Below the pieces are notes generated by a model that was given only the letters and a program-made list of their open reading frames with translations, had not been told where the DNA came from and did no database searches. Below are positions 1 to 38,925 of a stretch of DNA of 38,925 bases, piece after piece (the stretch's first letter is position 1; every line of letters begins with the position of its first letter). Source of the DNA: a virus; the IMG/VR virus record IMGVR_UViG_3300047476_001445, positions 1 to 38,925 of that record; one strand, 5' to 3'. Both the position numbers and the translations under genes were made by a program.

Positions 1-126
1 GCGGTGCGCGCGTCAGCGCGTATTTCTTTCTCTTTCTTTCCTTCTTTCTTTATATCTTTCTTTAGGGGTTCTGGCTCGGGCGTCAGGACGCCAGATTCAG
101 AGGGTAGGGGGGTCAAATTTTGACCC
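1..126. repeat. Left copy of terminal sequence overlap
   Basis: Bases 1-126 are identical to 38790-38915. The initiator gene reads through the junction in the same frame in both copies, so this is circular closure or terminal redundancy of one molecule, not two loci. Past base 126 the right copy continues as 172-181 instead of 127-136, a skip of exactly 45 bases inside the iteron array. Confidence 0.95.
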
Positions 127-545
127 ACCCCCGGGTCAAATTCTGACCCCCCCCGGGTCAAATTTTGACCCTCCCCCGTACTAGATTCTGACCCCAGTAC
201 AAATTCTGTACCCGGGTCAAATTTTGACCCCCCTACAAAATCTGACCCACTATCAATACTGTCGACCGTGCATCCATCTGCTATCCCGTAGCGATACGAC
301 ACCGAAGCGCCCTCGAGCACGACGGAGCGTGTTACGAGGCCACGACTCGCCAGCTCGGCAAGCCCTGCACGCACGGTGCCGCGACTGGTGCCGGTGGCGT
401 CCATGAACTCGGCCAGGCTGATCGTGTCGGTGTGGCGATGGTATCCGACGGTGCGCCGAAGCACGACGAGATAGCACGCCACCGCTGCCGATGACAGCTG
501 GGCGAGATGCTCGTCGACGAAGATGTTCGGCAGCTTGGTAAACAT
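1..545 (-). CDS. Lambda O-like replication initiator, N-terminal part (gene continues at the right end of the window)
   Basis: Joined to 38789-38339 across the circular junction, this gives an uninterrupted 331-residue protein (996 bases with stop). The start (MFTKLPNIF) overlaps the TGA of the upstream small gene as TGATG, implying translational coupling. Residues 1-75 look like the winged-helix of phage replication protein O: TKLPN near the start, an R-T-V-G-Y segment, then a helix-turn-helix around TGTSRGTVRAGLAEL. Residues of about 95-150 are a low-complexity linker built from G-S-x-F-D-P and G-Q-N-L-T units, which are the translation of the DNA iterons at 110-248. A lysine/glutamate-rich stretch follows. 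The family binds origin repeats and recruits the host helicase. The initiator assignment rests on fold-like motifs plus the internal origin-like array; ssDNA or helicase partners cannot be read from sequence. Confidence 0.82.
   Translation of the reverse strand, partial: MFTKLPNIFVDEHLAQLSSAAVACYLVVLRRTVGYHRHTDTISLAEFMDATGTSRGTVRAGLAELASRGLVTRSVVLEGASVSYRYGIADGCTVDSIDSGSDFVGGSKFDPGTEFVLGSESSTGEGQNLTRGGSEFDPGVGQNLTPLPSESGVLTPEPEPLKKDIKKEGKKEKEIRADART
21..64. other. AT-rich polypyrimidine tract, candidate DNA unwinding element
   Basis: Forty-four bases made almost only of T and C on the plus strand, with a TATAT core, lie about 45 bases from the iteron array, in an otherwise GC-rich genome. 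On the minus strand they encode a lysine/glutamate-rich stretch of the initiator. Iterons next to an AT-rich segment inside the initiator gene is the layout of the lambda origin. Its role as the melting site is inferred. Confidence 0.55.
110..248. repeat. Palindromic iteron array, candidate replication origin
   Basis: Three perfect or near-perfect copies of GGGTCAAATTTTGACCC (8-base arms, one central base) start at 110, 133 (one mismatch) and 155, spaced 22-23 bases, about two helical turns. A fourth perfect copy is at 214-230. Degenerate units occupy 178-194, 198-214 (GTACA/TGTAC arms) and 232-248. All lie inside the initiator coding sequence and stay in its frame. Initiator-bound iterons inside the initiator gene are known from lambda O and relatives; binding here is inferred. 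The right end of the window carries an allele with 45 fewer bases in this array. Confidence 0.8.
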
Positions 546-781
546 CACGACGCCTTTTTGCGGTCGGCCAGGCGCTTGCACTGGGCGATGATGTCGGGCG
601 CGTCGATGTCGGAGAGGCGGATAAGCTCCAGCAGCTTGCGCACGGTCGCCGAGCGCCCGACGGGGACACCCGTGACGTACGACAGACCGGCGGACAGCTC
701 ATCGAGCATGGCCAGGTCGGCGTTGCTGAGCATCAGACTCGATACAAAATACCGTTGCTTGGACGTCGGTTTTGCTGGCAT
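545..781 (-). CDS. Small ribbon-helix-helix-like protein upstream of the initiator
   Basis: Encodes 78 residues starting MPAKPTSKQ; the start is chosen for the AAAGGGG site just upstream and a likely promoter at 813-841. After a basic N-terminus comes a beta-strand-like VSSLMLSN, then two predicted helices (DLAMLDELSAGLSY and SATVRKLLELIRL), the pattern of ribbon-helix-helix DNA-binding proteins. The stop overlaps the initiator start (TGATG), so the two are probably translated together, which would suit a copy-control or initiator-accessory protein. It shares the G-R-S-x-x-[VI]-R-x-L-L-E pattern with the protein at 1207-1443. Function is inferred from fold-like features only. Confidence 0.65.
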   Translation of the reverse strand: MPAKPTSKQRYFVSSLMLSNADLAMLDELSAGLSYVTGVPVGRSATVRKLLELIRLSDIDAPDIIAQCKRLADRKKAS

Positions 782-812
782 GTAGGCCCCTTTCTGCAAT
801 ACAACGTAATAC

Positions 813-841
813 ATTATAGCACGATTATCGAAGACCAAAAT
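813..841 (-). promoter_or_regulatory. Candidate leftward promoter for the small regulator and initiator
   Basis: On the minus strand GTGCTATAAT contains a perfect TATAAT (818-813) with an extended TGn upstream. The -35 region is weak (TTTTGG-like, spacer about 16). The same ten bases GTGCTATAAT occur on the plus strand at 12389-12398, suggesting a shared promoter class. Transcription would begin about 25 bases before the coding start at 781. Confidence 0.6.
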
Positions 842-1217
842 AGTCTCGAGGATTGTGCCCCAGATACAGCAGGATTTCGCGTGCCGCTTCCTGCCAGTCG
901 TAGGCGACCATGGTGCGCCAGCCCTGGGACGAAAGCATCACGAGCCACTCGCGCTGCTCGATGGTGGTGCGGTTTTTGCCGTGCTTCATCTCAATAGCCA
1001 GCCCGATATGCACGCCGTCGGCGGACCGTATCGGCAGCAGCAGATCAGGCACGCCTCGACGGACGCCGGCGCGCTTCATCCGTGCACCGGTGACTGCGTC
1101 ACGCCGGCCACCGTTGGGGACGTGGAACACCCAGCGCACGTCTGGCACTCGGCGCTCAATCATGCCCAGGAAATCGACCAGCGCAATCTGCTGGTCCTCC
1201 TCATGGCTACTCGTCAT
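825..1217 (-). CDS. VRR-NUC domain endonuclease
   Basis: A 130-residue single-domain protein of the VRR-NUC branch of the PD-(D/E)XK nucleases, typical of small phage-encoded Holliday-junction or flap-type nucleases. Visible signatures are FHVPNGG (31-37), the basic R-M-K-R-A-G-V-R-R-G-V-P-D segment with catalytic PD at 57-58, E-M-K (E76, K78) and Q88 in the following helix (EQREW). Its length matches stand-alone phage members. The start (MTSSHEED) overlaps the preceding gene by 11 bases and has no strong ribosome site, so it is probably coupled. Position in the initiator operon suggests replication or recombination intermediate processing. Confidence 0.87.
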   Translation of the reverse strand: MTSSHEEDQQIALVDFLGMIERRVPDVRWVFHVPNGGRRDAVTGARMKRAGVRRGVPDLLLPIRSADGVHIGLAIEMKHGKNRTTIEQREWLVMLSSQGWRTMVAYDWQEAAREILLYLGHNPRDYFGLR

Positions 1218-1443
1218 CGTCGTGCGCCTGCTGGGCGTCGGCGGGCATCCGGAGCAGCACGTCGACGAGGTCGAGACCGCGTGATCGTGCATCCTCAATG
1301 AGCAGGCGAATGGCAAAACTCCGGCCGGTGAACAGTTTTTTCATGCGCACGTAGGCCAGCAGCCGGGCGGACTGGGCATCGAGCCACTCGTCGTCTGCGT
1401 GCAGCAGACTCACGGCGGTTTTTCTGGTAATTGGTGACGACAT
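1207..1443 (-). CDS. Small regulator-like protein, first gene of the leftward arm
   Basis: Encodes 78 residues (MSSPITRKT). The AGGAGA ribosome site lies inside the right arm of the inverted repeat at 1451-1494, so operator occupancy or RNA folding could affect both transcription and translation. The middle (M-K-K-L-F-T-G-R-S-F-A-I-R-L-L-I-E-D-A) resembles the DNA-binding half of ribbon-helix-helix proteins and parallels the protein at 545-781. Adjacency to the operator makes it a candidate repressor of the divergent promoters, but that is inference. The acidic C-terminus (H-D-D-D-E) is unusual for the family. Confidence 0.6.
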   Translation of the reverse strand: MSSPITRKTAVSLLHADDEWLDAQSARLLAYVRMKKLFTGRSFAIRLLIEDARSRGLDLVDVLLRMPADAQQAHDDDE

Positions 1444-1450
1444 CGGTGCA

Positions 1451-1494
1451 TCTCCTGCGGTATACTGCGGACATACTCAGTATACCGCAGGAGA
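1451..1494. promoter_or_regulatory. Inverted-repeat operator in the divergent intergenic region
   Basis: TCTCCTGCGGTATACT (1451-1466) is perfectly repeated in inverse at 1479-1494, separated by 12 bases. It fills the 55-base gap between the divergent genes starting at 1443 (minus) and 1499 (plus), and supplies the AGGAG ribosome sites of both. Each arm ends in TATACT, a possible -10 element, without a clear -35. The CGGTATACT core recurs twice in tandem at 1761-1778 within the next rightward promoter, pointing to one regulator acting on both regions. Confidence 0.8.
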
Positions 1495-1498
1495 TACG

Positions 1499-1753
1499 AT
1501 GCGCACTCTCGAATTTACGGACATCGACACTGGCCGCGTGCATACGATGCGCACGCGCATGAGCGACCACGCTGCAGCAGCGCGTGCGTACTGCAAGATG
1601 CACAAATCGTCGCGGTTCACGTACGCCGAGCCACTCAGCAGCGCCGAGCCGACAGTCTTGCATGTGTACGGGTATGGTCCGCTGGGCCGCGAGCTCATCC
1701 TCATCGGTCGACTGCGGATGCGGGATATTACAAGATTGTCGTCGAGGGGTTGA
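1499..1753 (+). CDS. Hypothetical protein, first rightward gene
   Basis: An 84-residue protein, start MRTLEFTD, with AGGAG nine bases upstream inside the operator arm. I do not recognise it. It mixes a polar N-terminal half (including DIDTGRVHT) with a C-terminal strand-rich part around the Y-G-Y-G-P-L-G-R-E-L-I segment. Its stop codon lies inside the -35 hexamer of the promoter at 1750-1778. Being the first gene facing the operator, it could be regulatory, but no DNA-binding motif is evident. Confidence 0.6.
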   Translation: MRTLEFTDIDTGRVHTMRTRMSDHAAAARAYCKMHKSSRFTYAEPLSSAEPTVLHVYGYGPLGRELILIGRLRMRDITRLSSRG

Positions 1754-1778
1754 CACACTGCGGTATACTCGGTATACT
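1750..1778 (+). promoter_or_regulatory. Near-consensus rightward early promoter with tandem operator half-sites
   Basis: TTGACA (1750-1755), a 17-base spacer and TATACT (1773-1778) make the best sigma70-type promoter in the window. The spacer and -10 contain two direct copies of CGGTATACT (1761-1769 and 1770-1778), the same core as the inverted-repeat operator at 1451-1494. A protein bound there would block RNA polymerase. Confidence 0.88.
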
Positions 1779-1800
1779 GTGGATGTTGGGAGTGATGGCT

Positions 1801-1833
1801 GACCGAAAACCGACTGAAAACCGACCGATCAAC
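1801..1833 (+). repeat. Three 11-base direct repeats in the early leader
   Basis: GACCGAAAACC (1801-1811), GACTGAAAACC (1812-1822) and GACCGATCAAC (1823-1833) are contiguous, one helical turn each, in the 5' leader between the promoter at 1750-1778 and the ribosome site at 1837-1841. They could be a DNA-binding cluster or an RNA-level element such as an antiterminator loading site. No match to a named site is recognised. Confidence 0.6.
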
Positions 1834-1847
1834 GATGGAGGATTGAC

Positions 1848-2093
1848 ATGACCGTATCGACTCTGACCCCGACCGCCGGTTTGATTGCAGTGAAAGGTTC
1901 GACTCGCAATGGCGTACGTACCACAGTGTCGGTTACGCGTGGTTGGGCCGACTACGTCGTCAGCATCGAGTGCAAATCGGTGTACGGCATCAGCACCGAC
2001 GGCTGGAGCTGCACCTCGATCGAAGAGGCGTACGAGAAGGCCGCCTATGTGTACGACAACCGCGGCCAGTGGGAGTCAGCCGTCGTCGAGTAA
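1848..2093 (+). CDS. Hypothetical early protein
   Basis: An 81-residue protein with GGAGG six bases before the ATG. It is the first gene after the strongest promoter and is followed directly by an intrinsic terminator at 2104-2134, so it is probably abundant early. The sequence (strand-rich, S-x-T-R-N-G-V-R-T-T-V-S-V-T then an acidic helix IEEAYEKAAYVYDNRGQWESA) is not recognised. A similar AYDNRGAWERAA-type segment occurs in the protein at 37018-37377 and may be a shared helix. Confidence 0.72.
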   Translation: MTVSTLTPTAGLIAVKGSTRNGVRTTVSVTRGWADYVVSIECKSVYGISTDGWSCTSIEEAYEKAAYVYDNRGQWESAVVE

Positions 2094-2103
2094 GTGAGAA
2101 TCA

Positions 2104-2134
2104 CCCCGGCAGGCACTGCGCCTGTCGGGGTTTT
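2104..2134 (+). terminator. Intrinsic terminator after the first early gene
   Basis: An 11-bp stem (CCCCGGCAGGC at 2104-2114 with GCCTGTCGGGG at 2120-2130, one G-U pair), a 5-base loop and TTTT. It lies only 20 bp before the next gene, so expression of the rest of the early arm would depend on read-through or antitermination. Confidence 0.78.
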
Positions 2135-2152
2135 GCATACCTGGGGGTTTGT

Positions 2153-2248
2153 ATGTGGCGCTGGCTGTCTGGGCTGATTGTCGGGGTAATGGTGGTCGTG
2201 GTGGCCGTAGTGACGAGCGTGATCTTACGAGAGCGGGGACGACGATGA
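2153..2248 (+). CDS. 31-residue single-span membrane peptide
   Basis: ATG at 2153 follows a GGGGG site; the peptide begins MWRWLSG, continues with about 20 hydrophobic residues rich in V, and ends in the basic tail RERGRR, the pattern of a small N-in or N-out single-span protein. It overlaps the next gene as ATGA, so the two are coupled. Paired with a lysozyme-like protein, it could be a holin-like or membrane-anchoring partner. Function is inferred from topology only. Confidence 0.6.
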   Translation: MWRWLSGLIVGVMVVVVAVVTSVILRERGRR

Positions 2249-2613
2249 GCACTGTAATCCTTTTCTGGTACCTGAGCTGCAGCGGCGGCGTGTGCCACGT
2301 CGAGCCGTTCACCGTCACCCGGGAGGCAGCCGCCATCGTCGCGTGTGAGTCTGGCGACGGGGCCACGTATGGTACCTATTCGATGCACGCACGATCCGAA
2401 ACCGCCGACGGCGGCCTGTGGCAGTTCAACGACGCGACGTACGAGTGGCTCGCCGGCCGCACGCACGCCGACACCGACACCATCCAGGCGCAGTACTCGG
2501 CATTCCGCACGCTGTGGGCTGGTGGCCGTGGCTGGCGGCATTGGATTTCGAGTCAAGCATGCTGGAGTCAGTGGCTAGTGGTTAATGAGCAAGGGGTAGC
2601 GGTATGGCGCTAA
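2245..2613 (+). CDS. Lysozyme/Rpf-like transglycosylase-domain protein
   Basis: A 122-residue protein. Following a hydrophobic, Cys-containing N-terminus (residues 1-17), the segment V-A-C-E-S-G-D-G (about 33-39) carries the Glu expected as the catalytic acid of Rpf/SLT-type lysozyme folds. Then come G-G-L-W-Q-F-N-D-A-T-Y-E-W-L, matching the family's GGLQFxxxTW motif, and a C-terminal Q-Y-S-A-F-R-x-L-W-A-G-G-R-G-W-x-x-W. It is therefore likely to cut peptidoglycan glycan strands. It sits in the early region, about 10 kb from the late lysis cassette, beside a 31-residue membrane peptide, which is unusual. Whether it is exported is uncertain; the N-terminus could be a short signal or anchor. 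Confidence 0.65.
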   Translation: MSTVILFWYLSCSGGVCHVEPFTVTREAAAIVACESGDGATYGTYSMHARSETADGGLWQFNDATYEWLAGRTHADTDTIQAQYSAFRTLWAGGRGWRHWISSQACWSQWLVVNEQGVAVWR

Positions 2614-2999
2614 ATCGCCACCAAACACCACTCACCGACGCACAGGCGCTTGTGTCGTTCGATGCGCACGCACGCCTTCTGCGGACCACTGAGGGCGAGC
2701 AGCGCATCGTCCGAGGATATCGATACTACGATGCGGAGATTATCCTCACGACGTACTGGGGCTCGTGGCCGCTCGAGCCAGAGATACCAGAGGGAACGCA
2801 CAGCTATCTAGCGTCGATTGTCCTGGCGGATAAAAACCTCATGATTACGGTCCCAGCCGATAAGTGGTCGTTATTTGATACCAAGGTAAAAGCGGTACAC
2901 CTGGCGCGCCGGCGGAACATCGTCCTTGATTTGGCATATGGATACGCAGTACTCAATGAAGCATTCAATGGAGGCGACAATGACCCAGATCACGCGTGA
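2604..2999 (+). CDS. Hypothetical early protein
   Basis: A 131-residue protein overlapping the preceding gene by 10 bases and the following one by 20. AAGGGG precedes the ATG at a longer than usual distance. Predicted strands dominate (YYDAEIILTTYWGSWPLEPE), then a helical C-terminus. I do not recognise a family. Confidence 0.65.
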   Translation: MALNRHQTPLTDAQALVSFDAHARLLRTTEGEQRIVRGYRYYDAEIILTTYWGSWPLEPEIPEGTHSYLASIVLADKNLMITVPADKWSLFDTKVKAVHLARRRNIVLDLAYGYAVLNEAFNGGDNDPDHA

Positions 3000-3366
3000 T
3001 TTAGTAAAGGTTGTGCACGACATCATCGACGAGGCCGCGCGCGTGGCGCTCCGGTTTCGCCTCTCGACCCAGCTTAAGTCACCACGGCACAAGATGCACG
3101 TCAGCACGGTGGGGCTGTTGATGGGCCCTAATGGCACGGTGATGCCACTCGGCACCGATTTGCGGTTGCATGGCGATGGCATGCGCTACTACGAGTGCAT
3201 GGTGGCAACCGATGACGATGTGTACGATTTTCCCGAGACGTACGACGGCGTGCCGCTGATTGAGACACACGACGAGACAAGTGACGCCCAGGCGACGGCA
3301 CTGCACCACGATGTTGTCGAGTGGGGGATTGGCGAGCTGATGCGACTGGAGCAGGCACATGAATAA
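2980..3366 (+). CDS. Hypothetical early protein
   Basis: A 128-residue protein; the start MTQITRDLV is chosen for the GGAGG seven bases upstream, although in-frame ATGs lie further up. The N-terminal helix (residues 1-30) is followed by V-G-L-L-M-G-P-N-G-T-V-M-P-L-G and an acidic middle. No known motif. It overlaps the DUF1599-like gene by 8 bases. Confidence 0.65.
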   Translation: MTQITRDLVKVVHDIIDEAARVALRFRLSTQLKSPRHKMHVSTVGLLMGPNGTVMPLGTDLRLHGDGMRYYECMVATDDDVYDFPETYDGVPLIETHDETSDAQATALHHDVVEWGIGELMRLEQAHE

Positions 3367-3643
3367 GCACAAAACGCTTGAGGAGTTTGACCGCGTCACC
3401 CGTGTCGAGATGCGCCAGCTGTTTCTGCGGAAAAATGCCGGGTACGGTCCCGATGCCATCGGCGACACTGGGCTGTATGGTATCGCCGTCCGGATGAACG
3501 ACAAGGTCAAGCGACTGCTGCACATCACCCGCACCGAGGGCGCAGTCAGCGATGAGACACTCGAGGACACGGCGCTCGATCTGGCGGTATATGCCGCGAT
3601 TGCCCTGGTGTATATGCGGGGCAAGTGGGGCGCCGATGAGTAG
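3359..3643 (+). CDS. DUF1599/Nmad1-like protein (MazG-type nucleotide-handling fold)
   Basis: A 94-residue protein. The pattern R-K-N-A-G-Y-G-x-D-A, then G-L-Y-G-I-A-V-R-M-N-D-K-V-K-R-L, then E-D-T-A-L-D-L-A-V-Y-A-A-I-A-L matches the DUF1599 family, also called nucleotide modification associated domain 1, an all-alpha relative of NTP pyrophosphatases. The D-T-x-x-D-L-A acidic helix is the probable metal-binding element. In phages this family accompanies nucleotide metabolism or base-modification genes; here the P-loop kinase at 3858 and dCTP deaminase at 36132 fit that theme. Exact substrate unknown. Confidence 0.72.
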   Translation: MNKHKTLEEFDRVTRVEMRQLFLRKNAGYGPDAIGDTGLYGIAVRMNDKVKRLLHITRTEGAVSDETLEDTALDLAVYAAIALVYMRGKWGADE

Positions 3644-3857
3644 GCGCACCAAGGCGCAGCGCGTGGCGCGCCAGATTGCAGCCATACCGCCGTCGACGCG
3701 TGCAATGATCCGATTCAATGTGCAGATGGCCAGGATATCCGCACAAATGGCCAAGGTATTGATGCCGGTGCTGGAGAACGTAAGTCAGTTGGTGGAGCAA
3801 TACAATCCGATTTTTCGGCAGATGTTGGACAATCAGAAGAAACAACAGGAGGGGTAA
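3636..3857 (+). CDS. Small helical hypothetical protein
   Basis: A 73-residue protein starting MSRRTKAQR; it overlaps the preceding stop (ATGAGTAG) and abuts the P-loop gene, so it is translated as part of that operon. The N-terminus is basic and residues 20-70 form a long amphipathic helix with regularly spaced M/V/L (MARISAQMAKVLMPVLENV). Possibly a coiled-coil adaptor; no family recognised. Confidence 0.6.
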   Translation: MSRRTKAQRVARQIAAIPPSTRAMIRFNVQMARISAQMAKVLMPVLENVSQLVEQYNPIFRQMLDNQKKQQEG

Positions 3858-4283
3858 ATGACACCGCATCTGATGATTATTCGAGGGCTCCCCGGCAGTG
3901 GCAAAAGCACACTCGCGCGAAATTTGGAGTACTGGGGAGTAGTGCAAGAGGTGCACGAGGCCGATCATTTTTTCATGGTCGACGGTGAGTACGAGTTCGA
4001 CCGTGCAAATCTGTCACACGCGCACATGCAGTGTGAGGCGCGAGTAAGTGCGGCGCTCCGGGAGGGGAACCGGGTCGCCGTAGCCAATACTTTTACACGC
4101 CGATTCAGTCTGTATCCGTACTATCAGATGTGTAAAAATTTGGGCATCGAGCCCGTCGAGGTGATTTGCACCGGCCGCTGGCAGAATGTGCACGGGGTTG
4201 ATCGCGAGCAGTGGGAGGCGATGGCCCAGCGGTTTGACTATCGAATCTGCTATTGCCTGTGGCTGGCGGAGGTGGCGAAATGA
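3858..4283 (+). CDS. P-loop kinase-like ATPase (N4BP2/AAA_33 type)
   Basis: A 141-residue protein. Walker A is G-L-P-G-S-G-K-S-T at 10-18; E-A-D-H-F-F follows at about 34-39, then Y-E-F-D-x-x-x-L-x-x-A-H-x-x-C and V-A-N-T-F-T-R, all in the order seen in the NEDD4-binding-protein-2-like/polynucleotide-kinase family. Such proteins phosphorylate 5'-hydroxyl ends of nucleic acid or small substrates; a role in end repair or nucleotide salvage is inferred. The length suits a stand-alone kinase domain without phosphatase. AGGAGG seven bases before the ATG supports the start. Confidence 0.8.
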   Translation: MTPHLMIIRGLPGSGKSTLARNLEYWGVVQEVHEADHFFMVDGEYEFDRANLSHAHMQCEARVSAALREGNRVAVANTFTRRFSLYPYYQMCKNLGIEPVEVICTGRWQNVHGVDREQWEAMAQRFDYRICYCLWLAEVAK

Positions 4284-4585
4284 CCCACAGCACGGTTATC
4301 GAGATGACGTCATACACTCCCGAGGCAATCCAGCTGCTACTCGACGTCAAAACGAAAGCGTACACCTCGCGCCACATTGTTACCACCAAGCGCCGGATAT
4401 CGGGCCAGCTGGAGATTGACGTGTGGCACGCTATCGACGCGACCAGCACCACGGTCGTCATCCAGCCCAAGCCTGACGAGTGGGCCGACCGCGTCCGTCT
4501 GGGTAACCGTGTCATCCACGAAGCGAGGCGGATAGTACTGGCATCATTAGGGATTCGAGAGGAGGCCAGGGTATGGCGCAGTTAG
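4280..4585 (+). CDS. Hypothetical early protein
   Basis: A 101-residue protein coupled to the kinase by an ATGA overlap. Start MTHSTVIEM is set by this overlap. Alternating strand-like segments (SGQLEIDVWHAIDATSTTVV) precede a basic C-terminal helix (R-L-G-N-R-V-I-H-E-A-R-R-I-V). Not recognised. Confidence 0.62.
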   Translation: MTHSTVIEMTSYTPEAIQLLLDVKTKAYTSRHIVTTKRRISGQLEIDVWHAIDATSTTVVIQPKPDEWADRVRLGNRVIHEARRIVLASLGIREEARVWRS

Positions 4586-4794
4586 ATACGGACCTGGACC
4601 GCGAGATGCGCCTGCAGTACATGCTGCTGGGCGAGCTCCGCACACTGGCAATCCAGGGAAAGCCACATCCGGCCAATCTGGCGACATACGAGCAGATCAT
4701 CGAGCGCATCCGCCAGCTCCGGCGATTCATCGACGCACGCGCTGCCGAGCACAAGGGACGCACGCGGGGCGGCAATTATAAAGTGTGGTGGTGA
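4573..4794 (+). CDS. Small coiled-coil-like hypothetical protein
   Basis: A 73-residue, mostly helical protein with GAGGAGG-like purines before the ATG. Heptad-like leucines and many charged residues run from 5 to 60, with a basic tail ending N-Y-K-V-W-W. It overlaps the preceding gene by 13 bases. Function unknown; an accessory nucleic-acid-binding role would fit the basic tail. Confidence 0.62.
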   Translation: MAQLDTDLDREMRLQYMLLGELRTLAIQGKPHPANLATYEQIIERIRQLRRFIDARAAEHKGRTRGGNYKVWW

Positions 4795-4795
4795 T

Positions 4796-5353
4796 ATGGC
4801 AAAGAAAAAAACACCAGAGACGACGCCGATCAGCACGGACAACACCGTAAAGCGGTCGACGCTCAATAAGCGCATGGGATTTGTGGCCCCGCCGAAATCT
4901 ATGCTGCTCGGGACTCGCCTGCAGCCGCCACGTCTCGACACAGGATTCCGTGTATACAAAGTCACTGACGCCGTCGATCCAAGCGATCACGATGCACTGC
5001 TTTGGCAAGCGCTTACCGAAATGGATGAGATGTTGACGCTGGAAATTATTGCGGTTCAAAATGTCTCGACAAATGACCAGGGAGGCACATCTAGAGAGAA
5101 AATGTTGGCTACTGTGTATTTCTGTGGCGATAAAACCCCGCGGCGAAAATACATTGCGTGTTTTTCTCCAAAACTCTCTCAGGAGTTTGCGGCAATGCTC
5201 ATAGGTCAGCAACCGCAGAATCTAATACTCCGGAAGTGTGCTGTTACTGAGGAAATCAGATTGATACTCCAGCTGATACATGGTGGATTGAAACTGCCGG
5301 TCTCTGTATACACCCATTGTCCCGAGGGCTGTCCGACGTGTGGTGCCATATGA
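4796..5353 (+). CDS. Hypothetical protein with C-terminal cysteine cluster
   Basis: A 185-residue protein. The N-terminus is basic and disordered-looking (MAKKKTPETTPI). The middle is a mixed alpha/beta region containing M-L-T-L-E-I-I-A-V-Q. The end T-H-C-P-E-G-C-P-T-C-G has C-x3-C-x2-C spacing that could bind a metal. Codons here are visibly more AT-rich than in the flanking genes, as in the next gene, suggesting a separately acquired pair. No family recognised. Confidence 0.65.
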   Translation: MAKKKTPETTPISTDNTVKRSTLNKRMGFVAPPKSMLLGTRLQPPRLDTGFRVYKVTDAVDPSDHDALLWQALTEMDEMLTLEIIAVQNVSTNDQGGTSREKMLATVYFCGDKTPRRKYIACFSPKLSQEFAAMLIGQQPQNLILRKCAVTEEIRLILQLIHGGLKLPVSVYTHCPEGCPTCGAI

Positions 5354-5943
5354 CGCAAATGAATTTTCTGTCACAGCCAATACCGTGGCCAGAGCCAAGG
5401 CACGACATGACGGGCCGAAATAAAAGTGTTGAGACAACACTGGAAGAGGCGATATTTTTTCGTGTGATGTTTCAGGACATATTGCAGGAGTATTCATATG
5501 ACGACGTGCCTGACGAGTTCAAAATTGATTTCAACGGCGTACGTGTACCAGTGGTGCAGCCAAAGAAAAAATACTCTATATCATCGCTTACGGCTGTTGA
5601 TGCTGTCGCTCCTGTGAAGACAAAATATACAAGCGATTACAACCGATGGCGAAAGATTCGCGGGATTAGCAATTTTATGGATCTGGTATTTGATCATCCG
5701 CTGATGTGGCATGGGATTAGAGCAGTCGTCAATTTTGAGTCTTACGATGGTGTACTTATGACCAACATACAGATGGCTATGCGCGATATGAATTTCGTTC
5801 GTGACCATTGGCTCATGGGGAAACAGATAGATAGAGGGAAGGAGGTGGTAGAAAATGCACTAAGAGGACACATAGCATACATGTACTTCTGGAAAAAACA
5901 GTTCCACGGATCACGGCACATCACGACACGCAAGATTTTATAG
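5350..5943 (+). CDS. Hypothetical protein in an AT-richer segment
   Basis: A 197-residue protein coupled to the preceding gene by an ATGA overlap (start MTQMNFLSQ). Helical segments include T-L-E-E-A-I-F-F-R-V-M-F-Q-D-I-L-Q. The second half is rich in Trp, His and Met (W-H-G-I-R, D-H-W-L-M-G) and ends basic. AT-rich codon use matches the upstream gene. The N-terminal half looks partly disordered. Not recognised. Confidence 0.62.
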   Translation: MTQMNFLSQPIPWPEPRHDMTGRNKSVETTLEEAIFFRVMFQDILQEYSYDDVPDEFKIDFNGVRVPVVQPKKKYSISSLTAVDAVAPVKTKYTSDYNRWRKIRGISNFMDLVFDHPLMWHGIRAVVNFESYDGVLMTNIQMAMRDMNFVRDHWLMGKQIDRGKEVVENALRGHIAYMYFWKKQFHGSRHITTRKIL

Positions 5944-5952
5944 GAGGACCTT

Positions 5953-6222
5953 ATGGGCAAGGTACAGACGCGTAATGCAATTTTTATAGACGGTGAGCAT
6001 CATTATGCGGGCCAGCAAATCACCGACGGCGAGGTGAGTGTCATCGTCACACGTCGCGGGTGCGTTGATATTGATGTCAACATACGGGTATTCTGGATTA
6101 TTTGGCCGGGAGATCGTGATGAGCGCGGCCTGTGGTTTGAGACGCGCCTAGAGATGCTTGCGGCGTTATCGCAGATTTTTGGATCTGATGCTATGGCAGA
6201 GGTTGCCGTGATCGGCGGATAG
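5953..6222 (+). CDS. Hypothetical early protein
   Basis: An 89-residue protein with AGGAGG nine bases before the ATG. Strand-rich (N-A-I-F-I-D-G-E-H-H-Y, V-S-V-I-V-T-R-R-G) followed by a helix near the C-terminus. No family recognised. Confidence 0.65.
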   Translation: MGKVQTRNAIFIDGEHHYAGQQITDGEVSVIVTRRGCVDIDVNIRVFWIIWPGDRDERGLWFETRLEMLAALSQIFGSDAMAEVAVIGG

Positions 6223-6250
6223 CATAGATGGGAGTGTGGTGGTAATGAAC

Positions 6251-6299
6251 TGCCGAGGATTACTCGGTAGATGAGCTGTTAAGGATTTCTTGACAGCTC
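6251..6299 (+). promoter_or_regulatory. Two tandem stem-loops in the leader of the WYA-HTH gene
   Basis: CCGAG/CTCGG (6253-6257 with 6263-6267, extendable by two pairs) and GAGCTGT/ACAGCTC (6273-6279 with 6293-6299) lie in the 89-base gap before the gene at 6312. Neither has a T-tract. TTGACA occurs at 6290-6295 but no -10 follows at the right distance. The second stem ends only three bases before the GGAGGGG ribosome site, so translational control is the more likely use. Confidence 0.5.
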
Positions 6300-6311
6300 G
6301 ATGGAGGGGAT

Positions 6312-7226
6312 ATGGCAACACGCTACGATATAGCACTCCGTCGGCATTGCGTCGGCCGTATTGAGCGCGACGACCTCGCCTATACCGACGACGTCATCGC
6401 CACGCTGCAGAGTGAGCTTGACGCGCGCGAAATTGCCGACGCGCTAAACATCTCCGACACTGATGTGCTGTACCACGTGCAGGAGGTGCGGCTGATGCGC
6501 CACCGAGGGCGAGTACTGCGGCCTCAAGCGTCGATGGATAGTCTGGGGCGTGCTTATCTGGGCACGCCACCGAAAGACGATTATGTGTCAGACGCTCCAG
6601 ACAGCATGCGTGACGAGGTCGAGCAGCCGATACAGATTACGGTGACGGTCGATTGGGCGGAGGCACTTAGACGTCGACAGGCTGCAGAGGCGTCCGAGTC
6701 GCAGACGCGCATCTCTGAGGCGCTCCGTCGTCGGCGAGCAGCAGAAGACGCCGAGTACCAGGCGCGCATGGCTGCAGGCGAGGCGAAATCACTGCAAAAA
6801 AAGCCCCGCAAAAAACGCGAGCCTAAAATGCGCGACGTTGACGGCAGCGAGATGGTCGTCACCCCGTACATGCGAAAGGTGATGCAGCGTATGCCGCGGG
6901 ATACCGAGTGGTACGCTGCACGTGCTGCACACACGGCAGCCCGTGAGCTGGGCGTCAGTCGAGAGACCGCCGTGCGGTGCGCCTGGGCGCTGGGCTATCA
7001 GTACGGCCGCTACTACGCCATGTATCCGATAGACCCAGAGTGGTGGGCATGTCGCACCATCAGGCAGGCCGCGGCAGATCTGCAGGCGTCATACGCGTCG
7101 GTTTGTGCACACGTGCGCAATCACCGGCTACTGGTCAGAAATTTGCCAGCGCCCAGCAAGCGCTGGCTCGAGTCGCGCGGTATGACAGTGAGGGATAATC
7201 CATGGGACGATTGGACTACAGCCTAA
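6312..7226 (+). CDS. Multi-HTH protein with two WYA-HTH repeat units
   Basis: A 304-residue protein. An N-terminal helix-turn-helix spans about 38-62 (D-A-R-E-I-A-D-A-L-N-I-S-D-T-D-V). A charged region follows with an internal duplication (E-A-L-R-R-R-Q-A-A-E at 118-127 and E-A-L-R-R-R-R-A-A-E at 137-146) and a lysine-rich linker around 160-172. Two copies of a roughly 37-residue unit come next, P-x-D-x-E-W-[YW]-A-x-R followed by a helix-turn-helix, at 196-232 and 240-276. The same unit is present once in each of the proteins at 34646 and 35383. It resembles the W-x(n)-HTH repeats found beside phage and homing endonucleases, but no nuclease motif is present. It is probably a sequence-specific DNA-binding protein; target unknown. 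Confidence 0.72.
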   Translation: MATRYDIALRRHCVGRIERDDLAYTDDVIATLQSELDAREIADALNISDTDVLYHVQEVRLMRHRGRVLRPQASMDSLGRAYLGTPPKDDYVSDAPDSMRDEVEQPIQITVTVDWAEALRRRQAAEASESQTRISEALRRRRAAEDAEYQARMAAGEAKSLQKKPRKKREPKMRDVDGSEMVVTPYMRKVMQRMPRDTEWYAARAAHTAARELGVSRETAVRCAWALGYQYGRYYAMYPIDPEWWACRTIRQAAADLQASYASVCAHVRNHRLLVRNLPAPSKRWLESRGMTVRDNPWDDWTTA

Positions 7227-7351
7227 AGACGCTCCGCGAGCAATTCCGTGCGCAAGCAAACGCCTGCTGGGCGCTATTGCGCGGCAAGTTGCAGGGATGC
7301 GGCCAGTGTGGCAGTTTATGCATGAATGGGGGGATGCCGGCGTATGGGTAA
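7202..7351 (+). CDS. 49-residue CxxC protein
   Basis: A short reading frame begins at ATG 7202 within the end of the HTH gene (25-base overlap) and ends overlapping the next start. The product MGRLDYSLKTL... has a helical, basic first half and the cysteine cluster G-C-G-Q-C-G-S-L-C near residues 32-40, which could bind zinc. GAGGGAT lies just upstream of the start. The overlap at both ends supports it being translated, but its small size keeps confidence modest. Confidence 0.45.
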   Translation: MGRLDYSLKTLREQFRAQANACWALLRGKLQGCGQCGSLCMNGGMPAYG

Positions 7352-7736
7352 TCAGATTGAGCTAAGCGAAAGCGCATATTTATTTTGGGCAAAGTATGCG
7401 CGCGGCATGGCTGAGGGTGCAATGATTGAGATGCCGCAATTTCTCAATCATCTGTTTTTTGTTACGCAAAAACAGAATCGTTTATATGCGCTTGTCTATC
7501 ATCCCGATCATTTGGAGTGCTTGCACAGAACCGATGAGCTGGATATCAGCGATATATACCGAACGCTGCACAGTCAAAATGAAAATGCAATTTCAAGTTT
7601 TCAATTTTCTATGGCAACATCTGTAGACCAAGTGCTATATCGAGCGCGATATTGGCTGAAAAAAAGGTTAGGTCGAGATGATATCGTTGCGACGTTAGAT
7701 TTTGATACGCTGCTAGAAGAGAGAGTCAAATTGTGA
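7344..7736 (+). CDS. Hypothetical protein in an AT-rich segment
   Basis: A 130-residue protein starting MGNQIELSE; the start is chosen because the ATG lies inside the end of the preceding small gene after GGGGGG purines. Helical N-terminus (S-A-Y-L-F-W-A-K-Y-A-R-G-M-A-E-G) and scattered aromatic residues. The DNA is distinctly AT-richer than the genome average, as is the next gene, suggesting a common origin. Not recognised. Confidence 0.62.
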   Translation: MGNQIELSESAYLFWAKYARGMAEGAMIEMPQFLNHLFFVTQKQNRLYALVYHPDHLECLHRTDELDISDIYRTLHSQNENAISSFQFSMATSVDQVLYRARYWLKKRLGRDDIVATLDFDTLLEERVKL

Positions 7737-8089
7737 GCACTATCACTGGATTATTTGACAGACCCGGCTGGCGAACATACGAGATTGTCGGCGTTTCAGG
7801 TATTCGGCCATTGGAAGTTCGCTATCAACGACACAATCGCCGGGTGGATTTTGCGATATTTGACGGATCTGCATTCTGCACGATAAGCGGCGTAAAGATG
7901 CGGATGTATGTGCAGGGATGCCCAAATATTGATGCTCCAGAACCGACATATTATGAGGTGCATCACTGGCGGCGGCTGACCAGAGAGGACCGCATTGTGA
8001 TAGTAGATTCGTTGATACAGATGGAGCTTGAGCATTACCAATTGCACAAGCGATCAGTGGAGGCAGCATGCGCGACCGCAGCTCGATAG
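7733..8089 (+). CDS. Hypothetical protein, GTG start
   Basis: A 118-residue protein starting at GTG 7733, overlapping the preceding stop as GTGA. A strand-rich N-terminal half (T-Y-E-I-V-G-V-S-G, V-D-F-A-I-F-D-G) is followed by an acidic helix, D-R-I-V-I-V-D-S-L-I-Q-M-E-L-E-H-Y. AT-rich codon use is shared with 7344-7736. Function unknown. Confidence 0.62.
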   Translation: MSTITGLFDRPGWRTYEIVGVSGIRPLEVRYQRHNRRVDFAIFDGSAFCTISGVKMRMYVQGCPNIDAPEPTYYEVHHWRRLTREDRIVIVDSLIQMELEHYQLHKRSVEAACATAAR

Positions 8090-8277
8090 AGTACTACATC
8101 AAATCCACACGTGCCAAAATCGACGCCGTCACCCTGTGGCGCGATGAGGCCGCGCTGGGCAAATCGGCCGCCCGAGCACTCACCTACACAATGATAATTG
8201 GCAGGCTAGAGGATACGCTGCACGCGCTCGAGCGTGAGCTGCGCAATCTGCGCGATTTGGAGGACAACGACAAATGA
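8068..8277 (+). CDS. Small coiled-coil-like protein
   Basis: A 69-residue, fully helical-looking protein with GGAGGC before the ATG. Heptad hydrophobics in I-G-R-L-E-D-T-L-H-A-L-E-R-E-L-R-N-L-R-D-L-E suggest a coiled coil. It overlaps both neighbours. GC-rich codon use returns here. Confidence 0.62.
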   Translation: MRDRSSIEYYIKSTRAKIDAVTLWRDEAALGKSAARALTYTMIIGRLEDTLHALERELRNLRDLEDNDK

Positions 8278-8630
8278 CTGACAAAAAAGACGCATTGATT
8301 GATGAGCTGTACCGGTTCCGCATGGTATACCATGCGGCGATTGTCAACGAGTGGGCGCGGCAGGGCTTATACGACGTGCACAAATCGTATTTCCACCACG
8401 ACGGTGAGCGGTGTTTCGGCGACGAAAACTGGTTTATCGTCGTCGCAATGCTGCCGGATGGGCAGATATCTAGCCACTATCACAGAGACTTTTGGAATCT
8501 GTTTCGATGCCCAGATACGCCAGTCGCAATGTACGCATGGGACGGTCACACGTCAACTGATGTATGCAATCGGCTGGAGTCTCTGCTGAAATTGTATCGG
8601 GATATTCGCTTTGAATATGCTGGAGGATGA
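8274..8630 (+). CDS. Conserved phage protein of the WDGHT family
   Basis: A 118-residue protein. It contains the order H-K-S-x-x-H-H-D-G, G-x-W-F-I-V-V-A-M-L-P-D-G-Q-I-S-x-H-Y, then W-D-G-H-T-S-x-D-V-x-x-R-L-x-x-L, which I recognise as a widespread small phage protein family of unknown function present in phages of many hosts. The conserved His and Asp residues hint at an enzyme or metal-binding protein. The start overlaps the preceding stop (ATGA). Confidence 0.72.
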   Translation: MTDKKDALIDELYRFRMVYHAAIVNEWARQGLYDVHKSYFHHDGERCFGDENWFIVVAMLPDGQISSHYHRDFWNLFRCPDTPVAMYAWDGHTSTDVCNRLESLLKLYRDIRFEYAGG

Positions 8631-8633
8631 CCG

Positions 8634-8858
8634 ATGACCCGATACGCACGCGAGCAGATGCAGGAGCGCATCGATGCTATGCGAGAAAAAATTTCGCTCA
8701 TGTCAGAGTACCGCGACAAGTACTCCGGTGAGGAACCGACAGCGGCGACAGAGATGCGCACAAGCATTCTCGAGGCATTGACCAGCATGCTCGACATGCT
8801 GCAGCACAGCGTACAGAGAGGTGAGCGTGCGGATCGAGCCGATAGACCTACCGATTAG
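8634..8858 (+). CDS. Small helical hypothetical protein
   Basis: A 74-residue protein with GGAGGATG-like purines before the ATG. It has two likely helices (REQMQERIDAMREKISLM and MRTSILEALTSMLDML) and a charged tail built from repeated R-A-D. No family recognised. Confidence 0.6.
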   Translation: MTRYAREQMQERIDAMREKISLMSEYRDKYSGEEPTAATEMRTSILEALTSMLDMLQHSVQRGERADRADRPTD

Positions 8859-9090
8859 CCAAGGATTGATGGACGTCGAGGGGCGATTCATCGTGCAGTA
8901 CACCCGGCGCTGCTGGGTGTCGGTGTATCGTGTGCATCAGGGGCTTAAGTCTCGATATGAGATGCACATCGAGACCGGCGCGGGCATCTCGCCTCATCGG
9001 CTGCCGTGGCGTGGCTGGCGGATTGTGCGCACGCTTGACGAGGTCAACGCCCTGCTGGCCGATATGGTCGAGACACTCAAGCATTTGTAG
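8821..9090 (+). CDS. Hypothetical protein, last gene before the 9.1-kb promoter
   Basis: An 89-residue protein starting at GTG 8821 with AGAGAGG just upstream. It overlaps the preceding gene by 38 bases. Strands (R-F-I-V-Q-Y-T-R-R-C-W-V-S-V-Y-R-V) precede a C-terminal helix. Unknown function. Confidence 0.6.
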   Translation: MSVRIEPIDLPISQGLMDVEGRFIVQYTRRCWVSVYRVHQGLKSRYEMHIETGAGISPHRLPWRGWRIVRTLDEVNALLADMVETLKHL

Positions 9091-9130
9091 GCAATTGCCA
9101 AAACTCGTTGAAAACTGATGCAAAAATACC

Positions 9131-9159
9131 TATTGCAATATAATGTATTGTGTTATACT
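9131..9159 (+). promoter_or_regulatory. Candidate promoter for the mid-early genes
   Basis: In the AT-rich 113-base gap 9091-9203, TGTTATACT (9151-9159) is an extended -10, with TATTGC 17 bases upstream or TTGCAA 15 bases upstream as -35. A second TATAAT sits at 9139-9144. This is the only clear transcription start between 1.8 and 12.4 kb. Confidence 0.62.
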
Positions 9160-9203
9160 ACACCCAGTGACCGAGATACAGACGATTTAGAAAGAGGCCG
9201 ACA

Positions 9204-9473
9204 ATGACCAGCAAGACCACCACCACCACCGAGACCGTCGCCGCCCGCACGCTGACCGGCGAGTTCATCATCGTCGAGGTCGGTGCTCGCACCGCTGCTC
9301 GCGCTCGCGCTGGCATCAAGAGCGCGCTGCAGAGCATCGCCCGCATTGCCGCTCGCCAGATGGGGCTGAAGGGCCAGCCGTCGACGGTGACCGACAACCG
9401 CGTCGTCATCGCACGTGCAGACCGCCGGCTCGGTGGCCAGCACATCGTCGAGACGCTGGTGATCTGGGCATAA
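9204..9473 (+). CDS. Small basic hypothetical protein
   Basis: An 89-residue protein, first after the promoter at 9131-9159, with AAAGAGG before the ATG. Threonine-rich start (MTSKTTTTTETVAA), then an alanine/arginine-rich helix (RTAARARAGIKSAL) that would suit nucleic-acid binding, and a strand-rich end. A GC-rich stem-loop follows. It is probably well expressed. No family recognised. Confidence 0.68.
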   Translation: MTSKTTTTTETVAARTLTGEFIIVEVGARTAARARAGIKSALQSIARIAARQMGLKGQPSTVTDNRVVIARADRRLGGQHIVETLVIWA

Positions 9474-9488
9474 TGACATTGGGCTCAC

Positions 9489-9509
9489 GCCCCGGCGCTG
9501 TGCCGGGGC
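9489..9509 (+). terminator. GC-rich stem-loop without a T-tract
   Basis: GCCCCGGC (9489-9496) pairs with GCCGGGGC (9502-9509) around a 5-base loop, followed by TTGTGC. The poor T-tract makes it more likely an mRNA end protector or weak attenuator than a full terminator. Similar intergenic hairpins stand at 9928-9950 and 11973-11995. Confidence 0.5.
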
Positions 9510-9531
9510 TTGTGCATAGACAGGAGACGAG

Positions 9532-9912
9532 ATGGAAGAGACGCAAATTGTCAAGATGACCGCGGGCCGGGACTGGATGGGCGAAATCACCGACATCAAA
9601 ATCGGCTGGACGGCACACGACGAGACGGGCCAGCACGTGCTGATCTGGCGTGTCGAGGAGTACACCCTGCTATGGGCGTATGCGCATGTGGTCGATATCC
9701 AGGCGCCTCCGCCCTGGGTGCGTGGCTGGGAGTACATGAAGGTGCGCGGCGTCCGTCGCGATCTTGAGCTGCTTGAGATTGTGACTACTGCTGTCGAGCG
9801 GCGCACGGGGACCGTGTTGGAGGTGACGATGCTCGATCCGTTCCAGAACACCGACCAATCCGGCAAACCGTCGCCCGTGTCCGAGTCAGACACGCCCGTC
9901 ATCGTGGCGTAG
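9532..9912 (+). CDS. Hypothetical early protein
   Basis: A 126-residue protein with AGGAGACGAG before the ATG. Strand-rich N-terminal two thirds contain several Trp residues (G-R-D-W-M-G, P-P-P-W-V-R-G-W-E-Y). The acidic/serine C-terminus resembles the flexible acidic tails of single-stranded DNA-binding proteins, and it neighbours an annealing-protein-like gene, but no OB-fold signature is convincing. Confidence 0.62.
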   Translation: MEETQIVKMTAGRDWMGEITDIKIGWTAHDETGQHVLIWRVEEYTLLWAYAHVVDIQAPPPWVRGWEYMKVRGVRRDLELLEIVTTAVERRTGTVLEVTMLDPFQNTDQSGKPSPVSESDTPVIVA

Positions 9913-9927
9913 GTGTACGTGGTTCCT

Positions 9928-9950
9928 GCGCCGGGGAATTGCCCCGGCGC
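9928..9950 (+). other. Perfect 9-bp GC stem-loop between early genes
   Basis: GCGCCGGGG (9928-9936) and CCCCGGCGC (9942-9950) pair perfectly around AATTG. No T-tract follows. It sits between a stop and a ribosome site, like the elements at 9489 and 11973, and probably acts on mRNA stability or segmental expression. Confidence 0.6.
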
Positions 9951-9971
9951 CTAGATAGATGAGGTAGAAAT

Positions 9972-10553
9972 ATGGCTGCATACGATCCGACCAAATACGT
10001 GTCCGTCGCCGAGCGCGTGGCCACTATGCACGAGCTGGGACTGCTCCAGTCCATCACGGTCGATGCCCCGGTGATGATGGCTGAGGACATGGGCTACATC
10101 CGGGTGACGGTGGTGTTTGTGAGTGGCATGAGCGCCCAGGCGACGGCGAGCTTCCGTACTAATCTGACGGGCGCACGCGCTCAGGCAACTAACCCCATCG
10201 AGGACGCCGAGACGTCGGCCATTGGTCGTGCGCTGGCGTTTCTCGGCATCGACTCGCGCCGGCCAGAATTCGACAAAAAAATGGCGTCGATTGCGTCGGC
10301 CGAAGAGGTTGAGCGCGCCCGCTTTATCCAGTCGCAGCAGGCCGGCGTCCAGACATTCGACATTGAAGTGCGCCGGTCGAAAATCGGCCAAATGGTCGAG
10401 CGCGTCGTGGGCATGGGCCGCCATATCGACCACGAGCTGGCGGCACTCTCGCTCGACGAGATGACCTATGAGGAGCTGGGCCAGTACGGCAAGTACCTGA
10501 TGGGCTTGCTGCCGAAGACCGATCCGTCCGCCCGCACGAGCGCACGGTCATAG
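9972..10553 (+). CDS. ERF-like/single-strand annealing-associated protein
   Basis: A 193-residue protein. The start Y-D-P-T-K-Y-V-S-V-A-E-R-V is followed by a strand segment G-Y-I-R-V-T-V-V-F and the block N-P-I-E-D-A-E-T-S-A-I-G-R-A-L-A-F-L-G-I (about 74-93). The A-E-T-S-A-I-G-R-A-L core is a hallmark of phage ssDNA-binding or annealing-like proteins placed near ERF/Rad52-type recombinases. The C-terminal third is helical. A role in replication-coupled recombination is inferred, in line with the VRR-NUC nuclease on the other arm. It may instead be a plain ssDNA-binding protein. Confidence 0.65.
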   Translation: MAAYDPTKYVSVAERVATMHELGLLQSITVDAPVMMAEDMGYIRVTVVFVSGMSAQATASFRTNLTGARAQATNPIEDAETSAIGRALAFLGIDSRRPEFDKKMASIASAEEVERARFIQSQQAGVQTFDIEVRRSKIGQMVERVVGMGRHIDHELAALSLDEMTYEELGQYGKYLMGLLPKTDPSARTSARS

Positions 10554-10555
10554 CC

Positions 10556-10969
10556 ATGGCAAACCATAACTTCATCGAACGCACAGGCAATGCGATTGCC
10601 TACCTGCACTACTATGCGGAGGAGTGCGACGGTCGCATTCCTCCGGTCATCCTGCTCGTGCCCTGCGTATCGTGGACTGCAGTGGTCGTCAAAGGCTCAC
10701 AGCTTCTCGAGCTGACGACCGGCGAGGCCGTCCGACAACCCCAGCTCCCGACGGGCGAGCTGTATGCCGTCGAGGTGTACGACTCACACACACACCTACG
10801 AATCGAGCAGGGCATGACGGTGCAGAGCTGGTCGAGCGTATATATCGCCCTCGAGTCACAGGTCGAGGACCCTCGCTGGCGTGTGACGACGGTGCTGGGT
10901 GGCTACCCATTCGCCGTGCCGGTCATAAATCCCGACCCCACACCCGCATATCGACGATACGAGCAATAG
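10556..10969 (+). CDS. Hypothetical early protein
   Basis: A 137-residue protein starting three bases after the preceding stop. Strands dominate (P-P-V-I-L-L-V-P-C-V-S-W-T-A-V-V-V). The spacing indicates co-translation with the annealing-like protein. No family recognised. Confidence 0.63.
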   Translation: MANHNFIERTGNAIAYLHYYAEECDGRIPPVILLVPCVSWTAVVVKGSQLLELTTGEAVRQPQLPTGELYAVEVYDSHTHLRIEQGMTVQSWSSVYIALESQVEDPRWRVTTVLGGYPFAVPVINPDPTPAYRRYEQ

Positions 10970-10978
10970 GAGACACGC

Positions 10979-11386
10979 ATGAGCTACACGTACGACCCTG
11001 ATCTGGACGTCTCGATCTGGATGGAGACACCCACCTACCTGGAGGGTATCGACGCAAAGAGCGCGGCCGAAATCCTCGCCGGCCAGGTGCTGCCGTACCT
11101 GGACCAGGTCGAGTACCGCATCACCGAGTACGAGCACACCAAAGCCCAGCTCCGCGCCATCGTCGAGCGCTTGCTCGAGGTCGTCGGCGGCGAGTACGAC
11201 GACGGGCACCACTCGGTAAAAATGTCCAAACCGTCGGAGCGCTCCAGCTACGACGTCAAGGCCGTCGACCAGATCATTCGCGATTGCATTACTCGGGGCG
11301 AGACTGCGACCGCGGCGGCACTCTCAGCAGCGCGCCAGACGTCGGTGATTAAGCCGTCAATGCGCATTAAGGGGTATACAAAATGA
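10979..11386 (+). CDS. Hypothetical early protein, helical
   Basis: A 135-residue protein with AGGAGA before the ATG. Mostly helical, with A-K-S-A-A-E-I-L-A-G-Q-V-L-P-Y-L and a Q-L-R-A-I-V-E-R-L-L-E segment, ending in a basic tail (S-M-R-I-K-G-Y-T-K). Its acidic N-terminus and basic C-terminus recall recombination or replication accessory proteins, but no motif confirms this. Confidence 0.62.
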   Translation: MSYTYDPDLDVSIWMETPTYLEGIDAKSAAEILAGQVLPYLDQVEYRITEYEHTKAQLRAIVERLLEVVGGEYDDGHHSVKMSKPSERSSYDVKAVDQIIRDCITRGETATAAALSAARQTSVIKPSMRIKGYTK

Positions 11387-11724
11387 TTGCACCATGGCAG
11401 GATGTGACAGAGACGGTCCGGAGCGAGACGCCCGACCCCGTGCACGCGGCGTACCAGCATTCGACGGCGCCGGTGCGGGTGGTGATTTACCAGCCGTACA
11501 TGCCAATGCCCGACGAGGACGTCCCGCACGCATACTGGGCTGTGTGTGTCGAGGCGACACAGACGACAGAACGCACGCACACGAGCATGATTATCGCCGA
11601 CCATGCCGTCAAGACTCAGGAGGCAGCGCTGCAGCTGGCCGTGCTGTACCTGGACCTCATCGGCAAGGGCAACCAGCACACAAATACCGACACTGAGCAC
11701 GTCGCAGACCCAGAACAGGAGTAA
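11383..11724 (+). CDS. Hypothetical early protein
   Basis: A 113-residue protein overlapping the preceding stop as ATGA (start MIAPWQDVTE). Central strands (R-V-V-I-Y-Q-P-Y-M-P) and a C-terminal helix are followed by a hydrophilic, acidic tail. Unknown function. Confidence 0.6.
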   Translation: MIAPWQDVTETVRSETPDPVHAAYQHSTAPVRVVIYQPYMPMPDEDVPHAYWAVCVEATQTTERTHTSMIIADHAVKTQEAALQLAVLYLDLIGKGNQHTNTDTEHVADPEQE

Positions 11725-11728
11725 TACC

Positions 11729-11956
11729 ATGAGTGACTATCGCAAGGCCGTTTTGCGTGAGCTGGTGCTCCGCGAGTTGCACGAGCTGGAACCGCTGATT
11801 CGCGAGGAGCAGATTGCCCGGTTTGCGCTCGAGTCCGTTACCGAGAAACTGCAGATTCAGCGGCAGCGCCTCGGCGCCGCCCAGATCATGTACGTCGAGC
11901 AGGGCGGGACTATCACCGAGGCCGGCGCACCCGTCGAGGCGGAGTGGGAGGTCTGA
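11729..11956 (+). CDS. Small helical hypothetical protein
   Basis: A 75-residue protein with AGGAG nine bases before the ATG. A long helix (residues 3-55, with heptad leucines in R-E-L-V-L-R-E-L-H-E-L-E-P-L) is followed by a short acidic tail. A small coiled-coil protein of unknown role. Confidence 0.62.
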   Translation: MSDYRKAVLRELVLRELHELEPLIREEQIARFALESVTEKLQIQRQRLGAAQIMYVEQGGTITEAGAPVEAEWEV

Positions 11957-11972
11957 CGACCGACGATGGCAC

Positions 11973-11995
11973 GGCCCCGGGGTATGCTCGGGGCC
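11973..11995 (+). other. GC-rich stem-loop between early genes
   Basis: GGCCCCG (11973-11979) pairs with CGGGGCC (11989-11995) around a 9-base loop, with no T-tract. It belongs with the other T-less intergenic hairpins in this region. Confidence 0.55.
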
Positions 11996-12012
11996 GATGA
12001 TGACAGGATGAG

Positions 12013-12384
12013 ATGATGAGATATATCAACACCACACCCCACACAATTTCGGTGATGCTCGATAACCAAATTTTGGAAATCCCCACATCCGGGCACGTCA
12101 CTCGCGCACAGTTTGAGCGCTACCAAGACGGTGAGATTGACGGCATCCCCATCTGGGCACACGTCGCCGCCCCACAGCACATCATTGGGTGGCCGCCAGT
12201 CGCCGCCTACGATGCAGCAGAAACGGTTATCATCACGAGCACGCTGGTCGCCCAACTGGTTAACGCCTATCGAGGGGTGCGCGTGGTCGCGCCTGACACT
12301 GGGGTGACGGCCATGCGTGATGAGCGGGGGCAGATCGTCGCCGTCCGCGCGTTTTCGTGCTGGCCCGCTGCAGAGAGTATCTAA
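12013..12384 (+). CDS. Conserved phage protein of the NLTPH type
   Basis: A 123-residue protein (122 if the second of two adjacent ATGs is used). The order Y-I-N-T-T-P-H-T-I-S-V, I-P-T-S-G, I-x-G-W-P-P, I-I-T-S-T-L-V-A-Q-L-V, then A-P-D-T-G-V-T-A-M-R-D-E-R-G-Q-I-V-A-V-R-A-F is characteristic of a widespread small phage protein (N-L-T-P-H near the start, P-D-T-G-x-x-A-x-R-D-x-x-G-Q-I near the end) of unknown function. It is the last rightward gene before the late promoter. Confidence 0.72.
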   Translation: MMRYINTTPHTISVMLDNQILEIPTSGHVTRAQFERYQDGEIDGIPIWAHVAAPQHIIGWPPVAAYDAAETVIITSTLVAQLVNAYRGVRVVAPDTGVTAMRDERGQIVAVRAFSCWPAAESI

Positions 12385-12388
12385 ACCT

Positions 12389-12398
12389 GTGCTATAAT
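12389..12398 (+). promoter_or_regulatory. Extended -10 promoter before the late genes
   Basis: GTGCTATAAT: a perfect TATAAT (12393-12398) with TGn directly upstream and no evident -35, an arrangement typical of extended -10 or activator-dependent promoters. The same ten bases occur in the leftward promoter at 813-822. Predicted transcript start is about 12405, at the first base of a stable stem. Confidence 0.72.
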
Positions 12399-12404
12399 CC
12401 CTCT

Positions 12405-12524
12405 GTCGGTGTAATGTACTGCCGCCGACACCACACACCATAGCCGCTGCAGGTTCTGTGAACAGTCTCAGCGGCAAAGAGCCCCCGGAATTACGAGCGT
12501 TGTATCGTAAATCCGGGGGTTTTT
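12405..12524 (+). ncRNA. Structured leader RNA between late promoter and terminator
   Basis: About 120 non-coding bases lie between the promoter at 12389-12398 and the terminator at 12482-12524. Two further stems are visible: TGTCGG/CCGACA (12404-12409 with 12425-12430), and GCCGCTG/CAGCGGC (12443-12449 with 12469-12475), which encloses GTTC/GAAC (12453-12456 with 12460-12463). The position, directly before the lysis and morphogenesis genes, is that of the lambda 6S RNA or of a put-like antitermination element. The terminated RNA could also act as a free small RNA. Function is inferred from layout. Confidence 0.62.
12482..12524 (+). terminator. Strong intrinsic terminator ahead of the late operon
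   Basis: A 15-base stem with one mismatch (12482-12496 with 12505-12519), an 8-base loop and TTTTT at 12520-12524. It ends the early arm and the short late leader alike, so late transcription must bypass it. Confidence 0.9.
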
Positions 12525-12569
12525 CTGTATGATGAAAACAGCGGCAAAAATAACAGATTTGGGGGCGGC

Positions 12570-12827
12570 ATGGAACCGGGAATGATGGAGATGCGTGAGA
12601 TGCTTATCGAGCTCAAGCTCAAGCTGCAGCATCTGAGCCAGACGGTTGATCTGGCGTTGCTGCAATCGACCGAGCGTACCAATAAACTCGAGCAGCAGTT
12701 CCTTGACTATCAGCGCACCAACGATGCCAAGGTCTACGCACTTGAGCGCAATTTGTGGCTCGCCGTCGGCGCCGCGTCAGCCATCACGACCGCCCTGCCG
12801 TACATCATCAGACTATGGGAGAAGTGA
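12570..12827 (+). CDS. Lysis-cassette membrane protein, XhlA-like
   Basis: An 85-residue protein. A long amphipathic helix with heptad leucines (residues 5-60, for example L-I-E-L-K-L-K-L-Q-H-L) is followed by one hydrophobic span near 65-82 (L-W-L-A-V-G-A-A-S-A-I-T-T-A-L-P-Y-I-I). This coiled-coil plus C-terminal anchor design is that of XhlA-type holin-associated proteins. It is the first gene after the late terminator and overlaps the holin-like gene as TGATG. Confidence 0.72.
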   Translation: MEPGMMEMREMLIELKLKLQHLSQTVDLALLQSTERTNKLEQQFLDYQRTNDAKVYALERNLWLAVGAASAITTALPYIIRLWEK

Positions 12828-13087
12828 TGGAAACACTCATCATCCAGGCTATGGCCATCACGACCGTTGCCAAGGTGCTCGTGGATATGACACGCCTCGG
12901 GTATCCAAAGGCGCCGCGCTGGATCTGGCCAGTCGCCGCACTCGGGTACTCGGTCGTCGTGTCGCTGCTTATCCTGGCGGCCACGGGTGACGCAGTGACG
13001 GCGCAATCGATCGCTCAGTCCATCCTATCCGCCATCCTCGCCGCTGGTGCATCCGTCGGCGTGACCGAGCTGCAGAAGAGGGTATAG
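12827..13087 (+). CDS. Holin
   Basis: An 86-residue protein with three likely membrane segments: the N-terminal ILIIQAMAIT-type stretch of residues 3-18, W-P-V-A-A-L-G-Y-S-V-V-V-S-L-L-I-L-A-A (34-52), and A-Q-S-I-L-S-A-I-L-A-A-G-A-S-V-G (63-78), with a short charged C-terminus. Size, topology and placement immediately before an amidase identify it as the holin that permeabilises the inner membrane. Start chosen by the TGATG overlap. Confidence 0.78.
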   Translation: METLIIQAMAITTVAKVLVDMTRLGYPKAPRWIWPVAALGYSVVVSLLILAATGDAVTAQSIAQSILSAILAAGASVGVTELQKRV

Positions 13088-13088
13088 C

Positions 13089-13583
13089 ATGAGCCGATAC
13101 ACCGTGTCATCCGTCCCATCCATGAGCACCGGCGGACCGCGCACGCGGCCTATCCAGGTGATTGTGCTCCACCACACCGGCGGTCAGTCGTCGTGCGAAA
13201 ACGACATCAAATACTTGCGCCAAAATGCCGCGGGCGTCTCAATCCACGTCGTCATCGACAAGGCCGGGCACCGCACGCGCATGGTGCCCGACGAAACCGT
13301 CGCCTACCATGTGGGATACTCCAAGGTCGGCAGCCTCGGCCATCCCAACGACGTGAGCCTTGGTATCGAATTGTGCAACCGCGGGTCAAAAAACACCCCC
13401 GACCCCTACACCCACGAGCAAGTGGACTCATGCGCCGAGCAGGTCGCGACCTGGCTCAAGCAGCACCCCACCATCCAGATGATTACACCCCACGCGGGGA
13501 TTGATACCATGGGCAAATACGATCCGTATGGATTCCCATGGGATATTTTTTGGCGTCTCGTCGCTGAGCATCGACTCAGCTAG
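13089..13583 (+). CDS. Endolysin, N-acetylmuramoyl-L-alanine amidase (amidase_2)
   Basis: A 164-residue single-domain zinc amidase that cleaves the bond between MurNAc and the peptide stem. Zinc ligands expected at H28 (in V-L-H-H-T-G-G), H135 (T-P-H-A-G-I) and D145 (K-Y-D-P-Y-G-F-P-W) are all present, with E94 in G-I-E-L-C-N and H53/H74 in the usual strands. There is no signal peptide and no separate wall-binding domain, so release depends on the holin. It starts one base after the holin stop. Confidence 0.92.
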   Translation: MSRYTVSSVPSMSTGGPRTRPIQVIVLHHTGGQSSCENDIKYLRQNAAGVSIHVVIDKAGHRTRMVPDETVAYHVGYSKVGSLGHPNDVSLGIELCNRGSKNTPDPYTHEQVDSCAEQVATWLKQHPTIQMITPHAGIDTMGKYDPYGFPWDIFWRLVAEHRLS

Positions 13584-13596
13584 AAAGTGATACAGG

Positions 13597-14130
13597 ATGC
13601 ACACTGAAGCGTACGCATACCTGACCAGCATGCGCAGTGCTATGCAATGGCACGGGCCAGTCCTTGAGATTGGCAGCATCAACATCAACGGCTCGGCTCG
13701 AGATTTGTGGGGAAATCTTCAGCCATACCACGGGGTCGACATCGTGCCCGGCCCAGGCGTGGACTACGTGCTCGACATTCGCGACATCGAAAACCCGGCC
13801 GAGTCGGTGTTGTCGGCACCCTATCGGACGATTCTCTGCACTGAGGTCCTCGAGCACGTCGACCCGGCCACGCTCGTGCCGGCCATGCTCCGATTCTGTC
13901 ACGGTCGATCGCAGGTACTCATCACCTGTGCAGGACCGACACGCCAGACGCACAGCGCCGACGGCGCACCTGAGCTGAAGCCCGGCGAGTATTACAAGAA
14001 TGTCGACCCCGACGCGCTCCGCGCGCTGTTGATTGCCACGCCACCGGGGCTCAAGGTGCTGACGTGTGTGGTGATGGTGTCGGCCGACCGCGGCGATGTG
14101 TACGCACACGCCGAATATCAGAGGATGTAG
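13597..14130 (+). CDS. Class I SAM-dependent methyltransferase
   Basis: A 177-residue protein. V-L-E-I-G-S-I-N-I-N-G-S (22-33) occupies the SAM-binding motif I with GSxNxNGS instead of GxGxG, a variant seen in a methyltransferase-11-like subgroup. Next come G-V-D-I-V-P-G-P-G-V-D (motif II), V-L-D-I-R-D, and I-L-C-T-E-V-L-E-H-V (motif IV with C-T-E-V-L-E-H). The substrate is unknown: protein, sugar or small molecule are more likely than DNA, as there is no target-recognition domain or DPPY/PC motif. It lies between lysis and terminase genes in the late operon. Confidence 0.8.
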   Translation: MHTEAYAYLTSMRSAMQWHGPVLEIGSININGSARDLWGNLQPYHGVDIVPGPGVDYVLDIRDIENPAESVLSAPYRTILCTEVLEHVDPATLVPAMLRFCHGRSQVLITCAGPTRQTHSADGAPELKPGEYYKNVDPDALRALLIATPPGLKVLTCVVMVSADRGDVYAHAEYQRM

Positions 14131-14132
14131 CT

Positions 14133-14825
14133 ATGAAATTCCCCGACAAGCCAGAGGTGATGCCGGTACAGGATCGCACGGGTTGGCGCAGTTATCCTAA
14201 TGACGCCATGAACATCCAGCCGGACAAGTCCGACGCTGTTTTTCAAGTGCTGCAGGGAGATAACAACAAATCAGCCCCGTGGGGCGTGCGTGTCTATCGT
14301 TGTCCGCGCAATACCAGAACCGTCGAACTGCTGTTTGAGAATATCGGCGGGCACGGCACGATTGGCGTTGTCAATCGGCAGTTGATATTTGCCTACACCG
14401 ATAAGGATTGGATTCAGCGCTGGGTAAAAATTCCTGGTTATATACCGTTTGACTCGGACGTCAGCGGCACGACGGTCAACATCGACGAGACGGCCATGGC
14501 GGCGTACAAGGCACAAGTGGCACTCGCCCAGAACACCGCCAGCCAGGCGTCGTACAACGCAAACTCGGCGCTGGCCATGGCGAAAAAGTCGCTTGAGCAG
14601 GACGTCGCACAGGAAAACGAGCTTATCGAACTCCGCGCCCAGGTGCAGGCACTGCAGGCGCAGATGCTGACGCGTGCGCAGGTCGAGGACATCGTCTGGT
14701 CGAAAATCTGGGACGTGAACTACCTGATCCGTGAGGGATTCCGCAAGGGGTCGAGCGGCATCCGTGAGGTGCAGGATTACCTCGTCGACCTGGCCACGTA
14801 CATCCGCACGGTTGTCGGGCGCTAG
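14133..14825 (+). CDS. Hypothetical late protein, probable virion-associated
   Basis: A 230-residue protein starting MKFPDKPEV. The strand-rich N-terminal half (to about 110) includes Y-T-D-K-D-W-I-Q-R-W-V-K-I-P-G-Y. An alanine-rich helical region (125-195, with Q-A-Q-M-L-T-R-A-Q-V-E) looks like a trimeric coiled coil, followed by a helical end. The fold plan resembles fibre or head-decoration proteins, but no family is recognised. It ends 24 bases before terS. Confidence 0.6.
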   Translation: MKFPDKPEVMPVQDRTGWRSYPNDAMNIQPDKSDAVFQVLQGDNNKSAPWGVRVYRCPRNTRTVELLFENIGGHGTIGVVNRQLIFAYTDKDWIQRWVKIPGYIPFDSDVSGTTVNIDETAMAAYKAQVALAQNTASQASYNANSALAMAKKSLEQDVAQENELIELRAQVQALQAQMLTRAQVEDIVWSKIWDVNYLIREGFRKGSSGIREVQDYLVDLATYIRTVVGR

Positions 14826-14849
14826 TCGCCCGAGGATGACGATATAGAT

Positions 14850-15299
14850 ATGGTACACAAGGGAAGCGCAAAACAGCGGGGTGCACCAGAGGAGCGCGAG
14901 GAGCTGATGGCTCGCGCGTGGGAATTTCGCAAGGCGGGCATGAGTGTACGCGAAATCGGCCGCGAGCTGGGCGTCAGCCATAACACCGCCCACCGATATA
15001 TCACCAAGCGGCTGCAGGAGTACATGAGCGAGACACGCGCAACCGTCGCCGAGGTGGTGACGCTCGAGCTGCAGCGCCTCGATCAACTGACGCAGTCGCT
15101 GTGGGAAAAGGCCGCGCTCGGCGGCGATACGCGCGCCGTCGATAGTCTGCTCAAAATCATGGAGCGCCGGTCGAAATATCTTGGACTCGATGTCCAGCAG
15201 ACCAGCAAAACGGTCAGCATCTCCGTGACCCCCGACGAGCTAGCAGGGATGTCCGATGACGAGCTCACCAATCTCATCACCACCCTCGAGCGAGCGTGA
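14850..15299 (+). CDS. terS: Terminase small subunit
   Basis: A 149-residue protein. The N-terminal helix-turn-helix (residues 20-50) reads R-K-A-G-M-S-V-R-E-I-G-R-E-L-G-V-S-H-N-T-A-H-R-Y. The middle is a long helix that would form the oligomeric core, then a C-terminal acidic tail contacting the large subunit. It recognises the packaging site and presents DNA to TerL. Identification rests on fold, length and its 44-base overlap with terL. The overlap implies coupled translation. Confidence 0.82.
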   Translation: MVHKGSAKQRGAPEEREELMARAWEFRKAGMSVREIGRELGVSHNTAHRYITKRLQEYMSETRATVAEVVTLELQRLDQLTQSLWEKAALGGDTRAVDSLLKIMERRSKYLGLDVQQTSKTVSISVTPDELAGMSDDELTNLITTLERA

Positions 15300-16599
15300 C
15301 GCCCTCTATCTCCGGCTGAAGCTGGAGCAGGAGCGGCGTCGACGTCTGCGGGGTGATTTGGTATTTCGTGGTGCCGCTGGCGAGGCGCAGACCATCACGG
15401 CGTCCGAGTGGATTATCTCGGGACCAGCCGAGACGGGAAAGACATTTGCCAGCATGACCCGTCTGCACCGCGAGTGCATGCGCGTAGGTAATGCGCGCTT
15501 TGTCATTGTGCGCAAAGTCCGCGCGTGGATTTACGAGACCGCCCTGCGCACGTGGGAGCGCGTCATCGTCCAGGGCCCGATGAAGCCGAAAAAATACGGC
15601 GGCGTCAGGCCGTTTTTGTATGTCTATCCCAACGGCACCACCGTTTTCATCGCCGGCTTGGACGTCAGCGGTTCGGTGCTGTCGGGTGAGTTCGACGGGG
15701 TGTACGTCAATCAGGCCGAGGAATTGACCAGCGACGACTGGGAGACGCTCACCACCCGCACGACGGGCCGCGGTGCCAAGACCGAAACCCCGATGCTATT
15801 TGGCGACTGCAACCCCGACGACCCCGAGCACTGGATACTCCAGCGCCACGCGGCCGGATCGCTGACGCTGCTGTACTCGCGCCACATCGACAACCCCAGT
15901 TTGCACGACGGCACCGACTGGACAGCGCAGGGTATCCGCACGATATCCAAGCTGCAGGCGCTGACGGGTCCCCGATACGCTCGTTTGTACATGGGCGAGT
16001 GGGTGCGGGACGATGGCCCAGAAAGCTTCCTGCCGTCGATGGCCATGTACGATGCGTGTCGGGTCGATATTCCCGCGCTCACGCCATCACAGCCGATGGT
16101 GATCGCCCTCGACGCCGCGCTGACCGGCGACACATTCGCCCTGGTCGGCGTGACCCGTCACCCAGACGACCCCGAGCATCTCGTCGTGCGCATCTCGCGC
16201 ATGTGGGTGCCGGGAGGCGAGCCGCTCGATTTTACGGCAATCGAGGTTGAGATACGCGCCATCATCGCGGCGTACAATGTTGTGCAGGTGTGCTACGACC
16301 CCTACCAGATGCATTATTTCAGCCAGCGCTTGGCAGACTCCGTGTGGATTGAGCCGTTCAATCAGGGCAACGACAGACTCGAGGCAGACGCCGGCTTGCG
16401 TGCGCTGTTTATCCAGCGCCGCATCAGCCACGACGGTACACACCACACGCTCCGCGAGCACTTGAGCAACGCCGACAGCCGGATGGATGAGACGGGGCAC
16501 AAGCTGCGCCTGGTCAAGCGTTCGGCACACCTCAAAATCGACGCGGCCGTGGCGCTGTCGATGGCGTGCTCGCGTGCGCTGTCGCTGAATCTCTACTAG
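15256..16599 (+). CDS. terL: Terminase large subunit
   Basis: A 447-residue packaging motor. Walker A is G-P-A-E-T-G-K-T at 56-63, Walker B with the catalytic glutamates is V-Y-V-N-Q-A-E-E at 149-156, and the RNase H-like nuclease acidic residues are D286 (A-L-D-A-A-L-T-G-D), D348 (C-Y-D-P-Y-Q-M) and D429 (K-I-D-A-A-V-A-L-S). Length and motif order fit phage TerL proteins. The packaging strategy cannot be assigned without a tree; the circularly closing assembly suggests headful packaging or cohesive ends. The start overlaps terS; a downstream in-frame start is possible. Confidence 0.95.
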   Translation: MTSSPISSPPSSERDALYLRLKLEQERRRRLRGDLVFRGAAGEAQTITASEWIISGPAETGKTFASMTRLHRECMRVGNARFVIVRKVRAWIYETALRTWERVIVQGPMKPKKYGGVRPFLYVYPNGTTVFIAGLDVSGSVLSGEFDGVYVNQAEELTSDDWETLTTRTTGRGAKTETPMLFGDCNPDDPEHWILQRHAAGSLTLLYSRHIDNPSLHDGTDWTAQGIRTISKLQALTGPRYARLYMGEWVRDDGPESFLPSMAMYDACRVDIPALTPSQPMVIALDAALTGDTFALVGVTRHPDDPEHLVVRISRMWVPGGEPLDFTAIEVEIRAIIAAYNVVQVCYDPYQMHYFSQRLADSVWIEPFNQGNDRLEADAGLRALFIQRRISHDGTHHTLREHLSNADSRMDETGHKLRLVKRSAHLKIDAAVALSMACSRALSLNLY

Positions 16600-16601
16600 G
16601 C

Positions 16602-16613
16602 TGCTATATAGCA
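16602..16613. promoter_or_regulatory. Palindrome with extended -10 in the terL-portal gap
   Basis: TGCTATATAGCA is a perfect 12-base palindrome in the 67-base gap between terL and portal. It contains TGC followed by TATATA, close to the GTGCTATAAT elements at 813-822 and 12389-12398. It may be a weak internal late promoter or a protein site; no -35 is evident. Confidence 0.42.
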
Positions 16614-16666
16614 TCTCGGCGTGCTGCATGGTACGCTGATACATAACGACAGATGGAGCGCACAGC

Positions 16667-18277
16667 ATGGCCACACTCGAGGATGTCCAGAAGCAATCAG
16701 TGACCGAGGGCGACGCGATCACCGCGACCGATGCGTCGGCGGTCAGTGTGTTTTTGGGACCGACGGCGTGGTCGAGCTATTTCTCGTCGGGGTTGCTTGA
16801 GGGCGTCAAGGGCGCAACCGGGCTGCCAATGTACGGCAGCAAAAACGCCGATTTCATCTTGAGCGAAACCCCGCTGCTGGAGAATATGTGGTCGAGCGCG
16901 GTCAACGCCGCCATCTCTAAGCAGGTCGCACTGGGATTCACCATCAAAGACGGCACGGACTCGGCACTGCGCACCAAGCAGGCCCAGCAGCTTATGCTGA
17001 CGTTTGACGGCTTATACGAGACGGGTCTCGCGCGTCATCTGCGCGACTACCTGACGACCGACAATGGGGCGTTCATCGAGATTGTCCGCCAGTCGTCGGC
17101 GGCGGGCTCCAAAGTCATCGGCCTGCGCCACCTCGACTCGATGCGGTGCTTCCGCACGGGTGACCCCGAGCGGCCGGTGGTGTACATGGACCGTCAGAGT
17201 GGCTACCACCTGATGCGCGCCGATGACGTCATCTCGATGAGCGATATGACCAGCCCCAAGCTCGAGATGCGCGGGTATGGCATCTCGGCAGCCCGGCGCG
17301 CATTCGAGACTATCCTCAAAATGGTGGCCATCGAGACGTACGTGCGCGAGAAAGTCAGCGGGTCGCGCAATCTCGCCATCCACATCGTCAACGGCATCAC
17401 TGCCGATCAGCTGGGCGGTGCATTGGCGTCGTCGGGCGAGGCGAATAAGGGCAAGGGGTTTGTTGTCTACAAGGGCAGCACCATCATCCCCATGCTGAAG
17501 TCTGAACCGCCCAGCGTCGTGACCATCCCCCTCGCCGAAATCCCCGACGGGTTTTCCGCTGCCGAGGAGCGCAAAGACGCTTACCTGCGATATGCCAACG
17601 CCCTCGGTGTGCCGGTGCAGGATATCCAGCCACTGAGTGGTCAGGGTCTGGGCACGGGCACCCAGTCGACAGTGCTGGCAGAGTCTGCCGACGGTCGCGG
17701 GCTGGCGGCGTGGCGAAAGGCATTCGAGCACGAAATCACCCACCGCGTATTCCCGACGGCCACGACTTTTAGCTTCGCCCGCGCCGATACCAAAGACAAG
17801 CAGGAAAAGGCGCAAGCGCTCGCCTCGATGAGCACGGCGCTGCAGACGCTCGTTGGGTCCGCTATCCTTACGCCTGAGCAGGCGCTCAACGTTCTCGTCG
17901 ACGACGGGTACATGCCGCGTGAGTTTCTGCAGACCGACGGCACCGCCGGCGGCGTCGTCGAGGACAATGACTCAATCCTGTCGGGCGCACAGGTCGCCGA
18001 GGCACAGCAGAACCAGCAGGCGGCCGCGGCCGAAATCCCCACCATCAACGGCCAGACGCTGGACGTCGAGCCCAACGTCGAGATGCGCAAGACCCTGCGC
18101 AGATTGGTCGAAAGCGCTGAGTCACTCAAGGCCCTCAAACCCCAGTATCTCAACTCCGAGACGTGGGTCAATAAACCGCCGACAATCCCACCGATGAGCG
18201 ACGACGAATTCGACGCGCTGCTGCTGGAGAATCTCCCCAGTGCCGAGCGCCTCGCCCGACGGGTACTCAATGACTAA
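16667..18277 (+). CDS. Portal protein
   Basis: A 536-residue protein. Position after terL, length, and the mix of alpha/beta core (residues 60-330, with D-N-G-A-F-I-E-I-V-R typical of portal wings) and a helical, Q/A-rich C-terminus support assignment as the dodecameric portal that forms the DNA channel. A helical A-Y-L-R-Y-A-N-A-L-G-V-P segment followed by S-T-V-L-A-E-S matches the stem/crown region of HK97/SPP1-like portals. Its end overlaps the minor head gene by 8 bases. Confidence 0.9.
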   Translation: MATLEDVQKQSVTEGDAITATDASAVSVFLGPTAWSSYFSSGLLEGVKGATGLPMYGSKNADFILSETPLLENMWSSAVNAAISKQVALGFTIKDGTDSALRTKQAQQLMLTFDGLYETGLARHLRDYLTTDNGAFIEIVRQSSAAGSKVIGLRHLDSMRCFRTGDPERPVVYMDRQSGYHLMRADDVISMSDMTSPKLEMRGYGISAARRAFETILKMVAIETYVREKVSGSRNLAIHIVNGITADQLGGALASSGEANKGKGFVVYKGSTIIPMLKSEPPSVVTIPLAEIPDGFSAAEERKDAYLRYANALGVPVQDIQPLSGQGLGTGTQSTVLAESADGRGLAAWRKAFEHEITHRVFPTATTFSFARADTKDKQEKAQALASMSTALQTLVGSAILTPEQALNVLVDDGYMPREFLQTDGTAGGVVEDNDSILSGAQVAEAQQNQQAAAAEIPTINGQTLDVEPNVEMRKTLRRLVESAESLKALKPQYLNSETWVNKPPTIPPMSDDEFDALLLENLPSAERLARRVLND

Positions 18278-18860
18278 GCGACAGAAGCGCATCCAAGCAC
18301 TCATCGAGTCATTCCTCAAAACCATCCGCGGATTGGTCAAGCCTATCGGGCCAGACTCAATCAATTTCGAGGACGGGCTGCCACTCTCTGACAATCAGGT
18401 CAATGAGTGGCGCCAGGGCATGACCAATGCCATCATGCAGCACCACTACGCTGCAGCGCTGGCAGGTGCCGAGGGGCGACCACTGACACCCACCGAGCAG
18501 GCGCAGGTCAAGGCAATCGTCGTCACCCAGGTGCAATACCTCGACCAATTCGCCGCGACGGTCGTCACTGATGAGGAATTTGACCGCACTTCGGCAGCAC
18601 GGGCCAACATGTACGCCAGCGCCGTGCGCTCCAGTTACGAGACGGCGGCCGCGGGGTTTCTGCCACTGCCAGCCATGCCAGCCGAGGGCACCATCTGCAT
18701 GAGCAATTGCAAATGCCTCTGGCGAGTGGAGACCATTGACGCCGAGGCGGGCGACTATGACGCCTACTGGGAGCGACACGCCGACGATAGCTGCCAGACG
18801 TGCATCGCACGCGAGCGCATGTGGTCGCCGGTCGCCATCCGTGGCGGGGTGCTGCTATGA
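18270..18860 (+). CDS. Minor head protein with cysteine cluster
   Basis: A 196-residue protein starting MTKRQKRIQ; the start overlaps the portal end. The N-terminal two thirds are helical. The C-terminal segment has C-M-S-N-C-K-C-L-W and, after an acidic stretch, C-Q-T-C-I-A-R-E-R-M-W-S-P, giving a CxxxCxC...CxxC arrangement typical of a class of phage head-morphogenesis proteins encoded right after the portal. It likely sits inside the head at the portal vertex. Metal binding is inferred. Confidence 0.72.
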   Translation: MTKRQKRIQALIESFLKTIRGLVKPIGPDSINFEDGLPLSDNQVNEWRQGMTNAIMQHHYAAALAGAEGRPLTPTEQAQVKAIVVTQVQYLDQFAATVVTDEEFDRTSAARANMYASAVRSSYETAAAGFLPLPAMPAEGTICMSNCKCLWRVETIDAEAGDYDAYWERHADDSCQTCIARERMWSPVAIRGGVLL

Positions 18861-19348
18861 GTGTGCGCGTCATCCTGCCCAAGCGTCTCGCGGTCGATGC
18901 AAAAAAACTCGAGACGGCCATCCGCAACACCATCACCATGCAGGCCAAGGCGGCGGCGGCGGATTTTGGCGCAACCACCAACACGTGGAAGCACAGAGTC
19001 CAGTTTTTCAACAAGCCCGTGCGCGAGATTGACCAGATTATCACGACCACAGACCCCATCTGGCTGATGCTCGAGGCGGGCACGCGTCCACACGCCATCA
19101 TGCCAAAGCCCACCAACAAAAGCGGGCTGTTGCGGTTTCAGTGGGGCGGGCCTGGGTCGTACAAAGCCAAAACCGCGCCCGGCCAGCTCACTAGTTTCAA
19201 AGGAGGCGCTCGCGGCCCGATTGTCTTTCGGCGTCGTGTGTGGCACCCCGGCACCGCCCCGCGTCTGTGGATCCCGACCGCGGCGGCCAAATGGCAGAGC
19301 CTGCTACCGGAAACGGTGCAGCGTGCGATAGATGCAGCAGTCAGATAG
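18857..19348 (+). CDS. HK97 gp10-like head-tail protein
   Basis: A 163-residue protein coupled to the preceding gene by an ATGA overlap. N-terminal helix, then W-L-M-L-E-A-G-T-R-P-H-A-I-M-P-K, and a C-terminal strand-rich part ending G-T-A-P-R-L-W-I-P-T. The order E-x-G-T-x-P-H-x-I and a late P-x-P-W-like end is the signature of the gp10/tail-completion family. Its location before, rather than after, the capsid gene is unusual for the family. Confidence 0.72.
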   Translation: MSVRVILPKRLAVDAKKLETAIRNTITMQAKAAAADFGATTNTWKHRVQFFNKPVREIDQIITTTDPIWLMLEAGTRPHAIMPKPTNKSGLLRFQWGGPGSYKAKTAPGQLTSFKGGARGPIVFRRRVWHPGTAPRLWIPTAAAKWQSLLPETVQRAIDAAVR

Positions 19349-19357
19349 GAGAGACTC

Positions 19358-19858
19358 ATGAGTACGCTGGAGGCGCTGCGGAAAATCGCAGCAGTGACCA
19401 AAATGAAGGCGGCGCCTGAGGTTATGCCGCTTGTCGACGCACTCAAGCTCACGCTGAGCGCGACGTTCGCCCTGTATTTCAAGGCGCACGTTATTCACTG
19501 GAACCTGGTCGGTATCCAGTTCGCCCCATACCACGAGTATTTTGGCGGCCTGTACGAAGAGCTGCACGGCGCAGTCGATCCCATCGCCGAGCACATCCGG
19601 GCACTGGATGCGAAAGCACCGGCCAGTCTGGCCGATTTCCTCGCCATCGATGCCAACCCCGAGCGCCTGACTGAAGAGTCGGATTTCGGTACCATGCTCA
19701 CGATTTTCGACGAGGAAAACGCCCGACTGGTGGGTATTTTCAAGACGGCCGTGATGGTCGCGGGCGAAATCGGCGAGCCAGGCGTGCAGAATTTCCTGCA
19801 GGATCGGCTCGATTACCATCAAAAACTCGCCTGGCAGTTGCGTAGCATCCGCCAGTAG
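19358..19858 (+). CDS. Dps-like ferritin encoded in the head module
   Basis: A 166-residue protein of the Dps (DNA protection in starvation) family, which oxidises ferrous iron with peroxide and stores it in a 12-subunit shell. The motif H-V-I-H-W-N-L-V-G-x-x-F-x-x-Y-H-E (44-60) and D74-x-x-x-E78 line up with the intersubunit ferroxidase ligands of E. coli Dps (H51, H63, D78, E82). The residue matching D67 is glycine (G63). The end D-Y-H-Q-K-L-A-W-Q-L-R matches the Dps C-terminal helix. It lies between the gp10-like and protease genes with AGGAGA before the ATG, so it is made with virion proteins. Whether it is packaged, co-assembles or protects the host late is unknown. Confidence 0.88.
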   Translation: MSTLEALRKIAAVTKMKAAPEVMPLVDALKLTLSATFALYFKAHVIHWNLVGIQFAPYHEYFGGLYEELHGAVDPIAEHIRALDAKAPASLADFLAIDANPERLTEESDFGTMLTIFDEENARLVGIFKTAVMVAGEIGEPGVQNFLQDRLDYHQKLAWQLRSIRQ

Positions 19859-19882
19859 TTTACTCTCGATGAGAGGGGTGCC

Positions 19883-20314
19883 ATGATAGCAGTATTCAAG
19901 AGCGCGCGCGGGTATCGGTGGCTTGCCATCAGCTCGACCGCGTACCGAGACCGAGACCTGGAAATCGTCAGCACGACGGCACTGAAAAGCGCGGTTGAAA
20001 CTGCCGACCCGCACGACCTGGGGCCTTTGCGCTTCTGGCACGTGCCTGGTCTTGACGTCGGCACCACTGACTATCAGGCACTCACCGATGATGGAAAGTG
20101 GCTCATTGAGTCCGGGCTCATCCCCGACGCCGAGATTGGGCAACACATGCAGCAGGCGCTGAAGGCCGGCAGATATCAAATGTCTATCGGTTTTCTGCAT
20201 CCTTTGGATGAGCCCAAAAATGGCGTATTTTCCAGCATCAGGATTTTCGAGCGCTCCATTGTGCCAGATGGTCGCGCCGCAAATCCACAAACAACATTCG
20301 GAATGGGAGGGTAG
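19883..20314 (+). CDS. Prohead maturation protease
   Basis: A 143-residue protein of the herpesvirus-assemblin-like phage protease group (S78/U35 type). Catalytic His is H53 (L-R-F-W-H-V-P-G) and Ser is S101 (Y-Q-M-S-I-G-F), with the following I-x-E-R-S-I-V-P motif near 122-128. It would cleave scaffold and capsid precursors during maturation. At 143 residues it is short but complete. GAGAGGGG precedes the ATG. It ends one base before the scaffold start. Confidence 0.87.
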   Translation: MIAVFKSARGYRWLAISSTAYRDRDLEIVSTTALKSAVETADPHDLGPLRFWHVPGLDVGTTDYQALTDDGKWLIESGLIPDAEIGQHMQQALKAGRYQMSIGFLHPLDEPKNGVFSSIRIFERSIVPDGRAANPQTTFGMGG

Positions 20315-20315
20315 C

Positions 20316-21038
20316 ATGCTCACAGGAGAGAAGCGGGACGCACTCGTGCGCCTCGTGGGTGCCTCGGCTGCAAACGAATTTTTGACGCAACTCGCGGGCC
20401 GTGAAAAGTCCGCTGCGGCGTCGGGAATTGCGTTTAAGAGCCTGGGCGGTGACGCTGAGATGAGCGACATGATCCGCTCACTGCTCAGCGACTTCACCAA
20501 CAGCACCGAGAAGGCCGCGGCCGCGAAAGTGGCAGCGCCAGGTGAACCGGCTGCACCGGTTGCTCCGACGACTGAGCCCGAGAAAAAGGCCGACCCGATC
20601 GACGAGGCAGCCGACGGCGAAGACGTCGAAGAACCCGAGGAAGCCGAGACCGAGGTCGAGGTGGCAGTTGGTATGACTCCCGAGCAGCTCGGGCAAGTCG
20701 CCGACATGATCGCCGAGCGCCTCATGGCTCAGCTGGACTCAATCAACACCAAGGTCCAAGCCATCGACGAGGAGATGAAGTCGCGCGGGTACTCGCGCGT
20801 CAAGTCCGCCAACGACGATCTGGCCAAGTCGCTCAAGTCATTCACCGACCAGCAGACCGAGTTCGCCACCGGGATGCTCAAGGCGGTGGAGGAAATCCAG
20901 ACGCGCCTCAAGGCGCTCGAGGCGAGCGGCACCGGATACGCACCCAGCATGGCACTGGACAATCTCATCGGGCAGAAAAGCGCCTCGAATGGGTTGAGTC
21001 CGGCCGAGCAGGGCGCACGCAATATGTGGTTTTCATAG
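20316..21038 (+). CDS. Scaffold protein
   Basis: A 240-residue protein starting MLTGEKRDA; the start is chosen for GGGAGG nine bases upstream. A long acidic, Pro/Ala/Glu-rich central stretch (about 75-120) and extended helices (130-210, with I-A-E-R-L-M-A-Q-L-D-S-I-N) are typical of internal capsid scaffolds. It lies between the protease and major capsid genes, as expected for a protease substrate. It lacks any enzyme motif. Confidence 0.78.
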   Translation: MLTGEKRDALVRLVGASAANEFLTQLAGREKSAAASGIAFKSLGGDAEMSDMIRSLLSDFTNSTEKAAAAKVAAPGEPAAPVAPTTEPEKKADPIDEAADGEDVEEPEEAETEVEVAVGMTPEQLGQVADMIAERLMAQLDSINTKVQAIDEEMKSRGYSRVKSANDDLAKSLKSFTDQQTEFATGMLKAVEEIQTRLKALEASGTGYAPSMALDNLIGQKSASNGLSPAEQGARNMWFS

Positions 21039-21051
21039 GTAGGAGGCACAG

Positions 21052-22509
21052 ATGACTCAGGCACAGCTGACCCCGCAGGAGCTCGAGGCCGTACTGGCCG
21101 CGGTTCGGGTCAAGGCATCGGGTTCAAACCCCGGCATCGGCCCGACCGGTCCTGGTGGGCTTTTCAACATCCCCGGCACCAATCCCAACATCACCAGCAC
21201 GTACATTCCCCCGACTGGTATCGAGGGCTTCCTCGAGCAGGCCGGCCACGTGCGCACGTCGATGTACACTAACCCCGTTTTCGGTATCATCACTGGCCAG
21301 ACCGCCAGCACCGGCACCGAGCCGACCAGCGGGTGTGACGAGAATGTCCCGACCGCTGGCAACCTCAAGATGTGCTATCAGTCGTGGCCGTTCGGCGAGT
21401 TCACCCTTAAGTCCCAGCCCATCCAGGTGGACAAGAGCGGGCAGCTCATCAACAGCGGCAGCCCCGTCGGTTTGCAGCTCATCAACAACCCCTTTGCGAC
21501 CGACGTCGCCAACGCCATCGTGCCGCAGTCTCCCGAGGAATTGTTCCGCTCGATTGTCGCCAAGCTGACCGTCGAACTGGCCAACGACTTTACCCGTCGC
21601 TACGCGGCCCAGGTCTGGACTGGCAACCCCGTCAACACCGCAGGCAACACCGGCGGGTACGTGGAGTTCTACGGGCTCAACAAGATTGTCAATACCGGCT
21701 ACAAAGACGTCAACACCGGCATCGCCTGTGCAGCGGCTGACTCGCTGGTGATGGACTTCGGCGGCGACATCGCCCAGAACAATGTCGCCAAGATCGTGCG
21801 GTGGTTCGTCGAGGCGACTCGCGACCGCTTGTACCTGGCAAGCCGTCTGAATTTTGGCCGCGTCGATTTCGCCTGGGTGATGCGCTATCAGGCATTCCTC
21901 AGTTTGACCGACATCTGGCCGTGCGCCTACTACACTTTCCGCTGCTACACCGCGGCTCCGGCTGGCTCAAGCGCCACCGGTTTCGTCGATGCTGGCGCAC
22001 AGGTGGCAATGCGCGACGACATGCGCGCCGGTCGCTACCTGCTCATCGACGGGATGCAGATCCCGGTCATCATCGATGAGACCATGGAAGAGCTCAACGT
22101 CGGCAACGGCAATTTCCAGTCGGACGCCTACCTGCTCCCGTTGTCGGCACCCGGGAAATTCTCGGACACCAACGGCCAGCTGACGTACATGGAGTACTTC
22201 AACTACCGCGGGCCGTTCGGTATGTCGTCGGCACTCGGCGACATTGCCCCGGACCAGATCTACAAGACGTCAGGTGACGGCCGATTCGCAATGGTGCTCA
22301 TGGCGCCGACGGGCTTCTGCCGTCAGATCATGATGCGCACCAGCAAGCGAATCGTCGTACGCACGCCGTTCTTGGCCGCTCGTATCGACAACATCGCCTA
22401 CAACGTGTACCAGCACGAACGCTCGTGGGAGCCTGGCACTTCGTTCTTCGTGAATGGTGGCGGCACCTCGTTCGCCGGTCAGACCTTCGGCGCACCGGTC
22501 GCAGCGTAA
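21052..22509 (+). CDS. Major capsid protein (HK97-fold)
   Basis: A 485-residue protein with TAGGAGG before the ATG. Position after protease and scaffold, a flexible Gly/Pro-rich N-terminal arm (residues 20-60) and a long alpha/beta core including the spine-helix-like segment S-P-E-E-L-F-R-S-I-V-A-K-L-T-V-E-L-A and P-domain strands (I-D-G-M-Q-I-P-V-I-I-D-E) support the assignment. It is longer than the HK97 core (about 385 residues) and may carry an insertion domain near residues 275-330, which contain several Cys and aromatic residues. A GC-rich hairpin follows. Confidence 0.9.
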   Translation: MTQAQLTPQELEAVLAAVRVKASGSNPGIGPTGPGGLFNIPGTNPNITSTYIPPTGIEGFLEQAGHVRTSMYTNPVFGIITGQTASTGTEPTSGCDENVPTAGNLKMCYQSWPFGEFTLKSQPIQVDKSGQLINSGSPVGLQLINNPFATDVANAIVPQSPEELFRSIVAKLTVELANDFTRRYAAQVWTGNPVNTAGNTGGYVEFYGLNKIVNTGYKDVNTGIACAAADSLVMDFGGDIAQNNVAKIVRWFVEATRDRLYLASRLNFGRVDFAWVMRYQAFLSLTDIWPCAYYTFRCYTAAPAGSSATGFVDAGAQVAMRDDMRAGRYLLIDGMQIPVIIDETMEELNVGNGNFQSDAYLLPLSAPGKFSDTNGQLTYMEYFNYRGPFGMSSALGDIAPDQIYKTSGDGRFAMVLMAPTGFCRQIMMRTSKRIVVRTPFLAARIDNIAYNVYQHERSWEPGTSFFVNGGGTSFAGQTFGAPVAA

Positions 22510-22520
22510 GTGAAAGGGGG

Positions 22521-22545
22521 GCCGGGGCTGGAGCGCAGCCCCGGC
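22521..22545 (+). other. GC-rich stem-loop after the capsid gene
   Basis: GCCGGGGCT (22521-22529) pairs with AGCCCCGGC (22537-22545) around a 7-base loop. No T-tract follows, and the next ATG is only four bases beyond the stem. It may protect the 3' end of capsid mRNA and at the same time limit translation of the glycosyltransferase. Confidence 0.65.
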
Positions 22546-22549
22546 ACTC

Positions 22550-23653
22550 ATGGCACCAACCGTATCTATCATCATCCCCGTCGGTGGTCGGCACGCCGAG
22601 CATGTCGGGGTGGCGCTTGCCTCCTGTGTCTGGCAGACGATGCCAGCATGGGAGGCGATTGTCATCAACGATTGCCCCGAGCAGATCGGCCCATACGCCG
22701 ACCCGCGTATCCGCGTCATCGACAGCCCGAACCGCGGCATCCCCAAGGGCGAACAGAAGGGCAACCGCGCCGCCATGGCGCGCAACGCCGGTATCGCTGC
22801 AGCCGAGGGTGTTTTCATTGTGTGTCTGGATGCAGACGACTACCTACTCCCGCAGGGTCTTGAGATTCTGCTCCGTGGGCATCTGCTGCACGACAAAATC
22901 TACACCTACTCCAGCATGTACACCACATCGGGCCAGCACATGCGCCCGATGGATTACAGCCAAGAGAAATACGCCGAATTCAACATCCACACCATCACCG
23001 CACTCATCCCTACCGATGCCGTGCGCCTGGTGGGTGGGTTCGATGAGCAGGCGCCCGGGTGGGAGGATTGGACGCTGTACCTACGTCTCGCCATGGCTGG
23101 CCAGTGTGGGCACTACGTCCGCGGCCCGATTTTTGTATATCGAGATCATCTGAGCATTAACCACTTTGACGACGTCGCCGCCGGTCGCGCACTCATGGAT
23201 CGCGTGACGGCACCCTATCGCACAGAGCGAGGAGATATCCCCATGTCTAAATGCTGCGGCGCCCCATCGTCGCCCCGTGCTGCTGCACTGGCTGCAGTCG
23301 CACCGCTGGGCGCACCCGTCCCCACCGACGCCGGTATGGTCACCCTTGAGTACGTCGGCCCCAGCTCCGGCACGTTCATCGCCAAAGTCCCGGGTACGGG
23401 TCGCCAGTATCGCATCGGCCGCAATGCCACGGTGCGCTACGTCATCGTGCCGCCCGAGGATGTGGATTTCCTGATGATGGCCTATGAGCTGGTGCGCGTG
23501 ATGCCCACCCCGGCACCGGTGTCCGCTCCCGAGCCGGTCGTGGCAGTGCCGCCTCCGGTCGACGTGACGGCCACGGTCGAGAGTGAGCCGACGGCAACCA
23601 CGACCACCGCGACGACCACCACCCGGACCCGCACGAAAACCGCGTCGAGCTGA
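22550..23653 (+). CDS. GT-A glycosyltransferase (family 2-like) fused in frame to a small structural protein
   Basis: A 367-residue reading frame. Residues 1-231 form a family-2-like GT-A domain: V-S-I-I-I-P-V-G-G (5-13), N-R-A-A-M-A-R-N-A-G (72-81), the metal/sugar-nucleotide motif L-D-A-D-D (93-97) and a downstream E172-D173 pair (P-G-W-E-D-W) expected to hold the catalytic base. Residues 232-367 form a separate part beginning MSKCCGAP. The upstream start has no Shine-Dalgarno sequence and lies beside a hairpin, while the internal Met has a good one, so the structural part is probably made mainly alone. The enzyme likely transfers a sugar to a virion protein or host surface glycan; the acceptor is not shown by sequence. 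Confidence 0.85.
   Translation: MAPTVSIIIPVGGRHAEHVGVALASCVWQTMPAWEAIVINDCPEQIGPYADPRIRVIDSPNRGIPKGEQKGNRAAMARNAGIAAAEGVFIVCLDADDYLLPQGLEILLRGHLLHDKIYTYSSMYTTSGQHMRPMDYSQEKYAEFNIHTITALIPTDAVRLVGGFDEQAPGWEDWTLYLRLAMAGQCGHYVRGPIFVYRDHLSINHFDDVAAGRALMDRVTAPYRTERGDIPMSKCCGAPSSPRAAALAAVAPLGAPVPTDAGMVTLEYVGPSSGTFIAKVPGTGRQYRIGRNATVRYVIVPPEDVDFLMMAYELVRVMPTPAPVSAPEPVVAVPPPVDVTATVESEPTATTTTATTTTRTRTKTASS
23243..23653 (+). CDS. Nested start: small post-capsid structural protein
   Basis: An internal in-frame ATG at 23243 follows AGGAGA (23229-23234) by 8 bases and opens a 136-residue product. It begins M-S-K-C-C-G-A-P and continues V-T-L-E-Y-V-G, G-T-G-R-Q-Y-R-I-G-R and V-P-P-E-D-V-D-F-L. The C-C-G-x start followed by Y-x-G and T-G-x-x-Y-R resembles small head-associated proteins often encoded after major capsid genes. 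A Pro/Thr-rich disordered tail with repeated T-T-T-A ends it. It is therefore both a domain of the fusion and a likely independent protein. Confidence 0.68.
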   Translation: MSKCCGAPSSPRAAALAAVAPLGAPVPTDAGMVTLEYVGPSSGTFIAKVPGTGRQYRIGRNATVRYVIVPPEDVDFLMMAYELVRVMPTPAPVSAPEPVVAVPPPVDVTATVESEPTATTTTATTTTRTRTKTASS

Positions 23654-23655
23654 TC

Positions 23656-24327
23656 ATGTATCAGGTCGTCGTGGTCATGCCAGTCTATAAGCGCCGAGAG
23701 CAGGCAGTGGCGGCCATGCGTCGTCTTGTGCATCTGTCGGGCAATGGCGGCGACCAATTTTACGCGAGATTTGTCGCCATCGGTGGCACAGATGAGCGCG
23801 AGACCCTCGCCGAAATGGCGACGATACCGGGGGTAAATGCCCTGATGGGTGCCAGCGAGCGTATGACCTACTGGTCGGCGCTTGCTGCAGCTACGCAGGC
23901 CGAGCCCGTCGAGGCGTTGCTGGTGGGCGTCGGCAGCGACGTGCTGCCAGCAGTGCACTATCTGCAGCACGTGGTGCACGAGTACGACCGGCACGGCGGC
24001 GACCCCATTGTGGGGTTCAACGGCGACGGGTACTCACCACTGCCAGGGCGCACACAACCACACTCGGCGCACTTCCTCATCAGTAAGCGCCGACTGCTGC
24101 AGTACGGCGGCTGGCCAGTCTGGTACACGCACAATTTCGGCGACACCGAGCTGATCGAGCGCGCCACCGATGACCGTGCGTACGTAAAATCACCCTGGGC
24201 GATTCTCTTTCACGATCACCCGCACATTGCAGGGGCGCACTACGACCCGACGTATGACGACGGTGCCGAGCAGTTCGCCCGCGACCGGATGACGTATCAC
24301 GAGCGAAAGCGTAACCTATGGAGATAA
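23656..24327 (+). CDS. Second glycosyltransferase-like protein (GT-A fold)
   Basis: A 223-residue protein starting two bases after the preceding stop. V-V-V-V-M-P-V-Y-K-R-R-E-Q-A at the N-terminus is the classic nucleotide-sugar-binding start of GT-A enzymes. G-V-G-S-D-V at about 95-100 could be the D-x-D-like site in a reduced form, and F-G-D-T-E-L-I-E resembles the C-terminal acidic motif. The weak D-x-D motif leaves open a non-catalytic partner role. It forms a tandem pair with the upstream glycosyltransferase. Confidence 0.72.
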   Translation: MYQVVVVMPVYKRREQAVAAMRRLVHLSGNGGDQFYARFVAIGGTDERETLAEMATIPGVNALMGASERMTYWSALAAATQAEPVEALLVGVGSDVLPAVHYLQHVVHEYDRHGGDPIVGFNGDGYSPLPGRTQPHSAHFLISKRRLLQYGGWPVWYTHNFGDTELIERATDDRAYVKSPWAILFHDHPHIAGAHYDPTYDDGAEQFARDRMTYHERKRNLWR

Positions 24328-24590
24328 TTATCAGCATTGTCATCTGGTCGCTCATCGTGTACCGCGTGGCGTCAGACATCGCCGACATGGACGGCCCGTT
24401 CGAGGTGTTCGTGCATCTGCGCTCGTGGGTGTATGAGCACATGCCGCAATGGGTTTTCACGGGCATCTCGTGTGCCATCTGTATTTCGTGGTGGCTGACC
24501 GGTATACTGGTACTAGTGACCGGTGATTGGCGGCTGTTCGCAGTGGCGGGCGTCGTTCGCCTCATCGTGGATTGGCGCAATAGGAGCTGA
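24318..24590 (+). CDS. Small membrane protein of the DUF1360-like phage type
   Basis: A 90-residue protein with hydrophobic segments at 1-15 and about 50-82. The pattern Y-R-V-A-S-D-I-A-D-M-D-G-P-F-E-V-F-V-H-L-R, then S-C-A-I-C-I-S-W-W-L matches a recurrent phage membrane protein (R-L-x-x-x-D-G-P-F-D/E ... C-x-x-C-x-S-x-W) close to DUF1360. The C-x-x-C pair faces the second membrane segment. It is usually encoded in structural modules; function unknown. It overlaps the preceding gene by 10 bases. Confidence 0.7.
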   Translation: MEIIISIVIWSLIVYRVASDIADMDGPFEVFVHLRSWVYEHMPQWVFTGISCAICISWWLTGILVLVTGDWRLFAVAGVVRLIVDWRNRS

Positions 24591-24592
24591 GT

Positions 24593-25822
24593 ATGGTGAC
24601 GCTCGACCGGTGGGTACAGATGATGGGCCTGCACCCGTGGCACAGCTGGCAGCTGGCCAATCAGCTCATCCCCATCAGCAGCCAGTGCAACGCCGTGGTG
24701 TACGAGTCGGCATGGCAGGCGGCCGATCGCGTCGGGCGTGCAGATATCCGGCTTGCCATCGAGCGCGCCGAGGCACTCTACAGTCAGTACGCACACTATG
24801 AACCGCGCAAGAAATTCAAGACCGCCACGCTCCGCTGGCCAGAGATGGGCGACTATCGATTGACCCGCTACGTGTCAAGCAATTTTCGCAACCGGTTTCT
24901 CGGGCACCAACTGCCCGAGGGATACATCCATGCACTCGGATACGAGCACATCGACGACCATGGCGCGCACCACGTTGCCTACACTGACGAGGACGGTGAC
25001 GGGTTGTATGAGACGGCGACGGTGACGGTGCACAATCCCAAATGGAACTCGCTCGACGAAATCAAACTGACATTCCTCGATGCCGACGTGGTGTACACCG
25101 ACACCGAGTACGAGATTCACCCGCGGTCGATGCACTGGCAGGGAAATACCTGCTATGTGGTCATCAATACGCCGACGTTGATTCGGCCGATTCTGGCCAC
25201 GCGCGCCATTGTGGCACCCCTTGACCCGTCGATTCTGCCACCGACCGCTAATAGCCCTTTCCCACACCAGATTAACGTTGCCCGACGCTGGTGTGATCCT
25301 GATGGCACCACCATTGACACGGCGCAGGCCGTACTCATATGGGAGACCGCGCCCTATCCCGCGTGGGCGCTTCCGTGGACATTCCAGCAGCCGACCAAAG
25401 ACCCGTCCGCCCTCGCGTATGCAATTGCTCGAGGCAACATCCGCGATTCGCGGCAAGGTCTGGTGTATGTGGGCGAGTCTGTCTACGATGCGACCACCGA
25501 GACGTGGACCGGTCTCGCGGGATTCACCGAATGCCGACCGCCTGACCGCGTGCTTTTCCGCTATCAGGCCGGCGTCGATGACCCGTCACTGGACGTTGTG
25601 ATTGCGCGCCTCGCCGCTGCGGAGCTGGCACGCCCGCTGTGTGCATGTGCGCAGGCACAAAAGATGGTCGCCGAATGGCAAATTGACGCGACACGCCAGG
25701 CGCGAGACGAGAGCTTCGCCCTGTCGATGGATGCGACCAATCCCATCGGAGTCCGACGTGGGCACCTGTACGCATGGCGAGCGATACAGAACGCCCAGAT
25801 TACTCAAGGTATTTTGGCGTAG
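24593..25822 (+). CDS. Putative head-tail connector or neck protein
   Basis: A 409-residue protein with AGGAGC before the ATG. The N-terminal helical part (residues 1-70, A-D-I-R-L-A-I-E-R-A-E) resembles head-tail adaptor helices, and the remainder is strand-rich with D-E-D-G-D-G-L-Y-E, a calcium-binding-like loop at about 130-138. A helical C-terminus follows (A-R-L-A-A-A-E-L-A). Location between the capsid and tail tube genes points to a connector. No family is recognised with certainty. Confidence 0.6.
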   Translation: MVTLDRWVQMMGLHPWHSWQLANQLIPISSQCNAVVYESAWQAADRVGRADIRLAIERAEALYSQYAHYEPRKKFKTATLRWPEMGDYRLTRYVSSNFRNRFLGHQLPEGYIHALGYEHIDDHGAHHVAYTDEDGDGLYETATVTVHNPKWNSLDEIKLTFLDADVVYTDTEYEIHPRSMHWQGNTCYVVINTPTLIRPILATRAIVAPLDPSILPPTANSPFPHQINVARRWCDPDGTTIDTAQAVLIWETAPYPAWALPWTFQQPTKDPSALAYAIARGNIRDSRQGLVYVGESVYDATTETWTGLAGFTECRPPDRVLFRYQAGVDDPSLDVVIARLAAAELARPLCACAQAQKMVAEWQIDATRQARDESFALSMDATNPIGVRRGHLYAWRAIQNAQITQGILA

Positions 25823-25830
25823 GAGGCATC

Positions 25831-27348
25831 ATGGCGAATCCCCTTGATTCGAATGAGCTGATTAAGCAGCAATCTACGCGGACGTTCTACCAGCCCGGCG
25901 GCCCCGGGACGCCCGCGTATTTTTTCGGCTTAGACACTCAGTATCACTACATCTCCGGTGCCACCATCCCGACCAACGGCAGCATTGACCCGATTTTCGC
26001 GCCGGATCCTCGGCGGCCGGGTCGGTACAAGCTGGTGGGTCGCTCGATTGGTGTGCCGGAACTCCCGACCGTGTCGTTGGAATTCAACGAAAAATGGGGC
26101 GGCATCCCGCAGCAGCTCATGGCACCCAAGTGTGAGTTCAATTTGTACGAATTCCACGGCCGCTGTGGCGATATGTCGGACCTCTACAGTGGGTGGGACA
26201 GCTACGGGCTTATCTACTCGGGCTGTAAATTCTCCGGCAATATTGACTTGGGCGCACGGACCACGCGCGACACCGACGACCCGCTCAACGACACCGCCGA
26301 GGCAATGGCCAACGCGATTTACCCCGTCGGCGCGTTGAGTTTCGGTGAAGAGGCCGCGAGTAGCATCGTGGTCGGCGCCATTGATGCGGTGTACGGCACG
26401 GATGTGCAGTGTGCCGATTGCGGAAACAGCAACGACGGCAGCAAGTTCATTTACGTGCTGACGCGCTCAAATGTCGGTTCGCCGGCAGCCCCGGGCCAGC
26501 TGTTGTACACCCTCGACGGTGGCAGCACGTGGACGACCGCCAGCATCACCGGCATCGGCTCGACGGCGGAACCGCGATATATCGGCATTGCCGGCAATAT
26601 CTTATTCGTTGGCACCGATGCAGTGACGATGCACTACACCCTGCTGAACAGCCAGACGGGCGCACCGACCACTTGGTCGAGCATCACCCAGCCGGTTGCA
26701 TTCCAGGACGTGCTCGTGGCGTCGCCGCGCGCGATCTACTTCGTCAATTCAACCACCATCTATCGCACGACGTCGATTTTGTCGCCGGCCGTTGCGATCG
26801 ACACGGGCGGCACGAACCTGTTTGTCATCTCGGGCGATGAGAACACCATTGTTGCGGCCGGCAACAGCGGCGAGGTGCGCTACAGCACCAACGCCGGGCA
26901 GACGTTCATCACGGCAAGCGCGCCGGCTGCATCCAACATCCGCGCGCTGGCAGTCGATGGCGCGGGGTTCTGGCTGGCTGGTACTGTGGCTGGCAATGTC
27001 TACAGATCGACCGACCGTGGCGTGACGTGGACGGCATTGTCATTCCCCGGCGCTAATGTCGGCGCGATTGCGGACATCGCTATCGCCACGCGTGAGGTGA
27101 TCTGGATTGCACGGGCGGCGTCGAGTGTCGCCTACCTGGTCACCACGCTTGACGGCGGCAACAGCTGGACGGATAACACCGCCGGCTCGGCCCGCATCAT
27201 GAATTGGCCGGTTTTCCAGAGCATCTCCAAGATTGCAGTCCCGACCACGGTAGACGCGCAAGTGGCAGCCAACTACCTCACGGTGTGTGGGCTGGCAACC
27301 GGCGGCACCGACGGCATTCTGCTCACGGCTTCCCCGACTATCATCTGA
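25831..27348 (+). CDS. Tail tube/major tail protein with Asp-box beta-propeller region
   Basis: A 505-residue protein starting MANPLDSNE, chosen for AGGAGG at 25821-25826. Residues 1-170 are compact and strand-rich, suiting a tail tube subunit. From about 190 on, the sequence has Asp-box repeats: T-L-D-G-G-S-T-W (227-234), S-T-N-A-G-Q-T-F (352-359), S-T-D-R-G-V-T-W (393-400) and T-L-D-G-G-N-S-W (439-446), typical of sialidase-like or YCF48-like propellers. A propeller fused to a tube subunit would decorate the whole tail shaft and could bind surface glycans or the medium. It directly precedes the chaperone pair, the normal place of the tube gene. Confidence 0.75.
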   Translation: MANPLDSNELIKQQSTRTFYQPGGPGTPAYFFGLDTQYHYISGATIPTNGSIDPIFAPDPRRPGRYKLVGRSIGVPELPTVSLEFNEKWGGIPQQLMAPKCEFNLYEFHGRCGDMSDLYSGWDSYGLIYSGCKFSGNIDLGARTTRDTDDPLNDTAEAMANAIYPVGALSFGEEAASSIVVGAIDAVYGTDVQCADCGNSNDGSKFIYVLTRSNVGSPAAPGQLLYTLDGGSTWTTASITGIGSTAEPRYIGIAGNILFVGTDAVTMHYTLLNSQTGAPTTWSSITQPVAFQDVLVASPRAIYFVNSTTIYRTTSILSPAVAIDTGGTNLFVISGDENTIVAAGNSGEVRYSTNAGQTFITASAPAASNIRALAVDGAGFWLAGTVAGNVYRSTDRGVTWTALSFPGANVGAIADIAIATREVIWIARAASSVAYLVTTLDGGNSWTDNTAGSARIMNWPVFQSISKIAVPTTVDAQVAANYLTVCGLATGGTDGILLTASPTII

Positions 27349-27353
27349 TAGTC

Positions 27354-27409
27354 CGCGCACGGCTAGGACCCCACTCCGAAGAGGGTACGCTTCGCCCCTG
27401 CCGTGCGCG
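27354..27409 (+). other. Large nested RNA hairpin between tail tube and chaperone genes
   Basis: A 10-bp outer stem (27354-27363 with 27400-27409) encloses AGG/CCT (27365-27367 with 27397-27399) and CGAAG/CTTCG (27377-27381 with 27390-27394). It has no T-tract and fills most of the 99-base non-coding gap. A step-down or processing element between the very abundant tube protein and the scarce chaperone is plausible. Confidence 0.65.
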
Positions 27410-27447
27410 CCCCAGAAGCGACTGATATATAAACGATATGAGGTACT

Positions 27448-28032
27448 ATGGCCACTCTTGCAACCGTCACGATGCCGATGTCAGGCGTCGAGATCCGTAT
27501 CAGGCGCACTCCATTCGAGGTCATCCAGAAAATCAACGCCAAGGGCGAGGCGCTGCTGGCTGACGCCAAACCGACGCCACCCGTGCGCACGGTGCAGACG
27601 GGTCCCGACCATTACGAGCACATCCCCGACCCGACCGATGCCGACTACCTGGCGCAGATGATCGAGTGGAAAAAGGCGGTCGCCGTCGAGGTTGACCGCC
27701 TTGCAATTGAGCTCATCGCCAGCGTCGGCATCGTGCACGAGATGACTGACGACGACCGCGCAACCATCGCCCAGATGCGCGAGTCATACGGGCTATTTGT
27801 CGACAATCTCCCGGCCAATGACCGGGTTTTCTGGGTGAAATACATTGTGGCGCCCACGCACGAGGATTATATGACCCTGCTGTGGGAGGTGTTTGGCCGC
27901 TCGGCACCATCGGAGGCGCAGGTGACGTTCCACCGGACGTTATTTCGCCGTCCGGTACAAGGGCCGGCCGATCGAGTCGTACAAGCGCCCGAAGGGGCGA
28001 GTGATGTACAGCGCGTCGTACCATCACCGTGA
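27448..28032 (+). CDS. Tail assembly chaperone (G-type)
   Basis: A 194-residue protein located between tube and tape measure genes, the standard position of gpG. Mostly helical and acidic (A-V-E-V-D-R-L-A-I-E-L-I-A and D-D-R-A-T-I-A-Q-M). The last roughly 30 residues (after 27945) are Pro/Val-rich and unlike the rest, and another frame there reads as better protein, consistent with a frameshift switch. It would coat the tape measure during tail polymerisation. Confidence 0.78.
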   Translation: MATLATVTMPMSGVEIRIRRTPFEVIQKINAKGEALLADAKPTPPVRTVQTGPDHYEHIPDPTDADYLAQMIEWKKAVAVEVDRLAIELIASVGIVHEMTDDDRATIAQMRESYGLFVDNLPANDRVFWVKYIVAPTHEDYMTLLWEVFGRSAPSEAQVTFHRTLFRRPVQGPADRVVQAPEGASDVQRVVPSP

Positions 28033-28189
28033 GGCCGCACGCTGGGCCGGGTACACCTGGACCCAGTTTGAGCGCCTGAGCGCCGAGGACCAGGCCGGCG
28101 TGATTGCGCATTATGAGATACACAACGAGCTGCAGTATCTCGAGTCGGTCGAGCAGGCAAAAGCGCAGCGTAGGAAGAGCAAGCCGTGA
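27926..28189 (+). CDS. Frameshift extension of the chaperone (GT-type C-terminal domain)
   Basis: This frame is open from 27926 to 28189 but has no good ribosome site. It is offset +1 relative to the chaperone. Its translation (R-P-I-E-S-Y-K-R-P-K-G, then M-Y-S-A-S-Y-H-H-R-E-A-A-R-W-A-G-Y, then Y-L-E-S-V-E-Q-A-K-A-Q) is protein-like and continues up to the tape measure start, as T extensions do. Entry by +1 slippage is possible at TTT-C (27943-27946, Phe codons UUU to UUC) or at GGG-G (27994-27997). A GTG at 28001 is a weaker alternative start. Stop overlaps the tape measure GTG. Confidence 0.65.
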   Translation, partial: RSTGRYFAVRYKGRPIESYKRPKGRVMYSASYHHREAARWAGYTWTQFERLSAEDQAGVIAHYEIHNELQYLESVEQAKAQRRKSKP

Positions 28190-30129
28190 GTAATACCAGC
28201 ACCGTCGGTCTACAGTTTGTCTCGGAGGGATTCTCCGAGTGGCTGTCCAATCTGAATACCATCACCGAGACGTCCGCCACGGTCACATCCAGCGTCACGA
28301 CCGCGGCGGAGGCGCTGAATACGCTATCAGAGGCAACGCCTCCAGATGCAAGCGCACTCGACACCATGGCCGGCGGTGCGCAGAATTTGAGCACGGATGC
28401 CAACAACGCCGCCGACAGCGTCGGCAAGATAGGCGAGTCGGCGAAAAATTCCGAAGGCGGGTTCTCGTCGTTGCAGGAAATCGCCACGGGTGCCCTGCGC
28501 GAAATCGGCGCAAAGGCGCTCGAGTTTGGTCTGAGCCTTGGCAAGGATGCCCTCGGTGCCGTCGCTGATTTTGTCGGCGGGTCCGTCGAAGAGGCAAGCC
28601 AGTGGAACTCCGTATTTGCCCAGACGCAGGCGGTCATCGAGTCGACCGGCGGTGCTGCTGGCGTCACGGCTCAAGAGATGGCGACACTGGCGGGCAACCT
28701 ATCGGCCACGTCGGGCATGTCGATTTTCAGTGATGACGCTATTTTGGGTGCGCAAAATGTGTTGGCGACTTTCACCAACATCAAAGAAGATGTCTTCGCC
28801 GACGCCACGCTGGCCATCACCAATATGTCGCAGGCCATGGGGACGGATTTGAATTCTTCCGCCATGCAAGTAGGCAAAGCCCTCAACGATCCTATCGCCG
28901 GCTTGGCCGCCCTCAGTCGTTCCGGCGTTCAATTCACTGCAGACCAAGAAGCCATGATTAAGGGCATGGTTGAGGCGGGCGATATCATGGGCGCCCAGAA
29001 GATTATGCTCGGCGAGCTTGAGACGCAATTCGGCGGATCAGCGGCCGCAGCAGTCAACACATTTGCTGGCCAGCAGGCGGTGCTGCAGGAAAAATTCAAC
29101 GACGTCAAGCAGACCATGGGCGAAGCAATCATGCCGCTGCTGATGCAGCTGATGATTGCCATCCAGCCATTGATTCCGGTATTCGCTGACCTTGTTGGTC
29201 AGGTAGCTGGATTTATATCCAGCGTTGATCCTGCACCAATTGCGGGGTTTGTGCAGGCGCTTGTCGGTAGCGGGCCGGCAATACAGTCGGCGCTTGCCAG
29301 TGTCGCGGCGTTTTTCGCGCCGATTTTCGAGCAGCTAATGACGGCGTGGGGGCTGCTCCAGCCGGTACTTATCCAGATTGGAACTGCACTTGTCGAGGGG
29401 TTTTACTCGCCCGGCGTGCAGTCGGCACTGATTGGCTTGCGCGATCTGGCGACGGCGGCAATCGAGCTCGTTATCGTGGCGGCCCAGCGCCTCTATGATC
29501 TGTTCATCATCATCTGGCCGTATGTGTCGGAGGTCGTGTCTGTCTTTCAGCAGATTTTCACGGCGGCTATGGCCTACATTACCGGCGTGATTACGGCATT
29601 CACTCAGCTGCTGAATGGCGATTTCGCGGGGGCATTCGACACCGTAAAAACAGCGTGGGAGACAATGACCAGCACCATCAAGAGCATTGTCACTACCGCT
29701 TTTGACAAAGTGAAAAGCTACCTTGAGGGGCTGGTCGATGACTTTAAAACCATCGGCAGCAACATTATTGCGGGTATCGTCAAGGGCATCACCGACGGCG
29801 CGGGCAAGCTGAAGGACGCGGCCGTTGACGCGGTCAAAGGCGCCTATGAGTCGGCCAAGGACTGGCTGGGCATCGAGTCGCCGTCCAAGCTCATGCGCCA
29901 AAAAATCGGGCGCCAGATGTCGAGCGGCGTGGCGCTTGGTATCTCCGATGGTATCCCGGGCATCCAACGCAGTATGGTCGCCGCCAGTGCCACGGCATAC
30001 GAGGCCGCCAGCGTCTCGACGACCAACAACTACGGCAACACCAGCAACACCTACAATCTGGGCATCACGACGACCGCCTCGCCCACACTCATCGCACAGT
30101 CATTCGACATCGATAGGAGCACCGTATGA
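28186..30129 (+). CDS. Tape measure protein
   Basis: A 647-residue protein starting at GTG 28186, overlapping the preceding stop. Alternating Ala/Gly/Ser-rich helices fill the N-terminal half. Hydrophobic segments lie in the middle (about 305-400, with M-P-L-L-M-Q-L-M-I-A-I-Q-P-L-I-P). G-I-V-K-G-I-T-D-G-A-G and K-L-M-R-Q-K-I-G-R-Q-M near the C-terminus match the typical tape measure end. At about 0.15 nm per residue the tail would be near 95-100 nm (inference). No lysozyme or peptidase insertion is evident. Confidence 0.88.
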   Translation: MSNTSTVGLQFVSEGFSEWLSNLNTITETSATVTSSVTTAAEALNTLSEATPPDASALDTMAGGAQNLSTDANNAADSVGKIGESAKNSEGGFSSLQEIATGALREIGAKALEFGLSLGKDALGAVADFVGGSVEEASQWNSVFAQTQAVIESTGGAAGVTAQEMATLAGNLSATSGMSIFSDDAILGAQNVLATFTNIKEDVFADATLAITNMSQAMGTDLNSSAMQVGKALNDPIAGLAALSRSGVQFTADQEAMIKGMVEAGDIMGAQKIMLGELETQFGGSAAAAVNTFAGQQAVLQEKFNDVKQTMGEAIMPLLMQLMIAIQPLIPVFADLVGQVAGFISSVDPAPIAGFVQALVGSGPAIQSALASVAAFFAPIFEQLMTAWGLLQPVLIQIGTALVEGFYSPGVQSALIGLRDLATAAIELVIVAAQRLYDLFIIIWPYVSEVVSVFQQIFTAAMAYITGVITAFTQLLNGDFAGAFDTVKTAWETMTSTIKSIVTTAFDKVKSYLEGLVDDFKTIGSNIIAGIVKGITDGAGKLKDAAVDAVKGAYESAKDWLGIESPSKLMRQKIGRQMSSGVALGISDGIPGIQRSMVAASATAYEAASVSTTNNYGNTSNTYNLGITTTASPTLIAQSFDIDRSTV

Positions 30130-32921
30130 CGACCGACATCCGCCAGCTACCCAGTACGGCAAAACCCGGGTATTACAATGAATGCTCGGGGGCGTTGTCG
30201 ATTGTCGTGCCCCAAGAGTCCACAAATTTTATTGACTCGCCATCTTTCGAGCTGTACGACGAGGCGATCCTGCCGGCGCTGTCCAAGTGGCAGGTCGTCA
30301 AGGAGTCGGGCGCTGTCGTCAGCATCCCATCGTACATTGTCACCGGCGAGCAGGCGTGGAGCGGGGCGAGCGCGGTTAAGACACAGACCATCAGCAGCCC
30401 CTTTGCCCGACTCCGCTACACCTCGGTGTCTATCCCGTCGATTGCCAACACCCGCGTGGCGTTTTCTTTCTATATCCGCGGCGTGACTGGCAGTGGCGCG
30501 CGTGCGTGGACTGCGACGATTCGCACCACGGGCGATGTCGTCATCGCGTCGTCACCGTTCACCATTGCCGAGGGCCAGTGGCAGCGCGTGCAGATGATGT
30601 GGATCCCGACGACCACGGCGTTCATCGTCAGTATCGACAAGAGCCTTGACGGCTCGGGGTCGTACAAGGGCGGAGACGCGTACATCGACGCGGTGCAGGT
30701 CGAGCTGGTGCCCATCATCGACCCGGTACTGGGTATCAGCACGGCACTCGGGGCAACGACGTATTTTGACGGGTCGACCACTGGCTACTACCGATACGGC
30801 GCCAGCCAGGCGGAGTACTCGTGGGCGGGATATCCGCATCGATCGCTGTCGTATCGCAATCAGCAGACGACCCACGGCGGCCGCATTTACAATCTGCAAG
30901 ACATCGCCGGGCTCACCATTGTGGGCGTGTACGAAGCGGCGATGACCCAGCCACAGAATCAGACGGTGGTGTTCAACACCGCCGACGGCGCCCAGCTCAC
31001 CAACGTGATTAACCCCACGCGCACCATCACCTATGTGGGCCGCGTCAACGGCATCGACGCGCAGGATTTCGCGCGCAAGATGTCGAAACTCAACGCATTT
31101 TTTTCGCGCGACGTCTCAAGTCTGCGCCTGGTGCGTCGGTTCGAATTTCAGCACCTTGACAGCCGCGAGCGCATCGGCGTGCCACTCACACACCACGCCG
31201 CATTCGCTGGCGGGCTCAACGTCGCGGTCGTCGACACGATGACCGCCGACGTGCAGATTACGCTCGACATGTATGATCCGTATTTTTACGGACACGACGA
31301 GTCGGTGGCGATGACGGCCCCACGCCAGGAGGACATCGGCGGTGGGTTTGGCGGAATATTTTCTAGCTTCGGCCGTGATGATGTCGTTGGAAGTGCTACG
31401 CCGTATCTCATCCAAAAACTGGGCGCAGGAATCAGCGGCGACATTTACGCGTTTGCTGTTGACCGGTCCGGCACTGTATGGCTGGGTGGCAATTTCTTAG
31501 ACACGATGACAGGCACGACACTCAACAACATTGCCACGTATGACCCTATCACCAACACTGTCAGCCCTATCATTGTCGGTGGTGTGACCGGCGTCAATTC
31601 CTACGTTTTTGATATCAATATTGCACCCAATGGGCATGTATGGATTGGCGGTCAGTTCACATCCGCTGGTGGCGTCGCTGGCACTGCATACGTGGCGTAC
31701 TACAACGGGACAACGTGGGTGAGTTTTGGTGGCGCAGTTAGTGCGACTGTCAATCGCGTGACCATCCGCCCCATTATCGAAGCTACCACCGGCGCCGGGT
31801 ATCCCTACCGCGTCGTCATCGGCGGCCAATTCACAACGATTGGCGGCGCCAATCGGTATCGCATTGCACGCAGCTCGACGACCGCCAGCGCATGGGACGC
31901 AATCGGCACTGGTGCGGGGTTTTCGTCGGTCGTCAATTCCCTCGTGTGGCATCCCACTGAAGATGCGTACTATGTCGGTGGTGCGTATCAGACGACTCAA
32001 GGCGGCGCTGTCACGTGCTGGGGCTTGGCAAAAATTAGCAACGGAACAGGCACAACAGCAAATCTCGGATACGGGCTGCAGTCAGGCGGTGGTACGCCGT
32101 CAATCTACGATCTGCTCGTCGACGCTGACGGCACAATCGTCATTGGCGGGATTTGGACTACCATCATTAACATCAGCACAGGCGGCACGACCGCGTACGC
32201 CAATGCGTTGGCATATTACTCACAGGGCATTCTCAAGACGTGGCCATCGTATGCAGGTACCACTCAGGTGGGCGAGGTCCGAGCGCTGCAGACAATTCGC
32301 GGTGGTATCTGTATCTCGGGGGAATTTTCCGCCACATTTGCTCGATCGGTGTTGCAGATTTGGAACGGCACCGTGCTCAACGGCTCCGGGTTTGTGCCAG
32401 TCGGTGACGCCATGGTTGCACCGACAGCCAGTGAAATGACCTATGTCGCCATTGAGGGCCAAAACGGCACCATATATGTCGGTGCTGCATCGAATACCGG
32501 AAACACCGTGCCGACCACGCGCGTATTCAAGACCACCAACACCTCGACGGTTGCCGTGCGGCCGCAGATCAGGCTGTTCTTCAACACCGACGGTCAGCCC
32601 GCGTGGGTAATGAATACCACCAATCGCAAAACAATTTCTATCGGCCCCTTTGCCCAAGCGCTCAACGCGTTCAACCGCACCGACATGGTAGTCTATGACA
32701 CCGATGCGATGACGGCCGTCTCGTATCTGGCGGGCAACATCGCCCGCACCATCGGGCCGGTGTCGCAGTTCGCCACGTTCACCATCGAGCCGGGCACCGC
32801 ATACCTCAACTACGCCGACCTTGCCCAGGCGACGACCGGCGCGACCAATGCCATCAATCAGGCCGACATCATCTGGCCGCAGACATTCCAGAGTCTATTC
32901 GATGGGGTGACACGCTCATGA
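30126..32921 (+). CDS. Distal tail/baseplate protein with lectin-like and beta-propeller domains
   Basis: A 931-residue protein. The first 210 residues are a jelly-roll carbohydrate-binding-like module (N-F-I-D-S-P-S-F-E opening, ending T-T-Y-F-D-G-S-T-T-G-Y-Y-R-Y, a pattern common in tail proteins). Residues of about 230-400 resemble a Dit tube-end domain (V-N-G-I-D-A-Q-D-F). Residues of about 430-790 contain repeated W-L-G-G-N-F, W-I-G-G-Q-F-T-S-A-G-G, V-I-G-G-Q-F-T-T-I-G-G and Y-V-G-G-A-Y-like blades, a propeller. A final domain resumes Dit-like strands. Insertion of a propeller into Dit would place glycan-binding surfaces at the tail tip. It overlaps the preceding gene as ATGA. Confidence 0.78.
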   Translation: MTTDIRQLPSTAKPGYYNECSGALSIVVPQESTNFIDSPSFELYDEAILPALSKWQVVKESGAVVSIPSYIVTGEQAWSGASAVKTQTISSPFARLRYTSVSIPSIANTRVAFSFYIRGVTGSGARAWTATIRTTGDVVIASSPFTIAEGQWQRVQMMWIPTTTAFIVSIDKSLDGSGSYKGGDAYIDAVQVELVPIIDPVLGISTALGATTYFDGSTTGYYRYGASQAEYSWAGYPHRSLSYRNQQTTHGGRIYNLQDIAGLTIVGVYEAAMTQPQNQTVVFNTADGAQLTNVINPTRTITYVGRVNGIDAQDFARKMSKLNAFFSRDVSSLRLVRRFEFQHLDSRERIGVPLTHHAAFAGGLNVAVVDTMTADVQITLDMYDPYFYGHDESVAMTAPRQEDIGGGFGGIFSSFGRDDVVGSATPYLIQKLGAGISGDIYAFAVDRSGTVWLGGNFLDTMTGTTLNNIATYDPITNTVSPIIVGGVTGVNSYVFDINIAPNGHVWIGGQFTSAGGVAGTAYVAYYNGTTWVSFGGAVSATVNRVTIRPIIEATTGAGYPYRVVIGGQFTTIGGANRYRIARSSTTASAWDAIGTGAGFSSVVNSLVWHPTEDAYYVGGAYQTTQGGAVTCWGLAKISNGTGTTANLGYGLQSGGGTPSIYDLLVDADGTIVIGGIWTTIINISTGGTTAYANALAYYSQGILKTWPSYAGTTQVGEVRALQTIRGGICISGEFSATFARSVLQIWNGTVLNGSGFVPVGDAMVAPTASEMTYVAIEGQNGTIYVGAASNTGNTVPTTRVFKTTNTSTVAVRPQIRLFFNTDGQPAWVMNTTNRKTISIGPFAQALNAFNRTDMVVYDTDAMTAVSYLAGNIARTIGPVSQFATFTIEPGTAYLNYADLAQATTGATNAINQADIIWPQTFQSLFDGVTRS

Positions 32922-34006
32922 TCGATTACCAAATCGCCATCACAGACCCCGCTGGAGCCATCGTGACGTACTTGCGCGAGTACGAGACCCTCGACTACAC
33001 CGTCCGACGAGACGGCGGTATCGGGGGCTGTACGCTGGTCGTGCCGGTCAGCTGGTACTGGCTGTTCAATCCCCAGCGCAAGGACTACCGAATCAGTGTG
33101 TGGCGCTCGATCCAGGGCAGCACATTCACGCTTGAGGAGGAATACCTGCAGACGGCGTGGGATATCGACAGCACACGCATCACGGTGTTTGGCGAGTCGC
33201 CGCAGACGCTGCTCCGCCGGCGCATCAGTGCCTATCCGTGGGGTAACAGCCGCGTGCTGTTCCTCTCAGGCACTGCCGACGACATCATGAAGCTCGTGGT
33301 GAGATACAACTTCATCTCGCCATCAACGGCCCGCTACGGTGGCGGGACCGCGGCCACAGGTGTAGCCATTGGCTCGTACCTGACCGTCGCCCCCAGCTAC
33401 GCCGATGCAGCGACGGTACCGTTCGACTCGGCGGCCAAAGAGGTGTACGACATTGTCACCGATGCGGGTCTTGCCTCGTGGCAGGCTGGCACGTGGTGCG
33501 CGGGCATTGTCACGTCGACAGCGTCGGGCGGTTTGCTATTCGAGACCTACACAACTCAGTTTGGGCGCAATCAGTCGGATTTGACATTCTCGCCCGACAT
33601 CGGCAACGTGCAAAACTGCGTCATCAGCTACAAGTACCAAGACGAGCGCACCGTGGCCATCGTCGGCGGCAAGGGCGCCGGGGCTGCCAGATCGTCGCAA
33701 TACTACGAAGACACCGCGCGCATTACCGCCTCACCGTTGGCCCGCAGTGAAAAGTACGTCAACGCCCCCAACAGCCAGAACATCCCCGCATCATATGCCC
33801 GGGGTACGCTGCAGCGGTACCGCGGTGTCCGGCAGTTCACGTGCGACCTCATCTCTACCCCGTCGAGCATGCGCGGCATCGACTACGACGTGGGCGATCG
33901 TCTCGCCGTCTGGTTCCAAGGCTTGCGGTTTGTGATGCGCCTCGACGTCGTAAGCGTGTCAATCGGCAGTGGCAAAATCACCGAGAAAGCGATTCTCCGC
34001 ACATGA
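32918..34006 (+). CDS. Gp37-like tail tip (Tal-type) baseplate protein
   Basis: A 362-residue protein resembling the siphovirus ReqiPepy6 Gp37-like family: Y-L-R-E-Y-E-T-L-D-Y-T-V-R-R-D-G-G-I-G-G at the start, then R-I-T-V-F-G-E-S-P-Q-T-L-L-R-R-R, and a C-terminal V-G-D-R-L-A-V-W-F-Q-G-L. The family forms the hub closing the tail tube beneath Dit. There is no peptidase extension, so wall digestion must come from elsewhere. Overlaps both neighbours by 4 bases. Confidence 0.78.
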   Translation: MIDYQIAITDPAGAIVTYLREYETLDYTVRRDGGIGGCTLVVPVSWYWLFNPQRKDYRISVWRSIQGSTFTLEEEYLQTAWDIDSTRITVFGESPQTLLRRRISAYPWGNSRVLFLSGTADDIMKLVVRYNFISPSTARYGGGTAATGVAIGSYLTVAPSYADAATVPFDSAAKEVYDIVTDAGLASWQAGTWCAGIVTSTASGGLLFETYTTQFGRNQSDLTFSPDIGNVQNCVISYKYQDERTVAIVGGKGAGAARSSQYYEDTARITASPLARSEKYVNAPNSQNIPASYARGTLQRYRGVRQFTCDLISTPSSMRGIDYDVGDRLAVWFQGLRFVMRLDVVSVSIGSGKITEKAILRT

Positions 34007-34506
34007 CAGACCAGGCACGCGTCAACGCCGATCTGGCGTATCAGCTCCGACAGCTCAATCAGGAAATCCCCAGCGCATGCATCACGCTCCGACGCACCGC
34101 CACCGTCGCACTCACCGCAGGTACGGGGTACAACGTGGTGTGGCAGCAGCAGACACGGGGATTCGGCATTGACTGGTCGACGACCAACATCACCATCCTG
34201 ACACCCGGATACTACTACTGGCACCTGGCGTATTCTATCCAGCTGTCAGGCCACACAACACAGTGTGAGGTGCGCGTCAACGGCGCACGCTGGATGTACG
34301 GATCGAGCAGCCTGCCACTGTTCATCGCCGCCAATACCACCTATGAGTACAACGCAAGCGGCGTTGGGTACCTGGCGGCCGGCGACGTGTGTTCAGTGTA
34401 TATCGTGGATTTCACTGCCAATGCAACACTGCAGGCCAATGCAGAGGGGACAAACGGCGCCTCGCCGATATTCCACATGATGCAAATGAGCACCGAAATA
34501 TTCTGA
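34003..34506 (+). CDS. C1q-like jelly-roll tail tip or receptor-binding protein
   Basis: A 167-residue protein starting MTDQARVNA. A short helix (residues 1-22) that could trimerise is followed by a ten-strand-like pattern with G-Y-Y-Y-W-H-L-A-Y-S-I-Q-L, C-E-V-R-V-N-G, N-T-T-Y-E-Y and a Y-L-A-A-G-D-V-C-S-V-Y-I segment, the arrangement of C1q/TNF-like heads on phage fibres. As the last late gene, it is the best candidate for host recognition. Start set by the ATGA overlap. Confidence 0.72.
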   Translation: MTDQARVNADLAYQLRQLNQEIPSACITLRRTATVALTAGTGYNVVWQQQTRGFGIDWSTTNITILTPGYYYWHLAYSIQLSGHTTQCEVRVNGARWMYGSSSLPLFIAANTTYEYNASGVGYLAAGDVCSVYIVDFTANATLQANAEGTNGASPIFHMMQMSTEIF

Positions 34507-34581
34507 TATACTACGTCTGGCGGTGCTGGTTCTATATCCGCGCAGTAGAACGTCTTGCAGCACTGCCTCCAGTACCAACAA

Positions 34582-34609
34582 AAACCCCCAGCGTTGCTGC
34601 TGGGGGTTT
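34582..34609. terminator. Bidirectional terminator between converging arms
   Basis: AAACCCCCAGC (34582-34592) pairs with GCTGGGGGTTT (34599-34609) around a 6-base loop. Read leftward the stem is followed by a run of five U; read rightward by UUU inside the stem end. It separates the late rightward genes (end 34506) from the leftward operon (end 34646). The rest of the 139-base gap shows no gene. Confidence 0.9.
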
Positions 34610-34645
34610 CCGTATCCCTTCGTAAGATGCCGCCAGTATAGCACA

Positions 34646-35386
34646 CTATTTTGTCATGGGTGCTCGCTGTCGTTTGTACGTCAAATTGGCTGTACGGATA
34701 TGACGTCGTGCGGTCAATTGCCCACAGCCGAGCGCCTCGGCAATCTCTGGTATGGTGCGCTTGGCATACCACGCGGGATCTTGTGGCCATCGAATGCCCA
34801 TAGTGTACCGCTGAATGACCCGCTGCCCTGTCTGCTCGCCGTGCTCGACGAGTACCGAGTAGGCGGACGACCTGCCGATGCCCAGCACGCGAGCGGCGAC
34901 GGTTGCCTGGCCGATCTCGATAATCCGCGCACGGATTTCTGGGGTGATGGGCGTGCGCCTCTGTGGCTCATGGTATCGGTACATGGTGCGATACATTTTG
35001 ACCGTCTTGACCTCTAAGTGCAGCGCACGGGCGACCGACTCGGCCGGCAGTGATGACGACATCAGCGCGTCCGTCGAATCCGTGCTGCGAAAAAGCCTGC
35101 GCTCGGCGCCGTGAATTTTTCGATATTTGCTCACGGTTGCGCGAGAAATCCCGTATTTGTCAGCAATTACAGCAACAGGCAGCCCGTTTTTGACGTCTGT
35201 GACAAAATCTTTTGTTTCCTGGAATTTCCGCCGACGACCGACGTCGAGCAGGCGGCGGGCCTTGCCCACAAAATCTTTCGTCACCCCGTACTGCATGGCT
35301 ATCGCCCACGTCGGCATATCGCTCGCCAGATCTTCACGGAATTTCGGGTCCATCTTACGCAATTTCTTTTTTACCTGTGATTTCAT
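34646..35386 (-). CDS. Multi-HTH DNA-binding protein A with one WYA-HTH unit
   Basis: A 246-residue protein starting MKSQVKKKL with AGGAGG before the ATG. Five helix-turn-helix-like segments are visible at about 26-46, 69-90, 113-134, 155-180 and 210-232. The last belongs to the unit W-P-Q-D-P-A-W-Y-A-K-R-T-I-P-E-I-A-E-A-L-G, shared with the proteins at 35383 and 6312. Residues 104-149 align closely with 106-151 of the neighbour (S-T-x-A-L-M-x-S-x-L), so the two arose by duplication. No nuclease or recombinase motif is present. Last gene of the leftward operon, just before the terminator. A transcription or genome-organising factor is the likeliest role. Confidence 0.75.
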   Translation of the reverse strand: MKSQVKKKLRKMDPKFREDLASDMPTWAIAMQYGVTKDFVGKARRLLDVGRRRKFQETKDFVTDVKNGLPVAVIADKYGISRATVSKYRKIHGAERRLFRSTDSTDALMSSSLPAESVARALHLEVKTVKMYRTMYRYHEPQRRTPITPEIRARIIEIGQATVAARVLGIGRSSAYSVLVEHGEQTGQRVIQRYTMGIRWPQDPAWYAKRTIPEIAEALGCGQLTARRHIRTANLTYKRQRAPMTK

Positions 35387-36132
35387 GGCTCCTCCTGCAT
35401 GCGTGGCTTCTGATAGGCCAGCGTGTATCCGCGTGTCTGGGCGTGCTTGCGTACTGATGTGTCGCAGACGCCGAGCTGCTCCGCTATCTCTCGAGCGGTC
35501 TGTCGTGCGTACCATTCCGGGTCAGTCGGCCACTCGACGTCTGGCATTTTACGCAGAATGTTCTGGCCAGTCTGGCGCTCGTATTCGTAGTACGCCTGGT
35601 AGATGGCGGTCTTGCTGGCCTTGAGTTCGCGGGCAGCGCGTTGAACGTTGCCTATCTCAACAGCACGCGCTTTCTCCGCGTCGGTCAGTGGCGACCGGCG
35701 CGATTGCGGCCAGTACCGATAGAGCGATCGGTAGGTCTTGATGGTAGCCGCACTGAGATTAAGCGCACGCCCCACGTCGGCGTGCGATAATTTCGATCGC
35801 ATCAGCGCCTCCGTCGATGCAGACATGCGGAACTCGGGCGACTGATAGCCAATTTTCTTACGCGCTCGAATCATAGTGACGGAAGTGTACTTGTATTTGG
35901 CTGTGAGATTGCGCAACGTCATACCAGCTTTGACGTCGACAATGAACTCGGGAGTGATTTTGAAATAATGCCGCGGCCTGCGCACTAGTGCGCGCATGCG
36001 ATACAGCCTCGACTGATGGATACCATACGCCGCTGCTATCTCGCGGCTTGATATTGTCGGGTCTTTGAGCGCACGTCTGAACTCTGGCCCGAGCGCCCTA
36101 ATTTGGTCTTTGATTCGAGTTTTGGTCGTCAT
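35383..36132 (-). CDS. Multi-HTH DNA-binding protein B, paralogue of protein A
   Basis: A 249-residue protein starting MTTKTRIKD; the ATG overlaps the deaminase stop (TGATG). Same five-HTH layout as its neighbour, for example S-S-R-E-I-A-A-A-Y-G-I-H-Q-S-R-L-Y, A-D-V-G-R-A-L-N-L-S-A-A-T-I-K and the terminal W-P-T-D-P-E-W-Y-A-R-Q-T-A-R-E-I-A-E-Q-L-G. Overall similarity to protein A spans the full length, so this is a tandem duplication that has diverged in its recognition helices, suggesting different DNA targets. Tight coupling with the next gene (4-base overlap) suggests equal amounts. Confidence 0.75.
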   Translation of the reverse strand: MTTKTRIKDQIRALGPEFRRALKDPTISSREIAAAYGIHQSRLYRMRALVRRPRHYFKITPEFIVDVKAGMTLRNLTAKYKYTSVTMIRARKKIGYQSPEFRMSASTEALMRSKLSHADVGRALNLSAATIKTYRSLYRYWPQSRRSPLTDAEKARAVEIGNVQRAARELKASKTAIYQAYYEYERQTGQNILRKMPDVEWPTDPEWYARQTAREIAEQLGVCDTSVRKHAQTRGYTLAYQKPRMQEEP

Positions 36133-36722
36133 CACAGCACCACCGGAAGCGTAACGCCCAGCTGGTGCTGGTATTTTCCGCCCTTCTCTGCGTAGGTTAC
36201 CGCCGGTCGATGGCCACGATAGAACACCACTTGTGCAATCCCTTCCCACGCATAGATGCGGATGGGCTGGCTCGAGACGTTGTGCAGCTCGATGGTGAGT
36301 GTGCCGGTCCATGCCGGCTCCATCGGCGTGCAATTGACGATGAGCCCACACCGCGCATAAGTTGATTTGCCCACGACAATACCGAGCACGTCGTCAGGCA
36401 TGCGAAATGTCTCGACAGACCGGGCAAGTACGAAGCGCCCAGGCCCCAGCTCCCACGTGTCGGCGCGGTGCTCGACCCAGCCGGACGGGTACGTCGTCGG
36501 GTCATCCCCGGCAACGGCAACCGTGCGGGTGAGCGGCTGTTTCGGATCGAGCACGGCACCCGCTGGCATGGCCGTCTCCACCCAGGCGTCAGACACGCGC
36601 ATGTCGTAACCGTAGCTGGTCACGCCGTAGCTGATGACGCCGGGACGGTGCTCGACGGTGGCATACGGCGTAATCATGCCGTCGTGCGCCAGCTGGTCAA
36701 TCTCGCGGTCATTCAGAATCAT
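36132..36722 (-). CDS. dcd: dCTP deaminase
   Basis: A 196-residue protein converting dCTP to dUTP (or to dUMP in bifunctional forms). Diagnostic elements: T-S-Y-G-Y-D-M-R-V (35-43), G-K-S-T-Y-A-R-C-G-L (118-127; in place of the more usual G-R-S-S-x-A-R-x-G) and T-I-E-L-H-N with E145 in the position of the catalytic Glu. The C-terminal K-Y-Q-H-Q-L-G matches the nucleotide-gating tail of the family. It supplies thymidylate precursors for phage replication or adjusts the dCTP pool, in line with the DUF1599-like gene on the other arm. It starts directly after the preceding gene's stop. Confidence 0.92.
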   Translation of the reverse strand: MILNDREIDQLAHDGMITPYATVEHRPGVISYGVTSYGYDMRVSDAWVETAMPAGAVLDPKQPLTRTVAVAGDDPTTYPSGWVEHRADTWELGPGRFVLARSVETFRMPDDVLGIVVGKSTYARCGLIVNCTPMEPAWTGTLTIELHNVSSQPIRIYAWEGIAQVVFYRGHRPAVTYAEKGGKYQHQLGVTLPVVL

Positions 36723-37031
36723 TCAGCACCTCTCGAGTCTGGATATCATGTGTGTGTATCGTGCGTACAGTGCCTGCAACTCCGTGCACTCGGCGTCGTG
36801 CGCCAGCGCGCGGTCGTCGCTGGCCATCAGGTACATATACCGTTCCATCACCGACGCCCTCTCGGCGCGCACCTGCGCACGCAAGGCGATCCGCCGCTGC
36901 TCACGCATCTGTGCGTTTTTCTTGCCCGGGTACGGATTGCGGATGTACTCACTGACAAGCGCGCTCACTGCCGTGCGCGTGGCCTCGTATCCTGCGAGCG
37001 TCGATGCACTCAACACGCTATTGATTGTCAC
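36723..37031 (-). CDS. Small helical hypothetical protein
   Basis: A 102-residue protein taken from GTG 37031, chosen for GGAGGTG five bases upstream; longer in-frame starts would lie inside the neighbouring gene. Helical and very basic in the middle (K-K-N-A-Q-M-R-E-Q-R-R-I-A-L-R-A-Q-V-R-A). Adjacent to the deaminase start without a gap. No family recognised. Confidence 0.62.
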   Translation of the reverse strand: MTINSVLSASTLAGYEATRTAVSALVSEYIRNPYPGKKNAQMREQRRIALRAQVRAERASVMERYMYLMASDDRALAHDAECTELQALYARYTHMISRLERC

Positions 37032-37377
37032 AGTACACCTCCGTGTCTCGATACGTGCCGCCAGCGGGCCGCATGATATACGCCATGAACATCGGCTCAT
37101 TGCACTGGCGCTCAAGCGATTGCGCATAGTCTGGCAGGTATCGCGCAAACTGGCGAGCGGCCCGCTCCCACGCTCCGCGATTGTCGTAGGCAATCCCTGC
37201 ATATCGGGGCTTGGCCTCGGCGTCGTCCCACTTGGGCACCTGGCTGATGTAGCAGACCGTGGCCGTCATGCCCTTCTCCATCGGCGGCGTCAGGTGGTCG
37301 ACGGGGATTTCGCGCGACTGCACCTGCCACCACGATACCACCTCAAACTCGACGCGGACCCGTAGCTTATTCTGCAT
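37018..37377 (-). CDS. Hypothetical protein
   Basis: A 119-residue protein starting MQNKLRVRV. Strand-rich N-terminal half (V-E-F-E-V-V-S-W-W-Q-V), then I-A-Y-D-N-R-G-A-W-E-R-A-A-R-Q-F-A, a segment echoed in the early protein at 1848-2093. It overlaps genes on both sides. Function unknown. Confidence 0.63.
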   Translation of the reverse strand: MQNKLRVRVEFEVVSWWQVQSREIPVDHLTPPMEKGMTATVCYISQVPKWDDAEAKPRYAGIAYDNRGAWERAARQFARYLPDYAQSLERQCNEPMFMAYIMRPAGGTYRDTEVYCDNQ

Positions 37378-38173
37378 TGGCTTCGCCCCACGCTTTTACC
37401 GCGGCAATCTGCTCATCGGTCGCAATCGGCATAATGCTCGGCATCTTGGCTATCTCTTTCTGAAGCGCCAATACGTGGCGATACGATGCAAAAATAGCCT
37501 CATTTGGTCGAGGTCCACCCGCCTGGATGAAAATGTTGTACAGGTGATATTCGCCAACATAGTGATCATGCAGCGCATATGCGAAGCGCATTTTTTCGAG
37601 TATGGCGTCTTGGCTTGCTTCGGTGAATCGAAACCGATAGGCAAAAACTTTTTTTGCATGGGCGAGCGCTTTGTCGAGGTCGTTCTCGTATTGCAGCGAC
37701 CGAGCGACCCAGTCACACACCATCTCGGCACGGTCAGTGGGCGACATATCCTCGTGCATAAAATGCCACTCGGGATGGTGGCGATTATGCGTCAGGTGAT
37801 GCGAAATTGCGTCTCGATACGCCTGCTCGACGTGGTCATCAACGTAGCCAATACATTTCATCAGCGTATGATGGTGTGACTTGGTGCGAAATTCGTGCAC
37901 GCCGTATGACGATGCATCGTGTACCAGCAGGCGGCGTTTCAGATCGGCGGCAATCTCAAGAGGCAATATGCGCGTCGGGCAGTTGTAGACCTTATCGCCC
38001 GCACGATTGACATAGTCAGTCATCAGGTAGCCAACGTGCCGCACCCATGCACAGTGCAGGTCAAGATGGGCCTCATACTGACGCATGGCTTCTTCCCAGG
38101 GGAAGTATTCCGGCCGTCCTAGCAGCTCGTCATACAGCCATGTGTGCGGGGTGATAGTTACTTTCTGGTCCAT
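37367..38173 (-). CDS. DUF5662 (HD-like) phage protein
   Basis: A 268-residue protein starting MDQKVTITP, with GGGAG nine bases upstream. The order H-x-x-x-V-R-H-V-G-Y-L, L-L-V-H-D-A-S (HD at 85-86), H-H-L-T-H-N-R-H-H-P-E-W (125-136) and M-V-C-D-W (D154) matches DUF5662, a phage and bacterial family with an HD-phosphohydrolase-like metal site. Known only as a presumed hydrolase; a nucleotide substrate would fit the neighbouring deaminase. The C-terminal third, helical, is longer than the core domain. Confidence 0.8.
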   Translation of the reverse strand: MDQKVTITPHTWLYDELLGRPEYFPWEEAMRQYEAHLDLHCAWVRHVGYLMTDYVNRAGDKVYNCPTRILPLEIAADLKRRLLVHDASSYGVHEFRTKSHHHTLMKCIGYVDDHVEQAYRDAISHHLTHNRHHPEWHFMHEDMSPTDRAEMVCDWVARSLQYENDLDKALAHAKKVFAYRFRFTEASQDAILEKMRFAYALHDHYVGEYHLYNIFIQAGGPRPNEAIFASYRHVLALQKEIAKMPSIMPIATDEQIAAVKAWGEANAE

Positions 38174-38379
38174 GTCGGTTTTCTCCCTTTCACTGTCGGC
38201 ACCAATTCCGCGTCTCGCATCCGCTGAATGCGTGCGACCAAATTGTCGCGCCACTGCTCAGTCCTGCGGATCATCTCGGGGTCAATCTCTGGCCGCTCGC
38301 GCATTTCGGCGAGCATGCGCTCAACGTACGCCAAGCGCTCAATCCACAACTCGATGGGTGTCTCTACCGGCTCGCTCAT
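38158..38379 (-). CDS. Small hypothetical protein after the initiator
   Basis: A 73-residue protein from the second of two adjacent ATGs (38379), which has better spacing from GAGGTGG. Helical with many Glu/Arg (E-R-L-A-Y-V-E-R-M-L-A-E-M-R-E-R) and a basic C-terminus. It overlaps the end of the initiator gene by about 40 bases in another frame and the next gene by 16 bases. Possibly an accessory to the initiator, from position only. Confidence 0.58.
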   Translation of the reverse strand: MSEPVETPIELWIERLAYVERMLAEMRERPEIDPEMIRRTEQWRDNLVARIQRMRDAELVPTVKGRKPTWTRK

Positions 38380-38925
38380 CATGCCACCTCTGATATCCAC
38401 GACGCAGGCGTGCGTCGACCTCCCACGACTCCACTGGTATATCCTCGCCCCGACCACGGGCCGCCTCGAGCTGCTCAAGGGCTGCTATCTCGTCGGCTGG
38501 TACCGAGTCGGTTGGCGCATACGAGACGCTCGCCCGGCCGCCCTTGCCGCGATCTGCGATTTTGCCGCCGGCCCGATAAATCATCAGCAGGTTGTCCACG
38601 TTCGTGGGATTCCACCCACGGGCCAGCACCGCCATGATACTGCGGCGCCATTGTGTCTCATCCGTCACCGTGGCGATAATCTCATCCCACAACGCCCCCA
38701 CCGGCATGCGGTTGGTCAGCTCACGATAGACCGCCAGCGGCATTAGCTGGGCGCGACTGTCGATAGGTGTGCGTGGGGTGCGTGCCCTAGCGGTGCGCGC
38801 GTCAGCGCGTATTTCTTTCTCTTTCTTTCCTTCTTTCTTTATATCTTTCTTTAGGGGTTCTGGCTCGGGCGTCAGGACGCCAGATTCAGAGGGTAGGGGG
38901 GTCAAATTTTGACCCTCCCCCGTAC
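38339..38925 (-). CDS. Lambda O-like replication initiator, C-terminal part (continues at the left end of the window)
   Basis: Continuation of the gene at 1-545. From the junction it runs through the K/E-rich stretch (K-K-E-G-K-K-E-K-E), an Arg/Ala/Thr linker, then a C-terminal domain of about 120 residues: L-A-V-Y-R-E-L-T-N-R-M-P, W-D-E-I-I-A-T-V, A-R-G-W-N-P-T-N-V-D-N-L-L. Such domains end many phage replisome organisers and are expected to bind the helicase or loader. The distal 38790-38925 is the second copy of the terminal overlap and here lacks 45 bases of the iteron array, in frame, so the encoded linker is 15 residues shorter in that copy. Confidence 0.82.
   Translation of the reverse strand, partial: TGEGQNLTPLPSESGVLTPEPEPLKKDIKKEGKKEKEIRADARTARARTPRTPIDSRAQLMPLAVYRELTNRMPVGALWDEIIATVTDETQWRRSIMAVLARGWNPTNVDNLLMIYRAGGKIADRGKGGRASVSYAPTDSVPADEIAALEQLEAARGRGEDIPVESWEVDARLRRGYQRWHDERAGRDTHRVVD
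38790..38925. repeat. Right copy of terminal overlap, with a 45-base iteron deletion
   Basis: 38790-38915 equals 1-126; 38901-38925 also equals 157-181. The two readings are compatible only if this copy has lost one 45-base span of the iteron array, two repeat units. The loss is a multiple of three and keeps the initiator frame open. Confidence 0.9.

Follow-up and report, generated by a model that had tools for sequence, protein, structure and literature searches.

A promoter-like site, a predicted short RNA and a terminator ahead of the lysis genes of an uncharacterised phage: a candidate boundary between early and late transcription

In the phage genome studied here a non-coding gap separates the early genes from the lysis genes, and the question is whether the genes that follow are reached by antitermination, as a first-pass annotation had proposed, or from a promoter of their own. 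The DNA is the 38.9 kb phage record IMGVR_UViG_3300047476_001445, and the window is this whole stretch of 38,925 nucleotides. Its ends carry an imperfect, near-identical repeat (1–133 and 38790–38922), and the genome in this record is therefore probably complete or circularly permuted. Neither the DNA nor the capsid protein matched a named phage among 50,697 phage records.

The rightward early genes end with an ORF whose stop is at 12384, and no coding sequence is found from there to the first lysis gene at 12570 (Table 1). From that point the order is XhlA-like gene, holin-like gene, amidase, methyltransferase, terminase genes and structural genes. The non-coding unit thus lies where it had been placed, directly before the lysis genes. 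Matches of helix-turn-helix (HTH) type were seen elsewhere in the window, several in two leftward genes (34646–35515 and 35383–36351, minus strand) and a single weak one in a rightward gene (6312–7226, plus strand); the three products are candidate phage transcription regulators.

Table 1. Positions of the genes and predicted elements discussed in the text
Feature	Position	Strand	Remarks
Last early gene, function not assigned	12013–12384	+	no Q-family match
P1, extended -10 TGTGCTATAAT, without recognisable -35	12388–12398	+	predicted start near 12405
Predicted non-coding RNA, about 120 nt	12405–12524	+	two modest stems (12404–12430, 12443–12475), then terminator
T, intrinsic terminator	12478–12524	+	stem 12478–12521, about -30 kcal/mol, then TTTTTCTG, tail to 12524
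P2 candidate, TATGAT -10 element	12528–12533	+	36 nt before first lysis ATG; weak alone
First lysis gene, XhlA-like small coiled-coil/membrane protein	12570–12827	+	sequence similarity
Holin-like gene	12827–13087	+	weak Pfam Hol44 match, under the Hol44 cut-off
Endolysin (amidase)	13089–13583	+	predicted from sequence
Second promoter-RNA-terminator unit	34504–34612	+	extended -10 TGATATACT lies on the last late gene's stop codon

A promoter-like site, a predicted short RNA and a terminator in the gap

The extended -10 of P1, described earlier as perfect, has the highest -10 score of the window and drops to eighth once a -35 element is scored as well, under rules that presume a sigma-70-like host polymerase. 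In shuffled sequence a perfect extended -10 arose in the stretch of P1 at a rate of 0.02; this and the other shuffle rates given here should be read as guidance and not as exact probabilities, since some of the promoter and terminator criteria were fixed with the pattern already in view. Five of the six extended -10 elements with at most one mismatch were intergenic, although intergenic DNA makes up 7% of the window (a share based on a hand-chosen gene set).

P1 and the terminator have the layout of a small-RNA gene, namely a promoter of its own and an intrinsic terminator 50–250 nt apart with no long ORF. The region 12404–12527 folds with -58.3 kcal/mol (z -6.2 against shuffles), owing largely to the terminator; without it the stems reach a z of only -2.1, and 8 of 200 shuffles folded equally well. 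The two leader stems of the first-pass annotation are present, with less stability than had been claimed for them. Rfam searches at gathering and permissive thresholds returned nothing credible. A nine-codon mini-ORF (MYCRRHHTP, 12414–12443) with a possible GGTG ribosome site lies inside the RNA; it shows no conservation and is probably due to chance.

T is, as had been noted, the strongest intrinsic terminator of the window, here taken among the hairpins that also have a T tract. Strong terminators with a promoter-like site 25–220 nt upstream were found at two places only, at 12522 and at 34580–34611, the latter on both strands. An alternative fold reached -27.9 against -58.3 kcal/mol and so does not compete with T, whose 5' arm is not bound by upstream sequence. 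Between the relatives L074 and L075 all 14 of 14 pairs of the corresponding stem are kept, with one two-sided change from G-C to C-G and two changes between G-U and G-C.

The same slot in related phages

Relatives were drawn from IMG/VR with terminase, methyltransferase and holin queries. They share 56–69% terminase identity, and a few more were recovered by methyltransferase or holin alone; the amidase query against IMG/VR gave no relatives, and an XhlA scan for further members gave no new phages. In L072, L074 and L075 the slot before the lysis genes holds P1, 98–103 nt, a hairpin and a second -10. A hairpin and second -10 occur in L071, L076, L020 and L024 and a hairpin only in L155, all five without P1 on the lysis strand. 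L073 has no gap before the lysis gene, and in L153 a TATAAT is followed by the hairpin and then the gene, so that the hairpin stands between the -10 and the gene. Overall, a promoter-like site lay downstream of the preceding stop codon and ahead of the terminator in 4 of 9 phages, against about 0.5 expected from the summed shuffle rates. The length of the RNA, 98–120 nt with the window included, is kept in L072, L074 and L075, and its sequence and stems are not. An 11-mer common to the window and L072, TCGGTGTAATG, was rejected as unspecific, as a pattern scan found it in at least 119 stretches, mostly of unrelated contigs.

According to the first-pass annotation no other good promoter follows the terminator. 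This was not confirmed, as a TATGAT stands at 12528–12533 and the relatives carry a stronger -10 at that place. The P2 of the window is the weakest of the compared set; its TG is one base too near the hexamer and its rank by sigma-70 score is only 104, and its recognition therefore rests on the relatives. With a search zone of 20–40 nt before the lysis ATG and at most one mismatch allowed, 9 of 13 phages had a -10 hexamer, located 27–36 nt ahead of the first lysis gene, against 2.4 expected, with extended -10 elements in 6 of the 13 against 0.2 (expectations being summed shuffle rates); the close pairs L074/L075, L020/L024 and L077/L081 reduce the independent counts to about 7 of 10 and about 4 of 10. 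Under the same rule P2 was absent in 4 of the 13. Between L074 and L075 the P2 block TTTGGTATACTCATCATA is identical at 18 of 18 positions, with 61% identity in the leader and 60% in the 5' UTR. The bare motif TGNTATANT was discarded as evidence, since its genome-wide count in the relatives resembles that of the reversed control; what counts is its position.

In L077, L078 and L081 (records G004 and G005) a promoter-hairpin-promoter set lies on the opposite strand and points away from the lysis genes. These inverted sets are placed before the lysis gene, at about 2700–2850 in L077 and about 1480–1600 in L081.

Antitermination or a second promoter

From the elements themselves, their strength against shuffles and their order and spacing in the relatives, we infer that P1 and P2 are used, when this may happen and what role the RNA may have. 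The explanation that we favour, at somewhat better than even confidence, is that the locus forms an early/late transcription boundary. P1 would start a short non-coding RNA that ends at T, T would in addition block read-through out of the early operon, and a separate P2 just past T would initiate the lysis and structural operon. Since P2 lies downstream of T, antitermination would not be needed, and the earlier statement that late expression requires it is not supported, in view of the conserved -10 between the terminator and the lysis gene of the relatives and its weak counterpart in the window. Counting against this boundary are the weakness of the window's P2, the four phages of 13 that lack P2, the order seen in L153 and the five relatives without P1.

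As to the short RNA, it most probably either serves as a small regulatory RNA or arises as a by-product comparable to lambda 6S RNA. In lambdoid prophages StxS and related sRNAs come from pR'-tR' or from sites close to the lysis genes, several sRNA genes can occupy the slots before lambdoid lysis genes, and terminated products of this sort can act as regulators (PMC7873438). The RNA predicted in the window likewise belongs to a promoter-terminator unit ahead of lysis genes; StxS-type sRNAs are lambdoid, whereas the phage group of the window is unrelated and its RNA is predicted from sequence.

A late switch of the lambda type, with P1 as the sole late promoter, an early stop at T and a late bypass by a phage protein loaded at P1, appears unlikely to us. 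The gene order is that of lambda, where pR', the short terminated 6S RNA and the intrinsic terminator tR' directly precede the lysis, terminase and structural genes, and no other extended -10 of the window scores better than P1, whereas P2 is weak. The relatives differ from lambda, however, in the promoter-like block conserved past the terminator, and five of them (L071, L076, L155, L020 and L024) show no P1 on the lysis strand. The window also differs from lambda in that neither a Q-family protein nor clear Q loading signals were found. Profile searches agreed with the first-pass annotation that no Q-like gene is recognisable: there was no Q-family match to PF06530, PF03589 or NCBIfam in the window, none in PHROGs (with six ORFs left out) and none to PF06323 in a search run without a positive control. 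These missing matches exclude little, because AlpA antiterminates at the alpBCDE lysis genes of Pseudomonas aeruginosa without Q homology (PMC7969949). The AlpA system resembles the window in having an intrinsic terminator between promoter and lysis genes, and it differs from it by the second promoter indicated here past the terminator; the HTH-like proteins encoded by the phage would be candidates for such a role. In Q systems the promoter must contain a Q site, and a -10-like pause element is needed as well (PMC6606751). The candidate sigma-pause element of the window, TGTAAT at 12410–12415 (about +6 to +11), agrees at 5 of 6 positions and is without the key A at the second position, and no such element was seen after the start in L074 or L075. 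A lambda-like switch would require an idle P2 in the window plus a read-through factor that went unrecognised.

Rather doubtful, too, is the view that T and P2 alone matter and that P1, a promoter-like sequence, arose by chance or is little used. The slots of L071, L076, L020 and L024, with hairpin and P2 and without P1, agree with it, as does the missing conservation of leader sequence and stems. Against it, 4 of 9 phages have P1-like sites ahead of the terminator, where about 0.5 were expected, and P1 of the window is a perfect extended -10 with a low chance rate.

It is quite improbable that the phage group carries a cassette of P1, an RNA of about 100–120 nt and a terminator abutting or overlapping P2 that acts as a lysis-delaying switch. 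In such a cassette transcription from P1 and termination over P2 would delay lysis by transcriptional interference, while the RNA bodies would be freely replaced and the orientation would be inverted in the subgroup G004/G005.

Very improbable is control by the RNA itself, either as a put-like leader that lets its own polymerase through T or as an attenuator with MYCRRHHTP as leader peptide and GGTG as its possible ribosome site: its two stem-loops, both in the first 73 nt or so, recall HK022 putL and putR (two stem-loops, about 70 nt, conserved among members; PMC9378689), which likewise stand close to a transcript's 5' end with a terminator further on, but the stems of the window have a z of only -2.1 and no Rfam match, are directly followed by the terminator and, like the mini-ORF, are not conserved. 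The relatives fold differently, which disfavours the RNA as the read-through agent that the first-pass annotation had considered, and an RNA-only switch is unlikely because nothing competes with T and the upstream stems are not kept.

A second unit behind the late genes

The gap before the lysis genes is not the only place in the window where a strong promoter-like site, a predicted short RNA and a terminator are found together. The unit at 34504–34612 likewise speaks against the claim that no other good promoter follows T. Its predicted RNA of about 95 nt (34518–34612) is structured (z -5.0) and ends in the terminator at 34580–34611. The opposite strand has TGCTATACT at 34643 with the same terminator after it, and the two-stranded unit with its shared terminator (34504–34643) sits between the convergent late and leftward genes. 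Homology between the RNAs 12405–12524 and 34518–34612 was considered and rejected, as 544 of 1000 shuffles did equally well.

A comparable unit lies behind the late genes of G001. There, at 35970–36490 (L179), a terminator hairpin runs straight into TGTGCTATACT, another hairpin comes after it, and tRNA-like sequences adjoin. Read-through would have no target in units placed after the late genes, and this favours short RNA genes as the explanation in general.

If the favoured reading of an early/late boundary is true, the control point between early and late transcription would be located for an uncharacterised phage group, and small terminated RNAs before lysis genes would be added outside the lambdoid phages. 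The case would also show that antitermination does not follow from a promoter-RNA-terminator arrangement before lysis genes alone.
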